Assembly (NCBI GenBank): GCA_029940475.1
Contig: JAPYUT010000011.1
Coordinates: 5,103-69,102 of the forward strand
Length of the DNA: 64,000 bases
Source of the DNA: Verrucomicrobiales bacterium
GTDB lineage: Bacteria; Verrucomicrobiota; Verrucomicrobiia; Verrucomicrobiales; DEV007
Direction: 5' to 3'
A program made the translations under genes and the position numbers. Under the pieces are notes generated by a model that was not told where the DNA came from, ran no database searches, and saw only the letters and a program-made list of their open reading frames with translations. Below, piece by piece: positions 1 through 64,000 of the stretch. Position 1 is the first letter of the stretch; each line of letters opens with the position of its first letter.

Positions 1-701
1 TGTTGCAGGTGCGTGAGGGTGAGCGTGAAATGACGGTGGTGATTTCCACCGACAAGGGGTTGTGTGGCGGACTGAACACCAACCTGATGCGTGCCGTGGC
101 CGACGAAAGCACGGATTCCAGTTCTTACGTCACTGTTGGCAGGAAGGGACGCGGCACGCTGGCGCGCAGCAAGAAGGACCTGGTTGCTGATTTTCCGGTC
201 AAGGATCCGGTTTCGTTCAGTGAGGTTAAGCCGATCGCGAAGTTTATTACCGAGAAATTTGAGTCGGGTGAATTTGATCGTGTCAGGGTTGCCTTCACGA
301 ATTTCATCAACACCATGAGCCAGCAATCCCATATTGCCACGCTCTTGCCGATCACGTCGGTGCAGTTGACCGGCAAGCGCGAATATGAGGGCATGGGTGA
401 TGGCGATGACATGGCGGAGGTTTATGAGTCGCCCATGGGAGGTGCAGTCTATACCTATGAGCCCGGCGCCGTCGCAGTGCTCGATAGCATCCTGCCGCAT
501 TATCTTAATTACCAGCTCTACCAGATGATCCTCGAGGCGCGTGCTTCCGAGCATTCCGCGCGCATGGTGGCGATGAAGAGTGCTACGGATAATGCCGACG
601 GCATGATCAAGGACCTGACCCTTGAATACAACAAGGTGCGGCAGGCTGCAATCACCGGCGAGCTCCTGGAAATCACGACGGCCCAGATGGCACTCGAATA
701 A
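1..701 (+). CDS. atpG: F1 ATP synthase gamma subunit, 5' end cut by the window
   Basis: This is the central-stalk gamma subunit of F1Fo ATP synthase, which couples rotation of the membrane c-ring to catalysis in the alpha3beta3 head. The reading frame is open from the first bases and shows the family motif STDKGLCGGLN near its left end. The C-terminal helix NKVRQAAITGELLEI, which inserts into the beta subunits, is also present. About 232 residues are visible against the usual 285-300, so roughly 60 N-terminal residues lie to the left of the window. atpD follows after 69 bases and then atpC, the standard atp gene order. The first in-window start codon is internal and is not the real start. Confidence 0.95.
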   Translation, partial: LQVREGEREMTVVISTDKGLCGGLNTNLMRAVADESTDSSSYVTVGRKGRGTLARSKKDLVADFPVKDPVSFSEVKPIAKFITEKFESGEFDRVRVAFTNFINTMSQQSHIATLLPITSVQLTGKREYEGMGDGDDMAEVYESPMGGAVYTYEPGAVAVLDSILPHYLNYQLYQMILEARASEHSARMVAMKSATDNADGMIKDLTLEYNKVRQAAITGELLEITTAQMALE

Positions 702-758
702 TGCTCCGCCCGGCGGCAATCAAGAACTTTAAAAAACAGAACCTATTTAATTAACTGA

Positions 759-2186
<1,428 letters not shown>

Positions 2187-2222
2187 CCGGGTGCCAATAG
2201 GAAAACTCCAGATCCTGCACAA

Positions 2223-2633
2223 ATGCCACTGAAGCTTGAAATCGTTACTCCTGAGAAGAAGGTCTTTTCTGATGAAGTGGACTCGATCGTGGTTCCTGGA
2301 CTCGAGGGCGAGTTCAATGTTCTCCCATCACATACGCCGGTGGTGACCATTATTAAGCCTGGAGAACTTACCTACAGCAAGGCCGGTGAGACCTCTTGTC
2401 TTGCTATCGGCGAGGGTTTTGTCGAGACTTCCAACGACACGGTTTCCGTCTTGGTGGACGTTGCCCTTGGTGAATCTGAAATTGATGAAAATGCTGTTGA
2501 GGATGCCCTTAAGCGCGCCGAAGAGGCACTCGCTGATACCACCGAGGACGATGAGAATTTTGCGGCTTTGCAGGCGGTTATCGCCAAGTCGCTCGTCCAG
2601 CTGGAAGTCAAGCGCCGCCGGCGTCGTCTGTAG
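2223..2633 (+). CDS. atpC: F1 ATP synthase epsilon subunit
   Basis: This is the small epsilon subunit of the F1 stalk, 136 residues. It has an N-terminal beta-sandwich with the typical opening LKLEIVTPEKKVFSDEVDSI and PGLEGEFNVLPSHTP. A C-terminal helical hairpin ends in a strongly basic tail (KRRRRRL). It starts 36 bases after atpD and is the last atp gene. The downstream 180 bases show no convincing intrinsic terminator. Epsilon contacts gamma and the c-ring and commonly inhibits ATP hydrolysis. Confidence 0.95.
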   Translation: MPLKLEIVTPEKKVFSDEVDSIVVPGLEGEFNVLPSHTPVVTIIKPGELTYSKAGETSCLAIGEGFVETSNDTVSVLVDVALGESEIDENAVEDALKRAEEALADTTEDDENFAALQAVIAKSLVQLEVKRRRRRL

Positions 2634-2815
2634 TGACGGGGCACTCTCTACGGGTGATTGGAGAGAACCTGTAGCCACATGGGGCTGTACCTGGCTTGCC
2701 TTGTTTATCGCATTGCTGGAGGAGCCATGAGGTGTCAATAGGCCTGCTGTGGTGAATTTCAGTTTTACAAGCGGCCTGCTTGCCGGATTTTGAGCAATAT
2801 CAATTGCCACTGATT

Positions 2816-3793
2816 ATGATGAATTTTCGCGGGACATCCGTTTTTTTTCTTTTGGGTTCCTTTGTTTGTTCGGCCTGTGCTGCTGCCGCTGACAAGGAGG
2901 CGAAGACCAGTATCTGGAGAGTGACCGGAAAGGATGGCGGGGCAACGGTTCTCCTTGCCGGCTCAATCCATCTTCTAAGCGAGGAAGATCATCCGTTGCC
3001 TGCCCTTTTTGAACAGGCATACAGGGCAAGTGATGAACTTGTGCTGGAGATTGCCTCCGGTGAGGATCCGGACTCGGAGGTGAAGAGTTTGCGCAGGGGA
3101 ATGTATGGCAGGGAAGGCAGGATCAGTGACGACCTCAGGCCTGAAACTTATGCCCGGTTGCGGAAGTTCCTGACGGATACGGGATTGCCTGCGGAGGCGA
3201 TGGATGGATTCCGCCCCTGGCTGGCAGCAATGACTCTCTCAATTACCGAGATGATGAAGCTTGGCGCGCGGCCTGAGCTGGGTGTTGATACTTATTTTGA
3301 AGGTAAGGCGATCAGGGACCATAAACCGGTAAGGGGACTTGAAACCACCGAGTTCCAGATTGGCATTTTCGCAGGAATGGAGAAAGACACGCAGGAGAAA
3401 ATGCTGCTTTCGACCCTGCGTGAAATGGCCACGATAGAGGATGATTTCCCGAGGATGGTGGAGGCTTGGCGCAGGGGTGACGAAGAGGCTATCGGCAAGA
3501 TTTTGCTTGAGTCCATGAATGCGGTTCCCGGCTTGCGCAGGGATGTTCTGGACAGGCGGAATCAGCGCTGGGTGAAGCAGATCAGTGCGTTCATGAAAGG
3601 TGATCAAACATTCATGGTGGTGGTCGGCACCGGGCACATGGTAGGCAAGAAGGGCCTGCTAAAGTTGTTTCAGCGTAAAGGTTTTCGTGTTGAAAGATGG
3701 CATGGCGAGCGGCGGGACAAGCCGGAAAAGAAGACACGGAGGTTTATCCCGGTTGGAATGAATCCGTTGGCGTTCACCTTGTCGTGTGGTTGA
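2816..3793 (+). CDS. TraB/GumN-family secreted protein
   Basis: This 325-residue exported protein belongs to the TraB/PrgY/GumN family, a putative metalloprotease-like fold known in bacteria from GumN and in archaea and eukaryotes from TraB. The signature GSIHLLSEEDHPLP lies near residue 43, and the downstream ELGVDTYF and GTGHMVGKKGLL motifs fit the family's conserved acidic and GxxH elements. The N-terminus has a hydrophobic signal peptide rich in Cys and Ala (about residues 5-25). I chose the ATG at 2816, or the adjacent ATG at 2819, because upstream TTG codons would add a non-signal extension. The substrate is unknown. The following gene begins at or just after the stop. Confidence 0.8.
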   Translation: MMNFRGTSVFFLLGSFVCSACAAAADKEAKTSIWRVTGKDGGATVLLAGSIHLLSEEDHPLPALFEQAYRASDELVLEIASGEDPDSEVKSLRRGMYGREGRISDDLRPETYARLRKFLTDTGLPAEAMDGFRPWLAAMTLSITEMMKLGARPELGVDTYFEGKAIRDHKPVRGLETTEFQIGIFAGMEKDTQEKMLLSTLREMATIEDDFPRMVEAWRRGDEEAIGKILLESMNAVPGLRRDVLDRRNQRWVKQISAFMKGDQTFMVVVGTGHMVGKKGLLKLFQRKGFRVERWHGERRDKPEKKTRRFIPVGMNPLAFTLSCG

Positions 3794-3815
3794 GAGTCCA
3801 GACACATTGATCCCA

Positions 3816-5300
3816 ATGCTGACCGAAGAGCTTACGTTGCAGTGCAGCCGTTGCGTTGGGTATTTCTTCGTGGTTGTTGTTCCGGGGAGCAAGGTGCGCT
3901 GCCCACATTGTGAGCTTGTCGCCGTGACCGGCGAATTTTCCCCGGTCCAGAGTGGTGAACTTTCGAGCGCTGCCGTGAATCCGCCACAGAGTGAACCGCT
4001 GGGCGAACATACAAACTACACTGTGGATGGCGAAGTCATGCAGTTCGGATGCCCGTACTGTGAGAGAGCGATGAAAATGATGATCAAGGAGGCAGGGGGC
4101 CTTGCTGATTGCCCGCATTGCGGGCTGGAAATCATCTCTCCAGACCCGGCTAATGGCAACGCCTCGCGGCTGACCGATGCAAGCAGGCGGCAACTGGGAA
4201 ACCTGATGCGTTTCAAGTCGGGGAATTTTCAAATGCAACAGGAACCGCTCAGCAGCAGATATGGATTCACGCCGCCGGTGCGCTTTGATTCGCGCGGTGA
4301 ATCCTCCCACGGGGATGCTCTCCCGGCAGGATTTCCTGATTTTCTTGAGGATGCCCCGGGAGCAGGGGTGCCAACCTCACAACAACCCCCTTCCAATCCC
4401 GCCCAGAGTAAAGTTGTCTTTTCGGCGACGGAGCCAATAGCGCCTTTCGATCGCGCAGGGCATCCTGAGGAGGAGGTTTTAACCCATGATGAGGCGCTTA
4501 ACGAGGATCGTGGCCGGGTTTTTGCCATTGCGGCCGGGTTTTTATTGCTCTTTTTGGGAGGGCTTTTTATTGCCCTGGAGCTTCGTCGTTGGCGACAGGA
4601 GAAAGCTCCCGGCATTGCTGCCGCGGAAAGATCCGGTGAAAGCTTAAGTGCTTTCGGTGCACGGCATGAAGATGCTTTTGCCCTGATCAAGAAGGCTGCG
4701 AGGGCAGGTTCCGTGGACCAGCTTCTGCCCTTGGTCAGATCAAGGAGGAGAGTTGAACCCCTGATCGGGGAATACTATCGGAGTAGGCCGGTTGAACCGG
4801 TTGAGCTCGTTGCGTTTGAGGATCCGGTGATCACTGAGGCTGCCGGTATACGTTACCTGCAATTGCGTGTTGTTACTGCTGCCGGCGACAAACGTCCCGC
4901 TGCCGTTGAGGAGACTGTTGCCGGTGGAATGGTTTTTGATTGGGAGCTGTGGGTGAATATTGCTGCGCTGGAGTGGTCTGAATTTCTTGACGAGCGTTCA
5001 ATTGAGCGACGCACGCTGAGGGTTTGTATTACCCGCAGCCTGCCGATCAATCGTTATTTTGAGGATGCCGGGCTGGAGGCGCAGGCAGGGTACGGGGTGA
5101 GGGTCCGGCTGGCTGGATCAACCAGTGCATTCTATGCCGTGTTACCGAGGGGGGATCCTGAAAGTGAGGCGGTGTGGCAGGCAACCTCATGGGAGCCGGG
5201 ACGGCGGGTGGTTGCCGATCTTTCCTTCCCGGAAGGTAAGGTTGAGCCAGGCAGGATCCTTGTTCACCGGATCCGGCAACCGCGCTGGCTGATTCCATAG
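3816..5300 (+). CDS. Double zinc-ribbon membrane protein of unknown function
   Basis: I do not recognise a named family. Counting from this ATG (494 residues), two CxxC pairs form one zinc ribbon (Cys10/13 and Cys29/32). A second ribbon uses Cys79/82 and Cys99/102. A polar Pro/Ser-rich linker follows, then one transmembrane helix at about 235-256 and a C-terminal domain of about 230 residues. The topology suggests cytoplasmic ribbons and an exported C-terminal domain, by inference only. An in-frame GTG at 3786 overlaps the previous stop and would add ten residues without a recognisable feature. The gene may be co-transcribed with the TraB/GumN gene. It ends 17 bases from the convergent rhodanese gene. 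Confidence 0.7.
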   Translation: MLTEELTLQCSRCVGYFFVVVVPGSKVRCPHCELVAVTGEFSPVQSGELSSAAVNPPQSEPLGEHTNYTVDGEVMQFGCPYCERAMKMMIKEAGGLADCPHCGLEIISPDPANGNASRLTDASRRQLGNLMRFKSGNFQMQQEPLSSRYGFTPPVRFDSRGESSHGDALPAGFPDFLEDAPGAGVPTSQQPPSNPAQSKVVFSATEPIAPFDRAGHPEEEVLTHDEALNEDRGRVFAIAAGFLLLFLGGLFIALELRRWRQEKAPGIAAAERSGESLSAFGARHEDAFALIKKAARAGSVDQLLPLVRSRRRVEPLIGEYYRSRPVEPVELVAFEDPVITEAAGIRYLQLRVVTAAGDKRPAAVEETVAGGMVFDWELWVNIAALEWSEFLDERSIERRTLRVCITRSLPINRYFEDAGLEAQAGYGVRVRLAGSTSAFYAVLPRGDPESEAVWQATSWEPGRRVVADLSFPEGKVEPGRILVHRIRQPRWLIP

Positions 5301-5310
5301 TGAGGGCAAG

Positions 5311-5338
5311 GCAGGTGTTAGCCGGTTTTTCCACCTGC
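5311..5338. terminator. Possible bidirectional hairpin between convergent genes
   Basis: GCAGGTG at 5311-5317 pairs with CACCTGC at 5332-5338 around a loop containing GGTTTTT. It lies between the plus-strand zinc-ribbon gene and the minus-strand rhodanese gene, and the rhodanese stop codon falls within the loop. There is no long U-tract, so terminator function is only plausible. Confidence 0.3.
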
Positions 5339-5734
5339 TTTCTTCCATGCGATGATTCCACCGTCGAGGTGGTAGACTGATTTGAAGCCCAGTCGCTTCA
5401 TTGTTGCAAAGGCGGCAGAGCTCCGGCTTCCGGACCGGCAATGCAGCAGGTAGATCTTTGTCCTGTCGAGTTTACCCAGTGCTGTTTTGAAATCCGCTGC
5501 AAGGAAATCCATCAGTTTGGCACTGGGGATATGGGCCTGCGCGTATTCTTTCGCCGTACGCACATCAAGGATTACAATGGATTTCTTTTCCCTCGTGAAT
5601 CTCGAAACAAGTTCCCTCGCGACCGTTGCGCTGATGTTGTGATGACCGGGTTTGTTGCCGGGGCTGGCTTGCTGAGCCGGGCCAGGAAGAGTTGTGAATG
5701 CAGTAACAGCCAAGAAAACAATCGTTGATTTCAT
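5318..5734 (-). CDS. Secreted single-domain rhodanese
   Basis: This is a single rhodanese (sulfurtransferase) domain of 138 residues behind a Sec signal peptide (KSTIVFLAVTAFTTLPG). The domain shows ILDVRTAKEYAQAHIPSA and the active-site loop HCRSGSRS, whose Cys would carry the persulfide, then HLDGGIIAWKKAG at the end. Periplasmic rhodaneses typically handle thiosulfate or act as persulfide carriers, but the substrate here is unknown. I start at ATG 5734 because it places the hydrophobic signal directly after a Lys. A longer start at 5770 would bury the signal. It is divergent from the CotH gene. Confidence 0.85.
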   Translation of the reverse strand: MKSTIVFLAVTAFTTLPGPAQQASPGNKPGHHNISATVARELVSRFTREKKSIVILDVRTAKEYAQAHIPSAKLMDFLAADFKTALGKLDRTKIYLLHCRSGSRSSAAFATMKRLGFKSVYHLDGGIIAWKKAGGKTG

Positions 5735-5844
5735 TGAGCCAATGATATCTCCCTGCACGGCAAAGTGCACGTATTTTGCTGTGTCTTTACAGTTGTCGTT
5801 AATCAGCGTAACTTATATTGCGGAGCGCTTACAATCCCCTCACG

Positions 5845-8800
5845 ATGCCGCTCAATATAACAGGTATTAATATCCTCCCTCTTTTTTGGGGTCTATTTTG
5901 CTTATGCACGGTTCTGGTGCCCCGGGTTTCGTGGTCAGCCCGGGTCGCTGATACAAAATTCAGCGTTGATCGCGGATTCTTTGAATCAGCTTTTGTACTG
6001 GAGATAAGCACGCAGACATCCGGTGCACAAATCCGCTTCACTACAGATGGCAGTGAACCGTCCCTGATCAATGGGCAGGACTATACCGCCCCGTTGATCG
6101 TGAACAGCACGACAGTGTTACGGGCGGCGGCATTCAAGGATGGGTTTAAGCCCACCGATGTGGATACGCATACCTATGTATTTCTCGACCAGGTCATTCG
6201 CCAGGCGGGCATTGGCCGGCCGGCGAGCTGGGGTGAGCTTGGTAATTTTGACACCGGGCCCGGCAACCTGCCGCCTGGTCCCTACCGGGCGGACTATGCA
6301 ATGGATCCCGATATTGTGGATGATCCACTCTACGCATCATCCATCAAAGGTGATTTACGATCAATTCCAACACTCCTGCTTGCATTGCATCCTGAGGATT
6401 TGTTCTCGAGTGAAACCGTGGCAATTGATGAGCACGGCAAGGTTGTCGAGACGCGGGGAATCTACCCGATTGGCAAGGGATTTGAGCGTGCTTGTTCTGC
6501 CGAGTTGATTCTTCCTGACGGTGCAACGGGATTTCAGATTGATTGCTCAGTGGAAGTGCAGGGGGCAACCAGCACTGATCGCTGGAAGACCGACAAGCTG
6601 TCCATGCGTTTAAAATTCAAGGCACCTTACGGTCCGAGTGAACTTGATTTCCCATTGTTCGGGGATGATGCCACAGACAGCATCAACACCGTGATCCTCG
6701 ATGCCACCAACCAGCAGGCGTGGACGCACCCGGTGCCGGCACAACAGTTGCGGGCCCAGTATATTCGCGATCAATTTGTCGGCGACCTGCAGAATGCGGC
6801 GGGAGGCGTAGCCCCTCACGGATGCTATGCGCATATTTATTTAAACGGACTCTACTGGGGCGTCTATTGTCTGCATGAGTTCGTTGAGGAGAGTTTCGCG
6901 GCGACCTATCGCGGCGGGGAAAAATCCAGCTACGATATCCTCAGGCATCGTGCGGATAATGTGGTTGCAGGCAGCGCGGACGGGTTCCTTGCCCTGCTGG
7001 CTGCGATCGAGGCCGATCTCGCCGTGAACGCGAACTATACGGCGGTTACCGCCCTGTTGGATGTCGGGGCATTCATTGATTATATACTCATCAATTTTTA
7101 TGCCGGTAATGCTGATTGGGCGTTTCAGAACTGGAATGCAAGTTTTCACCGTGGTGATCCGGCACGCAAATGGCTGTTCCATAACTGGGATGCCGAGAAG
7201 ACTTTCCAGTTTGTGATTGAGGACGTTACTGATGCTGATGACCCGGGAGCGCCAACGCATATTCATCAGCGGCTGCGCTTGAACCCCGCATATCGTCTTG
7301 CCTTTGCTGACCGGGCGCGGGCGTTGATGGCTCACGGCGGCATCCTCACCCCGGAGGTCGCCGCATTAATGTATCGCTCACGGCTTTCCCAGATCAACCG
7401 GGCGATTGTCGCCGAGTCGGCACGCTGGGGTGACAACCGCAACCCGGGTGCCCCGCCCTATACGCGGGTGAGCTGGCTCGCTGAGAGTGCCCGGCTGGCA
7501 GCTGATTTCTTTCCGGATCGCACCGCGGTTCTTCTTGCCCAGTTGGTTGCTGATGGCCTTTACCCGGTGGTTGCCGCCCCGGAATTCTCTCAACATGGCG
7601 GGGAAGTTTCCAGCGGGTTTATGCTGGGCATTACCGGGGTCCCTGGTACCGGCGAGATTTATTTCACGGTTGAGGGCACTGATCCACGTGGTTCCGGCGG
7701 CGCAATTGCGGCACAGGCCATTGCCGGGAACATAGTAAGCGTCCAAGAGAACATGCGCATTAAGGCGCGCGTGCGTGATATCGCCAGCGGTGACTGGAGC
7801 GCGCTGACTGAAGCGGTGTTCTTTATCCCGGGATCCTTCGCGGATCTTCGGGTGACTGAAATTATGTATAATCCCGGGGATTCGTCTGCGGCGGAGCTGG
7901 CAGCGGGGTTTGATGATGCGGATTATTTTGAGTTTATCGAGTTGCAGAATACGGGCTCCATTCCGATTGAGCTTACCGGGGTTACCTTCGATCAGGGGAT
8001 CCGGTTTACCTTTGGTTCGCACACCCTGGCGGCGGGAGAACACATTATCGTTGTCAATGACCTGTCTGCATTTGCGGAGCGCTACGGTGATGTTCCTGCT
8101 GTGATTGCCGGTGAGTTTGGCGGCAGCCTCAGTAATTCCGGCGAGAGAATTGCACTGGCAGGGCCCTTTGGCAGCCTGATTCAGGATTTCAGCTTTGATG
8201 ATGACTGGCATCCTCCAACAGATGGTGGCGGGCAGTCTTTGGTCACGGCGTATAATGTGTCCCTTCCCAATGATTGGAATATCCCCTCCGGATGGCGGGC
8301 GAGCACCTTTGAGGGGGGATCCCCGGGAGCAACGGATGTTGCCCCGCCTGTGCTCAGGATTACCGAGTTGAACTTTCATCCCGGCAATGCGCGCCCTGGC
8401 GAGGTGCTTGCCGGTTTCGAGAGTGACGATGATTTTGAATTTGTCGAGATCTTGAATACCGGACCTGACCCGCTTGAACTGGCCGGCTTCAGTTTTTCGG
8501 GAGCCTTTGATTTCACTTTCGACCCGCTTTTACTGGCTACAGGGGAATATGCGGTAGTCGTTTCGAACATCGCCGCGTTTACGCAACGCTACGGGAACGG
8601 GGTCATTGTGGCCGGTTCGTTTACCTCCGGGTCACTGAGTAACTCCGGTGAAGACATTGTCCTCACCGGGTCCTCAGGGGAGATTATCCACAATTTCCGC
8701 TATTCTGATGCCTGGGCATCCGCTGCGGACGGCATCGGGGCATCGCTGGTGGTGACTGACGAGGCAGCAGAACTCTTTGGCTGGAGTGAAGCGGCGCAAT

Positions 8801-9762
8801 GGCGTGCCAGCAGCCGCTGGGGAGGATCACCGGGGGCTATTGACCCGGATGCGAATCCCTCACCCTTGCGTATCAGTGAAGTGATGTTTAACCCGGGAGA
8901 CCCGGATGCAGGTGAAATAGCCGCCGGGTTTAATAACAATGATGATTTTGAATTCATTGAGTTGGCCAATACCGGGGAATTAGCAGTCGATATTTCAGGT
9001 TACAGCTTTGCGGGTGCCGTTGATGTCGTCCTTGGAAGCTACCTGCTTGCCCCGGGAGAAAAGGTCGTCGTGGTGAAGGATCAAGCGGCCTTTATTGAGC
9101 GATACGCAACCGCCGATCCTGTGGTTGGCGAATATCAGGGCAACCTGAAGAATGACTCCGAGGAAATTTTCCTGCTTGATCCTTTCGGCGTGAGCGTGCT
9201 GGAATTCACCTATGATGAGGCGTGGTATGAAGCCACTGACGGCGGTGGGCGCTCCCTGACGATCATTGATGAACACAGGCATCCAGTTTACTGGGGCGTT
9301 GCACAGGGCTGGCGACCGAGTGGCAATCCGGGAGGCACTCCCGGATTGGATGCAGATCCCTACTTCACATGGGTCTGGAGCGAGTTCCCTTATGTCATTG
9401 CCATGGATCCCGCGAAAGCTGGCGGAAGTATTGATGCGGATGGTGACGGCTTGTCCAACCTGATGGAATATGTTCTCGGGACTGATCCGTTATCTGCCGG
9501 TGGCCGGGGTTATTTCCAGTCAGTGATTGAGGTTGGTGATGAGTTATTCCTGGCCCTCACCTATCGGGTGAATGCGCAGGATGCACTTGTCGAGGTGCAG
9601 TTTTCACCGGACCTGGTGAACTGGCAGCCATTCGATCCGGTTTCCCAGTTGTATATCTCCGGGACTGCACCCGAGGGCACCCCGCAATTTACAGTGATTG
9701 ACAGTGCCGCGATCGATGCCGGCAACAACAGGCGTTTCGTGCGACTGAAGATTGTGCGCTAG
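5845..9762 (+). CDS. Large secreted CotH-kinase-like protein with chitobiase-type and three lamin-tail domains
   Basis: This exported protein has about 1305 residues. After a signal peptide comes a chitobiase/hexosaminidase C-terminal-like fold (FTTDGSEPS near residue 70). A CotH-type region at about 230-500 contains YLNGLYWGVYCLHEF and LFHNWDAEKTF. A second chitobiase-like repeat (YFTVEGTDPRG) is near 610. Three lamin-tail domains start near residues 662, 834 and 1004, each with an (I/L)xEx(M/N)(Y/F)xPG strand and an FEF(I/V)E(L/I)xNTG motif. The C-terminus has a DADGDGLSNLMEYVLGTDP calcium-binding stretch near 1196 and a final beta domain. CotH proteins are atypical kinases or surface-assembly proteins. 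This architecture is common in Verrucomicrobiota and is probably cell-surface. I chose ATG 5845 over TTG 5818 because the signal peptide follows it. Confidence 0.85.
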   Translation: MPLNITGINILPLFWGLFCLCTVLVPRVSWSARVADTKFSVDRGFFESAFVLEISTQTSGAQIRFTTDGSEPSLINGQDYTAPLIVNSTTVLRAAAFKDGFKPTDVDTHTYVFLDQVIRQAGIGRPASWGELGNFDTGPGNLPPGPYRADYAMDPDIVDDPLYASSIKGDLRSIPTLLLALHPEDLFSSETVAIDEHGKVVETRGIYPIGKGFERACSAELILPDGATGFQIDCSVEVQGATSTDRWKTDKLSMRLKFKAPYGPSELDFPLFGDDATDSINTVILDATNQQAWTHPVPAQQLRAQYIRDQFVGDLQNAAGGVAPHGCYAHIYLNGLYWGVYCLHEFVEESFAATYRGGEKSSYDILRHRADNVVAGSADGFLALLAAIEADLAVNANYTAVTALLDVGAFIDYILINFYAGNADWAFQNWNASFHRGDPARKWLFHNWDAEKTFQFVIEDVTDADDPGAPTHIHQRLRLNPAYRLAFADRARALMAHGGILTPEVAALMYRSRLSQINRAIVAESARWGDNRNPGAPPYTRVSWLAESARLAADFFPDRTAVLLAQLVADGLYPVVAAPEFSQHGGEVSSGFMLGITGVPGTGEIYFTVEGTDPRGSGGAIAAQAIAGNIVSVQENMRIKARVRDIASGDWSALTEAVFFIPGSFADLRVTEIMYNPGDSSAAELAAGFDDADYFEFIELQNTGSIPIELTGVTFDQGIRFTFGSHTLAAGEHIIVVNDLSAFAERYGDVPAVIAGEFGGSLSNSGERIALAGPFGSLIQDFSFDDDWHPPTDGGGQSLVTAYNVSLPNDWNIPSGWRASTFEGGSPGATDVAPPVLRITELNFHPGNARPGEVLAGFESDDDFEFVEILNTGPDPLELAGFSFSGAFDFTFDPLLLATGEYAVVVSNIAAFTQRYGNGVIVAGSFTSGSLSNSGEDIVLTGSSGEIIHNFRYSDAWASAADGIGASLVVTDEAAELFGWSEAAQWRASSRWGGSPGAIDPDANPSPLRISEVMFNPGDPDAGEIAAGFNNNDDFEFIELANTGELAVDISGYSFAGAVDVVLGSYLLAPGEKVVVVKDQAAFIERYATADPVVGEYQGNLKNDSEEIFLLDPFGVSVLEFTYDEAWYEATDGGGRSLTIIDEHRHPVYWGVAQGWRPSGNPGGTPGLDADPYFTWVWSEFPYVIAMDPAKAGGSIDADGDGLSNLMEYVLGTDPLSAGGRGYFQSVIEVGDELFLALTYRVNAQDALVEVQFSPDLVNWQPFDPVSQLYISGTAPEGTPQFTVIDSAAIDAGNNRRFVRLKIVR

Positions 9763-9776
9763 GATTTCAGGCAGGT

Positions 9777-10268
9777 TCACCCCGCCAGCTCATTGAGCTT
9801 GGCCTTGATGTCCGTGAAACTGGGCAATTCACCGGGATTATCATTGCTCTCGGCGTATTGAATGATGCCCTGGGCATCGATTACAAAGGCTGAGCGCTTG
9901 GGTACACCTCCCATGTTGAGGTTCTTGTCCGGCAGGAAACTCTCGTAGGCGATGCCATAGGCACTGGCGACATCGTGCTCGTAATCACTGGCAAGGGTGA
10001 TCCCGATTCCCTCCTTTTCTGCCCAGGCAGCCTGTGCGAATGGATTGTCCCCACTGATGGCAATGACTTTAGCGCCGAGCGCCTCGTATTCGGAGAGTTC
10101 GCTGGTGACGCTGCAAAGCTCCTTGGTGCATACGCCGGTGAAAGCCATGGGGACGAATAGCAGCACGACCGGGCTGCCGCTGTTTTCCGACAGGCTGATA
10201 TGCACCGGGCCGTCCTCGGCAAGGGTTGTCAGTTTGAAATCCGGTGCGCTGTCTCCAATATTAAGCAT
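9777..10268 (-). CDS. Peroxiredoxin (AhpC/TSA family, BCP-like)
   Basis: This is a thiol peroxidase of 163 residues that reduces peroxides. The motif PMAFTGVCTKELC places the peroxidatic Cys at 47. A second Cys at 52, five residues later, is the usual position of the resolving Cys in atypical 2-Cys BCP-type enzymes. Other family features are the opening GDSAPDFKL and the central VIAISGDNPFAQAAWAE. The start at 10268 is chosen because family homology begins exactly at MLNIGDSAPDF. Its start is about 80 bases from the divergent nitroreductase. It ends 14 bases from the convergent CotH gene. Confidence 0.92.
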   Translation of the reverse strand: MLNIGDSAPDFKLTTLAEDGPVHISLSENSGSPVVLLFVPMAFTGVCTKELCSVTSELSEYEALGAKVIAISGDNPFAQAAWAEKEGIGITLASDYEHDVASAYGIAYESFLPDKNLNMGGVPKRSAFVIDAQGIIQYAESNDNPGELPSFTDIKAKLNELAG

Positions 10269-10345
10269 TGTTTTCTGGTGGTTGAGTCTTTGGTTGGAGG
10301 CGAGTATATGGAGCGTTAAACGCATCGTCAACCCTTTCAACTGCA

Positions 10346-10969
10346 ATGCCTGAGATTCTTCCCGTCAGCAAAATTATCCGCAATCGCCGCACGGTAAAGC
10401 CCGCCGTCATGGACCCGCAACTGGAAGTGCCCCGGGACTTGATCGAAGAATTGTTCGAGAACGCGAACTGGGCGCCAACACATGGCTTTACCGAGCCCTG
10501 GCGATTCAAGGTGTTTACCGGGGATGCGCGGCAGCAACTTGCCTCGCAGTTGCAGCAACTCTACTGCGAGCACACTCCTGAAGGGCAGTTCAGGCAGGAT
10601 AAGCTGGACAAGCTCGGCCGCAATCCCCTGCTCGCACCGGTGGTCATTGCCATTTGCATGAGGCGGGGAGATAACCCGAAAATTCCCGTTATTGAGGAGG
10701 TTGAGTCGGTCGCATGCGCAGTGCAGAATATGCACCTTACGGCTGCCGCGGCGGGGCTGGGGGCATTCTGGTCATCCCCCCAGGTTCTTGATACCGGAGG
10801 CATGCGCAGTTTCCTGGGCTTAAGGGAAGAGGATTGCTGCCTCGGCTTGTTTTATCTGGGATGGCTCAAGGAGGGCGAGAGGTGGCCGGAAAGCAGCCGT
10901 CACCCGGTGGCAGAAAAGGTGGAGTGGATTAAATGCTCCGGCAGCGGGGCGCTACCGGATATTCCTTAA
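10346..10969 (+). CDS. Nitroreductase-family FMN oxidoreductase
   Basis: This protein of 207 residues has the nitroreductase fold. The N-terminal IIRNRRTVKP and the following NWAPTHGFTEPWRF match the FMN-binding Arg and loop motifs of the YdjA-like subgroup. The later AAAAGLGAFWSSP and FLGLREEDCCLGLFYLGW match the second FMN/NAD(P)H segment. Such enzymes reduce nitro compounds or quinones with NAD(P)H, but the physiological substrate cannot be read from sequence. It is divergent from the peroxiredoxin, which would fit a shared redox role, though this is inference. No Shine-Dalgarno sequence precedes the ATG. Confidence 0.88.
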   Translation: MPEILPVSKIIRNRRTVKPAVMDPQLEVPRDLIEELFENANWAPTHGFTEPWRFKVFTGDARQQLASQLQQLYCEHTPEGQFRQDKLDKLGRNPLLAPVVIAICMRRGDNPKIPVIEEVESVACAVQNMHLTAAAAGLGAFWSSPQVLDTGGMRSFLGLREEDCCLGLFYLGWLKEGERWPESSRHPVAEKVEWIKCSGSGALPDIP

Positions 10970-11011
10970 TGCAGGGATAGTAGTGGCGATTTTTCTGTTA
11001 TTGTTCACGGC

Positions 11012-11040
11012 TTGATAAGTTGCCTTTTTGCCCCGATACT
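11012..11040 (+). promoter_or_regulatory. Probable sigma-70 promoter of the RNase P RNA
   Basis: TTGATA at 11012-11017 is separated by 17 bases from GATACT at 11035-11040. The -35 box matches consensus at five of six positions and the -10 box at four. Transcription would start about seven bases downstream, which coincides with the predicted 5' strand of helix P1 of the RNase P RNA at 11045. Confidence 0.5.
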
Positions 11041-11042
11041 CC

Positions 11043-11465
11043 GGGTGGATGTGCCTGAGACGGTCGCCTGTCGGTTCGCCGGCGGGAGGAAAGTCCGGAC
11101 ACCATAAGGCAGTGCCGCCGTATGAAAGTGCGGGCGGTCGGCGTGAAAGCGCCGGCTGACGGAAAGTGTCGCAGAAAATATACCGCCCGCCGGAGCGTTT
11201 GCCGAGGCGGGTAAGGGTGAAATGGTGGGGTAAGAGCCCACCGCCCCGAGGGTGACCGAGGGGGCACGACAAACCCCGTGCGGTGCAAGACAGAACAGGG
11301 AGAACGGGTTGCCTGCCCGGTTCCGCGAGAGCGGTATGTTCCTGGGTAATAGTCGCAGCTGTGCTTCGGCCGGCTCCTCCCTGGCCTTTGGTCAGGGGGG
11401 GAGATAAATGACCGTTACCCGCCGATGGCGGGGACAGAATCCGGCTTATGACGGTACATCCGCTT
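11043..11465 (+). ncRNA. rnpB: RNase P RNA, bacterial type A
   Basis: This is the catalytic RNA that trims tRNA 5' leaders. The universally conserved P4 strand GAGGAAAGTCCGGAC is at 11086-11100 and its partner ACAGAATCCGGCTTAT is at 11434-11449. In between are other hallmark pieces: GGTAAGGGTGAAATGGTGGG and TAAGAGCCCACCGC, then GACAAACCCCGTGCGGTGCA and AGACAGAACAGGG. The termini pair as helix P1: GTGGATGTGCC (11045-11055) with GGTACATCCGC (11453-11463). The length of about 420 nt fits type A. A promoter lies directly upstream and an intrinsic terminator directly downstream. Reading frames across it should be ignored. Confidence 0.95.
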
Positions 11466-11471
11466 TTATGA

Positions 11472-11511
11472 CGCCCCGGTTCGCGGAGACGCGGGCCGGG
11501 GCGGCTTTTTT
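11472..11511 (+). terminator. Intrinsic terminator after the RNase P RNA
   Basis: CGCCCCGG (11472-11479) pairs perfectly with CCGGGGCG (11496-11503), and the stem is followed by GCTTTTTT. It sits nine bases after the 3' strand of P1 and is the expected rnpB terminator. Confidence 0.85.
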
Positions 11512-11600
11512 ACAGCAGGTATATGTATTTGGCGGGGGTAAGAGGCTGGCCGGAGAGGGGGTCGGCTACCACTTGCCCTTGGGATCACCTGCCTTTATTG

Positions 11601-11606
11601 AGGAGG
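11601..11606 (+). promoter_or_regulatory. Shine-Dalgarno sequence deciding the fabV start
   Basis: A perfect AGGAGG lies three bases before the ATG at 11610. This is unusual in the window, where most starts have no such match. It supports 11610 rather than the upstream in-frame ATG at 11523. Confidence 0.6.
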
Positions 11607-11609
11607 ATC

Positions 11610-12797
11610 ATGATTATTGTCCCGAAGACCCGAGGATTCATCTGTACTACGGCGCATCCTGATGGTTGCGCGGCGCATGTCCAGGAGCAGATTGATCACG
11701 TCAGGTCCCGTCCGCAGCCCGGCAATATGCCAAAGAACGTACTGGTTGTTGGCGCATCGACCGGTTACGGGTTGGCGTCGCGAATTGTCCCTGCTTTCTC
11801 CGGCGGTGCGTCCACGCTGGGCGTGTTTTTTGAGAAGCCTCCGACTGAGCGCAAGACGGCCAGTGCGGGTTGGTATAACAGCGCTGCTCTTGAGGCGGCG
11901 GCGCGTGCCGATGGACTGTATGCCAGGAGCATCAATGGTGACGCTTTTTCCGGGGAAATAAAGCGTCGCGCAATCAGGGAGATCAGTGCCTCCATGGGGC
12001 CGATCGACTGTGTTGTCTATTCCCTGGCTTCACCCCGTCGCACGGATCCGCAAAGCGGTGAGGTCTACAGGTCCTGCCTGAAGCCGATCGGGCAAACCTA
12101 CACGCAGAAGAACATCAATACCGACAAGGCGGAGGTTGACGAGGTAACCATCGAGTCTGCCAGTGACGAGGAGATTGCCGGCACTGTGAAGGTGATGGGG
12201 GGAGAGGACTGGGAGCTCTGGATTGATGCCTTGCTGGAAGCGGGAGTTCTCGCCGATGGCGCCACCAGTGTTGCCTACTCCTACATAGGTCCGGAACTTA
12301 CCTGGCCGATCTACAAGGAGGGAACGATTGGACGTGCCAAGATTCATCTTGAGGAAAGTTGCGCCCGCATCAGGGGGAAACTTGAATCAACAGGGGGTCG
12401 TGCCTTTGTCTCAGTCAATAAAGCGGTCGTGACACAGGCCAGTTCCGCCATTCCCGTGGTGCCGCTCTATATCTCTATCCTTTTCAAGAAGATGAAGGAG
12501 GAAGGCCTGCATGAGGATTGCATTGAGCAAATTCAGCGCATGTTTGCCGATCACCTGGATAATGGCACCCAACTTGATGATGCCGGGCGCATTCGTCTTG
12601 ATGACCGGGAGATGCGTGAGGATATCCAGGCGCATGTCGCCGGGGTGTGGCAGCAGATAACGAGCGGGAACCTGCGTGAATTGTCCGATTTTGAAGGTTA
12701 CCGGAAAAATTTTCTCAAATTGTTCGGTTTTGGTTTGGCAGGTGTTGATTATGACGCCGAGAGCGATCCGTTGCGCAGCGTGGACCTGGTCGAGTAG
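11610..12797 (+). CDS. fabV: Trans-2-enoyl-ACP/CoA reductase, FabV type
   Basis: This is an NADH-dependent enoyl reductase that performs the last step of a fatty-acid elongation cycle, 395 residues. It opens with the FabV-typical MIIVPKTRGFICTTAHPDGC. It has the nucleotide-binding loop VVGASTGYGLASRI (about 47-60) and WYN at 88-90. The catalytic pair Tyr235 and Lys244 sits in IYKEGTIGRAK. With the chosen start these residues fall at the published Y-x8-K numbering of FabV, which supports 11610 as start. FabV proteins are known to be much less sensitive to triclosan than FabI. It is preceded by rnpB and followed by the dgkA remnant. Confidence 0.95.
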   Translation: MIIVPKTRGFICTTAHPDGCAAHVQEQIDHVRSRPQPGNMPKNVLVVGASTGYGLASRIVPAFSGGASTLGVFFEKPPTERKTASAGWYNSAALEAAARADGLYARSINGDAFSGEIKRRAIREISASMGPIDCVVYSLASPRRTDPQSGEVYRSCLKPIGQTYTQKNINTDKAEVDEVTIESASDEEIAGTVKVMGGEDWELWIDALLEAGVLADGATSVAYSYIGPELTWPIYKEGTIGRAKIHLEESCARIRGKLESTGGRAFVSVNKAVVTQASSAIPVVPLYISILFKKMKEEGLHEDCIEQIQRMFADHLDNGTQLDDAGRIRLDDREMREDIQAHVAGVWQQITSGNLRELSDFEGYRKNFLKLFGFGLAGVDYDAESDPLRSVDLVE

Positions 12798-12805
12798 TGC
12801 TGGTA

Positions 12806-12952
12806 ATGGCAAATCAGGTATATGTCGTGCATCCGGAGCGCCAGCCACATATCGGCAGGGTTAAGGATATGGCCGCAGGTGCGGTATTAATCGCGGCGAT
12901 TGCGGCTGGGTGTGTCGGGATTATGATCTTTCTGCCAAAGCTTATTTCATGA
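12806..12952 (+). pseudogene. dgkA: Remnant of a diacylglycerol/undecaprenol kinase (C-terminal part only)
   Basis: A 48-codon frame encodes the C-terminal end of a DgkA-type membrane kinase. HPERQPHIGRVKDMAAGAVL contains the conserved (A/G)KDxAAGAVL motif, and the final helix AAIAAGCVGIMIFLPKL is the last transmembrane helix. Complete DgkA proteins have about 110-130 residues with three helices. The N-terminal half, including the Glu-rich active-site helix, is missing because the fabV stop lies only nine bases upstream. The frame ends in ATGA, overlapping the glcD start at 12949. It is therefore either a deletion relic or a short membrane peptide translationally coupled to glcD. Catalytic activity is not expected. 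Confidence 0.7.
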
Positions 12953-14325
12953 ATTGCCCCGAACTGGTTGAATCACTCACTGCGCTGCTCGGTGCGGACA
13001 AGGTTTCCGCAGCGCAAGCCGTGATTGAGGATCACAGCATCGACAAATGGCTGGTTGGGCATCCGCCCGATGTGGTGGTGTTTGCCGGGTCCACCGCCGA
13101 TGTTGTCGCGGTGATGAAGTTTGCATCAGCACAGGGGGTTGCGGTCACAACCCGCGGTGCGGGGGTCGGCTACGTTGGAGGAGCGGTGCCGATGACCGGG
13201 GGCATTGTGATTTCCGTTGCGCGCATGACTGCGATCAGGGAAATCAACACTGCCGATGGAGTGGCAATCGTTGAGCCCGGGGTAATTACCGGCGATTTGC
13301 AGGATGCGGTGCGCAAGCTCGGCTGGTTTTATCCGCCTGACCCGGCGAGCCTCAAGGAGTGCAGCATCGGCGGCAATGTCGCGACCAATGCCGGCGGGCC
13401 GCATTGCCTCAAGTACGGGGTTACGCGCCACTACATACTTGGCCTTGAGGTGGTGCTTGCTGACGGCAGCGTGGCAAAACTGGGAGGCCGCTGCCACAAG
13501 GACAAGACCGGCTTTGACTTGATCGGCATGTTTGTCGGGTCCGAGGGCCTGCTGGGGATCGTGACTGAAATCACCTGCCGGCTTATTCCGCATCCGCCGG
13601 CACGGGCGATGGCATCAGCGAGCTTCGCCTCCTTTGCCGAGGCCGCCGCCGCGGTCCAGGAAATCCTCGGTGCGGGATTCCTGCCGGCGGCTCTGGAAAT
13701 CTCCGACAAGTTCACCCTCGGGGCAGCACGTGACCATGTGGGATCAGAGCTGATCCCTGACGGGGAGTCCCATCTGCTGGTCGAGATTGACGGCCAGGCC
13801 GGGTCCGTCAATTCCGAGACCAGGGCGGTGGTTTCACTGTTACGGGACCTTGGCTGCCTGTCCCTTGAAACCGCGGAGGATGAGGCCGGTTGTGAGGCGA
13901 TCTGGGAGATCCGGCGCGCATTCAGCTACAGCCTGCGCGCGACGGGTCTCACCAAGCTTAATGAGGATATTGTCGTGCCGCGTGGCAAGCTGGTGGAACT
14001 GGTGGCTTTCTGTGAGCGCCTGCAGGATGAATGCGGGATGCCCATTGCCTGTTTCGGGCATGCCGGGGACGGCAATATTCATGTCAATATCATGGTGGAC
14101 GGCATCGATGACCCGGCGGTGCGCGCCCGCTCGGATGAGGCGCTGGACACCCTGTTCAAGGCCGTGCTGGACCTTGGCGGCACGATCAGTGGTGAGCACG
14201 GTATCGGCATTGCCAAGAAACGCTGGTTTGAGGAGGCCCTTGATCCCGGGGCCCTTGACCTGCACCGGCGCTTGAAGACTGTCCTTGATCCTGACGGCAT
14301 TCTCAACCCCGGGAAGTTTGTTTGA
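12949..14325 (+). CDS. glcD: FAD-linked oxidase, GlcD / D-lactate dehydrogenase type
   Basis: This is a flavoprotein of 458 residues that oxidises 2-hydroxy acids such as glycolate or D-lactate. The N-terminal FAD-binding domain shows TTRGAGVGYVGGAVP and PDPASLKECSIGGNVATNAG followed by KYGVTRHY. The C-terminal substrate/FAD domain has CFGHAGDGNIHVN and SGEHGIGIAKKRW, both hallmark His-containing motifs. Family knowledge cannot separate glycolate from D-lactate here, and no GlcE or GlcF partner is present. The ATG overlaps the stop of the dgkA remnant (ATGA), suggesting translational coupling. A longer start at 12910 would overlap that frame and lacks homology. Confidence 0.88.
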   Translation: MNCPELVESLTALLGADKVSAAQAVIEDHSIDKWLVGHPPDVVVFAGSTADVVAVMKFASAQGVAVTTRGAGVGYVGGAVPMTGGIVISVARMTAIREINTADGVAIVEPGVITGDLQDAVRKLGWFYPPDPASLKECSIGGNVATNAGGPHCLKYGVTRHYILGLEVVLADGSVAKLGGRCHKDKTGFDLIGMFVGSEGLLGIVTEITCRLIPHPPARAMASASFASFAEAAAAVQEILGAGFLPAALEISDKFTLGAARDHVGSELIPDGESHLLVEIDGQAGSVNSETRAVVSLLRDLGCLSLETAEDEAGCEAIWEIRRAFSYSLRATGLTKLNEDIVVPRGKLVELVAFCERLQDECGMPIACFGHAGDGNIHVNIMVDGIDDPAVRARSDEALDTLFKAVLDLGGTISGEHGIGIAKKRWFEEALDPGALDLHRRLKTVLDPDGILNPGKFV

Positions 14326-14359
14326 GCAGGCCTTCCGGGTGTGTCAGGGTTGATGAGGA

Positions 14360-15211
14360 ATGAAAACACTTTTTTTTACAATATGGATGCTCGGGATTAT
14401 CCCGGTCGCCGGTGCACCGCTGGAGGTCGACGCGCTGACTTTCAACATCCGTTACGACAACCCTAAGGATGGCAAGGATGCCTGGCCCAAGCGGCAGGAA
14501 ATGGTCGGGCAGTGGCTGCACAAGCAGTCACCGGACCTTGTCGGGCTGCAGGAGGCAAAGCGCCACCAGGTTGATGACATCCGGAAAATCGCCACGCAGT
14601 ATGCCGAATACGGGGTTGGCCGCGATGACGGCAAAAGCGCGGGTGAGCACTGCACGATTCTCTACAAGGCTGCGCGCTTTGCCCTTGATGCTGCGGACTG
14701 CGGCACCTTCTGGCTGAGTGACACGCCGGAGAAGGTTGCCTCCAAGTCATGGGGCAACGGCATCCCGAGGATCTGCACCTGGGCGCGGCTGGTGGAAAAG
14801 AAAAGCAAGCGGGCCTTCTATATATACAACATCCACTGGGACCACAGGAGCCAGCCCAGCCGCGAGGGTGCGGCAGGGCTCATCATTGAGCGCATCGCAA
14901 AGCGCAGCCACCCGAAAGAGCCGATCATCCTGATGGGTGATTTCAATGCTAATGAGTCCAACCCGGCGATCACGGCACTGAAGGCCAAGCCCTTGGGCTT
15001 GATTGATTCCTATCGCGTGGTCAAGCCGGAAGAGAAGGCGGTGCGCACCTTCCACGGATTCCGGGGCGGCACGGCGACCGGGAGCAAGATTGACCATGTA
15101 TTCGTGCTGCCCGGGACCGCCACGGTGAAGTCGGCAGCAATCGTGCGCTATCACCGCGATGGGCGTTACCTCTCTGACCATTACCCGGTACGGGCACTGC
15201 TTTTGTTTTGA
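14360..15211 (+). CDS. Secreted endonuclease/exonuclease/phosphatase-fold protein
   Basis: This is a 283-residue protein with a short signal peptide (FFTIWMLGIIPVAGA) and a complete EEP-superfamily metallohydrolase domain. Motifs in order are LTFNIRYDN, LVGLQEAKR (metal-binding Glu), NIHWDH, ILMGDFNANES (metal/catalytic Asp-Asn) and, at the end, KIDHVFV and SDHYPVRA (catalytic Asp-His). In secreted forms this fold serves as nuclease, sphingomyelinase or sugar-phosphate phosphatase. The NIRYDNPKDG opening resembles secreted EEP proteins from polysaccharide-degrading bacteria. The substrate cannot be assigned. Confidence 0.88.
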   Translation: MKTLFFTIWMLGIIPVAGAPLEVDALTFNIRYDNPKDGKDAWPKRQEMVGQWLHKQSPDLVGLQEAKRHQVDDIRKIATQYAEYGVGRDDGKSAGEHCTILYKAARFALDAADCGTFWLSDTPEKVASKSWGNGIPRICTWARLVEKKSKRAFYIYNIHWDHRSQPSREGAAGLIIERIAKRSHPKEPIILMGDFNANESNPAITALKAKPLGLIDSYRVVKPEEKAVRTFHGFRGGTATGSKIDHVFVLPGTATVKSAAIVRYHRDGRYLSDHYPVRALLLF

Positions 15212-15299
15212 TGTCAAGGCAGGTCGGGGTGGGCTTGTGCACTGATCGGGCCGGTTTGAGCCCCTGTGTGAGATGTTTTCCACCTTGAGGTGGCAGATT

Positions 15300-15315
15300 T
15301 GGCACGGGAACTGCT
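15300..15315 (+). promoter_or_regulatory. Sigma-54 (RpoN) promoter upstream of the ammonium transporter
   Basis: TGGCACGGGAACTGCT matches the -24/-12 consensus TGGCACG-N4-TTGC(A/T) with one mismatch. The invariant GG (15301-15302) and GC (15313-15314) are separated by the required ten bases. Transcription would start near 15326, about 48 bases before the amt start. This implies nitrogen-dependent control through an NtrC-like activator, though no clear activator site was identified upstream. Confidence 0.75.
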
Positions 15316-15373
15316 TTTTTATAGGAAACTCACCCCTGTGTATTCTCTCTATTAAACCAATAACCTACTAAAA

Positions 15374-16684
15374 ATGAAGAAGTTAATCGCGCCACTCGGC
15401 GTATTCCTGTTGTTGGTGCTTAGTGCACCAGATCTTTTTGCCGCCGAAGAGGCAACCGGCCCGGATTCCGGGCATACCGCCTGGATGATTACCGCCACCG
15501 TCCTGGTGCTGTTGATGACCATCCCCGGCCTGGCTCTGTTTTATGGCGGACTGGTGCGTTCCAAGAACGTGCTTTCCGTGTTGATGCAGTGTTTTTTCAT
15601 CACCGCGGTGATGTCCGTCCTGTGGGTCATCTGTGGCTATAGCCTTGCTGCCGGTGAAGGAAATCTTTTCATAGGTGATTTAAAGAATTTGTTCCTTAAG
15701 GACCTGACGCCCGAAAGCGGCGACGACGGGGGTATTCCGGAGAGCGTGTTTATCACTTTCCAGATGACCTTCTTCATCATCACCCCGGCGCTGATTGTCG
15801 GTGCCTTTGCCGAGCGCATGAAGTTCTCGGCAGTCATGATCTTCACCATCCTGTGGGCGCTCATCTCCTACTGCCCGATCTGGCACATGGCCTGGGGCGG
15901 CGGCCTGTTTGGCGGCGGTGATGAAGGTAATTTCCTGATGGCAGCCGGGGAAGGCGCCATTGATTTTGCCGGCGGCACCGTGGTGCACATCAATGCCGGT
16001 ATTGCCGGCCTGGTGGCCTGTATCATGCTGAAGAAGCGCAAGGGCTATCCCAATACCCTTATCCCGCCGCACAGCGTGCCGTTCACGATGATCGGTGCCT
16101 CATTGCTTTGGGTCGGCTGGTTCGGCTTCAATGCCGGCAGTGAGTTAGCGGCTGATGGCGTTGCCGGTTACGCGATGCTGACCACCCAGATTGCCACCGC
16201 TGCCGCGGTGATCGCCTGGGTCCTTGTTGAGTGGCTGATCAACGGCAAGCCGACCGCGGTTGGTGCGGCCACCGGCGCGGTTGCCGGACTGGTTGCCATT
16301 ACCCCGGCCTCGGGCTCAACCGACGTGATGGGAGCATTGATTATCGGACTTGCCTCCGGCGCAATCTGTTACGTCGCCGCGACTTCACTGAAGCGCAAGT
16401 TTGGCTATGATGACAGCCTTGACGTATTCGGCGTGCACGGTGTCGGCGGTATTGTGGGCGCCATCCTCACCGGCGTGTTTATCCGCGAGGGATATGGAAC
16501 GGAAGGTGGAATCGCACAGGCGATTATTCAGGGCAAGGCAGTCCTGGTGACCATCGTGTGGAGTGCCATTGCTGCAGTGATTGCCCTTACCGTGGCCAAG
16601 TTTACCGTTGGCCTGCGGGTCAGTGACAACGAGGAGGACAACGGCCTCGACCAGGGATCCCACGGCGAGAGCGCCTACAGTTAA
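15374..16684 (+). CDS. amt: Ammonium transporter, Amt family
   Basis: This is a membrane channel for ammonium uptake, 436 residues. A cleavable signal peptide (LGVFLLLVLSAPDLFAA) precedes eleven predicted helices. The family signature PGLALFYGGLVRSKNVLS is near residue 55. The pore histidines are in GTVVHINAGIAGLV and FGVHGVGGIVGAILTG. No glnK/PII gene accompanies it, which is unusual for amt. It is a single-gene transcription unit, with a sigma-54 promoter upstream and a strong intrinsic terminator downstream. Confidence 0.96.
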   Translation: MKKLIAPLGVFLLLVLSAPDLFAAEEATGPDSGHTAWMITATVLVLLMTIPGLALFYGGLVRSKNVLSVLMQCFFITAVMSVLWVICGYSLAAGEGNLFIGDLKNLFLKDLTPESGDDGGIPESVFITFQMTFFIITPALIVGAFAERMKFSAVMIFTILWALISYCPIWHMAWGGGLFGGGDEGNFLMAAGEGAIDFAGGTVVHINAGIAGLVACIMLKKRKGYPNTLIPPHSVPFTMIGASLLWVGWFGFNAGSELAADGVAGYAMLTTQIATAAAVIAWVLVEWLINGKPTAVGAATGAVAGLVAITPASGSTDVMGALIIGLASGAICYVAATSLKRKFGYDDSLDVFGVHGVGGIVGAILTGVFIREGYGTEGGIAQAIIQGKAVLVTIVWSAIAAVIALTVAKFTVGLRVSDNEEDNGLDQGSHGESAYS

Positions 16685-16720
16685 CAATAGAATCAAGGAT
16701 TTAAATTCAATCCAACACGA

Positions 16721-16752
16721 AAAGCCCGGCGGTTATCCGCCGGGCTTTTTTT
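16721..16752 (+). terminator. Intrinsic terminator of amt
   Basis: AGCCCGGCGG (16723-16732) pairs perfectly with CCGCCGGGCT (16737-16746) around a TTAT loop and is followed by a T-run. It is the clearest rho-independent terminator in the window. Confidence 0.95.
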
Positions 16753-16832
16753 GTAATCAAACAGGAATTTCCTGATACCCGGCCCGTCTTTGTCTTGAGC
16801 AGTTGTTGTACTGCGGGTATCAAAGAGGATTG

Positions 16833-17567
16833 ATGACAGTCAGCGGAAAGTTACAGGAGGCGGCAAAGGCCCTGAGTAAGGATGTGGATCGTCTCCGGTT
16901 TTCTTCACCCGTTGAATATGTCTACAACCCGTTGCAGTATGCCTGGGAAGCACACCGGGAATATCTCAAGAGGTTTGCCGATTGCCCCAAGCGCGTGGTT
17001 TTCCTTGGCATGAACCCGGGGCCCTGGGGCATGGCGCAGACAGGCGTGCCATTCGGGGAGATTGCTGCGGTGCGCGAGTGGATGGGCATTGAGTGTGCGG
17101 TGGATAAACCTGATCCCGAGCACCCGAAACGCCCGGTTGAGGGATTTTCCTGCACCCGGTCTGAGGTCAGCGGCAGGAGGCTGTGGGGATTTTTCGCTGA
17201 GAGGTTTGGTGCTCCCGAGCGGTTTTTTGCCGAGCATTTTGTCGGCAATTACTGCCCGCTGGTGTTTATGGAGCAATCCGGGCGCAACCGCACCCCGGAT
17301 AAGCTTTCCGCTGCGGAAAAGGCGCAGCTTGATGCGCTGTGCGATGCGCACCTGGCAAGACTGCTGGAGATCCTCTCCCCACAGTGGGCAGTTGGCGTGG
17401 GCGCCTTTGCGGAGTCGAAGCTCCAGGCTGTTGCCGGGAATTTAAGTTCTCCACCAAGGGTCACGCGCATCCTGCACCCCAGCCCGGCCAGCCCGGCGGC
17501 CAACCGGGGTTGGGATAAGGCTGCACTGCGACAACTGCAGGAGGCCGGGGTCTGGAAAGCAGGATAG
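16833..17567 (+). CDS. SMUG1-type uracil-DNA glycosylase
   Basis: This protein removes uracil and oxidised pyrimidines from DNA. It is 244 residues and belongs to uracil-DNA glycosylase family 3. The water-activating motif GMNPGPWGMAQTGVPFG is at residues 59-75. The conserved EHPKRPVEGFSC and EVSGRRLWG follow, then NYCPLVFME and the DNA-intercalating loop HPSPASPAANRGW near the C-terminus. These match animal SMUG1 closely. SMUG1 is patchily distributed in bacteria, so its presence is notable. Start 16833 (ATG) is preferred over the upstream TTG at 16803 because homology begins later. It ends eight bases from the convergent metal-related gene. Confidence 0.92.
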   Translation: MTVSGKLQEAAKALSKDVDRLRFSSPVEYVYNPLQYAWEAHREYLKRFADCPKRVVFLGMNPGPWGMAQTGVPFGEIAAVREWMGIECAVDKPDPEHPKRPVEGFSCTRSEVSGRRLWGFFAERFGAPERFFAEHFVGNYCPLVFMEQSGRNRTPDKLSAAEKAQLDALCDAHLARLLEILSPQWAVGVGAFAESKLQAVAGNLSSPPRVTRILHPSPASPAANRGWDKAALRQLQEAGVWKAG

Positions 17568-17574
17568 AGCCGGG

Positions 17575-18678
17575 CTAGAAGTTAAATTGCCAACCGGCGA
17601 TGACCGAGTAGTCGCGTTGCATGCCCACGCCATTGAGATCCTGAGCCAGCGGGAAGATGCCCTCGATGGCAAGCCGGTGCCCCTTGAGCGCTCCCTTCCT
17701 GATCTGGAAGTTGAGCCCGATACCGCCCTCCAGGAATTCACCGCCGTAGTTGCCCTGGATGAAAGGTGGTGCGGCATGACTGTGGTGGCTGGAGAAGTGC
17801 CCCTCGATTGCATCGGCATTTGTGTAGCTTAAGCGCAGTGAGGTACTCAGGCTCTCGTTGAGGTCGCGGGCGACCCAGCCGGTGAGGTTGAGCTGGTCGC
17901 CGAGTGCGTAACCGGCCTCATTCTCATTCTCAAGCCGGATCGTGCCCATGGCCTGTGCGCCAAAGCTGTAGCCATCCCTTTGTCCCAGCCATGTAATGCC
18001 GGGTTTCAGGTCCCAGGTCCCGGAGCCGAGCTGCATTCCGTAGGGCAGGAGCATGCCGTGTTCTTTTTCCTGCACACCGGCGGTGGGAAGCCCTATGCCG
18101 AGGTTGAGGTGGATGCGCTGGCGGTTTGCATCGTGTATTTTGTACATGCCGCCAAAGGTAATGTCGCCAAGGCCAGAGGAGGCGTGGCTGAATGAGCCGC
18201 CGCCATGCCCACCATGACCCCCTGCCATGCCACCCATCATCATGCCGCCATGCCCGCCCATGCCGTGGGCGGGTTTGCGGGTCAGGTTCATCTTCTTTTC
18301 CACAAAGTTGATCATTGCCATCAATGTCAGCTTGTCAGTTGGTGCGTGCATCATGCCGATCATGTGCATGTCCATGGACATGTCACTTGCAGCAATATCG
18401 TAGCCAAGGCCGAAGACATCCTCTGCGGAGAGGGAACCGGTTCCCCGGCGGTGGCCGTCCATTGCCATTGTCATGTAGCGGTAGGAGAGCATGAACTCAC
18501 CGGCGTCATGTGTGTGTGTGCCCATCACGCCGATTGGAGCCTGGTTATCATGGTCGTGGCCTGTGTGGTGGTGCTCGTGACCTGCGTGGATATCAGGTTG
18601 CGGGCTTTCCACGGCCGGGGAGGGAGTAATTAATGATAAACTGCACGATATGGCAGTTAGGGTTATGAGAGATTTCAT
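17575..18678 (-). CDS. Met/His-rich outer-membrane beta-barrel-like protein, probably metal-related
   Basis: This is an exported 367-residue protein. A signal peptide is followed by a His cluster (HAGHEHHHTGHDHD). A Met/His/Gly-rich loop in the middle contains MGGHGGMMMGGMAGGHGGHG. The rest alternates amphipathic strands and ends in Phe (VIAGWQFNF), the pattern of an outer-membrane barrel. It resembles the "transporter"/MetA-pathway proteins often encoded near copper or silver efflux genes. Copper or zinc binding is likely from composition but not proven. The start at 18678 directly precedes the signal peptide; the frame is open further upstream but without homology. The small Cys-pair gene lies 148 bases upstream on the same strand and may be co-transcribed. 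Confidence 0.75.
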   Translation of the reverse strand: MKSLITLTAISCSLSLITPSPAVESPQPDIHAGHEHHHTGHDHDNQAPIGVMGTHTHDAGEFMLSYRYMTMAMDGHRRGTGSLSAEDVFGLGYDIAASDMSMDMHMIGMMHAPTDKLTLMAMINFVEKKMNLTRKPAHGMGGHGGMMMGGMAGGHGGHGGGSFSHASSGLGDITFGGMYKIHDANRQRIHLNLGIGLPTAGVQEKEHGMLLPYGMQLGSGTWDLKPGITWLGQRDGYSFGAQAMGTIRLENENEAGYALGDQLNLTGWVARDLNESLSTSLRLSYTNADAIEGHFSSHHSHAAPPFIQGNYGGEFLEGGIGLNFQIRKGALKGHRLAIEGIFPLAQDLNGVGMQRDYSVIAGWQFNF

Positions 18679-18826
18679 GATCGTTTCTGGTGAATGATTT
18701 TTTTTGGTTAATTGGTAAGCGGGCTTCGGCAGCGGGTAAGCTGTGCCGTCGCGGGAGAGGGAACACTCAAGGCGCGGGTCGCAATCGCGCCGGCACACAT
18801 CACGTGTATCCTGAAGAGAAGGGAGC

Positions 18827-19186
18827 CTAGCAGTCCCGGGGCGGACCGTGGGCGGGAGTAAGCCTGATGCCGGTGAGAGCCGGAGGCTTATCATCAAGCA
18901 GGAAAACCAGCGCCGGCGGACAGATTACCCGTGGCGGGCCGGCGGTGTTGGCGAACAACGGCCCCATTTTATTTGCCGATAATTTCTGGTCCTTTGTTTC
19001 CTTTTGACTGCCTGCAAGGACAGTCAGGCAACTCTCACAGGGAGATGTCAATACCGCATCGAGGAATGAGCCCGGGGAGGCGGAAGCCATCTGTGACCAG
19101 ACTGTCACCTGCATCACTCCCCAGTGGCCGCCGGCCACGCAGAAAATGAAAAGGCACGTCAGGATGCGGCCGGTGCGGTTTAACAC
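18827..19186 (-). CDS. Small exported protein with a CxxC pair, upstream of the metal-related gene
   Basis: I cannot name this 119-residue protein. It starts with a signal-type hydrophobic helix (ILTCLFIFCVAGGHWGVM) and has a PCESC pair near residue 50. It ends in LTPAHGPPRDC, a tail reminiscent of DUF2946-like small proteins that sit beside metal-handling genes. Codon choice resembles its neighbours and the frame is uninterrupted, so I consider it real. By position it is the first gene of a two-gene unit with the Met/His-rich protein. It is divergent from the molybdenum-carrier-like gene with 62 bases between starts. Confidence 0.55.
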   Translation of the reverse strand: MLNRTGRILTCLFIFCVAGGHWGVMQVTVWSQMASASPGSFLDAVLTSPCESCLTVLAGSQKETKDQKLSANKMGPLFANTAGPPRVICPPALVFLLDDKPPALTGIRLTPAHGPPRDC

Positions 19187-19248
19187 GATAAAGGATTATT
19201 TCATGATTAGCGGATGCGGTCAACGGCAAAGCCAACGAGCTTGGCAAC

Positions 19249-19725
19249 GTGCTGATTGGACGTATCGTTTCCGGCGGGCAAAGCGGCGTGGACCGTGCCG
19301 CACTTGACTGGGCCATTGCCAATAATATTCCTCATGGCGGCTGGTGTCCGCGTGATCGCAGGGCGGAGGATGGCAGGATTGCTGACTGTTATCTTTTACG
19401 GGAAACCCCGGGGAGTGGTTACAGTGTGCGCACCAGGTGGAATGTTCGTGACAGTGATATCACGGTTATCTTCAGCATAGCGGGGGAACTTATGGGGGGA
19501 TCCCTGGCAACCTTCAGATTTGCCCGTCAACTGCAGAGGCCGTGCCTGCATTTATCGCAGGGGAGCACCCGCGATCCGGCCGGGGAACTGCGAATTTTCA
19601 TTGAGGAAACAGGAGCCAGGGTGCTGAATGCAGCAGGTCCCCGTGGTTCTAATGAACCCACTGTGACGGGGTTTGTAGCCGAAGTGCTGGATAATGCCCT
19701 TGGTACAAAGCCGGAAAGTATTTGA
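19249..19725 (+). CDS. Putative molybdenum carrier-like protein (SLOG/YpsA fold)
   Basis: This cytoplasmic protein of 158 residues is of the "putative molybdenum carrier" family, a Rossmann-like SLOG-superfamily fold. The nucleotide-binding loop IVSGGQSGVDRAALDWAI lies at the extreme N-terminus. It is followed by GGWCPRDRRAEDGRI and RTRWNVRDSDITVIF, then GSLATFRFA and GPRGSNEP. The start is GTG at 19249, since the P-loop-like strand begins immediately and nearby ATGs are out of frame. The name comes from structural annotation of a relative. The real ligand (molybdate, nucleotide or other) is unknown here and no molybdopterin genes are nearby. Confidence 0.8.
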   Translation: MLIGRIVSGGQSGVDRAALDWAIANNIPHGGWCPRDRRAEDGRIADCYLLRETPGSGYSVRTRWNVRDSDITVIFSIAGELMGGSLATFRFARQLQRPCLHLSQGSTRDPAGELRIFIEETGARVLNAAGPRGSNEPTVTGFVAEVLDNALGTKPESI

Positions 19726-19768
19726 GTAAGGAAACCAATGGGCGGAGTTTAAGGGGAAGCAGGGCATC

Positions 19769-20719
19769 ATGTTATCCAAACCTAGCACTATTATTGTGGG
19801 CATCGTTGCGCTGCTGCTCTTTAGCACTGACATTTATTCTGCGCCGGCTGCGGACAATCAGCCCGGGAAATGGTCAAGTTTTGACGGTGAGGAGTTTCCG
19901 TATTCAAGTTGGCTTCCTGCCGGCGAAGTAAAGCCCAAGGTGGTCGTGGTTTGCGTTCACGGGCTCAGTGGAGCTGCCTCTGATTTTGAACAACTCGGCA
20001 AGCGTTTGTCAGGGCAGGGCATGGCCGTTTATGCCCATGAGCTTCGCGGCCAGGGCAATGACCCGGAGCGCAAACGCATTGGCGACCTGCGCTCCCCCGA
20101 CCGCTGGTTTAAGGATCTTGACAGCTTTATCGGCATGGCCAGGGGAAGACATGAGGGGGCACCGGTTTTTCTTTATGGCGAGAGCCTTGGCGCGTTGATT
20201 GTGATGCACGGGTTTGCCGGGCTCTCGGAGTTGAACCGATCAGCTGTCGGTGGGCTCATTTATGCCTCGCCGGTGGTGGCCTTGCCGGAGGGCCTGCCGC
20301 CCGTAAAGGAATTTTTTGTCCGCGTCGCCATGAAGATATGCCCGGGATTAAAGGTGTCACTTTTCCAGATCGCCGGAGATCAGGCTGCCAAGGTCGCCGG
20401 GGATTCAGATCACTGGGAGCAGATGCTTAAAACCAAGCATTATGTGCCGCGCTTCACCCTGCGCTTTCTTGGCACGGTCGAGAAAATGGCGCGGGACAGT
20501 GCCGCTGCCGCACGATCGATCGATAAACCGGTACTCGTGGTTTATCCCGGCATGGACCTGTTCACCAAGCCGGCCCAGGTCGAGCATTTTTTCAAGCAGC
20601 TGGAATCCTCCGACAAGACAAAGCGGCTGTTTGCCGGGAGCTACCATTTGCTTGCCTTTGACAAGGAGCGTGAACAGCTTTTCAAGCTGGTCAGGGAATG
20701 GATCGGCAAGCGATCCTGA
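19769..20719 (+). CDS. Exported alpha/beta hydrolase (monoacylglycerol lipase-like)
   Basis: This is a 316-residue hydrolase of the serine-aminopeptidase-S33/monoglyceride-lipase type. A signal peptide (IIVGIVALLLFSTDIYSA) is followed by the oxyanion-hole region VCVHGLSGAASDFEQL and AHELRGQGNDPER. The nucleophile elbow is GESLGA (GxSxG). The putative catalytic Asp lies in YPGMDLFTKP and the His in GSYHLLAFDKER. The likely substrate is a lipid ester, by family, but it could be any ester. It follows the molybdenum-carrier-like gene with a 43-base gap and may share its transcript. Confidence 0.85.
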   Translation: MLSKPSTIIVGIVALLLFSTDIYSAPAADNQPGKWSSFDGEEFPYSSWLPAGEVKPKVVVVCVHGLSGAASDFEQLGKRLSGQGMAVYAHELRGQGNDPERKRIGDLRSPDRWFKDLDSFIGMARGRHEGAPVFLYGESLGALIVMHGFAGLSELNRSAVGGLIYASPVVALPEGLPPVKEFFVRVAMKICPGLKVSLFQIAGDQAAKVAGDSDHWEQMLKTKHYVPRFTLRFLGTVEKMARDSAAAARSIDKPVLVVYPGMDLFTKPAQVEHFFKQLESSDKTKRLFAGSYHLLAFDKEREQLFKLVREWIGKRS

Positions 20720-20748
20720 GATCGTGCCGGGGAGATTGACCTGTAAAA

Positions 20749-21915
20749 TCAGCAGCAATTTCCCGGTTTCTTTGTCCCTGGTGGATCGTCACCGCAGCAC
20801 TCCGAGGGGGAACTGGGGTTAAAGATGCTGCCCTTGGTCTCGTGCGGGTCGCGCAGGCGGGTCTGGGTGCAGTCGAAGGCTTCGGCATCTGCGGATCCCG
20901 GTGACTGGTGCGGTTCCATGAACTCAAAGAAACCCGAATAGGGTGCCCTGCGATACATCTCGTATGTTTTTCTGCACAGCGCATAGCGTTTGCCGCGTTG
21001 CATGGGATGTCCGTCATCATCGACCACGGTCTTGAAGGGGCCCCGGTAAATGACGGCCTGCATCCCCTCAAGGCACGGTCCGTCATCGCCCTTGAAGGCC
21101 TCAACGGTCATGCTGCGGAATTCAATGCCGTTGACCGTTTTCCAGGGCTCATGACCGAGCTGCAGGATTTGCACGCCGTGAAAACCGGCGTTTTCGAAGG
21201 CACGGAGGAACTCATCCTCAACAAAGGCCCCGGAGATGCACCCACTCCAGAGCCCCGGGTCATCCTGCATTTCTTTTGGCACCGGTTCATCGCAGACGAT
21301 ATCCGAGATCACTGCCCGCCCGCCAATTTTCAACACCCGGTAGATTTCCCGGAAGAGTTTTTCCTTCAGGCGGTTGTCGACCAGGTTCAGAACGCAGTTG
21401 GATACCACGACGTCAATGGTGTCATTTGCTATCATCGGCTCCCCGGCACGCATTTTATCGGCAAGGTCCTCGGCTGCCAGGAATTCGTTGGCACTGGTGA
21501 CCGGGTTGGCTTGCAGTTGTGCTTCAAATTTTTCCAGGTCGAGGGCAAGATCTTCAATTCTCCCTTTGTGAAAACTGACGTTTGAGAAGCCTGTGCGCTC
21601 TGCAACCAGCGGCGCATTACGGCGCGCGACCTCAAGCATGTCATCTGTCATGTCCACCCCGATCACCTTGCCCTTGCTACCGACGAGTTGACTGGCAATG
21701 AAACAGATCTTGCCGGTGCCGCTGCCGAGATCGAGCACGCTTTCCCCGGGATGCAGATATTTGCTCGGGTCACCGCAGCCGTAATCCCTGGCAATCACCT
21801 CCTCGGGGATAACCTCGAGATACCTGCTGTCATAATCAACCGGGCAGCAGAGGGAATCTTCACGGGATTTGGCACCGGCGGCGTATCGGTCGCGGACAGC
21901 TGATTGGGTATTCAT
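20749..21915 (-). CDS. ArsM-like SAM-dependent methyltransferase with a Cys-rich tail
   Basis: This is a class I methyltransferase of 388 residues. Motif I VLDLGSGTGK is at about 60-69, followed by VIGVDMTDDMLEVAR and DVVVSNCVLNL. Cysteines at 23/24 (LCCPVDY), 47 (DYGCGDPS) and in SNCVLNL fit the arsenite methyltransferase pattern. The C-terminus ends in a polar linker with two Cys pairs (ECCGDD and GNCC), which suggests soft-metal binding. It could methylate arsenite, but a related non-arsenic enzyme of this subgroup is possible because no arsR, arsB or arsC is nearby. I start at 21915; the frame continues upstream but lacks homology. Confidence 0.75.
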   Translation of the reverse strand: MNTQSAVRDRYAAGAKSREDSLCCPVDYDSRYLEVIPEEVIARDYGCGDPSKYLHPGESVLDLGSGTGKICFIASQLVGSKGKVIGVDMTDDMLEVARRNAPLVAERTGFSNVSFHKGRIEDLALDLEKFEAQLQANPVTSANEFLAAEDLADKMRAGEPMIANDTIDVVVSNCVLNLVDNRLKEKLFREIYRVLKIGGRAVISDIVCDEPVPKEMQDDPGLWSGCISGAFVEDEFLRAFENAGFHGVQILQLGHEPWKTVNGIEFRSMTVEAFKGDDGPCLEGMQAVIYRGPFKTVVDDDGHPMQRGKRYALCRKTYEMYRRAPYSGFFEFMEPHQSPGSADAEAFDCTQTRLRDPHETKGSIFNPSSPSECCGDDPPGTKKPGNCC

Positions 21916-22026
21916 CGGTAAATTTCGCTGATATATGCAGTTCTTTTCTGCATATTCAGGCGGGTAAGCTCCGGGGGCGAGGATATTCCACTGGAATTCA
22001 GCGTGATTTTCCGGCATGGGTTCGCC

Positions 22027-24099
22027 ATGGATAATCCCTTCCTTGATAATACCTTTGCCATTAAATGGTCTGCGCTCAATGCGGAGCATGTGGTTGCCGA
22101 CATCACCCTGGCCCTCGAGGCTGCAAGCGAAAAGATTGATGCCCTTGCCTCTGGGCCTGCAACCGGCGGGGAACTTACCTTTGAGAATACCCTGCTGGCG
22201 CTGGAGAGTGCGACTGAAACCCTGAGCCTGCCATGGGGACTGGTGGGACACCTCGACTCGGTGTGCAACTCGGAGCAATTGCGCAAGGCGCACAATGAAA
22301 TGCTCAAGCCGGTTTCTGAATTTTTTGCAGCCGTGCCGCTCAACTCCGCACTCTGGCAGCGGGTCAAGGCATACAGCGGGACCGGGGAGGCAAAGAGCCT
22401 TGAGGGTGTCCGTCGACGTTTTCTTGAGGAGACGCTGGCTGATTTCCGCAACAGTGGCGCTGACCTGCCGGAAACAAGGAAGGTGAGGCTGAAGGAACTT
22501 GAGTCCACGCTGGCGGAGAAGACCCAGAAGTATTCGGAGAATGTCCTCGACTCAAGCAATGCCTGGCAGTTGGTCATTGATGACGAGTCAAGGCTTGCCG
22601 GTCTACCGGAACTGGCGAAGGCGGCAGCACTCGAGAGTGCCAAGTCGAAAGACCTTGCCACTGACGAGGATCAAAAGTGGCGATTTACCCTCCAGGCCCC
22701 CTCATTTTTCCCGGTGCTTGAGCATGTTGATGATGATGCAATCCGCAAACAGGTCTGGGAGGGCACCTGTGATATCGGGGCCAGGGGAGAACATGACAAT
22801 ACCGCCCTCATCTGGGAAATCCTGAAACTGCGCCAGGAGAAGTCCGAGACTTTAGGAAAACCAAACTTTGCCGACCAGGTGCTTGAACGGCGCATGGCAA
22901 AGGACGGGGCAACTGCCCTTGGCTTTGTTGAGGATCTCTACCGGCGCACCAAGCCGTTCTTTGACGTGGAGACAGCCGAGCTTCAGGCATACAAGGCGGA
23001 GAAAACCGGCGGCGATCCGGGTTGCCTTGAGCCCTGGGAGGTTGCCTACTGGGCGGAGAAGAAGCGCCGGGAAGAGTATGATTTCGATGACGAGCAGCTG
23101 CGTCCCTATTTCTCAATGGAAAGTGTCATCGGGGGAATGTTTGACATCGCCTCTGAGGTTTTCGGCATCGAGCTCAACGAGCAAACCGGTGATCTGGAGC
23201 TCTGGCATGAGAGTGTCAAGTTCTACGAGATCCACGACAGGGAAAGCGGCATGCACCTCGGCTCCTTTTATGCCGACTGGTTTCCGCGCGAGACCAAGCG
23301 CAGCGGGGCATGGATGAACTACCTGCGCACCGGCGAACCACGGCCGGACGGCACACGCAGCCCGCACCTCGGGTTGATGTGCGGCAACATGACGCCACCC
23401 GTCGGTGATGAGCCTGCCCTGCTCAAGCACGATGAGGTTGAGACGGTGTTCCACGAGTTTGGACACCTGCTGCATCACCTGCTTGGCAATGTCGAGATCA
23501 AGTCACTTAATGGAGTTAATGTCGCGTGGGACTTTGTCGAGTTGCCTTCCCAGATCATGGAGAATTTCTGCTGGGAGCGTGAATCACTGGATCGTTTCGC
23601 GCGCCATCATGAGACCGGTGAAAAAATTCCCGACGCGCTTTACAACAAGATGATTGCAGCACGCAATTACCGTTCGGCGACGGTGATGATGCGGCAGTTA
23701 AGCCTCGGCAAGCTTGACCTGGAACTGCACATCAATGAGGCGGCCAATGCCGACCCCTCACGTGACTTGGATGAGCTCAGCAGGCAATTGCTCGAGGGCT
23801 ATGTGATGCCGACAAGCACCCGGCCACCGAGCATGGCGCGTCGCTTCGGGCACCTTTTTGCCAGCCCGACCGGCTATGCGGCGGCGTATTATTCCTACAA
23901 GTGGGCGGAGGTGCTCGATGCGGATGCTTTCACCCGCTTTCTGGAGGAGGGAATCATGAACAGGAAAACCGGCCGGGATTTTCGTGACAAAATCCTCAGC
24001 AAGGGCAATTCCGAGGACCCGGCGAAGCTGTTCCGCGACTTCATGGGACGTGACCCGGATCCGCAGGCATTGTTGCTGCGCAGCGGCCTGGCGGGTTAG
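22027..24099 (+). CDS. M3-family zinc oligopeptidase (oligopeptidase A-like)
   Basis: This is a cytoplasmic metallopeptidase of 690 residues that degrades short peptides. The zinc-binding motif HEFGH is at residues 476-480, with the downstream Glu in the helix around [12 protein letters not shown]-terminal helices ([13 protein letters not shown]) and the C-terminal [25 protein letters not shown] region match the OpdA/PrlC branch. Length is normal for the branch. The ATG at 22027 is preferred because MDNPFLDNT resembles the start of relatives; an upstream GTG at 22003 is possible. It is divergent from the ArsM-like gene. Confidence 0.93.
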
Positions 24100-24135
24100 G
24101 CCACCTGCAGATTTCATGGCCGGTATCGTTGCCGG

Positions 24136-24756
24136 TCAGCGTTTTTTGCCGGGGCGCACGGGCGTGGTTTCTTTGTCTGCGCGCACGAAGGCGATTTTCT
24201 TGGCCTTTGCCAGCGTCTTGTCCAGCTGTGCCTCCCCGGTCTTGGAAATGTATTCAACACCGTTTTTTTCATCTTCACCGGCCTGCAATTTCTCCAGTTG
24301 CTGTTCCAGTGCGGACAACTTGGAGAGATATTCCTGGTGTGCCTGAGGCGTGAAGCGGGCACGTGCGGCAAAGCTTTTCATTTTTGCAATGCGCTTTTGA
24401 AGTTCCCGGATATCGGGTCGCCCGGAACCGCCCCCCTTCATGGCACGGCCTGATATTTTATGGAGGGTTTTGAACTTTCCGGCGGGAAGATCGCTTGTGT
24501 TGACCTTCACCGTGTCGCTTACCGTGGTGAGTGCCTGCCCGCCGAAGTCTCCGACCTGCTTAACCCTTGAGATTACCCAGATTTCTTCTTTGACCTGATA
24601 GACGCCACTGATGCTGATCTTGTAGTTGGTTGCCGGGGCGGTGGCACTGACCTTGAATTGCTTCTCACTTTCTGCCGCAGGTGCTGCCGTCATTGCCATC
24701 GCCAACAGCGCCATTGCCCGGAAGAGGAACGCCCGCTTTCTTGATTGCACTTTCAT
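24136..24756 (-). CDS. Exported protein of unknown function
   Basis: I do not recognise this 206-residue protein. It begins with a basic N-terminus and a signal peptide (FRAMALLAMAMTAAPAA). A beta-rich segment about 80 residues long follows, with ISGVYQVKEEIWVISRV. The C-terminal half is a charged helical stretch (KRIAKMKSFAARAR and LSALEQQLEKL) that could form a coiled coil. Its end converges on the oligopeptidase gene with 36 bases between. Its start is 56 bases after the gluconokinase stop on the same strand, so the two may be co-transcribed. No catalytic motif is visible. Confidence 0.65.
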   Translation of the reverse strand: MKVQSRKRAFLFRAMALLAMAMTAAPAAESEKQFKVSATAPATNYKISISGVYQVKEEIWVISRVKQVGDFGGQALTTVSDTVKVNTSDLPAGKFKTLHKISGRAMKGGGSGRPDIRELQKRIAKMKSFAARARFTPQAHQEYLSKLSALEQQLEKLQAGEDEKNGVEYISKTGEAQLDKTLAKAKKIAFVRADKETTPVRPGKKR

Positions 24757-24812
24757 CTCTTGCAGCAACGATCGAAGCGGTAAATTCTTAGGTCAAATAT
24801 TTCTGCCACGAA

Positions 24813-25337
24813 TTAGTTGCCCGCAAGCCATTCCCGGATTTGCGACACGATCTCCTCCGGGGAGGGAGTGATATCCACGGTCAAGCCCGCCTCGTCATTT
24901 GCCAGTGCCTCGAGGTCGGCAAACTGTGACTCGAGCATGCCGGCCTTCATGAAGTGGGAGGTACGGTTCTCCATGCGTTCCTTGATCAGGGCAGGCGAGC
25001 CTGCCAGGTGGATGAAATACACGCCTGCGCCACGTTTGCCGCCGCGCAAAAGGTCGCGGTATTTGCGTTTCAGGGCCGAGCAGCCCATGAACAGCGGCCA
25101 CGGTCCGGGGTGCGCATCGGCGGCTGCCCGTATGGCCACAAGCCAGTCTTCCCGATCGTCATCATCGAGTGGGGTGCCGTTAGCCATTTTCGTCACGTTT
25201 TGCGGCGGGTGAAAGCGGTCACCATCAATGAAAATGCCGCCGGTTTCTTCTGCCAGCATTCTGCCAATGGTGCTTTTGCCGCAGCCACACACCCCCATCA
25301 GGAGAAAAATTTTCGCTTCTCGGCAGTGAGGGGACAA
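24813..25337 (-). CDS. gntK: Gluconokinase
   Basis: This enzyme phosphorylates D-gluconate to 6-phosphogluconate with ATP, 174 residues. The P-loop GVCGCGKST is near residues 15-23. The substrate-side motif IDGDRFHPPQNVTKMANGTP follows, then CSALKRKYRDLLR and HFMKAGMLESQFADLE, all typical of GntK. The start is probably the TTG at 25337, because the strand KIFLLMG before the P-loop is needed for the fold. The internal ATG at 25298 would delete it. No gluconate transporter is nearby. Confidence 0.92.
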   Translation of the reverse strand: MSPHCREAKIFLLMGVCGCGKSTIGRMLAEETGGIFIDGDRFHPPQNVTKMANGTPLDDDDREDWLVAIRAAADAHPGPWPLFMGCSALKRKYRDLLRGGKRGAGVYFIHLAGSPALIKERMENRTSHFMKAGMLESQFADLEALANDEAGLTVDITPSPEEIVSQIREWLAGN

Positions 25338-25393
25338 AAAACTGGTGCGTTTTAAGGGTTGTTGGCGGGGGAATTACAAGATGCGCTTCACTT

Positions 25394-25399
25394 TATAAT
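25394..25399 (+). promoter_or_regulatory. Candidate -10 box upstream of the 25509 gene
   Basis: A perfect TATAAT is found 110 bases before the 25509 start, but I see no good -35 partner at 16-18 bases. Between it and the gene is a short inverted repeat (ATTGTT at 25435-25440 and AACAAT at 25452-25457). Function is speculative. Confidence 0.25.
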
Positions 25400-25508
25400 C
25401 GCAAATTCTGAAAATTTCAGCGTGATTCCAAGGAATTGTTAAGTTAAGCTAAACAATATCCCATCACCATTCAATGAACCTATAACTCTAAAAACGTAAG
25501 AAAATATT

Positions 25509-25949
25509 ATGGCTGAAGGAAAAAGACCGGGCGGGCTCACTGCCCTTGCAGTATTGAATTTTGTTTTTGGCGGGCTTGGTGCCCTGGCCGTTTTGGGAAT
25601 GATAGCCCTGGTGGGAGTTGTGGCGGGAGCTGCGAATATAGCAACCGATGGTGAGGCTGGTGAGTTGATGGTGGAAGCCGGGCTTAGCGGGGGAATGCTG
25701 ATGGTCACCATTGTGTTGATGGCTGCCAGTTGTGCACTGCTGATTGTTTCCGGGGTCGGCTACCTTAAACAGAAGCGTGTCCTCGGCAGGACCATGGGTA
25801 CCCTTTACGGGATATTGGCACTGCTGGGCACGGCGATTGGAATTGCCGGTGGTCAGGGGTTTGAGTTAGCAACAATCATCGGCCTTGTCTATCCGGTGCT
25901 GACCCTGATCCTGATCAATACCACCTTCAAGGAGGACCTAGTGAATTGA
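25509..25949 (+). CDS. Small four-helix membrane protein of unknown function
   Basis: This is an integral membrane protein of 146 residues. A short cytoplasmic head (MAEGKRPGGLTAL) is followed by hydrophobic segments at about 10-40, 60-84, 95-113 and 119-137. The pattern GGLTALAVLNFVFGGLGAL resembles uncharacterised small membrane proteins of Verrucomicrobiota and Planctomycetota. No binding or catalytic motif is visible. It precedes the ABC transporter genes on the same strand by about 95 bases, and a link to them is only positional. Confidence 0.75.
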   Translation: MAEGKRPGGLTALAVLNFVFGGLGALAVLGMIALVGVVAGAANIATDGEAGELMVEAGLSGGMLMVTIVLMAASCALLIVSGVGYLKQKRVLGRTMGTLYGILALLGTAIGIAGGQGFELATIIGLVYPVLTLILINTTFKEDLVN

Positions 25950-26045
25950 ATGGGGAAAAGCCCTCTGCCCATTTGATATTTGCCCGGGAAGAACCGGTTT
26001 CCCGTAGGGCAGGACAGAGTAGTAATTCCTGATTCATTGATAATG

Positions 26046-26984
26046 ATGGAGCCGGCAACAAGCAACGCGTCCCGGGTTTGGTCGCCACAGCATGTGTGGC
26101 TGATTGCATTTTACTCGATGCGCTTTGCCCTGCGCTCGGGTGGCGGGCTGATGTTCCTGCTCATCTTCCTGACGGTGGGCCTGTCGGTGGCGTCATTGTT
26201 CATTACCCCACTCGAGTCACTGGTAAAGTATGACTCGGCAGTGCCGGGGGGCATGGATGCCGTCGAGATCAGCACGACCATCCTGGAGTCGGAGATGGTG
26301 GCGGATGCGGTCGAGTGGATCACGGACTCGGATCGCGACCAGTCCGAATACCTGCTGCAGGAACAACCGGCCCTGCTCAGTGCCATCCTGCTGATCTTGT
26401 TGATTGCAGTGCCCTTCACGACCTGCTTCGGGGCTTTCAACCAGACCTCGGGGGATATTGCCTCAAGGGGATTGCGCTACCTGCTGCTGCGCACGGAAAG
26501 GATCAACATCTTCCTGGGTCGTTTTGTCGGTGTTGTGCTGTTCACGATTGTCTCGACGATTGGCACGATGCTGGTGATCATCCTCTATGTGCAGTTCAAG
26601 GTCGGCGCTTATTCCGGGGTGGATCTCTGGCTGTGGGGATTCCAGGGCCTGGCAGCGGTATTCTTCCTGAGCCTACCCTACATCGCACTTTGTGCCTGGG
26701 TCTCCTGCCTGCTGGATACCTCCTTCGGGTCACTGGCGATCTGTCTGCTGATCTCGGGTTTTTCCCTGGTCCTCCTGTATGTCTTGAAACTCTCCCTGAT
26801 CAGCTCGATGAAGATGGACCCCGAGAGCCTGGGCTGGCTATCTCAAACCCTGCCATGGGGATGGAAATACGAACTGCTGCATGGTGACCCGATGGTGCGC
26901 ATGACAGCGATCCTGGCCATGTTGGGCTTTACCCTGGCGTTCCTGTTGCTTGGACTGCGCCATTTCCAGAAACGCGACCTGTAA
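26046..26984 (+). CDS. ABC-2 type transporter permease
   Basis: This is a membrane permease of 312 residues with about six hydrophobic segments. The first follows RFALRSGGGLMFLLIFLTVG. A large external loop occupies about residues 55-105. TSGDIASRGLRYLLLRTERI is the typical ABC-2 motif joining helices, and a helix-rich C-terminus ends at GLRHFQKRDL. The ATP-binding subunit gene starts nine bases later, so the two form an exporter or a membrane-remodelling ABC system. Two adjacent ATGs (26043 and 26046) could start it. The substrate is unknown. Confidence 0.85.
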   Translation: MEPATSNASRVWSPQHVWLIAFYSMRFALRSGGGLMFLLIFLTVGLSVASLFITPLESLVKYDSAVPGGMDAVEISTTILESEMVADAVEWITDSDRDQSEYLLQEQPALLSAILLILLIAVPFTTCFGAFNQTSGDIASRGLRYLLLRTERINIFLGRFVGVVLFTIVSTIGTMLVIILYVQFKVGAYSGVDLWLWGFQGLAAVFFLSLPYIALCAWVSCLLDTSFGSLAICLLISGFSLVLLYVLKLSLISSMKMDPESLGWLSQTLPWGWKYELLHGDPMVRMTAILAMLGFTLAFLLLGLRHFQKRDL

Positions 26985-26993
26985 CCTAAAAGA

Positions 26994-27944
26994 ATGCAAC
27001 CGGCCGTTAAAGTCATCAACCTTACCAAGAAGTTTTCGCGCCAGGTTGCCCTGGACGGGGTTGATCTTGAGATTCCGCAGAACAGTCTCTATGGATTACT
27101 CGGTCCCAATGGTGCCGGCAAGACGACCCTTTTCTCCATTGCCGCGGGCTTTCTCAAGCCCACCGGGGGTTCCGTCGAGGTGCTTGGTGTGGATGTGTCC
27201 CGGATCAGTGAGTTACGTGGCCAGCTTGCCATGCTGCCGCAGGATGCCGCCTTTCAGGGCTCGATTCCGGTCATTGAGCAGTTGATCATGTTCTCAAGGC
27301 TCAATGGCCTCGATAAATCTGCCGCGCGCAGGGCTGCCGAGCAGGCGCTGGAGATTGTCGGCCTGCCCGAGGTCGCAAGGAAGGCGGCACGGGCCCTGAG
27401 CCACGGCATGATGAAGAGGGTGGCACTCTGCCAGGCCTTCCTCGGCGATGCGAAGGTGATCTTTCTCGATGAGCCGACCGCCGGTCTGGACCCGGACAAC
27501 GCCCGCAGGATCCGTCAACTGGTCAAGGAATTCACCAGGGATAAAACGGTTGTTTTCTCCAGTCACAACCTGCAGGAAGTGCAGGATATCTGCGACCATG
27601 TCTGTGTCATCGACAAGGGCAGGGTTGTTGAGTCCGGTACCATGGAGTCACTGACCGGGTCGACGTTTCTGGTACGCATTGAGCTTGTCTCGCCCCTTTC
27701 CCCGGAGGCGCAGGGGGCACTGCAGGCATTGCCGGTTGTTGAGGACATTGAACTGACCTCGGAGAAGGAATTCAACCTGCGGCTCAATGTCTCCGGCAGC
27801 GGCAAGGATGAGGCGATGAAGGCGATCTACGGCACAATGGCCGGCTTTGAGATCTATCCGCGCAGTGTTTTTGAGGGAGCAAGCCTTGAGGCCCGCTTCC
27901 TGGAGATGACCGGGGGAACCTTTGACGGGGCTTCCAGCACCTAG
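26994..27944 (+). CDS. ABC transporter ATP-binding protein
   Basis: This is the ATPase subunit partnering the preceding permease, 316 residues. Walker A GPNGAGKT is at 37-44, the Q-loop LPQDAAFQGS near 81-90 and the degenerate signature LSHGM at 135-139. Walker B VIFLDEP is at 155-161 with the following D-loop, and the H-loop His is at 191. The C-terminal 90 residues form the extra domain typical of ABC-2 exporters of the CcmA/NatA group. The signature has His and Met in place of the usual GGQ (LSGGQ), as in many members of this group. Confidence 0.93.
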   Translation: MQPAVKVINLTKKFSRQVALDGVDLEIPQNSLYGLLGPNGAGKTTLFSIAAGFLKPTGGSVEVLGVDVSRISELRGQLAMLPQDAAFQGSIPVIEQLIMFSRLNGLDKSAARRAAEQALEIVGLPEVARKAARALSHGMMKRVALCQAFLGDAKVIFLDEPTAGLDPDNARRIRQLVKEFTRDKTVVFSSHNLQEVQDICDHVCVIDKGRVVESGTMESLTGSTFLVRIELVSPLSPEAQGALQALPVVEDIELTSEKEFNLRLNVSGSGKDEAMKAIYGTMAGFEIYPRSVFEGASLEARFLEMTGGTFDGASST

Positions 27945-28063
27945 CACTGGTGTCTTCCGCGGAGGATGTGATTGAAGCAGGCCTGAAGAATCGGTAAGGT
28001 GGCGTTTGCGTCGGGGCTCAAGTTGCGTTCCTTTTGCCTCTCGTTGTTGCCCGGGCCCACAAG

Positions 28064-30835
28064 ATGACTTCCAAAGAAATCCGCCAGTCGTTCCTTGATT
28101 TTTTCAGGGAGAAGCAGCACACGATTGTTGCCTCCTCCTCGCTGCTGCCCGAGTCCCCGGGCTTGTTGTTTACCAACGCTGGCATGAACCAGTTTGTACC
28201 GTTTTTTCTGGGCACCCAGAAATCCCCCTACCAGCCGCCACGGGCGGCGGATACCCAGAAATGCATCCGTGCAGGAGGCAAGCACAATGATCTTGAGGAT
28301 GTCGGCTTTGACACCTACCACCAGACGCTCTTTGAGATGCTCGGCAACTGGTCCTTTGGGGATTACTTCAAGAAGGAGGCGATCGAGTGGGCCTGGGAGT
28401 TGCTGGTGGAGCGCTGGGGATTCCCGCCGGAGCGGCTTTATGCGACGGTGTACCGCCCGGGTGATGGTGATCCCGCCGAGTTTGACCAGGAGGCACATGA
28501 TCACTGGGCGGCTGTTTTTGAGGCAGCCGGCCTGGATCCGTCAGTGCATATTGTCGACGGCAACAAGAAGGACAACTTCTGGATGATGGGTGATAGTGGG
28601 CCGTGCGGACCCTGCTCCGAGGTGCACGTTGACCTGACGCCTGAGGGGAATACCAGGGGTAGCCTGGTCAATGCCGATGACCCGCGCTGCATTGAGTTGT
28701 GGAACCTGGTCTTTATCCAGTATAACGCGGAGAAGGACGGCAGCTTCCGCGCCCTGCCCTCATGTCACGTGGATACCGGGATGGGCTTCGAGCGGGCCTG
28801 CTCGATGATTCAGGGCACCAGGGGATTCACGGACTTCTCCACCCCGATTTCCAATTACGAGACGGATGTTTTCCGGCCGGTCTTTGACGCCCTTGAACAA
28901 GCCAGCGGCAAAACCTATGGCTGCAGCCTTCCGGAGTCACGTGAGGGCTTAAGTGAGGCCGAGCAGGTTGACATTTCCTTTCGCGTCATTGCCGATCACC
29001 TGCGCACCTTGAGCTTCGCGATTGCAGATGGCATCAAGCCCGGCAATGGCGGTCGCAACTATGTATTGCGCCGGATTCTGCGCCGGGCGGTGAAATTCGG
29101 CCGCACGCTTGGGATAGGGAAAGGCAAGCCGTTGCTGAGCGGGCTTGTGCCGACCCTGGTCGAGGAGTTTGGCGGGATTTTCCCTGAGCTTGCGCAACGT
29201 CAGGCTGCCATTATTGAGACCCTTGATGGCGAGGAGACCCTTTTTGGCCAGACCCTCGACCGTGGCCTTAAGCTTTTTGAGAGCCAGCTTGCCAAGGCGC
29301 AGGGTGGAGTATTTCCCGGTGACACCGCCTTTGACCTGGAGGCCACCTATGGCTTCCCGGTTGATTTGACTGAACTGATGGCTGCCGAGCGAGGTCTGAG
29401 TGTGGACATGGAAAGATATTCCGAGTGCCTGCGCGAACACCAGGAGATCAGCCGGGCCGGTGCCCAGGGAGAGGTGATTGCCGCACTGGATTACAAGACT
29501 GATGTCGAGACCGAGTTTACCGGATTTGATGAGGATGAGTCCGCCGCACAGGTGCTTGAGGTACTGGATCGTGACGGCACGCATTATGCAATCGTTGATC
29601 GCTGTCCCATGTATGCCGAGAAGGGCGGGCAGGTGAGTGATACCGGTGTGCTTGTCATCGGCGAGGAGGAGATTGCCGTGAGTGCCGTGAGCCAGGTTGG
29701 AGCGGCATTTTGCCTTGCCTTGGGTAAGCGGATTAAGGCATGGCAGGGGAAGGCACTGGGGGTAATCTTGAAGCTTGATGTGTCGCGGCGCAGGATGATT
29801 GAGACTCATCATACAGCAACACACCTGATGCACTGGGCGCTGCATGAGGTGGTAGGGCCCGAGGTCGCACAACAGGGTTCACTGGTGGCACCGGATCGTT
29901 TGCGCTTTGACTTCAACAGTGATGCCCTCAGCAGCGATCAGGTGAACGCGGTGGAGGAGCGGGTGAATTCCAGGATCGCCGATGACGACCCGGTCTCATG
30001 GCAGGAGTTGCCACATGAGGAGGTCAGGGATCGAGCCGATGTCATGCAGTTCTTCGGTGACAAATACGGTGACTTGGTGCGTTTGGTCAAGATTGGCGGC
30101 GAACCGGGTGCACTGGACGGCTATTCAATGGAGTTGTGCGGGGGCACGCACCTGCGCAGTACCGGCGCGATTGGCCGATTCAAGATCAAGAGCGAGGGTG
30201 CGATCTCGGCCGGGGTGAGACGCATCGAGGCGACGTGCGCCTCGGCGGCCGATGCCTATATAGAGGAGCGTATCGCGATACTCAAGGAAGAGGCACAGTC
30301 ATTTTCGGCAAAGCTCGACAAGGCCAACTCGACTTTGGCGCAAGGGGCACTGCCAACGCCTGTGCTGGACGGTGATGAGGCGGAGATTGAACCATGGCTT
30401 GCGTGGCGCGATTCCCTCAAGGCAACTGCAGCAGAGGCTGACAAGCTTCTCAAGAAGAAACAAATCTCCGGTGCTGCCGCACAGGCAGACTCCAATCTGG
30501 TTGAGCTCATTGCGGCAGCCTCAGGCGAGGTGCCGTTGATTGCGGAATCCTTCGAGGGGTCTCCCGCCTTGTTGCAGGAACTGCTCAACGGGCTGAAGAA
30601 AAAGCAGTTTGCCGGTATCGGGGTGATGGTTGTCAATGACGGCGAGAAAGTGCATGTCGGGATTGCAGTCTCGCCCGGATTCACCGATCGTTTTCAGGCG
30701 GGCAAACTGATGGGGGAGCTTGCCCAGCTGGTTAACGGCAAGGGCGGCGGTAAAGCGGAAATGGCACGCGGTGCGGGCAGTGATCCCTCGGGTGTCGAGG
30801 CATTGCTGGCCAGGTCCCGTGAGTTGATCGCGTAG
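28064..30835 (+). CDS. alaS: Alanyl-tRNA synthetase
   Basis: This enzyme charges tRNA-Ala and edits Ser/Gly mischarging, 923 residues. The class II catalytic core opens with TSKEIRQSFLDFF and includes KCIRAGGKHNDLEDVG and FEMLGNWSFGDYFK. The class-specific CHVDTGMGFERACSMIQG follows. The editing domain has the zinc ligands His583/His587 (HHTATH) and Cys692/His696 (CGGTH). The C-terminal C-Ala/DHHA1 domain (GGGKAEMARGAGSDP) is complete. Start 28064 (ATG) is chosen because homology begins there; an upstream start at 28034 adds unrelated residues. It appears to be a single gene, with no T-box or other leader. Confidence 0.97.
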   Translation: MTSKEIRQSFLDFFREKQHTIVASSSLLPESPGLLFTNAGMNQFVPFFLGTQKSPYQPPRAADTQKCIRAGGKHNDLEDVGFDTYHQTLFEMLGNWSFGDYFKKEAIEWAWELLVERWGFPPERLYATVYRPGDGDPAEFDQEAHDHWAAVFEAAGLDPSVHIVDGNKKDNFWMMGDSGPCGPCSEVHVDLTPEGNTRGSLVNADDPRCIELWNLVFIQYNAEKDGSFRALPSCHVDTGMGFERACSMIQGTRGFTDFSTPISNYETDVFRPVFDALEQASGKTYGCSLPESREGLSEAEQVDISFRVIADHLRTLSFAIADGIKPGNGGRNYVLRRILRRAVKFGRTLGIGKGKPLLSGLVPTLVEEFGGIFPELAQRQAAIIETLDGEETLFGQTLDRGLKLFESQLAKAQGGVFPGDTAFDLEATYGFPVDLTELMAAERGLSVDMERYSECLREHQEISRAGAQGEVIAALDYKTDVETEFTGFDEDESAAQVLEVLDRDGTHYAIVDRCPMYAEKGGQVSDTGVLVIGEEEIAVSAVSQVGAAFCLALGKRIKAWQGKALGVILKLDVSRRRMIETHHTATHLMHWALHEVVGPEVAQQGSLVAPDRLRFDFNSDALSSDQVNAVEERVNSRIADDDPVSWQELPHEEVRDRADVMQFFGDKYGDLVRLVKIGGEPGALDGYSMELCGGTHLRSTGAIGRFKIKSEGAISAGVRRIEATCASAADAYIEERIAILKEEAQSFSAKLDKANSTLAQGALPTPVLDGDEAEIEPWLAWRDSLKATAAEADKLLKKKQISGAAAQADSNLVELIAAASGEVPLIAESFEGSPALLQELLNGLKKKQFAGIGVMVVNDGEKVHVGIAVSPGFTDRFQAGKLMGELAQLVNGKGGGKAEMARGAGSDPSGVEALLARSRELIA

Positions 30836-30878
30836 CAGGGCTGAAAGTTGCCGGAAGGGAAAAAACACTGGATTTGTA

Positions 30879-31382
30879 TTGAATGCTGATTCATCAGGAT
30901 CGACCGCTGCACGTGTCGTCAATAGTCCAATAGGGGAGCTGATCCTTGTCGCTTCCGCCAGGGGGATTATCAGGATTTGTTTCGGAGAATGTAGCGATTA
31001 CGCAATGGTGAGCGGCGACAGCCCGCTTCAGGATCACCTCAACGCAGCGGCCATGCAGCTTGATGAATACTTTGCCGGAGAGCGCCGGGATTTTCATTTA
31101 CCGCTGGATCCGGCCGGTACCCGGTTCCAGCAATCAGTATGGCAACAGGTGCAGCTGGTCGCATTGGGACAGACTGCGACATACGGGGATATCGCCGGGC
31201 GGATAGGCAATCCCGCGGCCGCACGGGCTGTGGGTTCAGCTCTCGGCGCGAACCCTGTTCCCCTCATCATACCATGTCACCGGGTGATTGGAGCCAACAG
31301 TTCGTTGACAGGTTTCAGCGGCGGGCTTGAAATCAAGCGCCTGCTCCTGGGGCACGAGAGTGCATTAACAGCGGGTGGATAG
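30879..31382 (+). CDS. ogt: Methylated-DNA--protein-cysteine methyltransferase
   Basis: This suicide DNA-repair enzyme transfers O6-alkyl groups from guanine to its own Cys, 167 residues. The acceptor Cys133 is in IPCHRVIG, followed by TGFSGGLEIKRLLLGHE. The helix-turn-helix region ATYGDIAGRIGNPAAARAVG and the Asn of GANPVPLI are all in place. The N-terminal domain is short and fits Ogt rather than Ada. The start is probably TTG at 30879, since in-frame ATGs do not occur early enough. It follows alaS after 43 bases. Confidence 0.93.
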   Translation: MNADSSGSTAARVVNSPIGELILVASARGIIRICFGECSDYAMVSGDSPLQDHLNAAAMQLDEYFAGERRDFHLPLDPAGTRFQQSVWQQVQLVALGQTATYGDIAGRIGNPAAARAVGSALGANPVPLIIPCHRVIGANSSLTGFSGGLEIKRLLLGHESALTAGG

Positions 31383-31442
31383 CAATTCCCCGGTCACCTG
31401 ACTTTGAGCGCGGCATTTCCATGAAATACCTGCACGATTTGT

Positions 31443-31468
31443 ACCACAGTTGGTTGCATTACTGTGGT
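31443..31468. promoter_or_regulatory. Perfect 8-bp inverted repeat upstream of the DUF1080 gene
   Basis: ACCACAGT (31443-31450) and ACTGTGGT (31461-31468) are perfect inverted copies separated by ten bases. The centre-to-centre distance of 18 bases is close to two helical turns, the layout of a dimeric repressor site. It lies 22 bases before the start of the DUF1080 gene. No matching regulator gene is adjacent. Confidence 0.35.
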
Positions 31469-31489
31469 CGTTGGTGTCAAGCTTCCACA

Positions 31490-32443
31490 ATGAACCCGAT
31501 TTCTAAGATCCTCGCTATTTTTCCTCTTATCATTTTAATTACCGTCACCCTGTCGTTTCCTGCAGCCTTTTCTGCTGACAAGAATGCCCGGCCGGTGTGG
31601 ACAGATACCGCCAAGGCGGCAGTTGAAGACCCGGATTTCCTGCTGCAGGGCGAGTATGTTGGAAGTGGAGTGGGAATGCAGGTGGCGGCACTTGGCGGTG
31701 GAAGATTTTATGTCAGCAGCTTTGAGGGGGGACTGCCCGGGGCAGGCTGGAAACGTAATGCGCCAACAGTTGAACAAATCGGGACTGATGGCCTGAAGGG
31801 GAGAATCGGCAAGATGAAGAAAGTTGTGCGTGAGAGTCCCACCCTTGGCGCCAAGCCCCCCGCCGGCAGCGTGATTCTATTTGCCGGGAAGGCTAATGAT
31901 CAGGTTAAGGGGGAAGTGAAAGACGACTTGCTTTGGGCGGGCGCCCAGAGCACCGGGGAATACGGTGACTTCCTGCTGCATCTAGAGTTTCGCCTGCCCT
32001 ATAAACCTACGGCGCTACTGACCAGCCAGGATCGCGGAAACAGTGGCATCTACCTGCAAAATCGTTACGAAGTGCAGGTTCTCGATAGCTTTGCTCTGGT
32101 TTATGATCGCGCACAGGTGAAGCTGCCACTGAAATCAGACCCGAAGCAGTGGTGTGGCTGCTTCTACAAGTTCAAGGTTGCCGATACGCCAATGTGCCTG
32201 CCTCCCTTGAGCTGGCAGACCTATGATATTGAGTTTAGAGCCCCGAAATTCGACAACGGTAACAAGACGGCTGATGCCCGGATTACGGTGAAGCACAACG
32301 GCATCACAATTCATGATGACGTTGCGTTGCCAAAAGGCACCGGTGCCGGGGGAGGGCGCAAGGAGGTGCCACTGGGGCCAATCATCTTTCAGGGTCACGG
32401 CAACCCTGTGGCTTACCGCAATGTCTGGCTGTTGCCGCGCTGA
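31490..32443 (+). CDS. Secreted DUF1080 (3-keto-disaccharide hydrolase) protein
   Basis: This is an exported protein of 317 residues. After the signal peptide (FPLIILITVTLSFPAAFSA) comes a charged region of about 100 residues. A concanavalin-like DUF1080 domain then shows YGDFLLHLEFRLPYKP, DRGNSGIYLQNRYEVQVLDS and, at the C-terminus, PIIFQGHGNPVAYRNVWLLP. Members of this family hydrolyse 3-keto-glycosides or bind carbohydrate, and they are very abundant in Planctomycetota and Verrucomicrobiota. The start at 31490 is chosen for the signal peptide. No keto-forming dehydrogenase (GMC or Gfo/Idh) is adjacent. Confidence 0.88.
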   Translation: MNPISKILAIFPLIILITVTLSFPAAFSADKNARPVWTDTAKAAVEDPDFLLQGEYVGSGVGMQVAALGGGRFYVSSFEGGLPGAGWKRNAPTVEQIGTDGLKGRIGKMKKVVRESPTLGAKPPAGSVILFAGKANDQVKGEVKDDLLWAGAQSTGEYGDFLLHLEFRLPYKPTALLTSQDRGNSGIYLQNRYEVQVLDSFALVYDRAQVKLPLKSDPKQWCGCFYKFKVADTPMCLPPLSWQTYDIEFRAPKFDNGNKTADARITVKHNGITIHDDVALPKGTGAGGGRKEVPLGPIIFQGHGNPVAYRNVWLLPR

Positions 32444-32462
32444 GCGATTGTTGTTAATTTAA

Positions 32463-33089
32463 ATGAGCTTAAAGGAACTTCTCAGACCCACGTGGGTATT
32501 CGATATCGCAACAAAGTTGCGTACTCCCATTCATTACCGGCGGTGGCTCAGGGCGAACTGTCCTCATCCTCCTCCCGGGTTTGTGAAGCATCTTATACTT
32601 AAGGAATACGCGCAGCGTTTCCCTTGTGATGTATTCGTGGAAACAGGGACTTTTCGCGGCAATACAGTCAGCGCAATGAGCAGATATTTCGGGGAAATAC
32701 ACTCGATCGAGCTCGATCCCGAGCTCGCGTCCCGTGCTCAGCGGATTTTTAAATCCGACCAACACATTACGATTCACCAGGGGGACAGTGCCGTAATATT
32801 GGAGGAGGTGCTTGATCGGATCGGGGACAAATCCGTGATGTTCTGGCTCGATGGCCACTATTATTCGGGAGTCACCAAACTGGTGGCGGATGAATCCCCG
32901 ATCGTCGGGGAACTGGAGTGCATCAGGAACTCAGGAGTGGATCCCGCTGTGGTTCTTATTGATGATGTGCGGGAGTTTGACGGCACCCGTGGCTACCTGA
33001 GGATTGACCAACTGCACGCGCATCTGGACAGGGTGGCAGAGGGACGGCAGTTCTATCACCTGGACGATATTTTCCGCTGGCACGCCTAG
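32463..33089 (+). CDS. Class I methyltransferase-fold protein
   Basis: This is a cytoplasmic protein of 208 residues with a Rossmann-type SAM-binding core. FVETGTFRGNTVSAMSRYF corresponds to motif I. IHSIELDPELASRAQRIF corresponds to motif II, with an acidic residue for the ribose. The core continues with VMFWLDGHYYSG and VVLIDDVREF. It resembles small sugar- or polysaccharide-associated methyltransferases of the FkbM/TylF-like group, but the substrate is unknown. It starts 19 bases after the DUF1080 gene and may be in the same operon. Confidence 0.65.
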   Translation: MSLKELLRPTWVFDIATKLRTPIHYRRWLRANCPHPPPGFVKHLILKEYAQRFPCDVFVETGTFRGNTVSAMSRYFGEIHSIELDPELASRAQRIFKSDQHITIHQGDSAVILEEVLDRIGDKSVMFWLDGHYYSGVTKLVADESPIVGELECIRNSGVDPAVVLIDDVREFDGTRGYLRIDQLHAHLDRVAEGRQFYHLDDIFRWHA

Positions 33090-33200
33090 GGAACGAGCCT
33101 CGGCAGGTGTATTGGTCTGTTGGCCGGTGATCCGCGTATCCACTTGTCATGGTCAATCCATTAAGATTTGGCAATCGCTCTTATAAGCGGGAGCACCTTG

Positions 33201-34763
33201 CTATTCTTTTGTGAATGCGGCCTCCAGCTCCAATCCCTCAAGAGTTTTTGCATTGATAAGATGGCGACCTTCGGCATTGGCAATGCAGAGATTGTCGCCG
33301 AGCGGGCACAACCATTCTATGTCGGGAAATGATTTTTTCAGCGGCCGGGAATTTGGTGATTCGGGTGATAGCCTGTAGAGGTTGTCACCTTTGAGTATAT
33401 GAAGGAATCCTCCTGCAGCGGTGACAAACCGGGAGCCCTTCAAGTTTGCCCGGCTGCTCCTTATATTCCAGTGGCGCGGATTGACTTCGTCGATGCCGGA
33501 GTCGGTCACAATGAAGATCCGGTGTTCGCCTTTCCTCAGAGCATGCTCAATGGCCACCATCCCAAGGACATTACTCCATTTCTTCGGACAGGTTTTGAAG
33601 GACCAGTCCTTTGGATCAGCCCGGTCAAGGACACCGTCCTTCAGGATGAAGAGTTGACCGGCAAGTTCAGCGGTGTAGTCGGAGCCTTGCCATCTCTTGA
33701 GCGGGGCCTCGATCTTGCTGCTGGTTTCCTTGCCCCGCGCAAAATCATATGAGCTGGTCTGCAGGCACCATTGCGGATCGGGCGGGGCGGGATCAAGTGT
33801 GACCTTATTGGCAATGGCAGCACAGGACTCCCCGGTGGTAACCCACAGTCCCACGCGCCTGGCCCCGATGACACGGTTGGATAGCAGGTTAATGTTCCTG
33901 GAGGGCCAGTTTTTATATTCATCCGGTTCTACGCTGATGGCGGTGACTGGGGGGTTCACAATCAGGTTGCGGGCTATAGTGACATCGCTTGTGCGTGAGC
34001 ATGCCACCGCCGCGCAATACCAGCGGGATTGCTTGGATTCGGGATCATGATTAAGAATGAGATTTTCCTCCAGGCGGATGCCGGAACCTTTGGCACCCCG
34101 CGCCAGGTAGATGCTGTGGCGCGTGCATTCCCTGAAGAGGTTACCGGATACAGTCACTTGCCTGGCATTTTCAATATGGACGCCATAGCCCGATCCGGCA
34201 GCAGTCCCGATGGTTGGGCCGATGATGTTACGGTCGATGCTTACCTCCTGGTAACTTCCGCTTTCTGAGGTCGCAATGCTGATTCCAACGGCGACGTTTT
34301 TAATGCTCAGGTCCGTGAAACGGATTGCCTTGTTATTGGTGCTGCCGGAATAGTTGCCGATGGCATGCGTATTGTGATCCAGTGGAGGGTTGCCACTGAT
34401 TGTCAGCTTCTGGATTGTGAGGCCGGAGAGATTACTGCCAATATAGAAGCCGAACTTTGCGTCCGGGGCGAGTTCGAGACGGGTCTTCTCACGATCCATT
34501 CCGGTGATGATAATATTACTCTTGTTCCCCAGCAGGATGGCCTGGGAGTGAGGCTCACGGGCTGGAAGCCTGTAGGTCCCGGGTGCCAGCACGATGGTGG
34601 TGTTGGAACGTGCTTTGCTGATGACTTCCGCCAGGTCCGTGGCGGGAGTGACCTTTATGGTCCTGGCCGAGATCCCTGCCGTGGCAAGCAGCAGGCAGGG
34701 AAGGGTCAGGATTGTCGTTTTAGCGGCGGCAGGTTTAAGGCTGGTAAACATGTTCGGCGGCAT
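33201..34763 (-). CDS. Secreted right-handed beta-helix protein with C-terminal blade-like repeats
   Basis: This is an exported protein of 520 residues. A signal peptide (TTILTLPCLLLATAGISA) precedes a parallel beta-helix at about residues 35-330. It has recurring NNKAIRFTDLSIKN, GYGVHIENARQVTVSGNLF and GIRLEENLILNHD rungs, as in NosD- and pectate-lyase-like proteins. The C-terminal 160 residues contain four similar strands (LFILKDGVLDRADP, IFIVTDSGIDEVNP, LHILKGDNLYRLSP and DNLCIANAEGRHLIN), a possible incomplete propeller. Such helices often bind or cleave polysaccharides; no lyase residues are evident. ATGs at 34763 and 34751 are both possible. It is divergent from the sulfatase at 34914. 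Confidence 0.72.
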   Translation of the reverse strand: MPPNMFTSLKPAAAKTTILTLPCLLLATAGISARTIKVTPATDLAEVISKARSNTTIVLAPGTYRLPAREPHSQAILLGNKSNIIITGMDREKTRLELAPDAKFGFYIGSNLSGLTIQKLTISGNPPLDHNTHAIGNYSGSTNNKAIRFTDLSIKNVAVGISIATSESGSYQEVSIDRNIIGPTIGTAAGSGYGVHIENARQVTVSGNLFRECTRHSIYLARGAKGSGIRLEENLILNHDPESKQSRWYCAAVACSRTSDVTIARNLIVNPPVTAISVEPDEYKNWPSRNINLLSNRVIGARRVGLWVTTGESCAAIANKVTLDPAPPDPQWCLQTSSYDFARGKETSSKIEAPLKRWQGSDYTAELAGQLFILKDGVLDRADPKDWSFKTCPKKWSNVLGMVAIEHALRKGEHRIFIVTDSGIDEVNPRHWNIRSSRANLKGSRFVTAAGGFLHILKGDNLYRLSPESPNSRPLKKSFPDIEWLCPLGDNLCIANAEGRHLINAKTLEGLELEAAFTKE

Positions 34764-34913
34764 CTCTTACACAACTGGTGTCATTAAACCATTGTCATCA
34801 GAAAACGGCGACACTAAATGCACCTGGGGAGCAGTTTTAGGACTTTGGGTTGGGGCTTGGAACCGGCTTTCCAGGTATTGCCAAAGCAGTGTATCTGCGC
34901 TAGATCAATTGCG

Positions 34914-36512
34914 ATGAGATTACGATATTTGAACCTTCTCCTGATGCTAACCTTTCTGCCGGCCGGAGGGCAAGCTTTCGCGGCTGATCGGCCGAATATC
35001 GTTTTCATTTTCAGTGATGATCATGCGCCCCACGCCATCGGAGCATACAACGGCTGGCTGAAACCGGTAAACCCGACACCGAATATCGACAGGCTGGCGA
35101 CTGAAGGAATGCTCTTTGAGAACAGCTTCTGCACCAACTCGATTTGCGGTCCCAGCAGGGCGGTGATCATGACCGGCAAGCACAGCCACAAGAACGGGTT
35201 CATGAATAACGGCAACTCGTTCAACTGGAAACAGCAGACTTTCCCGAAGCTGCTGCGCCAGCAGGGATATACGACAGCACTTTACGGCAAGTCACACCTC
35301 AAGGGATCACCACAGGGATTTGATGACTGGAAGGTTTTGCCGGGGCAGGGGCTGTATTACAACCCGGACCTGATAACACCGGAAGGACGGGTGCGCATTG
35401 AGGGGCATTGCACGGACATCGTGACTGACCTTGCAGTTGAGTGGTTGAAGAAGGGTCGCGATAAATCAAAGCCTTTCATGCTGATGGTCCAGCACAAGGC
35501 GCCGCACCGCAACTGGATGCCGGCATTGCGCCACCTTTCCCTTTATGACGACATTAAGATTCCGGAACCCGCCACGTTGTTTGATCAATGGCAGGACAAT
35601 GCCCCCCCGGCGCGGCACCAGGAACTTGAGGTTGATCGCCATATGGATATCAATTACGACCTCTTTGTTGACCTGACGGTGGATTACAAGGGAACCCCCT
35701 CACAGAAGCGCCAGGACCAATCTGCCTGGAGAAACATGAAGCGCATGAGCAAGGATCAACTGGATGCGTGGCGGGCATTTTATGCCCCGCGTGACAGGAA
35801 GTTTCATGAGGCGAAATTGACCGGCAAAGACCTAGTGCGCTGGAAATTCCAGCGCTACGCAAAGAATTACCTGCGCTGTGTGCGGGGTGTGGATGACAGC
35901 GTAGGCACCCTGCAGGGGGCACTCAAGGAACTGGGAATCGAGGACAACACGATTGTCATCTATTCCTCCGACCAGGGTTTTTACATCGGCGACCACGGCT
36001 GGTATGACAAGCGCTGGATGTATGAGGAGTCGTTGAAGATGCCCTTTATCGTCAAGTGGCCCGGTGTGGTTACGGCGGGCTCACGCTCGAGGCAGATGAT
36101 ACAGAACCTGGATTACGCCGAGACGTTTCTAAACATTGCCGGGGCCTCTATCCCGGCCGATATGCAGGGTCGCTCGTTGTTGCCGATCCTGAAGAACGGC
36201 AAGGCTGAGAGCTGGCGCAAGAGCATCTATTACCATTATTACGAATTCCCCAGCGTGCACATGATTCCACGACATTACGGTATCCGTACAGCGAGATACA
36301 AACTGATGCATTTTTACCAGTTTGGTAACGAGTGGGAAATGTATGACCTCAAGGAGGATCCCGATGAACTGACTAACATCTACGGCAAGGCCGGAAAGGA
36401 AAAATTGCAGACCGACCTCAAGAGGCAACTGGTCGCGATCCGCAAACGTTACCAGGACAACAGTGACGTGTCCGAGAAGCCGGCCACCTGGAAGAAACAG
36501 ATGCGCCCGTAG
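34914..36512 (+). CDS. Secreted Cys-type sulfatase
   Basis: This is a type I sulfatase of 532 residues with a signal peptide (LNLLLMLTFLPAGGQAFA). The metal-binding Asp pair is in IVFIFSDDHAPH (35-36). Formylglycine would form at Cys78 in CGPSRAVIMTG. The later YSSDQGFYIGDHGWYDKRWMYEE carries the second metal Asp and conserved His. It hydrolyses sulfate esters, probably on a polysaccharide, but the sugar specificity is not readable. The ATG at 34914 is chosen for the signal peptide. It converges on the DUF1501 gene with six bases between. Confidence 0.92.
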   Translation: MRLRYLNLLLMLTFLPAGGQAFAADRPNIVFIFSDDHAPHAIGAYNGWLKPVNPTPNIDRLATEGMLFENSFCTNSICGPSRAVIMTGKHSHKNGFMNNGNSFNWKQQTFPKLLRQQGYTTALYGKSHLKGSPQGFDDWKVLPGQGLYYNPDLITPEGRVRIEGHCTDIVTDLAVEWLKKGRDKSKPFMLMVQHKAPHRNWMPALRHLSLYDDIKIPEPATLFDQWQDNAPPARHQELEVDRHMDINYDLFVDLTVDYKGTPSQKRQDQSAWRNMKRMSKDQLDAWRAFYAPRDRKFHEAKLTGKDLVRWKFQRYAKNYLRCVRGVDDSVGTLQGALKELGIEDNTIVIYSSDQGFYIGDHGWYDKRWMYEESLKMPFIVKWPGVVTAGSRSRQMIQNLDYAETFLNIAGASIPADMQGRSLLPILKNGKAESWRKSIYYHYYEFPSVHMIPRHYGIRTARYKLMHFYQFGNEWEMYDLKEDPDELTNIYGKAGKEKLQTDLKRQLVAIRKRYQDNSDVSEKPATWKKQMRP

Positions 36513-36518
36513 CGGAGA

Positions 36519-37979
36519 TCAGGTAAGGATTCCCCTGACCACCTTGCCGTGCACATCGGTGAGGCGATAATCGCGTCCCTGGAAACGATAGGTGAGTTTC
36601 TCGTGGTCAATGCCAAGGCAGTGCAGAATGGTGGCGTGGAAGTCGTGCACGTGCACCGGATCTGCCGCCACATTGTAGCAATAATCATCGGTTTGCCCAT
36701 AGGTTGTTCCCGGCTTGATACCGCCTCCGGCCATCCAGATGGAAAAGCATCTTGGATGGTGATCGCGGCCAAAGGAAGTGGGATTACCCTGGGAGTAAAC
36801 CGTGCGGCCGAACTCCCCTCCCCAGATGACAAGTGTCTCGTCCAGCATGTCCCGTCTTTTCAGGTCCGCGATGAGGGCCGCTGAACCCTGGTCGGTTTCC
36901 CGGGCAATGGTTGGCAGGTAGCGCTGGACATTGCTGTGATGATCCCAGCCACGGTGAAATAACTGGATGAAGCGCACGCCGCGCTCAGCCAGGCGGCGTG
37001 CCAACAGGCAATTGGCGGCATGTGAACCGGGGTTTCTGGCCTCTTCCCCATAGAGCTTGAAGGTGCTGTCGGGTTCGTCTGAAATATCCGCAAGCCCCGG
37101 AACCGATGTCTGCATGCGGTAGGCCATCTCGTATTGGGCCAGCCTGGTGGTGATTTCCGGGTCACCGATTTCTTTCTCGCGTATCCGGTTAAGCCTGGCA
37201 AGGCGATCAAGCATTGCCCGGCGATTTTGACTGCTGTCGCCGGCCGGGTCATTCAAGTAGAGCACCGGGTCGCCCTGGCTGCGGAACTTGACTCCCTGAT
37301 ACTCTGAAGGCAGAAAGCCGCTGCCCCAGAGCCGGTCATAAAGCGGCTGGGCCTGGTGAAAGGTGTTCTTGCTCAACAGCACGACAAAAGACGGCAGGTT
37401 TTCCGTCTCGCTGCCCAAGCCATAGCTCAGCCAGGCCCCGATGCTGGGCCGGCCGGGCTGTTGATGCCCGGACTGGAAGAAGGTGACAGCCGGGTCATGG
37501 TTGATGGCCTCGGTATGCATTGAGCGGACAACGCAGATGTCGTCGACGACACCGGCCATGTGCGGCAACAGGTCGCTGATCCAGGTTCCTGACTTGCCGT
37601 GCTGCCGGAATTTCCATGGTGACTTGACGACGGGGAAGCTTTTCTGCCCTGAGGTCATGCCCGTTAGCCGCTGTCCGCCACGTATGCTGTCGGGCAGTTG
37701 CTGCATATGCAGTTTCTCGAGTGAGGGTTTATAGTCGAGCAGGTCGATTTGCGAAGGTGCTCCTGACTGCAGCAGGTAGATAACCCGCTTGGCCTTGGGC
37801 GCGAAGTGAGGAATGCCCTGCAGTCCGCCAAAGCGGGCAGCCTCACCAGGCTTTTTCCCGGCGAACAGGTCATCATTGAGCAGGGAGGCGAGTGCCGTCA
37901 CACCAATGCCGGTGCTGGAACGCCCGAAGAATTGTCGTCGGTTCTGGATCAGTTGGGATTCAAGGAGGAGATCGTTCAT
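36519..37979 (-). CDS. DUF1501 protein (alkaline-phosphatase-like fold), last gene of a four-gene operon
   Basis: This is a 486-residue exported protein of the DUF1501 family, a sulfatase/alkaline-phosphatase-superfamily relative of unknown activity. The N-terminus has a Tat-type signal (NRRQFFGRSSTGIGVTALAS). Conserved motifs are VIYLLQSGAPSQIDLLDYKP, NHDPAVTFFQSG and WGGEFGRTVYSQG. They continue with GRDHHPRCFSIWMAGGGIKPG and VHDFHATILHCLGIDHEKLT. It follows its PSD1 partner with a five-base gap, the last step of PSD1-DUF1501-PSD1-DUF1501. Confidence 0.92.
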   Translation of the reverse strand: MNDLLLESQLIQNRRQFFGRSSTGIGVTALASLLNDDLFAGKKPGEAARFGGLQGIPHFAPKAKRVIYLLQSGAPSQIDLLDYKPSLEKLHMQQLPDSIRGGQRLTGMTSGQKSFPVVKSPWKFRQHGKSGTWISDLLPHMAGVVDDICVVRSMHTEAINHDPAVTFFQSGHQQPGRPSIGAWLSYGLGSETENLPSFVVLLSKNTFHQAQPLYDRLWGSGFLPSEYQGVKFRSQGDPVLYLNDPAGDSSQNRRAMLDRLARLNRIREKEIGDPEITTRLAQYEMAYRMQTSVPGLADISDEPDSTFKLYGEEARNPGSHAANCLLARRLAERGVRFIQLFHRGWDHHSNVQRYLPTIARETDQGSAALIADLKRRDMLDETLVIWGGEFGRTVYSQGNPTSFGRDHHPRCFSIWMAGGGIKPGTTYGQTDDYCYNVAADPVHVHDFHATILHCLGIDHEKLTYRFQGRDYRLTDVHGKVVRGILT

Positions 37980-37984
37980 CAGGC

Positions 37985-40900
37985 TTATCCTTTCGTGATT
38001 AATTCATTGAGGTTGAGCAACAGGCGGGCAACGCGGGTCATTGCCGCGAGTTTTGAGATGTTCAGGTCGGCATTATAAGGGGAATCGCCAACCTGCATCA
38101 GTTTAAGCGCTGCGGGCTCATTGGATGCGTAGCGTTTCAGGTTTTCCGTGTAGGCGGAGCGCAGCAATGCAATCTCGGGCTGCCCGGGAACTCGTGCCGT
38201 CACAAGCCGGAAACCGTAGGTGATGCGCTCGTTTACCGTTTGCCCTCCCTCTGTCAACATGCGTTGTGCCAGGTGCCGTGCCGCCTCGACGAACTGCGGT
38301 CCGTTCAGCAGCGCCAGTGCCTGCAGCGGGGTGTTGGTTCGTGAACGGCGGGTGGTGCAGAACTCGCGTTCCGGGGCATCGAATGTCTTGAGCATCGGGG
38401 AAGGAACCGATCGCTTCCAGAAAGTGTAAAGGCTGCGGCGGTAAAGGTCATTACCCTTGCCCTGACTGTATGCCTTTGAGTAACCGGGGCGGTTATTGAG
38501 TTCCAACCACAGTCCCTTTGGCTGATAGGGGTAGACGCTTTTCCCGCCGAGTTGCTGCACCAGCAGGCCGCTGCTTACCAGGCAGGCATCACGAATTTCC
38601 TCAGCATCCAGCCGCATCCGTGGACCGCGGGCAAGCAGCCTGTTTTCCGGGTCCCGCCGGTAAGCGGCCGCCCCGACATGGGAAGTTTGTCGATAAGCCG
38701 CCGAGTTTAGTATCAAGCGATACATGTGCTTGGTATCCCAGCCGCTGCGGATAAATTCAAGGGCAAGCCAGTCGAGCAGCCTGGGGTGAGAGGGTAATTC
38801 CCCCTGGACACCAAAGTCTTCAGCCGTTTTCACCAAGCCGGTACCGAAGAGTTGCTGCCAGTACCTGTTGACCGCGACCCGGGCGGTCAGCGGATGGGCG
38901 GGATCCACCAGCCATTGTGCAAAGCCCAGGCGGTTTGTATGGTTTTTTCCCATTGCGGGAAAAATGGCGGGAACCCCTGCGGAAACCTTTTCCCCGGGTT
39001 CATTGTATTGTCCCCGATGCAGGACGTGCGTTGTCCGCGGTTTTGCCATCTCCTGCATGATCATCGTTTCAGGGAACGAGGCTGCCTGCTGTTTCTCAAT
39101 CGTCGCGATGCGTTCCTTGAGAATCCTGTTCGGGTGATGATGAGCCAGGAAATATGTTTGCAGGCGATCGGACTGGGGCTTTGTCCTTTTTTGGGTGGTG
39201 ATGGTGGCAATTGCGCGGATGTCGGCGGGGATACCCTGCAACCGGAGGGAACCGGCCGGGTCGGCAGTGACCGACAGGCGCGGGCGACCCACGCCATGGG
39301 TCCCGAAGTTGCCTTCATGACGGAGCCTGAAACGCAGCAACGTGCCACCCTCATAGCCAAAGGGTGAGGCGGCAATGAACATGGCCGTAGCCGGTTTCTT
39401 GCGGGTGGGGCCATCGACTGCCCAGCCGTTGGGATGGTTGACAGTGCCGTCGATTGCTTTCGAGACTTCGTATTTTACCTGCGAATAGTCCGCTTTTGCC
39501 CGTGCGAATTTAACCGCTCGGTTTTGGGAGGGGTTCTTGAGCGAGGCAGCGATCAATTCAAATTCGCTGAGGACAAAGTTTGAGTTGCTGTGCCGTCCGG
39601 GGCCTCCACCGGGCAACGTTTCGTGGGTCAGTGCCTCCAGCCTAACCGCTGTCAATTTTCCTGCTGCCGTTCTGGCGGTGATCTCGTAGATGTCTTTTGC
39701 AGGGTTTGCCCCTCCGGCGAGGATGCTGTTGTCAGCGAGTTTGTTCAGCGTGGTGCCTCCCGAGGACTTCATTGTTACGGGCGCAAGTATTTTCCAGCCG
39801 CCCTGAGCCTGCCGGGCAATTTTAACCGCCCATTTTTCCAGCAGCGCATCAAGATTGGGCGGGGTGTTCAGTTCTGTCCTCAACTGCGTTAATTCCTTCT
39901 CAAGTTTCGCCTGCCGGGTTGCGGCGAGCGGTGAGGGCAGGCGTTGCTTCGGCGCGAATCCGTTGGCACCGCGTTCCGGGACCTGATTGAAGAAGTGGAA
40001 AACCTGATAGAACTCCTTCTGGGAGAGGGCATCGAACTTGTGGTCATGACACCGGGCACAGCCCATGGTTAATGCCAGCCAGACCTGGCTGGTCGTTACC
40101 ACCCGGTCCATGACATACTCGGTGCGGTATTCTTCATCAATGATGCCTCCCTCGATGGTGATGCCGTGGTTGCGGTTGAAACCTGTGGCAAGTCGTTGAT
40201 GCCCGGTGGCCTGTGGCAGTAGGTCCCCGGCCAACTGCTCGATGGTGAATTCATTGAACGGCTTATTGCTGTTGTAGGCATCAATCACCCAGTCACGCCA
40301 CACCCACTGCTGTCGTTCAGTGTCATACTGGTAGCCGTTGGAGTCAGCATAGCGCGCGAGGTCCAGCCAATACCTGGCCATGTGCTCACCGTATGCCGGT
40401 GAGCCAAGGTAGCGGTTGATCATGTTGTCGTAAGCCCCGGGTGATTTGTCAGCAAGAAACAGGTCGATTTCCTCCAGGGTTGGCGGCAGGCCGGTCAGGC
40501 TGAAACTTACCCTGCGAATCAAGGTCTCGCGGCTTGCCTCGGCGGCGGGTTCCAGGTTTTCCCGCTGCAGGCGTGCCAGCACGAAGCGGTCGATGCTGTT
40601 TTTAACCCGGGGGTCATTGGCAATCCCGGGGATCTCTGGTTTTTCAGGCCCGACAAAGGCCCAATGCTCCTGGTAATCGCCACCTGCGGCAATCCATTTG
40701 CGCAGGGTCTCCTTTTGCCCGGCAGTCAGGTGCTTTTTTGTTTTGGGTGGTGGCATGACCTCGTCAGGATCATCGGAGAGGATGCGGACCATGAGTTCGC
40801 TTGCAGTGGGTTTGCCAGGGGACACGGCTCGGTATCCACCAAGGTCCCTGGTGGCACCCTGCTGCTGATCCAGCCTGAGTTTTGCCTTGCGGGCTTTTGC

Positions 40901-41032
40901 ATCAGGGCCGTGGCACTGAAAACAATTACCGGCAAGGATGGGTCGAACCTCACTGTTGAAGTCAGGATCTGCTGCAGGGAGAAGGCAAGCTCCCGGGAGC
41001 AGGACCGTGAGGATGTAGGTAGCCAGTTTCAT
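37985..41032 (-). CDS. PSD1 protein: PSCyt1-DUF1549-DUF1553 with a discoidin-like insert
   Basis: This is an exported protein of 1015 residues. After the signal peptide, a planctomycete-type cytochrome c domain has CFQCH at 37-41. DUF1549 (about 145-350) includes LTGLPPTLEEIDLFLADKSP and a second haem-type motif CARCHDHK at 325-332. A beta-rich region near 410-610 (LEALTHETLPGGGPGRHSNS and AIDGTVNHPNGWAVDG) looks like a discoidin/F5-8-type carbohydrate-binding insert. DUF1553 follows (RVAVNRYWQQLFGTGLVKTA, CTTRRSRTNTPLQALALLNGP). The function of the family is unknown. Its ATG overlaps the stop of the upstream DUF1501 gene by four bases. Confidence 0.92.
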   Translation of the reverse strand: MKLATYILTVLLPGACLLPAADPDFNSEVRPILAGNCFQCHGPDAKARKAKLRLDQQQGATRDLGGYRAVSPGKPTASELMVRILSDDPDEVMPPPKTKKHLTAGQKETLRKWIAAGGDYQEHWAFVGPEKPEIPGIANDPRVKNSIDRFVLARLQRENLEPAAEASRETLIRRVSFSLTGLPPTLEEIDLFLADKSPGAYDNMINRYLGSPAYGEHMARYWLDLARYADSNGYQYDTERQQWVWRDWVIDAYNSNKPFNEFTIEQLAGDLLPQATGHQRLATGFNRNHGITIEGGIIDEEYRTEYVMDRVVTTSQVWLALTMGCARCHDHKFDALSQKEFYQVFHFFNQVPERGANGFAPKQRLPSPLAATRQAKLEKELTQLRTELNTPPNLDALLEKWAVKIARQAQGGWKILAPVTMKSSGGTTLNKLADNSILAGGANPAKDIYEITARTAAGKLTAVRLEALTHETLPGGGPGRHSNSNFVLSEFELIAASLKNPSQNRAVKFARAKADYSQVKYEVSKAIDGTVNHPNGWAVDGPTRKKPATAMFIAASPFGYEGGTLLRFRLRHEGNFGTHGVGRPRLSVTADPAGSLRLQGIPADIRAIATITTQKRTKPQSDRLQTYFLAHHHPNRILKERIATIEKQQAASFPETMIMQEMAKPRTTHVLHRGQYNEPGEKVSAGVPAIFPAMGKNHTNRLGFAQWLVDPAHPLTARVAVNRYWQQLFGTGLVKTAEDFGVQGELPSHPRLLDWLALEFIRSGWDTKHMYRLILNSAAYRQTSHVGAAAYRRDPENRLLARGPRMRLDAEEIRDACLVSSGLLVQQLGGKSVYPYQPKGLWLELNNRPGYSKAYSQGKGNDLYRRSLYTFWKRSVPSPMLKTFDAPEREFCTTRRSRTNTPLQALALLNGPQFVEAARHLAQRMLTEGGQTVNERITYGFRLVTARVPGQPEIALLRSAYTENLKRYASNEPAALKLMQVGDSPYNADLNISKLAAMTRVARLLLNLNELITKG

Positions 41033-42441
41033 GCCAGAATTGGTTTTATAATGCGACCATGAACATCAGTGAGGCGAAAGTCCCTTCCCTGATAGCGGTA
41101 GGTAAATTCCTCGTGGTTAATTCCCAACAACTGCAGCATGGTGGCGTGGAAGTCATGAACATGGACAAGGTCCTCAACGGCATGATAACCGAGGTCATCG
41201 GTTGCGCCAAAGGTTATTCCTGGACGTATTCCACCACCGGCGAGCCAGATTGAGAATGCCTTGATGTGATGGTCACGGCCGTCGCCCTGCGCCATCGGGG
41301 TGCGCCCGAATTCTCCTCCCCAGACGATTAGTGTATCATCGAGGAGGCCACGTTGTTTCAAGTCGAGCACCAGCGCGGCGGAGGCCTGATCGACGAGCCT
41401 GGCAGTGTGCTCAATGCCTTTCTTGATGCCGCCGTGATGATCCCATCCCCTGTGGTAAAGCTGGACAAAGCGAACACCGCGTTCTGCCAGTCGCCGGGCG
41501 AGCAGGCAGTTGGCTGCGAAGGTGCCATCGGCTCCCCGGGTTCCATAAAGGTTGAGCACATGCTCAGGCTCGTCGGAGAAATCAACCAGTCCCGGCACAC
41601 TCATCTGCATGCGAAAAGCCATCTCATACTGGCTGATACGTGTTTCAAGCTCAGGATCTGCCAGTGTTTTATTACCGATTTCATTGAGCTGGCGTACGGT
41701 ATCAATAACATCGTGCTGGCGCTTGGATGTCACGCCATCGGGACTGTTAATGTAAAGCACCGGGTCGCCCTTGGAGCGCATGCGCACGCCCTGAAACTGG
41801 CCTGGCAAAAAACCGCTGTGCCACTGCCTGGCGGCGATCGGCTGGGATTGTCCGCCGCCGACTGAGGTAAGCACGACGAAGCCGGGGAGATTAGAGCATT
41901 CACTGCCCAATCCGTAGGTAACCCATGATCCCATTGCCGGCCTGCCGGAAATAATTGAGCCGGTATTCATGAAGGTATGGGCCGGATCGTGGTTGATCTG
42001 CTCAGTCTGCATGGAGCGGATGATGCAGATATCATCGGCAATATGTGATGCGATGTTGGGCAACACCGAGGAGATCTCCTGCCCGGATTTTCCGTGCCGC
42101 TTGAAGGCGTGTTGCGGGCCAAGGACCTTCAGCTTGTCTGCCTGGCCCTGGAGTTGCGCGATCTGCTGGTTTTCGGTAACTGACCTTGGCATTGGTTTGC
42201 CGTGCAGCTTTGCCAACCCGGGCTTGTAATCAAAAGTTTCCAGATGTGATGGACCGCCTGCCATGCAGAGCATGATGACCCGCTTGCAGCGTGCCGGTAT
42301 CACCGGCAGGGGTGCACCAATTGATGTTCGGGGCCTTAACAATGAAGCCAGTGCCGTCGAGCCGATACCCATTGCCGAGTTTCGCAGGAAACTGCGCCGG
42401 AGCAGGGCGGTGGGGGTGCTAGTTGCGCGTGATGGTTTCAT
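41029..42441 (-). CDS. DUF1501 protein, second gene of the four-gene operon
   Basis: This is a 470-residue exported DUF1501 protein. The N-terminus (RRSFLRNSAMGIGSTALASL) is Tat-like. Family motifs present are VIMLCMAGGPSHLETFDYKP, NHDPAHTFMNTG, WGGEFGRTPMAQGDGRDHH and AGGGIRPGITFGATDD. VHDFHATMLQLLGINHEEF follows. Its start lies 23 bases inside the end of the upstream PSD1 gene, and its stop overlaps the start of the next PSD1 gene (ATGA). The four genes are therefore almost certainly one transcript with coupled translation. Confidence 0.92.
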   Translation of the reverse strand: MKPSRATSTPTALLRRSFLRNSAMGIGSTALASLLRPRTSIGAPLPVIPARCKRVIMLCMAGGPSHLETFDYKPGLAKLHGKPMPRSVTENQQIAQLQGQADKLKVLGPQHAFKRHGKSGQEISSVLPNIASHIADDICIIRSMQTEQINHDPAHTFMNTGSIISGRPAMGSWVTYGLGSECSNLPGFVVLTSVGGGQSQPIAARQWHSGFLPGQFQGVRMRSKGDPVLYINSPDGVTSKRQHDVIDTVRQLNEIGNKTLADPELETRISQYEMAFRMQMSVPGLVDFSDEPEHVLNLYGTRGADGTFAANCLLARRLAERGVRFVQLYHRGWDHHGGIKKGIEHTARLVDQASAALVLDLKQRGLLDDTLIVWGGEFGRTPMAQGDGRDHHIKAFSIWLAGGGIRPGITFGATDDLGYHAVEDLVHVHDFHATMLQLLGINHEEFTYRYQGRDFRLTDVHGRIIKPILA

Positions 42442-45166
42442 GGAGGTTAAGCAGTGCGCGCGCCACGGAAATCCAGGGTGCTAGCTCAAGCCGGCTGATG
42501 TTTTGCGGAAGCGGATGCTGACCGATGGCTGCAAGGCGGCCGGCATTTTCGGGATCATTTGTGAACTCATCGTGATGTTTTTCCAGCAGGGAGGTAAGTA
42601 CGGCGATTTCCATGTCCAGGGCGGGGCGGGAGAGCACACGCATTACCATCGAGTGTATGCGTGTAGTGTTGTCCTTCAGCCCGGTGTCAGCCAGGGTTGT
42701 CTGTGCAAGTACGCGTGCTGCCTCGACATGGGTCGGGTCATTAAGCAGCACCAGGGCAGCCAGCGGGGTATTGGATCGTGGCCTGTCGGCGCTGCATTCC
42801 TCGCGCGAGGGGGCGTCAAATGCCAGTAGGGCGGGATGAAGAAACTGTCGCTGCCAGTGGGTGTAGATGCCACGACGATACTGTGCGCTGCCCCGGTCGG
42901 CTGCATAAGTTCGCTTTGGGAAGTTAAGATTTTCCCAATAGCCTGCAGGCTGGTAGGGCTTGACACTTGGTCCGCCAACCTGGTGGACAAGCAGTCCGCT
43001 GGCAGCCAGTGCGTTGTCGCGGATGAATTCAGCATCAAGGCGGAACCTGGATTGTCGCGCCAGCAGCCGGTTGCTGGGGTCGGTTTCCTTTAATTGTTCA
43101 TTCTGCAGCGATGATTGCAAATAGGCCTGCGAGGTGACCATCAACTTCACCATGTGCTTGACGTTCCAGCCGGATTCCATGAACTCGACGGCGAGCCAGT
43201 CGAGCAGCTTGGGATGAGATGGCCATTCACCTTGAGAGCCGATATCATCAAGTATTCGCGAGAGACCCGTGCCAAAGAAGAGTTTCCACAAGCGGTTGAC
43301 GAAGACGCGTGCGGTCAGCGGGTTGTTGCGTGCAGTGATCCAGCCGGCCAATTCCATGCGAGTGGTCACCTCCTGCCCGCCCAGGAATCGCGGCGCTGCC
43401 GGCTTAACGACTTCACCCGAATCATCCATCCAGTTGCCGCGGGGAAGTACTCGCACCATGCGCGGTTGAGCCGAGACTGTGGCAAGCATGGTGCGGGTGG
43501 TCCTGCGCAATTCGGCAATTTCCTTCTCGATTGCCGCCCGCTGGGCATCCCCTGAGCTCAGGCCGGCATCAATGAACTGGCCACCTCCTGTCTGGTGGCA
43601 GTGGATTGCGATAAGGTTGTCTCCCTGCTGCAGCAAGCCGGCATTGAACTGATGGGTGGTATAATCGGGCGACCCGGTTGAGAAGCCGGTAAGCAGTGCC
43701 GCTTTTTTTCCGTTGATATAGACTGTGGCATCTTCGTCATGCTGGATGTTGAGCGATGCATACTCTGGCACTTTTTCGATCATGAAAGTCCTGCGAAGCC
43801 AGATGTCGGGGGATTTCCACTGTGTCCGGATAATGCCGTTTGGTGTCCCTTTGGAACCAAATCCAGATTCACCGTTTTCCCATGAACTGTCATCAAACCC
43901 GTTTTTCTGCCATTCATCTGCCGGCTTCTTAAGAGTGTAGCGCCATATCTGTTCACCTTTGCGCGAGTCGGGCAGCAGGATGCCTGGGTTTGTGCCTTGC
44001 AGGATGTTTTCCAGTTCAGAGATGCGTTTTGCGGCTTCCTGATCCGGTGCTTTAATCGTTTCACCCCAGCCTTTTTTTTGTGCGTCCGGGTAATAGCCAA
44101 GCCCCTTTATGTCAGCGAAGAAGGCAGCAAAGCTGTAGAAGTCACGGTTTGTGAAGGGATCAAATTTATGATCGTGACATTCAGCACACCCCAGGGTAAT
44201 GCCAAGCCATGTGGTTGCCGTCGTGCGTACCCGGTCAGCGGCATATTTGGCCAGATATTCCTTATCCTGTATTCCAAACTCGGTGCTCTTCATGTTCAGG
44301 CGGTTGAACCCGGCGGCTACCTGCTGCTCAATGGTCGGGTCCGGGACAAGGTCACCTGCGATCTGCTCGCGGGTGAAGCGGTCAAAGGGCATATTGCTGT
44401 TGAAGGCGCCGATGACGTAATCACGGTAGGGGGAAACGCTCCACTCGATGTCTGCGTGGTAGCCGTTGGTATCGGCATAGCGCACCAGGTCAAGCCAGTA
44501 GACTGCCATGCGTTCACCGAATGCCGGTGAATTAAGGAGGCGATCAACCAGCTTGTTGACCTTGCCGGGAGAATCATCTGTCACGAATGCCGAGACTTCG
44601 GCGGGAGTTGGAGGCAAGCCGCGCAGGTCCAGGTTCAGGCGGCGGATCAGTGTGTTGTGATTGGCTTGGCTTGAGAAATGCAGTCCTTGTTTGTCGAGCT
44701 TGCGCTGGATGAAGTCATCAATGGCAGTTTTTACTGGCGGCGAATCTAGCGCCCGGCGTGGCGCTATCCAGGCCCAGTGATCCTGCCATTGGGCCCCTTG
44801 GCTGATCCAGTCACGTAATATCTCCTTTTGGGCGTGGCTGAGTTTTTTCCGGTGCCCGGCAGGCGGCATCACCTCTTCGGGATCATTGGAAAAGATGCGT
44901 TGTATGAGTGGACTTTCCTGGGCTCTGCCAGGCAGGATTACCTTCCTGGTTGCCGCCTCGCGCTGGTCAAGCCTGAGCTTTGCCTTGCGCATGTTGGTAT
45001 CCGGGCCGTGGCATGACCAGCAGTTGTTTGACAGGATGGGTCGCACGTCGCGGTTAAAGACGACGGTCCTTTCTGCAGCAGGCGCAGACAACGGTGTTCC
45101 TGCCGAGATCCCGGCAGTAAAGAGTAACACACGCCATGCGCGGTGGCGAAGCAGCCGCTTTTCCAT
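42419..45166 (-). CDS. PSD1 protein: PSCyt1-DUF1549-DUF1553 with a jelly-roll insert, first gene of the operon
   Basis: This is an exported protein of 915 residues. PSCyt1 has CWSCH at 49-53. DUF1549 includes LDLRGLPPTPAEVSAFVTDD and the second motif CAECHDHK starting at residue 327. Between DUF1549 and DUF1553 lies a sandwich resembling the sugar-binding domain of family 2 glycosidases (NGFDDSSWENGESGFG, IWLRRTFMIE, DEDATVYINGKKA, GGGQFIDAGL). DUF1553 shows RVFVNRLWKLFFGTGLSRI and ECSADRPRSNTPLAALVLLN. The start at 45166 directly precedes a basic region and signal helix. It is divergent from the sulfatase at 45329. Confidence 0.92.
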   Translation of the reverse strand: MEKRLLRHRAWRVLLFTAGISAGTPLSAPAAERTVVFNRDVRPILSNNCWSCHGPDTNMRKAKLRLDQREAATRKVILPGRAQESPLIQRIFSNDPEEVMPPAGHRKKLSHAQKEILRDWISQGAQWQDHWAWIAPRRALDSPPVKTAIDDFIQRKLDKQGLHFSSQANHNTLIRRLNLDLRGLPPTPAEVSAFVTDDSPGKVNKLVDRLLNSPAFGERMAVYWLDLVRYADTNGYHADIEWSVSPYRDYVIGAFNSNMPFDRFTREQIAGDLVPDPTIEQQVAAGFNRLNMKSTEFGIQDKEYLAKYAADRVRTTATTWLGITLGCAECHDHKFDPFTNRDFYSFAAFFADIKGLGYYPDAQKKGWGETIKAPDQEAAKRISELENILQGTNPGILLPDSRKGEQIWRYTLKKPADEWQKNGFDDSSWENGESGFGSKGTPNGIIRTQWKSPDIWLRRTFMIEKVPEYASLNIQHDEDATVYINGKKAALLTGFSTGSPDYTTHQFNAGLLQQGDNLIAIHCHQTGGGQFIDAGLSSGDAQRAAIEKEIAELRRTTRTMLATVSAQPRMVRVLPRGNWMDDSGEVVKPAAPRFLGGQEVTTRMELAGWITARNNPLTARVFVNRLWKLFFGTGLSRILDDIGSQGEWPSHPKLLDWLAVEFMESGWNVKHMVKLMVTSQAYLQSSLQNEQLKETDPSNRLLARQSRFRLDAEFIRDNALAASGLLVHQVGGPSVKPYQPAGYWENLNFPKRTYAADRGSAQYRRGIYTHWQRQFLHPALLAFDAPSREECSADRPRSNTPLAALVLLNDPTHVEAARVLAQTTLADTGLKDNTTRIHSMVMRVLSRPALDMEIAVLTSLLEKHHDEFTNDPENAGRLAAIGQHPLPQNISRLELAPWISVARALLNLHETITRN

Positions 45167-45328
45167 GCAGAACAAGATGTGCCTATCTGCAATCCGGGTC
45201 AATCTTTGCGGAGATTGTATTTGCCGGAAACCTGAATGGGATGTCGCCCACGACAACCTTGTTTTTAAGGATTTTCCTGCCGGAAGGGCTTCCCCTAAAG
45301 GGACGCAGGAGTTACCATGTCAGGGCAA

Positions 45329-47305
45329 ATGAGGTTCACGATATTCCTTTTATTGATCTTTTTTATCCCTTTGCCATCGCCAGTTTCGGGAAAGATGCCG
45401 ATTTCACGGCAAGCTCGACCCAATATCGTCTTTATTTTCATCGATGATATGGGCTATGCCGACCCGGCTTGTTTCGGCAATCCCTTTGTCAAGACGCCCA
45501 ATATTGACCGGCTGGCAGCCGAGGGAATCAAGCTTACCAATTTCTATGTCAACTCACCGATCTGCTCGCCCTCTCGCGTCGCGGTCACCACCGGGCAGTA
45601 CCCGGCACGCTGGAAGATTCATTCCTACCTCAACAGCCGCGCCGGGAACAAGAGCCGGGGTATGGCCGATTACCTTGATAAAGCGGCACCCACCACGGCG
45701 AAAAAGCTCAAGGCCGCCGGCTACGCCACGGCACATTTCGGTAAATGGCACATGGGGGGTGGCCGGGATGTCGATGATGCCCCTTTGCCGGCTGACTATG
45801 GTTTTGACGAGTCGCTCGTTGCCTTTGAGGGGCTTGGTGATCGCCTCCTGATAAACTCGAAGAATTCCAGCACCAGGCTCGGGCATGGCAATATCAGTTT
45901 CTGCAAGCGCTGGGAGAAGACCGAAAAGTATACCGATCGCGCCATTGATTTCATCAGGCGCAACAAGGATAAGCCCTGGTATGTGCGTCTTTTTCCCAAT
46001 GATGTCCATGACGCGCACGTGCCGCTTCCCGGAACTGAGGAGCCCTGGAAAGCTGTCAGTAAAAACCCGTGGCAGCACAAGTTTTTTGCCGTGCTCAAGG
46101 AGATGGACCGGCAGATCGGGCGGCTGGTTGACGAGATTGATGCCCTGGGGCTTGCTGAAAACACCCTGATTGTCTTCACCAGTGATAACGGGCCGACTGA
46201 TTGGCCTAAATACTATCGCGACGGCAGTGGCGGGCCGCCGGGTTTTACCGGGCCGTTCTTTGGCCGCAAATGGTCACTTTTTGAAGGCGGTATCCGTATG
46301 CCGTTTATTGCACGCTGGAAGGGCAGAATTCCGGAGGGTGTGGTTGATCAGAGCAGTATGATGGGCGGCATCGATCTCTCCCCGACATTCTGCCGGTTGG
46401 CAGACGTTAAAATACCGGGATCGGAGAAACTCGATGGCATTGACTGCAGTGCTGTGTTGCTCGGTGAACCTGCGGCAAGACCGGAACCCTTGTATTGGCA
46501 GTATGGCGCTCCCCATGCGGTACTTAAACCCGGCAAGCTGGAGTATCAGAGCCCGAGCTTTGCAATACGTGATGGCCACTGGAAGTTTCTTATCAATCCC
46601 GACGGTTCCGGTGCGTGCCTGTTTAACCTGATTACAGACCCGGGAGAGCAGGTCAATGTGCTTGAACTTGAGCCGGCGCGTGTCGCAATGCTGCATAAAA
46701 AGCTTGGCAGGTGGGCTGAGGGACTGGGCTTTAGTTTTGACCGGGCCGCTTTACCCAGTATGCCGCAACCCGGCCTTGCCGTGCTGGTGAACCGGCAACT
46801 GCTGCGCTTCAATAACCACGGAGTGGAATCCCCGGGCAAAGAAGGCGTGATGGAATTTAGCGGCGAGGCATGGCTGGACCTGCCGAGGTCAGCTGCCCCG
46901 AAAGTTGCTGGTGGCAAGTGGCTGCGGGTTCGTGCAACGATTCATCCCAAGTCGCCCAACGGTGTTATTTTCGCGCATGGCGGCAACAAGGAGGGGTACA
47001 GCCTGTACCTGAAAGAGGGGCAGATTGCCGCCGCCACCTGCGTTTCCTGGAAGCGCACCGTTATCAGTGCGCCGCTGGGAGACGGGGTGCGTCAGGTCGA
47101 GTTCTTCTGGCAGAAGAGCGGGGAAATGCTGCTTAAAGTTGATGGAAAACTGGTTTCCCGCGGCAAGGCACCTGGTTTCCTGGGTACAGATCCGGGGGAC
47201 TCGCTGCAGATTGGCAGTGATCTTATCCAGCCGGTTGGTGATTATCATGCCGGAAATGCTTTCCAGGGAACCATTTCAGGAGTTTCGTTCAACTATTCCC
47301 GCTGA
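45329..47305 (+). CDS. Secreted Cys-type sulfatase with C-terminal LamG-like domain
   Basis: This exported protein has 658 residues. A signal peptide (FTIFLLLIFFIPLPSPVSG) is followed by a type I sulfatase domain with IVFIFIDDMGYADPACFGNP. Cys79 in CSPSRVAVTTGQYPAR is the formylglycine site. VFTSDNGPTDWPKYYRDGSG and EGGIRMPFIARWKGRIPEG follow. Beyond about residue 500 there is an extra beta-sandwich of the LamG/concanavalin type (SGEAWLDLPRSAAPKVAGG and DSLQIGSDLIQP), probably for substrate binding. The start could also be ATG 45317, four codons upstream. It shares a divergent promoter region with the PSD1/DUF1501 operon. Confidence 0.93.
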   Translation: MRFTIFLLLIFFIPLPSPVSGKMPISRQARPNIVFIFIDDMGYADPACFGNPFVKTPNIDRLAAEGIKLTNFYVNSPICSPSRVAVTTGQYPARWKIHSYLNSRAGNKSRGMADYLDKAAPTTAKKLKAAGYATAHFGKWHMGGGRDVDDAPLPADYGFDESLVAFEGLGDRLLINSKNSSTRLGHGNISFCKRWEKTEKYTDRAIDFIRRNKDKPWYVRLFPNDVHDAHVPLPGTEEPWKAVSKNPWQHKFFAVLKEMDRQIGRLVDEIDALGLAENTLIVFTSDNGPTDWPKYYRDGSGGPPGFTGPFFGRKWSLFEGGIRMPFIARWKGRIPEGVVDQSSMMGGIDLSPTFCRLADVKIPGSEKLDGIDCSAVLLGEPAARPEPLYWQYGAPHAVLKPGKLEYQSPSFAIRDGHWKFLINPDGSGACLFNLITDPGEQVNVLELEPARVAMLHKKLGRWAEGLGFSFDRAALPSMPQPGLAVLVNRQLLRFNNHGVESPGKEGVMEFSGEAWLDLPRSAAPKVAGGKWLRVRATIHPKSPNGVIFAHGGNKEGYSLYLKEGQIAAATCVSWKRTVISAPLGDGVRQVEFFWQKSGEMLLKVDGKLVSRGKAPGFLGTDPGDSLQIGSDLIQPVGDYHAGNAFQGTISGVSFNYSR

Positions 47306-47518
47306 GGTGACCCTACCTCCTTGAGTTACCTGTTTTTAAGGCATTTGGGAGGTGGTTTCGGTTGGATAAATCACCTGATAGGTTCATAGTCGTGGTGTGG
47401 GAAAGAACATCTCAAGAGTAAGATTGCCCGGTCTGGACACGTTGTATTGTTATACGCAATCATTGGCAGGAACCTGCACGGGTTTCCGTTCCACAAAGAT
47501 TGACCGAACCAACAACCC

Positions 47519-50500
47519 ATGACCCGCACCGCTTACCTGCTTTCATTCCTGTTACTGATTTTCACGCCGGGTATTTTTGCCCAAAAGGCCGATGAGGATA
47601 AAGAGGTTTCCGGGCAGAAGAAAGACCCGGCACTTGAGCAGTATTTCATCGCCACCACGGCATTTAATCGCGAGCTGTATCCGGTTGCCATCAGTCAGTT
47701 TGAGGGGTTTCTCGAGGCGCACGGTACGCATGCAAAGGCGGATCTGGCTCGTCGCGGGCTGGCATTAAGTCTCTATGCTCTTAAGCAGTATGACAAAGCC
47801 TTGCCGCACTTTGCTGCACTTGTAGCGGATGAGGAGCTTGACGCGACGATCGATTTCGAGCGGATCATCATGCTCCATGGCCAGTGCCTGATGTTAACCG
47901 GCAAACGTCAAGAGGCAAAGGAGCTCTTCGTTGCACAGATAGCAAAATTAAAGGCCGAATCTTTCCGCACTGCTGCATTGGCAGTGATTTGTGACGTGAG
48001 CTTCAGCAGCAAAGTCTGGCAGCAGGTTGACCGGTGGAGTGAACAACTGCTCGCCGCCAAGCTGGATGACGAGCAGAGAGCCCGTGGCCTTTATCAGCAG
48101 GGTTATGCGTATTACCAGATGAAGAAAACCGCTGAATCGGTTGCGGCCTTGTCAAAGATTGCGCCACTGAAGGCAAACAAGCTTTGGAATACACGTGCCA
48201 ATTACCTTTTGGGGGCATGTTACAATATCCTTAAACAACATGATAAAGCGGAACTTGCGTTTGTGTCCGCGTTGCCCGGCCTGAAAGATCCAGAGGCACT
48301 TGAATGCCTTTACCGTCTGGGCTTAGCTCGCTTTGTGTTAAAGAAATATCCTGAAGCTGCCGCTGACCTTGGTGGCTATCTGGAGAAGGCGGAAAATGGC
48401 ACCCATGCCGCCCAAGCCCGGTTTTATATTGCACGTTCTCTCTTTGAGCGGGGAGATTATGAAGAATCAGGAACAGAATTCACAATGCTTGCTGCCGGGG
48501 AGGGCAGCATTGCGGCACAGGCTAGCCTGTGGTTGGCACGCGTGTCCACCCGCGGTTCGAAGGATTATAACCGGGCCGCAGAGGTCTTGGCTGAGGCGAT
48601 TGAGCGGTTTGAGGATTCTGCAGTCATTACCGATATCAGGTTTGATTATGCCAATGCCCTGATGGCTCTCGATGCCCCGGACTGGAAGGTGGCACTGGAA
48701 TTGCTTGAGCAGGTGGGAGCCAGCGATACTTTTTCACAAACAGCCGAGTTATTGAACCAATGCGCGGTTTGCCAGCACAAGCTTAAGGATTACGAGGGCA
48801 GCCTTGCCACCAGTATAAAATTTCTTGCTGATTATGGCGATCATCCCTTTGCCGGGGACGGGCGGTTTGTAAAGGCGGAAAACCTGCTGCTGTTAAATCG
48901 CCTGGAAGAGGCGGCGAAGGCCTATGGCGAATTCCTCTCCACGCATGAGGAGCATCCAAACCGTGTTGCCGCCTTGTTTCGCACTGCCCAGATCCATCAT
49001 GGGAAGGGTCGGTGGCAAGAGTGCCTCAAGACAGCACAGGGTCTCCTCGAGAATCCTCCGCAGGGAACCTTGTTTGCGCAATTGCCGTTCATTGTCGGCG
49101 ATTGCCTGTTTCGTCAGGAAAAGTGGCAACCGGCTGTGGCATCGTTACAGAGTTTTGTGGCCCCGCGCATCGCAGGTGGAAAGCTTATTGCGGACCCGAA
49201 TGTTGATACTGCATTGATGCAATTGGCGGTGGCTTACGAGCGCATTGGCAAGAAAGCGTTGGCACGCGAGCAACTTGGCCTGCTGCTGGATCAATATTCC
49301 CACCCAACGCCGCATCTTCCTCTGGCGCTTACCGAGCAGGGGCGACTGGCCTATGAGGGCAATGACCTGAAGACAGCACGCTCGGCTCTCGAGCGTTTTA
49401 TTGTCGAGGACGCGAAGGATGCTGAGCCCTTTAAAGGCAATGCCGCGGCACAGCGGATTCGCGTCATGTATTACCTGGGGTGGGTGGATGCGATGGAGGG
49501 GCAGAATGATTCTGCAGCGACGCGATTTGCCCGGGTTGTTGAGATCGACAAGGATCATAAACTGGCGCCGGATGCAGCCCTGCAGCAGGGTATCGCCTGG
49601 ATTAAAGCTAAAAATTTCAAGGCGGCAGCCAAGCATTTCCCGGAAGTTCAGCTGCAATATCCAGAACATGAGAAGATGGTAAAGGTTGTGTATTACACAG
49701 GATTTTCCCATGCGCGGCTGAAGGACTGGAGCAGTGCGACCATACAGTTCAAGAAGCTGGTTGATAATTACCCGAAATCTGAGCTTGCTGACCGTGCCCT
49801 TTACGAATGGGCATGGTGTGAACGCGAATTAAAGCACATCAAGGAGGCGACAGGAATTTACCAGCAGCTGCTTGCGGGTTATCCGGGGAGTTCCTTGAGT
49901 GCCAAGGTGCAGAGCGAATTGGCTGAGCTGAATCTTAAAAGTGGCGCGACAGGGGAAGTCATTGCTCAATTAACGAAGGTGATGGCAACTGTAAAGGATG
50001 TGGCATTGCTTGAGGATATTCGTTATCAACTTGCCAGTGCACATTTCAAGGATAACGACTACAAGAGCGCTGTTGATCAATTTGAGGGAATGCTGGTGGA
50101 TTATCCGGCATCAAAGTTGCTTGCACGTATTCTCTTTCATGCCGGCGAGTGTCGCTTGGGATTGAAGGATAATGCTGCTGCACATGATCATTTTTCTGCC
50201 GCGTCGAAAATCTCCGGTACCCCGGAAACGCTGGCGGAATCCGTCAGCATGCGCCTAGCGGAGACCCAGGCGAATAATGGCCAACATGCCGAGGCAAAGG
50301 AAACATATGCGGCTTTCCTTGGGCGCTTCACAGAGTCCCGCTGGAGACGCAACGCGATTTTCGGTTTGGCATTGGCCACTGAAATGGCGGGTGATCCGGC
50401 ATTGGCGATCCCTGAATACCGGAAGTTGATGGCTGCCGCGACTGTTGATTTGTGGACAGTCCGGAGTCGCTATCAGATCGGTCGCTGTCAGATGAGCCTC

Positions 50501-50725
50501 AAGCAGTATGAGGCGGCGGTGGTGGAATTCGTGAGTATTGAGATCAATTATCCGCAGTATCCGCTCTGGCAGGCAAGGTCGATCCTTGAGGTTGGAAAAC
50601 TGTTAATGGAGCAAAACAAAACCGCGCAGGCTGTTGCGCAGTTCAAGACCGTCATCAAGAGTTTTAAGGAATCGGAGGAGGCGACTCTTGCGCAAAATTA
50701 CATCAAGCAAATTAACTCGCAGTAG
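47519..50725 (+). CDS. Large exported TPR protein
   Basis: This is an exported protein of 1068 residues made almost wholly of tetratricopeptide-type helix pairs. A signal peptide (YLLSFLLLIFTPGIFA) is followed by units such as YPVAISQFEGFLEAHG, KYPEAAADLGGYLEKAENG, DYKSAVDQFEGMLVDYPASK and QYEAAVVEFVSIEINYPQ. The spacing and the "YP" ends resemble periplasmic YbgF/BamD-like repeat proteins that scaffold envelope complexes. The next gene starts 12 bases after the stop, so the two are almost certainly an operon. There is no Shine-Dalgarno match before the ATG. Confidence 0.88.
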   Translation: MTRTAYLLSFLLLIFTPGIFAQKADEDKEVSGQKKDPALEQYFIATTAFNRELYPVAISQFEGFLEAHGTHAKADLARRGLALSLYALKQYDKALPHFAALVADEELDATIDFERIIMLHGQCLMLTGKRQEAKELFVAQIAKLKAESFRTAALAVICDVSFSSKVWQQVDRWSEQLLAAKLDDEQRARGLYQQGYAYYQMKKTAESVAALSKIAPLKANKLWNTRANYLLGACYNILKQHDKAELAFVSALPGLKDPEALECLYRLGLARFVLKKYPEAAADLGGYLEKAENGTHAAQARFYIARSLFERGDYEESGTEFTMLAAGEGSIAAQASLWLARVSTRGSKDYNRAAEVLAEAIERFEDSAVITDIRFDYANALMALDAPDWKVALELLEQVGASDTFSQTAELLNQCAVCQHKLKDYEGSLATSIKFLADYGDHPFAGDGRFVKAENLLLLNRLEEAAKAYGEFLSTHEEHPNRVAALFRTAQIHHGKGRWQECLKTAQGLLENPPQGTLFAQLPFIVGDCLFRQEKWQPAVASLQSFVAPRIAGGKLIADPNVDTALMQLAVAYERIGKKALAREQLGLLLDQYSHPTPHLPLALTEQGRLAYEGNDLKTARSALERFIVEDAKDAEPFKGNAAAQRIRVMYYLGWVDAMEGQNDSAATRFARVVEIDKDHKLAPDAALQQGIAWIKAKNFKAAAKHFPEVQLQYPEHEKMVKVVYYTGFSHARLKDWSSATIQFKKLVDNYPKSELADRALYEWAWCERELKHIKEATGIYQQLLAGYPGSSLSAKVQSELAELNLKSGATGEVIAQLTKVMATVKDVALLEDIRYQLASAHFKDNDYKSAVDQFEGMLVDYPASKLLARILFHAGECRLGLKDNAAAHDHFSAASKISGTPETLAESVSMRLAETQANNGQHAEAKETYAAFLGRFTESRWRRNAIFGLALATEMAGDPALAIPEYRKLMAAATVDLWTVRSRYQIGRCQMSLKQYEAAVVEFVSIEINYPQYPLWQARSILEVGKLLMEQNKTAQAVAQFKTVIKSFKESEEATLAQNYIKQINSQ

Positions 50726-50737
50726 GCGGTTCTGAGA

Positions 50738-53700
50738 ATGGCCGGCAATGACAGGTTTGCAGGGCTTAAATCAGCGCTTCGTTCAGGAGGTCGCCGGGTT
50801 GCTGCGGCTTTCGCGCGTTTCCGCTCTGCAGACCAGAGTGATACAGCGCTGCAGATGCCGAAAAAATCGCAGTTCATATGGCATCGTGTCGCAGCGTTTT
50901 TTGCGCGTTTTCGTTCTGCAGGAGTGGGTGATTCCGGATTGCGGATGCCGAAAAAATCGCCAGCAAGGAGCATGGGAAAGTCTCCCCATATTCATGCGAC
51001 CAGGGAGCAGATGGAGGCACAGCTTGCTGAGTTGGGGGTCAAGTATACAGAAGACCCGAAGAATCTTGATACCGTCGAGAAGATTGCCAATATTTATGAG
51101 CGCCTTGAGGATTGGGAGAATTGTGCATCCTATTATGACTATGCATTTTCCCTCGGTGAGGGTGATGGAACCCTGCAACGCAAGGCGCAGGCCGCCCGTG
51201 ATAAACTAAGGGAGCAACAAATTACTGAATTGCCGAGCGAGATTGCCGGCGATGGCAATGACGCAGAGGGCAGGAAGCCGCAGGTTCAGGATTTGCGTCA
51301 TGCTGCGGTTGACCAGCAAATTGCAGAGGTTAAAGAGCGGGTTGGACACAGGCCAACAGACCTGCATGCAGCGCGGCATCACATTGTTGCATTTTTCACC
51401 CGTTTGCGTCATTTGCGCAGGGATGATGTCAAGCCCTGGTTGGCATCGGCGGCGGCTTTGCTGTTATTGCTCTTTGTCGTCTGGAAGGTCGGCGGCAGAA
51501 TGAGCGGAGAAGTGTGGAGTTACTACACCGATGAGAAGGGAATACGGGTTGATGCTGAAGAAGGAAAGGCACGGGATGTCCTGTGGGAGGAACCGGTTGC
51601 AACTCATTTTGCGGAGCAAGAAATCCCCGGGCCTTCCGGATCCCCTGCTCCGGGAAATTTACTGACCGGCAGGCTTGAGGCTGCGTTCTCTGCCAATGGA
51701 GCCATGATGGCATTGGTACGTCGCGATGCGGACGGCTCAAATGCGGAGATGTACCTGTCAAACTGGGATGGACGTTCCTGGTCGCCTCCGCAACCGATCA
51801 AGGCGATCAATACTGGGGCCAATGAGCGCGGTCCGGCGTTCTCACGGGATGGAAAGTACCTGTATTTCAGCTCAGATCGTGAAGGAGGACTGGGGGGATA
51901 CGATATTTATGTGGCCCGCTGGAACGCCCGGCAGTGGGGAGGTGTTGTTGCGCTTGGGGAGACGATTAATACGGCCAATGATGAACAGGGGCCTGCCCTT
52001 TCGGGCGATGGCAGGAGTTTACTTTTTTCCTCAAGGCGCAGCGATCGGGAAGATGAGGATATTTACAGCGCTTTGCGCAAGGAGGTGAAGACAGCGGGCA
52101 AGGGATTGCCCCCGGTGCCGGCATTTGAACAGGCTGAACCGATATTGGGTGATCTCAATTCACGTGCGGATGATATACAGGCGGCATTGACCAGGCGCGG
52201 TGATCACGTGTTTCTCGCCTCGAATCGGGAACAGGACAAATTTGGTGTTTATATCAGCCGGTTCGTGGACGGCGAGGCCCAGAAACCTGAGAAGGTGGAC
52301 CTCTATATCAGTGAGGGTGATGTCACCGATCCTGCAGTGCGGATGGATGGGTTTGATTTACTCTTCAGCAGCGATCAAAAGCTGCGGCAGGATGACAAAG
52401 GGCGCGATTTCCGGCTGTTCCGCTCCACAACGCGTGAGGTATTCGGTTATACTGACCGCAGGGTCTGGGAGCAGTTCAAGGAACTGATCGGCAATATCAA
52501 GTGGTGGCTGCTGCTTGCGATCGCCTCACTGCTTGCCCTCATTTACCTGCTTGAGAGGTGGCGGGACATTTCCAGCCTTTACCATAAATGTCTCGCTGGA
52601 TCTGCAATGGCGCACCTGTTGAGCTTGTTGCTGGGAATGGTGTGGCTCATTTCCAGTGAGATAGATTCCGGCAGCCAGGAGGATCTCGAGGAGATTACGA
52701 TTAATCTGAATGCGCTTACACAGGAGGAACTTGCCATGGAAAGCGTTCCTGAAGAGGTGGAAATTATCGATCACAGTGAAGCCGTTGCCAACGCCAAGGC
52801 GGAAACCGAATTTAATACCCCTGATCTAAAACCACAGGAATTCACCGAGAATGTTTCCGTTGCTTCGAGTGAGGTTCAGGAGGCTGTGGACATTGAAATT
52901 TCTCCTGTGCAGGCGGAGTTCAACGAGGAGGCGGAGCTGCCGAAGACTGAAGATTCACAACTTATTGCTGAATTGTCCGAGACCCTGTTACCCGACCTGC
53001 AACAGCCATTGCTTGAGGAGAACAGCAAGGTGAATCCCGCTGAGACTCAGGTGGATTCGAGCAAGGACATGTTTCGCCCGGAACCTGAGGATACGGCTGT
53101 TGCCAAGAGTGATGTTGTCCCTCTGGAAGATACTGCCCTGGAGGCACCGACTGAGGTGAGCGAGGTTGCCGGGGCGACACAGTCGAATCCTTCGACGACC
53201 ACACAGGTGTCAGCAGTTTCCCAGGTGCGGCCTGAACACATTGATCAAAATCCCGATGTGCCGTTGGCTGATGAAATCCTGCAGTCAGCACTGCTTAGCT
53301 CATTACCTGATCAGGTGCCTGTGGATTCGGCACAACCCATTCTTGAGGAGGCGGGCAATGAGCCTGGCGGTGCGGTGGCAGATTCGAGTAAGGACATGTT
53401 CAGGCCGGCGGCAGCCGAGGCGGGGCTGGAGACGGCCCCGGTGAGTGGTGAGGTGGCAGCGGACAGTGCGGCGGTGAATCCTGCAGATGCCTCCGAGGTG
53501 GGTGGCGGCGGGTTGGTTGCCGAGGCCTCGGAGACGGCAGTGCGTCCCTCTGAGGTGAGCGGATCAGGGTTGGAGCAGCTAGAGCCGGCATCGAGCCTGG
53601 AATCGGGATCACTTCCTGAGCTTGCCTTGATTGACCCGGGTGCACCAAAGCTTGAGGAGGCGGGCAATGAGCCTGGCGGTGCGGTGGCAGATTCGAGTAA

Positions 53701-55060
53701 GGACATGTTCAGGCCGGCGGCAGCCGAGGCGGGGCTGGAGACGGCCCCGGTGAGTGGTGAGGTGGCAGCGGACAGTGCGCTGGGCCATCCGAGCAGTGCA
53801 TCTGATGTTGCTGCGGCACAACATGAGAGCGCAGCGGGACTGGTGGATGCCAGGAACGGGCTGGAGGCGGGCAGTTCACAATTAGAGCCGGGCGTTGCCC
53901 TGGACGTGGCCGCGGCCAGCCTCGGGGAAAATGCTCTTGCCCTTAATGACCCATTGCTTCCCGGGGCGCTGGAATCTCCTGGAAAGGGGCTGGATATTGG
54001 CGGCTTGGGTGACATGATCAAGAAACATCGAGGCAAGCCATCACTTGATGTGATCAAGCAGATGGGCGGTTCGGACGGAACTGAAAAAGCGATCGGATTC
54101 GCAATTGAATGGCTGTCCAAGAACCAGGAAAACGATGGCCGATGGGATGCCCGCAAGCACGGCGCCAACCATGATTATGATGTCGGCGCCACAGGACTGG
54201 CGCTTCTTTGTTATTACGGTTGGGGTGCGAGACATGACCGGGCTGGTAAATACCAGAACAACGTTATCAAGGGAATTAACTGGTTACTCAAAGCACAGAA
54301 GAGCAATGGGGCTCTTGCAGTTCGCGGGCAGATGTATTCCCACGCCATCGCCACCATTGCCCTGTGCGAGGCCTATGGCATAACCCGTGATCCCAAAATC
54401 AGGCCGGTGGCGCAGAAGGCGATTGCCTACACGATTTCCGCGCAGCACCCGACGCGTGGAGGATGGAGGTATATCCCGGGACAGGATTCGGATACCTCTG
54501 TCACCGGCTGGCAGTTCATGGCTTTGCACAGCGCGCGAATGGCGGGACTGAAGATTCCCGAGCATTCCTTTGAGTTGGCTCGTCGCTGGTTTGAGAGCAT
54601 AAGTGGCGGCAAGGACGGGGGTCTCTACGGCTATCAGGCACCAAGCAAGATAAGCCGGGCGATGGTGCCTACCGGGATGTTCTGCCGCCAACTTGACCTT
54701 GTTCCACCGGTTGATCCGAGGATGGTGGAGAGCGCGCGTTTCATGAAGAAGTATCCGATGAAGACGGAGGCGCCGGATTTGTATTATGTCTATTATGCAA
54801 CCCTTGCCCTTTATCAGCACCAGGGTCCGGTCTGGGATGCATGGAATGCCCGGCTCAAAACCACGCTGCCACTGATCCAGAGGAAGGATGGCGCGGAAAC
54901 CGGCAGCTGGGACTTGAGCAGCAGCATGGCAAAAGACGGCGGACGGGTAATCAGCACAACCCTGGCAACATTGAGCCTTGAGGTTTATTATCGATTCCTG
55001 CCGATGTATGGCTTTCGCCGGGGAGTGGCAAGTCCTGCAACAGGGCAGGAGGGGGAGTAG
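50738..55060 (+). CDS. Giant mosaic membrane protein: TPR-like, PD40 propeller, low-complexity linker, squalene-cyclase-like C-terminus
   Basis: This protein has 1440 residues. The first 78 are a basic stretch with a duplicated motif (VAAAFARFRSA and VAAFFARFRSA). A TPR-like region (about 85-160), a transmembrane helix near 234-250 and PD40-type propeller strands near 365 and 415 follow (FSRDGKYLYFSSDREGG, LSGDGRSLLFSSRRS). Two more membrane helices lie near 589 and 621, then an acidic linker (about 650-1080). The C-terminal alpha-barrel (about 1118-1430) has QW-like motifs (NQENDGRWD, RGGWRYIPGQDSDTS). The catalytic DxDD of squalene-hopene cyclases is not seen. An alternative ATG at 50972 would skip the duplicated motif. 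Function unknown; probably envelope-anchored with the TPR protein. Confidence 0.85.
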   Translation: MAGNDRFAGLKSALRSGGRRVAAAFARFRSADQSDTALQMPKKSQFIWHRVAAFFARFRSAGVGDSGLRMPKKSPARSMGKSPHIHATREQMEAQLAELGVKYTEDPKNLDTVEKIANIYERLEDWENCASYYDYAFSLGEGDGTLQRKAQAARDKLREQQITELPSEIAGDGNDAEGRKPQVQDLRHAAVDQQIAEVKERVGHRPTDLHAARHHIVAFFTRLRHLRRDDVKPWLASAAALLLLLFVVWKVGGRMSGEVWSYYTDEKGIRVDAEEGKARDVLWEEPVATHFAEQEIPGPSGSPAPGNLLTGRLEAAFSANGAMMALVRRDADGSNAEMYLSNWDGRSWSPPQPIKAINTGANERGPAFSRDGKYLYFSSDREGGLGGYDIYVARWNARQWGGVVALGETINTANDEQGPALSGDGRSLLFSSRRSDREDEDIYSALRKEVKTAGKGLPPVPAFEQAEPILGDLNSRADDIQAALTRRGDHVFLASNREQDKFGVYISRFVDGEAQKPEKVDLYISEGDVTDPAVRMDGFDLLFSSDQKLRQDDKGRDFRLFRSTTREVFGYTDRRVWEQFKELIGNIKWWLLLAIASLLALIYLLERWRDISSLYHKCLAGSAMAHLLSLLLGMVWLISSEIDSGSQEDLEEITINLNALTQEELAMESVPEEVEIIDHSEAVANAKAETEFNTPDLKPQEFTENVSVASSEVQEAVDIEISPVQAEFNEEAELPKTEDSQLIAELSETLLPDLQQPLLEENSKVNPAETQVDSSKDMFRPEPEDTAVAKSDVVPLEDTALEAPTEVSEVAGATQSNPSTTTQVSAVSQVRPEHIDQNPDVPLADEILQSALLSSLPDQVPVDSAQPILEEAGNEPGGAVADSSKDMFRPAAAEAGLETAPVSGEVAADSAAVNPADASEVGGGGLVAEASETAVRPSEVSGSGLEQLEPASSLESGSLPELALIDPGAPKLEEAGNEPGGAVADSSKDMFRPAAAEAGLETAPVSGEVAADSALGHPSSASDVAAAQHESAAGLVDARNGLEAGSSQLEPGVALDVAAASLGENALALNDPLLPGALESPGKGLDIGGLGDMIKKHRGKPSLDVIKQMGGSDGTEKAIGFAIEWLSKNQENDGRWDARKHGANHDYDVGATGLALLCYYGWGARHDRAGKYQNNVIKGINWLLKAQKSNGALAVRGQMYSHAIATIALCEAYGITRDPKIRPVAQKAIAYTISAQHPTRGGWRYIPGQDSDTSVTGWQFMALHSARMAGLKIPEHSFELARRWFESISGGKDGGLYGYQAPSKISRAMVPTGMFCRQLDLVPPVDPRMVESARFMKKYPMKTEAPDLYYVYYATLALYQHQGPVWDAWNARLKTTLPLIQRKDGAETGSWDLSSSMAKDGGRVISTTLATLSLEVYYRFLPMYGFRRGVASPATGQEGE
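50792..50959 (+). repeat. Two diverged copies of a 26-codon motif at the start of the mosaic gene
   Basis: Copy 1 (about 50792-50869) and copy 2 (about 50882-50959) encode R-x-VAAxFARFRSA-x-MPKKS. They share a 17-base identical end (GATGCCGAAAAAATCGC). About half of the other codons differ, several of them only at the third position, which points to selection on the plus-strand protein. The repeat period is 90 bases. Confidence 0.65.
53342..53470 (+). repeat. 129-bp perfect direct repeat, copy 1
   Basis: This is identical base for base to 53651-53779. It encodes 43 residues beginning LEEAGNEPGGAVADSSKDMF within the acidic linker of the mosaic protein. The copies are 309 bases (103 codons) apart and in frame. 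Perfect identity indicates a recent duplication or conversion. Confidence 0.95.
53651..53779 (+). repeat. 129-bp perfect direct repeat, copy 2
   Basis: This is the second identical copy of 53342-53470. A third, degenerate relative is visible at about 53053-53079, where only DSSKDMFRP is conserved. The unit is therefore a roughly 100-residue repeat whose core is this motif. Confidence 0.95.
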
Positions 55061-55085
55061 CAAGGGGCAGTTAAAAATAACCACC

Positions 55086-56513
55086 ATGCCTGAAACCATG
55101 CGTTCCATCCCGCCCGTTTTATGCACCCTGCTGACAACTGTCATGTTGTCCACCGGGCAGGCCGCCATCAAGAATGTCCTGTTTCTGATTTCCGATGATC
55201 TCAAGGCAAGTGTGTTGGGTTGTTACGGTGACCAGGTCGCAAAGACTCCCAATATCGACAAGCTCGCCAGGAACGCGATGGTCTTTGAGCGTGCCTACTG
55301 CCAGGGGATGGCCTGCGGGCCTTCCCGCACCTCCTTCATGCACAGTCGCTACCATGGGGCCCAGGGGAGAATGAACCTCGGCCAACACTTCAGGGAAAAC
55401 GGATTCTACAGCGCTCGCGTGGGGAAGATTTATCATATGCGGGTTCCCGGGGACATTATTGCCGGCACAGACGGGCTGGATATCGCCTCATCCTGGACTG
55501 AGAAATTCAATTCGCCGGGTCAGGAGGCCCATACGCCTGGCGACTACGCCTGCCTGAACCTGGATATCTTCACGCGGGAGCTCAAGGGGCGTCAGTCAAC
55601 GCGTATGCCGCACCGCATGTTCGTCTCCGTGAGTTACGAGGGCGACGGATCCGATCAGCCTGACCATAAAACCGCGCGCAAGACGATTGAGCTTCTCCGC
55701 AAACACAGGGACAAGCGCTTCTTCCTAGCTGCCGGGTTTGTCCGCCCGCACTACCCAATGGTTCAGCCGAGACAATATTTCGATCTCTATCCCTGGAAGA
55801 AGATGCTTCTGCCAAAGTCCGTGCCCAACGACCTTGACGACATGCCAAAACTCGCCATCACGCGCAGTCGCTCCGCACTCAATGGAATTGACAAGTTTCC
55901 CGACAACCAGAAGCGCATGTGGTCCGCCTATTACGCCTCAGTCACCTTCATGGATGAACAGGTCGGGCTCATCCTCGATGAACTTGATCGCCTGGGATTG
56001 CGCGATCAAACCGCCATCGTCTTTACCAGTGACCATGGTTACCACCTGGGCGAACACACCTTTTGGCAAAAGAGTAACCTGCATGAGGAAGTGACCCGCG
56101 TGCCCCTTATCGTCTCAATGCCCGGGGGCAGGGCCGGACGCAGCAAGTCCCTGGTAGAGCTGGTGGATATATTTCCCACCCTTTCCGCAGCAGCTGGGCT
56201 GAAAGCTCCCGGGGGACTACACGGAACCAGCCTGCTGCCCATCCTCAGTGACCCTGCCGCCAAGGTGAGGGACAGTGCCCTCTCCATCCATGGTAGCGGC
56301 GTCTCGATGCGCATCGCCAGGTGGACCTACACTCGTTATAAGGATGGCAGCGAGGAACTCTACGACATGGAGAAGGATCCCGGGCAGTTTGGCAATCTTG
56401 CGCTCAGCAAAAAAGATGAGCATGTGGCTTTACTCAAGAAAGTCCGCGTGCTTTTCAACAAGCGCCTCACGGCGGCGGGATTAAAGCCGGGAAAATTGCG
56501 CAATTCCCGCTGA
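55086..56513 (+). CDS. Secreted iduronate-2-sulfatase-like sulfatase
   Basis: This is an exported type I sulfatase of 475 residues. A signal peptide (IPPVLCTLLTTVMLSTGQA) precedes NVLFLISDDLKASVLGCYGD. The formylglycine site is Cys77 in CGPSRTSFMHSRY. GFVRPHYPMVQP and FTSDHGYHLGEHTFWQK are typical of the iduronate-2-sulfatase-like branch. The motif lacks the usual TG four residues after Arg (HS instead), which is a tolerated variation in that branch. It starts 25 bases after the mosaic gene. Sugar specificity is inferred only at the level of branch. ATG 55098 is an alternative start. Confidence 0.9.
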   Translation: MPETMRSIPPVLCTLLTTVMLSTGQAAIKNVLFLISDDLKASVLGCYGDQVAKTPNIDKLARNAMVFERAYCQGMACGPSRTSFMHSRYHGAQGRMNLGQHFRENGFYSARVGKIYHMRVPGDIIAGTDGLDIASSWTEKFNSPGQEAHTPGDYACLNLDIFTRELKGRQSTRMPHRMFVSVSYEGDGSDQPDHKTARKTIELLRKHRDKRFFLAAGFVRPHYPMVQPRQYFDLYPWKKMLLPKSVPNDLDDMPKLAITRSRSALNGIDKFPDNQKRMWSAYYASVTFMDEQVGLILDELDRLGLRDQTAIVFTSDHGYHLGEHTFWQKSNLHEEVTRVPLIVSMPGGRAGRSKSLVELVDIFPTLSAAAGLKAPGGLHGTSLLPILSDPAAKVRDSALSIHGSGVSMRIARWTYTRYKDGSEELYDMEKDPGQFGNLALSKKDEHVALLKKVRVLFNKRLTAAGLKPGKLRNSR

Positions 56514-56646
56514 ATGCCTCCTTTGCCCGTGCTTGGTTGTTATTCAGGGATGGGATGAAAGGACGTTCCACATGCCTATAGTTTAGCTTGTGCCGGTGTT
56601 TAGCGATTACGGCGAGGAAGAACCTAGACCATTGTCCCGCAATCCG

Positions 56647-56673
56647 TTAGATTACGTGAGATTGCAAATCTAA
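56647..56673. promoter_or_regulatory. 7-bp inverted repeat upstream of the second PSD1 unit
   Basis: TTAGATT (56647-56653) and AATCTAA (56667-56673) are perfect inverted copies with 13 bases between, 15 bases before the PSD1 start at 56689. It could be an operator or an RNA hairpin overlapping the translation start. No matching site was noticed at the other PSD1 operon. Confidence 0.3.
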
Positions 56674-56688
56674 TTGGCAGTATATTGT

Positions 56689-59124
56689 ATGAATATGTTT
56701 CCCCGCCGTAATCTTTTTTTCTGTGTCGTTGCGGCTATCGGAGGACTTCCCTCCGTAGTGTGTTCCGCTCCTAATCCTCAGGTTGATTTTGCAAGGGATG
56801 TCCTGCCAATTCTTTCCAACAAGTGCTTTGCCTGCCACGGGCCGGATACCAAGAAAAAATCGCAATTGCGTCTGGATTCTGCATCACCGGCGACTGCGGA
56901 TCGCGATGGTGTGCGCGCGATTGACCCGGAGAATCCGGCCAAAAGTGAAATTCTTATCCGGATTCATGACAAGGAGGATCCCATGCCGCCGGAGGATGCA
57001 GAGAAACAGCTCACGGACAAGGAGCGTGAGTTGCTAAGCAACTGGGTCCGGCAGGGCGGTAAATATGCCGACCACTGGGCATTCGTGCTCCCACGAAAAC
57101 AAGCCGGCAAGAAGGATGTTGATGCCTTTGTCGGTGCGCGACTGGCAGCAGAGGGTGTTGATTTTGCGCTTGAGACTGACCGGGCGACGCTGGCAAGGCG
57201 GGTGGCCCTGGTGCTGACCGGGTTACCTCCCGAGCCGGAACAACTCTCCAAGTTCCTTGCTGACAATGACCCTGAGGCGTACGGCAATTTAGTCGAGGAT
57301 TTGCTGGCGAATCCCAGGTATGCCGAACACCAGGCGCGTTATTGGCTGGATGCAGTGCGTTACGGTGATACGCACGGGTTGCACCTCGATAACCGGCGTG
57401 GTATTTATCCCTACAGGGACTGGGTGGTGAAGGCCTTTAATGACAACCTGCCACTGGATGATTTCATCACCTGGCAACTTGCCGGTGACTTGTTGCCGGA
57501 GCCGACACTGGAACAACGGGTGGCAACAGGGTTTGTGCGGATGAATCCATCGACAGCTGAGGGTGGTGCGATTCCTGATGAGTTCCAGGCGAAGAATACA
57601 TTTGATCGCACGGAGACATTGGGAACCGTGTTGTTGGGAATGACACTTACCTGTGCCCGTTGTCACACTCACAAGTATGACCAGATCAAGCAGGTCGAAT
57701 ATTACCGTTTGTATGCATTTTTCAACAATACCGCGGAAGGATCAATGGACGGTAACAAATATGAATATGCGCCGGTGATGAAGGCACCCGCCGATGGGGG
57801 TCAATGGCGCGAGTGGCAGGCACTTAAGAGCGAGGGGGATACAATTGTTGCCGAGGCTGAAGACAGCTTGAAGAAGAACAGGGAGGAGCAATCTCCTGCG
57901 GCAAAGAAGTGGCAGGAAGCAGGTGCAAAAGACCGGTTGAGGATGATCACTGACCCGAACGGTCCCTGGAAGCAAACCGTTTTGTCCAAGCGGGCGACTG
58001 ATCTGGCTGCGCGGGTTTCCGCGGCGGAGAAGAAATTCACAACCACCTTGGTTGCCCAGGACCGAAAGACGCCACGGGTTACCAAGATGCTTCGCCGTGG
58101 TGAATACAACCTGGGCTTTGGGGATTCCCTCAAGCCTGATGTGCCGGAGATCATGAACAGATTTCCCGAGGGTGCGCCGCGTAACCGTCTTGGCCTTGCG
58201 CAATGGCTGACTGCGCGTGATCAACCATTGGTTTCACGCGTTCTGGTCAATCGCGTCTGGCAGCGGGTATTCGGGCATGGCCTGGTGCGCACCCCGGAGG
58301 ATTTTGGAGTGCGGGGAGAGCAACCGACGCATCCTGGCTTACTTGACTGGCTTGCCGTGGAATTGCAGGACAGCGGATGGGATCTCAAGCATCTATTGCG
58401 CTTAATGGTACACAGCAGGACTTTCAGGCAGGATTCCAAATGGCGGGGCGGGCTGAATGATCCGGAGAACCGCCTGCTTGCGCGCGGCCAGAATTATCGC
58501 ATGGATGCCGAGATGCTGCGTGATGTTGCCCTTTGGGCCAGTGGGCTGCTTGTTGCAACCCAGGGAGGTGAAGGAGCGAAGCCCTACCAGCCGAAGGGCA
58601 TGTGGGCGGCATTGATGCACCCGGGAAGCAACACCAAGAATTATGTGCCTGACAAGGGTGATCGCCTCTACCGGAGAAGTCTCTACACCTACTGGAAGAG
58701 GACCAGTCCGCATCCCATGATGACGCTTTTTGATGCCCCTGCCCGTGAGTCGAGTTGCGTGAAGCGCTCGCGCAGCAATACCGCCCTGCAGTCCCTTGGA
58801 TTGCTTAATGAAACCCAACGCATTGAGATGTCACGCAAACTGGCGGAACGTTTGCTGAGCCTGGGGGGAGATGACAAGCATCGAGTTGATTATCTATTCG
58901 GCTTGTTGGCCTGCCGCAAGCCAACCGACGCTGAACGAAGTGCCTGCATGGTGCTGCTGCAGAAGATGAATGTGCGCTATGATGGTTCCGAGGAAGATGC
59001 GCTTGCCCTGCTCGCTTCCGGAGCGGCTTCGCGTGATGAGGCACATTCTCCCAAGAGGCTTGCCGTCTGGACCCAGTTGGCTGCCACTGTCCTGGCAAGT
59101 GATGTCGCGATATTGATTTATTAA
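56689..59124 (+). CDS. PSD1 protein: PSCyt1-DUF1549-DUF1553 without a binding insert
   Basis: This is an exported protein of 811 residues. PSCyt1 has CFACH at 46-50. DUF1549 includes LVLTGLPPEPEQLSKFLADN and the second motif CARCHTHK starting at residue 322. The stretch between DUF1549 and DUF1553 is only a charged helical segment (about 380-455), unlike the beta modules of the two other complete PSD1 proteins. DUF1553 shows RVLVNRVWQRVFGHGLVRTP and CVKRSRSNTALQSLGLLNET. It is the first gene of PSD1-DUF1501-sulfatase on the plus strand. ATG 56695 is an alternative start. Confidence 0.92.
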   Translation: MNMFPRRNLFFCVVAAIGGLPSVVCSAPNPQVDFARDVLPILSNKCFACHGPDTKKKSQLRLDSASPATADRDGVRAIDPENPAKSEILIRIHDKEDPMPPEDAEKQLTDKERELLSNWVRQGGKYADHWAFVLPRKQAGKKDVDAFVGARLAAEGVDFALETDRATLARRVALVLTGLPPEPEQLSKFLADNDPEAYGNLVEDLLANPRYAEHQARYWLDAVRYGDTHGLHLDNRRGIYPYRDWVVKAFNDNLPLDDFITWQLAGDLLPEPTLEQRVATGFVRMNPSTAEGGAIPDEFQAKNTFDRTETLGTVLLGMTLTCARCHTHKYDQIKQVEYYRLYAFFNNTAEGSMDGNKYEYAPVMKAPADGGQWREWQALKSEGDTIVAEAEDSLKKNREEQSPAAKKWQEAGAKDRLRMITDPNGPWKQTVLSKRATDLAARVSAAEKKFTTTLVAQDRKTPRVTKMLRRGEYNLGFGDSLKPDVPEIMNRFPEGAPRNRLGLAQWLTARDQPLVSRVLVNRVWQRVFGHGLVRTPEDFGVRGEQPTHPGLLDWLAVELQDSGWDLKHLLRLMVHSRTFRQDSKWRGGLNDPENRLLARGQNYRMDAEMLRDVALWASGLLVATQGGEGAKPYQPKGMWAALMHPGSNTKNYVPDKGDRLYRRSLYTYWKRTSPHPMMTLFDAPARESSCVKRSRSNTALQSLGLLNETQRIEMSRKLAERLLSLGGDDKHRVDYLFGLLACRKPTDAERSACMVLLQKMNVRYDGSEEDALALLASGAASRDEAHSPKRLAVWTQLAATVLASDVAILIY

Positions 59125-59151
59125 TTAGCTAAGGTCTTCCCCGTATTTTAC

Positions 59152-60669
59152 ATGGCAATGAATCAGCAAGAAACATTTCGCGAATTCGATCTTAACCTGA
59201 CCCGTCGTCAATTATTCGGTCGTTCAGCGCTTGGTCTTGGCACTGCCGCCATGAGTCAAATCCTGGGCTCCGGTGTCCTTGGAAAAGGAGCGGGTGAACT
59301 CGCCCCTCATGGTGGCCTGCATCATGCGCCGAAGGCCAAGAGGGTAATCTACCTGTTCATGAGCGGTGGCCCAAGTCATCATGACCTCTGGGACTATAAG
59401 CCGAAAATGCGGGAAATGTTCGGTCAGGACCTGCCTGAACACATTCGTGACGGGCAACGGATTACCGGCATGACCGCAGGGCAAAAGACACTCCCTGTTT
59501 GCCCGAGCAAATACGAGTTCACAAAGCATGAGAACAATGAGCGTGGTGTCTGGATCAGTGAGTTGTTGCCCCATACTGCCACCGTGGCCAAGGAACTCTG
59601 CGTGGTGCATTCCACCTTTACTGATGCCATCAACCATGATCCTGCGATCACTTATATCCAGACCGGCAGTCAGATCCCGGGCAGGCCGAGCCTGGGGGCA
59701 TGGCTAAGTTACGGGCTGGGCAGCATGAATGAGAACCTGCCAGGATACGTCGTGATGCATGCGCACACGAAGCACCCGGAGCAGAGCCTTTTCGGCCGAT
59801 TGTGGGGCAGTGGGTTCATGCCTTCCGAGCACCAGGGAACACTCATGCGCAGCCAGGGGGATTCTGTCCTTTACCTGAGCAACCCGGCAGGTGTCAGCCG
59901 CGAGGATCGCCGTGCCCAGCTTGATGCCCTCTCGGCGATCAACCAGGCGCAGCATGCCCGCTTTGCCGACCCGGAAATTCTATCGCGGATTAAACAGCAC
60001 GAACTGGCCTATCGAATGCAGGCTTCAGTGCCTGAGTTGATGGATCTCTCGCAGGAGGATGACAAGACCTTTGAACTTTATGGTGAGGAGGCACGCAAGC
60101 CCGGGTCATTTTCTGCCTGTTGCCTGAATGCCCGGCGACTGGCCGAGCGCGGTGTGCGCAATATCCAGATTTTCCATCGCGGTTGGGACGCTCACGGCAA
60201 TCTGGTTGGCGAGCACGGCAATCAGTGCAAGGACATCGACCAGGGTTCGGCGGCACTTATCAAGGACTTGAAGAGGCTTGGGATGCTGGATGAAACACTC
60301 GTTGTATGGGGAGGGGAATTTGGCCGCACGGCATATTGCCAGGGCCGCCTGGGCAAGGACAACTACGGGCGCGATCATCATCCGCGCTGTTTTACTGTCT
60401 GGATGGCCGGCGGCGGTATCAAGCCGGGTATCACCTACGGCCAAACCGATGATTATGGCTACAATATCGCCCATCCTGACGGCACCCCCATGCGACCGAA
60501 GCCGAGTCGGGACAAGTGGACACCGGGAACGATGCATATTCATGATCTCAATGCCACGATCCTGCATCTTCTGGGCATTAATCACCGCAAGCTGACGTAT
60601 CGTTACCAGGGGCGTGATTTTCGCCTGACTGATATTCACGGGCACGTGATGACGGACCTGCTTGCCTAG
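59152..60669 (+). CDS. DUF1501 protein of the second unit
   Basis: This is a 505-residue exported DUF1501 protein. The N-terminus has a clear Tat signal (TRRQLFGRSALGLGTAAMSQ). Motifs present are VIYLFMSGGPSHHDLWDYKP, NHDPAITYIQTG and WGGEFGRTAYCQG, then GRDHHPRCFTVWMAGGGIKP and HIHDLNATILHLLGINHRKL. An extra segment of about 20 residues (PDGTPMRPKPSRDKWTPG) interrupts the C-terminal part compared with the other DUF1501 proteins here. It starts 27 bases after its PSD1 partner and is followed after 46 bases by a sulfatase. Confidence 0.92.
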   Translation: MAMNQQETFREFDLNLTRRQLFGRSALGLGTAAMSQILGSGVLGKGAGELAPHGGLHHAPKAKRVIYLFMSGGPSHHDLWDYKPKMREMFGQDLPEHIRDGQRITGMTAGQKTLPVCPSKYEFTKHENNERGVWISELLPHTATVAKELCVVHSTFTDAINHDPAITYIQTGSQIPGRPSLGAWLSYGLGSMNENLPGYVVMHAHTKHPEQSLFGRLWGSGFMPSEHQGTLMRSQGDSVLYLSNPAGVSREDRRAQLDALSAINQAQHARFADPEILSRIKQHELAYRMQASVPELMDLSQEDDKTFELYGEEARKPGSFSACCLNARRLAERGVRNIQIFHRGWDAHGNLVGEHGNQCKDIDQGSAALIKDLKRLGMLDETLVVWGGEFGRTAYCQGRLGKDNYGRDHHPRCFTVWMAGGGIKPGITYGQTDDYGYNIAHPDGTPMRPKPSRDKWTPGTMHIHDLNATILHLLGINHRKLTYRYQGRDFRLTDIHGHVMTDLLA

Positions 60670-60715
60670 CGATTGGCATCCAATCTGCCGTGTTAGATTG
60701 CTGCATTTAATTTCC

Positions 60716-62188
60716 ATGAAGAAGACAGTTGGTATTCTTGCTATTGTTCTCTGTGCCGCCGGTTCTGTCCTTGCAGTCGACCGGCCGAATATCCTCTTCT
60801 GCATTGCGGATGACTGGGGATGGCCTCATGCCGGGGCATACAAGAATGACGAGGTGATCAGGACACCGGCATTTGATCGTGTTGCCGGTGAGGGGGTGCT
60901 CTTCCACCATGCCTACATATCGTCGCCTTCCTGCACGCCATCACGCAATGCGATCCTGACCGGGCAGTGGCACTGGCGGCTTGGTCCTGGAGCAAACCTT
61001 CACAGCACCCTGAGGGAGGACCTGGAGGTCTATCCTCACCTGTTGCGGGATGCCGGCTATCATGTGGGATCCTGGCGCAAGTCCTGGGGACCGGGACGGC
61101 TCACCGGGAAGTGGAAAGCCAACCCGCCTGCAGGTAAGGTTTACAGGAAGGGTTTTGCGCAATTTCTTGCCAATCGCCCGGAGGGAAAGCCGTTTTGCTT
61201 CTGGCTGGGGGCCAGTGATCCTCACCGGGGCTACAAACTGCACAGCGGGCGGGATTCGGGAATGGCTCTCTCAAAAATTAAATTGTTCGCGCATTTCCCT
61301 GACAGTGAAGCGGTGCGTGGTGATGTTGCCGATTATTACTATGAGGTGCAGCGCTTTGATTCGGATGTTGCCAGGGCCCTTGCCCTGCTGGAGCAGAAGG
61401 GTGATCTTGACAATACAATCGTTGTGGTCACCGGCGATCACGGCATGCCTTTTCCGCGTTGTAAGTCCAATGTTTATGATTCCGGTTCCCGTGTCCCGAT
61501 GGCATTGCGCTGGGGAGCGAAGGTCAAGAGAGGCCAGGTGTTCAACGGTTTCGTCAGCACCACTGACCTGGCTCCCACTTTTCTCGAGGCTGCCGGGGTT
61601 AAGGTCCCGAAGGCCATGACCGGGCGCAGTTTATTGCCTGCGCTGGTTGGAGGCGGCGATTCCGCATTGCGCTCACACATTCTTTTCGGCAAGGAACGTC
61701 ATGTGCCCTCACAGGAAGCCCCGAATATGGGAGGCTACCCAACGCGGGCGATCCGGACACGCGATTTCCTTTATATCCGCAACTACGAACCGGATCGATG
61801 GTCAAACGGAACACCCAACTGGAAGAATGCCGCACTGCCTGGCGCCTGGTTTGCTGATACCGACAACGGGCCCACCAAGACTTATATTATCGATCATAAA
61901 AACCGGGATGAAGCTCATCGCCACGCTTATGAACTGTGTTTTGGCAAACGTCCCGCCGAGGAGCTTTACGATCTCCACAAGGATCCCGCTCAGTTGATCA
62001 ACGTTGCCGCTGACAAAGCCTACAACACGACCCTGGCATCACTGGCCGAGCAGTTAACTGCTGAGCTTACTGCCAGCGGAGATCCGCGCCACAGCACGGG
62101 GAAGGAGTTTGATTTTGATGCTGTTCCCTACCTTGGCGGGGCACCAAAGCACCCGGATTTTGGGCGCGGGAAACCCGCGAAGAAGTAG
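60716..62188 (+). CDS. Secreted Cys-type sulfatase of the second unit
   Basis: This is an exported type I sulfatase of 490 residues. A signal peptide (TVGILAIVLCAAGSVLA) precedes NILFCIADDWGWPHAGAY. The formylglycine site is Cys73 in CTPSRNAILTG. WLGASDPHRGYK and VTGDHGMPFPRCKSNVYDSG complete the active site. The C-terminal region resembles heparan-N-sulfatase-like enzymes, but the substrate is not certain. The start at 60716 is chosen for the signal peptide; the frame is open to 60662, overlapping the DUF1501 end. It probably shares the PSD1-DUF1501 transcript. Confidence 0.92.
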   Translation: MKKTVGILAIVLCAAGSVLAVDRPNILFCIADDWGWPHAGAYKNDEVIRTPAFDRVAGEGVLFHHAYISSPSCTPSRNAILTGQWHWRLGPGANLHSTLREDLEVYPHLLRDAGYHVGSWRKSWGPGRLTGKWKANPPAGKVYRKGFAQFLANRPEGKPFCFWLGASDPHRGYKLHSGRDSGMALSKIKLFAHFPDSEAVRGDVADYYYEVQRFDSDVARALALLEQKGDLDNTIVVVTGDHGMPFPRCKSNVYDSGSRVPMALRWGAKVKRGQVFNGFVSTTDLAPTFLEAAGVKVPKAMTGRSLLPALVGGGDSALRSHILFGKERHVPSQEAPNMGGYPTRAIRTRDFLYIRNYEPDRWSNGTPNWKNAALPGAWFADTDNGPTKTYIIDHKNRDEAHRHAYELCFGKRPAEELYDLHKDPAQLINVAADKAYNTTLASLAEQLTAELTASGDPRHSTGKEFDFDAVPYLGGAPKHPDFGRGKPAKK

Positions 62189-62250
62189 TTCTTCAAGGTA
62201 AGGCTACCTTTTTCCGGAGGCCGGGAGGAACAATGCCGAAAGGGCGGAAG

Positions 62251-63642
<1,392 letters not shown>

Positions 63643-63661
63643 GACAGTTGGGAGTTGATGA

Positions 63662-64000
63662 TTAGTTGAGATACCTGAACTCGGCTGAGATGAGCAGCGA
63701 CTGGCAGAAGGTGGCAAAGGCGAGAGAACGAATTTCATTGCGGTTCCGGCTGTCGGCTCCGGCAGTAATCTGAAAGCGCTGCAGGAAGGCCAGAGATGCT
63801 TCTACCTCTTCCTTGTTGGCCGGGCGCCCGTAACAGAGCAGGAAGGCTTTGGAGAACTGTTCGCGCGGGGTGTCTGCCTCGGAAAGTAAACGTTTCGCCA
63901 TAGCCTCCGCCTGCTGGAGCACAAAGGGGTTGTTCATCAGGTAAAGTGCCTGGTCGGGAACGTTGGTCTGTTCGCGCTTACCGGTGACAAGGTTCGGGTC
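63662..64000 (-). CDS. PSD1 (DUF1553) protein, C-terminal end only, cut by the window
   Basis: The last 112 residues of a DUF1553 protein are visible, and the frame is open to the right edge. REQTNVPDQALYLMNNPFVL is the conserved C-terminal DUF1553 motif equivalent to TPLQALALLNGP in the other copies. AFLLCYGRPANKEEVE and FCQSLLISAEFRYLN follow. It reads into the DUF1501 gene at 63642 and makes the fourth PSD1-DUF1501 pair in this window. Confidence 0.9.
   Translation of the reverse strand, partial: DPNLVTGKREQTNVPDQALYLMNNPFVLQQAEAMAKRLLSEADTPREQFSKAFLLCYGRPANKEEVEASLAFLQRFQITAGADSRNRNEIRSLAFATFCQSLLISAEFRYLN

Follow-up and report, generated by a model that had tools for sequence, protein, structure and literature searches.

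Introduction

In the Escherichia coli diacylglycerol kinase DgkA, catalysis is putatively assigned to Glu69, the metal-bound phosphates are held by Glu28 and Glu76, Asn72 is essential and Asp80 holds Lys94, according to the part of the published account that deals with these residues (PMC4703834). Within the window, a stretch of 64,000 nucleotides from a Verrucomicrobiales bacterium, the locus related to this protein family (PF01219) consists of 42 codons, which align with the C-terminal part of DgkA including the Lys-Asp pair. Unlike DgkA, the locus lacks everything before approximately the equivalent of residue 81, including the glutamate and the metal-linked residues to which that part of the account assigns the catalytic roles.

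Two other kinds of described loci invite comparison. As in pseudogenes eroding by deletion, one and the same locus is found whole, shortened and nearly gone among congeners, although the residual frame in the window is open and overlaps the next gene. As in operons with stop/start coupling, the window has an ATGA overlap, whereas the short frame is not retained in the closest congener, G002. Among the literature titles listed, a truncated dgkA adjoining glcD was not found.

Results

The short open frame (12806-12952) lies, as the preliminary description had placed it, between fabV, whose stop ends at 12797, and a glcD-like gene starting at 12949. The upstream neighbour fabV (11610..12797, + strand) encodes an enoyl-ACP reductase of 395 amino acids when read from the ATG at 11610; its NF043048 match of 611 bits and three Pfam domains were scored on a longer frame, 11523-12797, and the FabV homologues in relatives align over up to 395 amino acids. 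The downstream neighbour (12949..14325, + strand) is an intact frame for an FAD-linked oxidase with the PF01565 and PF02913 domains, and since its product scores 408.7 bits against TIGR00387, under the equivalog cut-off of 567.9, the name glcD serves here as a family label and not as an equivalog call. A second GlcD-like protein, 36% identical, is encoded in the same genome at G000:C93:34397-35650 (L037).

RNase P RNA (RF00010, 188.8 bits) directly precedes fabV at 11048-11464, and to its 3′ side lies a terminator-like hairpin with a T run (11472-11503, 14 pairs), the longest of four such sites found against 3.0 expected from shuffling; a similar hairpin and T run was seen by eye upstream of fabV in G002 (L034). 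Promoter-like sites in 11300-14700 numbered 0, against 1.0 expected. In 10000-15000 the RNase P RNA is the sole Rfam match at the gathering score, with none in the dgkA junction, and the RNA fold of 12780-12990 has no advantage over that of shuffled sequences (z 0.74); a structured RNA in the junction was rejected on these grounds.

The short frame comprises 48 codons and a TGA stop, and its translation is uninterrupted, in agreement with the earlier statement that no decay is seen within it; a GTG at 12797 offers an alternative start that would lengthen it to 51 amino acids. The profile PF01219 (DAGK_prokar) matches the frame at E 8.8e-10 and 38.8 bits, the Pfam gathering score being 22.3, and this E value excludes a chance match; none of the NCBIfam models matches at E <= 1. 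What exceeds the gathering score is a match of frame residues 6-42 to profile positions 66-102 of 102, and with positions 1-65 the catalytic and metal-linked residues of a full-length domain are missing. The preliminary description had taken all 48 codons as the end of a DgkA-like gene. The remnant as such is supported by the profile, but its extent is smaller: whole DgkA proteins of relatives align with residues 7-48, the first six residues being without DgkA similarity, so that about 42 codons, not 48, represent dgkA (12824..12949, + strand), closed by the TGA at 12950..12952 (+ strand). The first six codons of the frame look like former spacer. From the end of fabV to the first codon that can be recognised as dgkA there are 26 nt (12798..12823, + strand), which carry the ATG at 12806 that opens the short frame. 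They would probably derive from the left-hand portion of the spacer that once separated the two genes; they align with the spacers of relatives no better than shuffles do.

A phmmer comparison aligns residues 14-36 of the frame weakly (E 1.2) with residues 88-110 of the E. coli DgkA chain 2kdc, with Lys-Asp 94-95 in register. In the register of this weak alignment the remnant begins at about the equivalent of E. coli residue 81 and retains the equivalents of Lys94 and Asp95, and those of Glu28, Glu69, Asn72, Glu76 and Asp80, the residues named in the relevant part of the E. coli account, all fall within the lost part. To judge from its sequence, the remnant alone could not be a kinase. It presumably contains the last membrane helix of DgkA as its one helix, two of what we take to be three membrane helices in the kinase being gone.

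The genus sample consists of four genomes, namely the one that holds the window (G000), G001, G002 and G003. In G003, fabV, a whole dgkA and glcD follow in this order, with 460 nt from the fabV stop to the glcD ATG and the dgkA stop 20 nt before that ATG. G001 has fabV and dgkA codons 1-64 (84% identity to G003), after which the contig ends; a glcD orthologue was not found in this genome, where the best candidate is a 36% identical relative. The distance from the fabV stop to the glcD ATG is 151 nt in the window and 51 nt in G002, in which the glcD frame is intact and 32 of the 51 nt align with the end of the remnant, 24 of the 32 bases being equal. The relict in G002 amounts to about 10 codons of dgkA, with a TAA immediately before it and, by eye, no ATG, GTG or TTG inside. 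G002 is the nearest congener both by GlcD, its orthologue being 91% identical to that of the window against 86% for G003, and by FabV (87%, against 83% for G003 and 83% for G001).

Measured from the fabV stop to the first dgkA codons that both share, the window has 26 nt where G003 has 299, a shortfall of 273 nt. The spacers of G001 and G003 align better than shuffles, with 0 of 500 shuffles as good, and the left spacers of the window and G002 no better than shuffles (P 0.13), a comparison of little power because the G002 side has just 19 nt. A locus that is whole in G003 is thus disrupted here, with 42 codons left in the window and about 10 in G002, and the whole dgkA genes that relatives carry at the same place upstream of glcD agree with the initial reading of the frame as a remnant. 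The dgkA stretch in 12806-12952 is very probably a pseudogene, an ordinary eroding gene. That the real dgkA is whole and the assembler dropped some 273 nt is extremely unlikely: the assembly is fragmented (130 contigs, 92% complete), which would leave room for such an error, but the flanking genes are intact and continuous, and the assembly of another species, G002, is also shortened at this place and has no other dgkA match.

The preliminary description had further called for a search for another intact dgkA in the assembly, and none was found. In this genome PF01219 has a single match, C-terminal only, at the 12806-12952 locus, and the whole DgkA of G003 as a query recovers at E <= 10 the remnant locus alone, without any N-terminal piece, on which ground a split or trans-complementing kinase was rejected. 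In G002 neither PF01219 nor the whole G003 DgkA gives a match, the latter search having been run without a control, and the 48-residue peptide has one match (E 0.744) elsewhere, in a 231-residue frame (L029), that was taken as chance. In G001, where the contig ends before the corresponding part of dgkA, the peptide has no match. Because the assemblies of the window's genome and of G002 are 92% and 94% complete, respectively, the absence of another dgkA is likely and not proven. Compensation by a soluble lipid kinase was also rejected: PF00781 occurs once in each of the four genus genomes and does not track the loss of dgkA, since there is one copy whether dgkA is whole or not. Likewise, a comparison of 12 genomes gave no clear link between the loss and absent periplasmic glucan synthesis (MdoG, PF04349), this domain being absent from 4/4 genus genomes and 4/4 genomes of genus g4, and also from the dgkA-keeping G018 and G013, and present in G015 and G004.

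In the family as a whole (74 genomes, the window's included), PF01219 matches 59 genomes, and G002 is among those without a match. The matches start at profile positions 1-3, except in G012 (14, contig end), G071 (9) and the window's genome (65), and they end at position 101 or 102, except in G001 (2-60) and in the second match of G084 (2-42), both of which lie at contig ends; the window's genome is the sole one of the 74 with a C-terminal-only match. A wider contig search with the 48-residue peptide returned at least 76 loci, the titles among the matches listed being those of other groups; this search may omit records near the window's genome.

The dgkA locus could be examined in 39 family genomes besides the window's own, the further matches having no locus and G001 being treated apart. 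A glcD match lies just downstream of dgkA in 34 of the 39 and not in G012, G023, G007, G005 and G009, each with at least about 1 kb of downstream sequence in view; fabV is directly upstream in 10 of the 39 (G003, G016, G017, G018, G069 and G072-G076). In dgkA loci from other families of the order, glcD is downstream in 0/6. With G083 left out of the overlap and identity counts owing to unknown bases in the frame, 33 of the 34 loci remain, and in 27 of these the end of dgkA and the inferred start of glcD share 4 to 49 nt, the other six being without overlap (starts were chosen mechanically, with GTG and TTG allowed).

Among the 14 family genomes without PF01219 that were searched for glcD, six have matches at E <= 1e-100 and eight, mostly incomplete, have none. 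The six comprise 4/4 genomes of genus g4 (G006, G022, G078 and G079; 64-65% identity), G053 (59%) and G024 (40%), the last of which is perhaps another paralogue. The whole G003 DgkA finds nothing at E <= 1e-4 at these six glcD loci, and reading three frames by eye, over as much as 700 nt ahead of glcD, revealed no DgkA end in G053 or in any of the four g4 genomes. Genus g4 is a separate lineage without dgkA.

These comparisons bear on the suggestion, made at the outset, that the frame survives as a translational-coupling leader whose translation delivers ribosomes to the glcD start. The ATGA on which it was built is present as described, the TGA at 12950-12952 overlapping the ATG at 12949-12951, and the frequency of such overlaps in loci with a whole dgkA makes an ancestral coupling plausible. 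The same frequency indicates, however, that a leader function is not what gave rise to the ATGA; the overlap is, as far as these loci tell, an inherited property of the whole dgkA-glcD pair, and coupling would be its by-product and no reason for the persistence of the frame. Nor is the short frame a conserved feature ahead of the gene that it would couple: going by reading frames, it is absent beside glcD in G002, where the relict has a stop right before it, no start codon inside and an intact glcD after it, and in genus g4, where glcD stands without dgkA. Such an absence was the first half of a refuting outcome named in the preliminary description. Moreover, dgkA in G003 ends before the glcD ATG without touching it, and the fold of the junction is at shuffle level. 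The leader explanation thus conflicts with the relatives, and we regard it as very unlikely.

The 42 codons preserve, without a stop, all 11 positions at which 30 or more of the 33 whole proteins agree; 22 of these 33 themselves keep all 11. When neutral drift is simulated under an HKY-like model (kappa 2, an assumed GC content of 58%, three starting sequences and no indels), the probability that the frame is open with all 11 positions kept is 0.28 for 0.05 substitutions per site, falling to 0.08 at 0.10, 0.026 at 0.15 and 0.0001-0.0002 at 0.39, this last value being half of the GlcD dS between the window and G002 (0.788) and approximately the branch length since their split. It follows from the simulation that an unselected remnant would be younger than about one third of that branch, or else that selection acted, and if the deletion is shared with G002, the keeping of all 11 positions since the split would be very unlikely without selection. 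The fact that the remnant was noticed because it is recognisable softens the argument from the preserved positions. Compared with G003, the 42 codons give a dN of 0.33 and a near-saturated dS of 1.30, and the resulting dN/dS of about 0.25 shows no visible relaxation and probably reflects mostly the history before the deletion. Their identity to G003, 57%, is at the low end for pairs at a GlcD identity of 0.85-0.90 (19 pairs with a mean of 0.70 and a range of 0.55-0.88, GlcD being partial in some), a hint of some additional change in the remnant.

The open frame, the preserved positions and the low dN/dS against G003 are what one would cite for a selected micropeptide, that is, a truncated frame that is translated and whose one membrane helix is maintained by selection, with a role such as that of an interaction partner or of a regulator in the membrane. 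The preserved positions are, however, those conserved in the whole kinase, and a recent deletion yields the same pattern. The closest congener has nearly lost the frame and keeps its glcD frame intact, the other genus genomes have dgkA whole (G003) or cut by a contig end (G001), so that no second genome of the genus is seen with the same frame, and the family offers no other C-terminal-only match. Such a peptide is unlikely in our assessment. It seems similarly improbable that the last helix of the kinase has been domesticated as a selected single-span peptide of 48 amino acids with a spacer-derived start, coupled to the glycolate-oxidase-like gene. For the membrane micropeptide of the preliminary description the sole positive evidence is the intact residues, and a recent deletion accounts for these just as well; the idea is unproven. 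Conservation, simulation and dN/dS do not tell a recent loss apart from a peptide under selection, and loss is favoured because the nearest congener has lost almost all of the gene and no other genome examined carries the frame.

Discussion

Eroding by deletion, the locus would have passed through a few simple steps. We infer that the order fabV-dgkA-glcD with a whole dgkA is ancestral, the end of dgkA presumably overlapping the glcD start or lying near it. A deletion of approximately 273 nt, as measured relative to G003, would then have joined the spacer that follows fabV to dgkA at about codon 71. Most of the catalytic site, as judged by homology to the E. coli enzyme, would have gone with the deleted part, along with two of the three membrane helices. 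An ATG in the spacer that happened to be in frame would have left the frame of 48 codons, and its product, if translated, would span the membrane once and have no kinase activity. The frame being still open, the deletion would be evolutionarily recent, with no nonsense change so far, and G002 would represent a later stage with a larger loss. Both the lack of function and the recency of the deletion are what we infer from these comparisons.

As a pseudogene, the remnant is of a common kind, and it indicates no new mechanism. It illustrates neatly, on a small scale, how a gene inside an operon is lost step by step through deletions, since a single genus shows three states of the gene while the gene after it stays intact. 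The comparison also suggests that dgkA, which adjoins glcD in most of the family genomes examined (34/39), is dispensable in at least two lineages.
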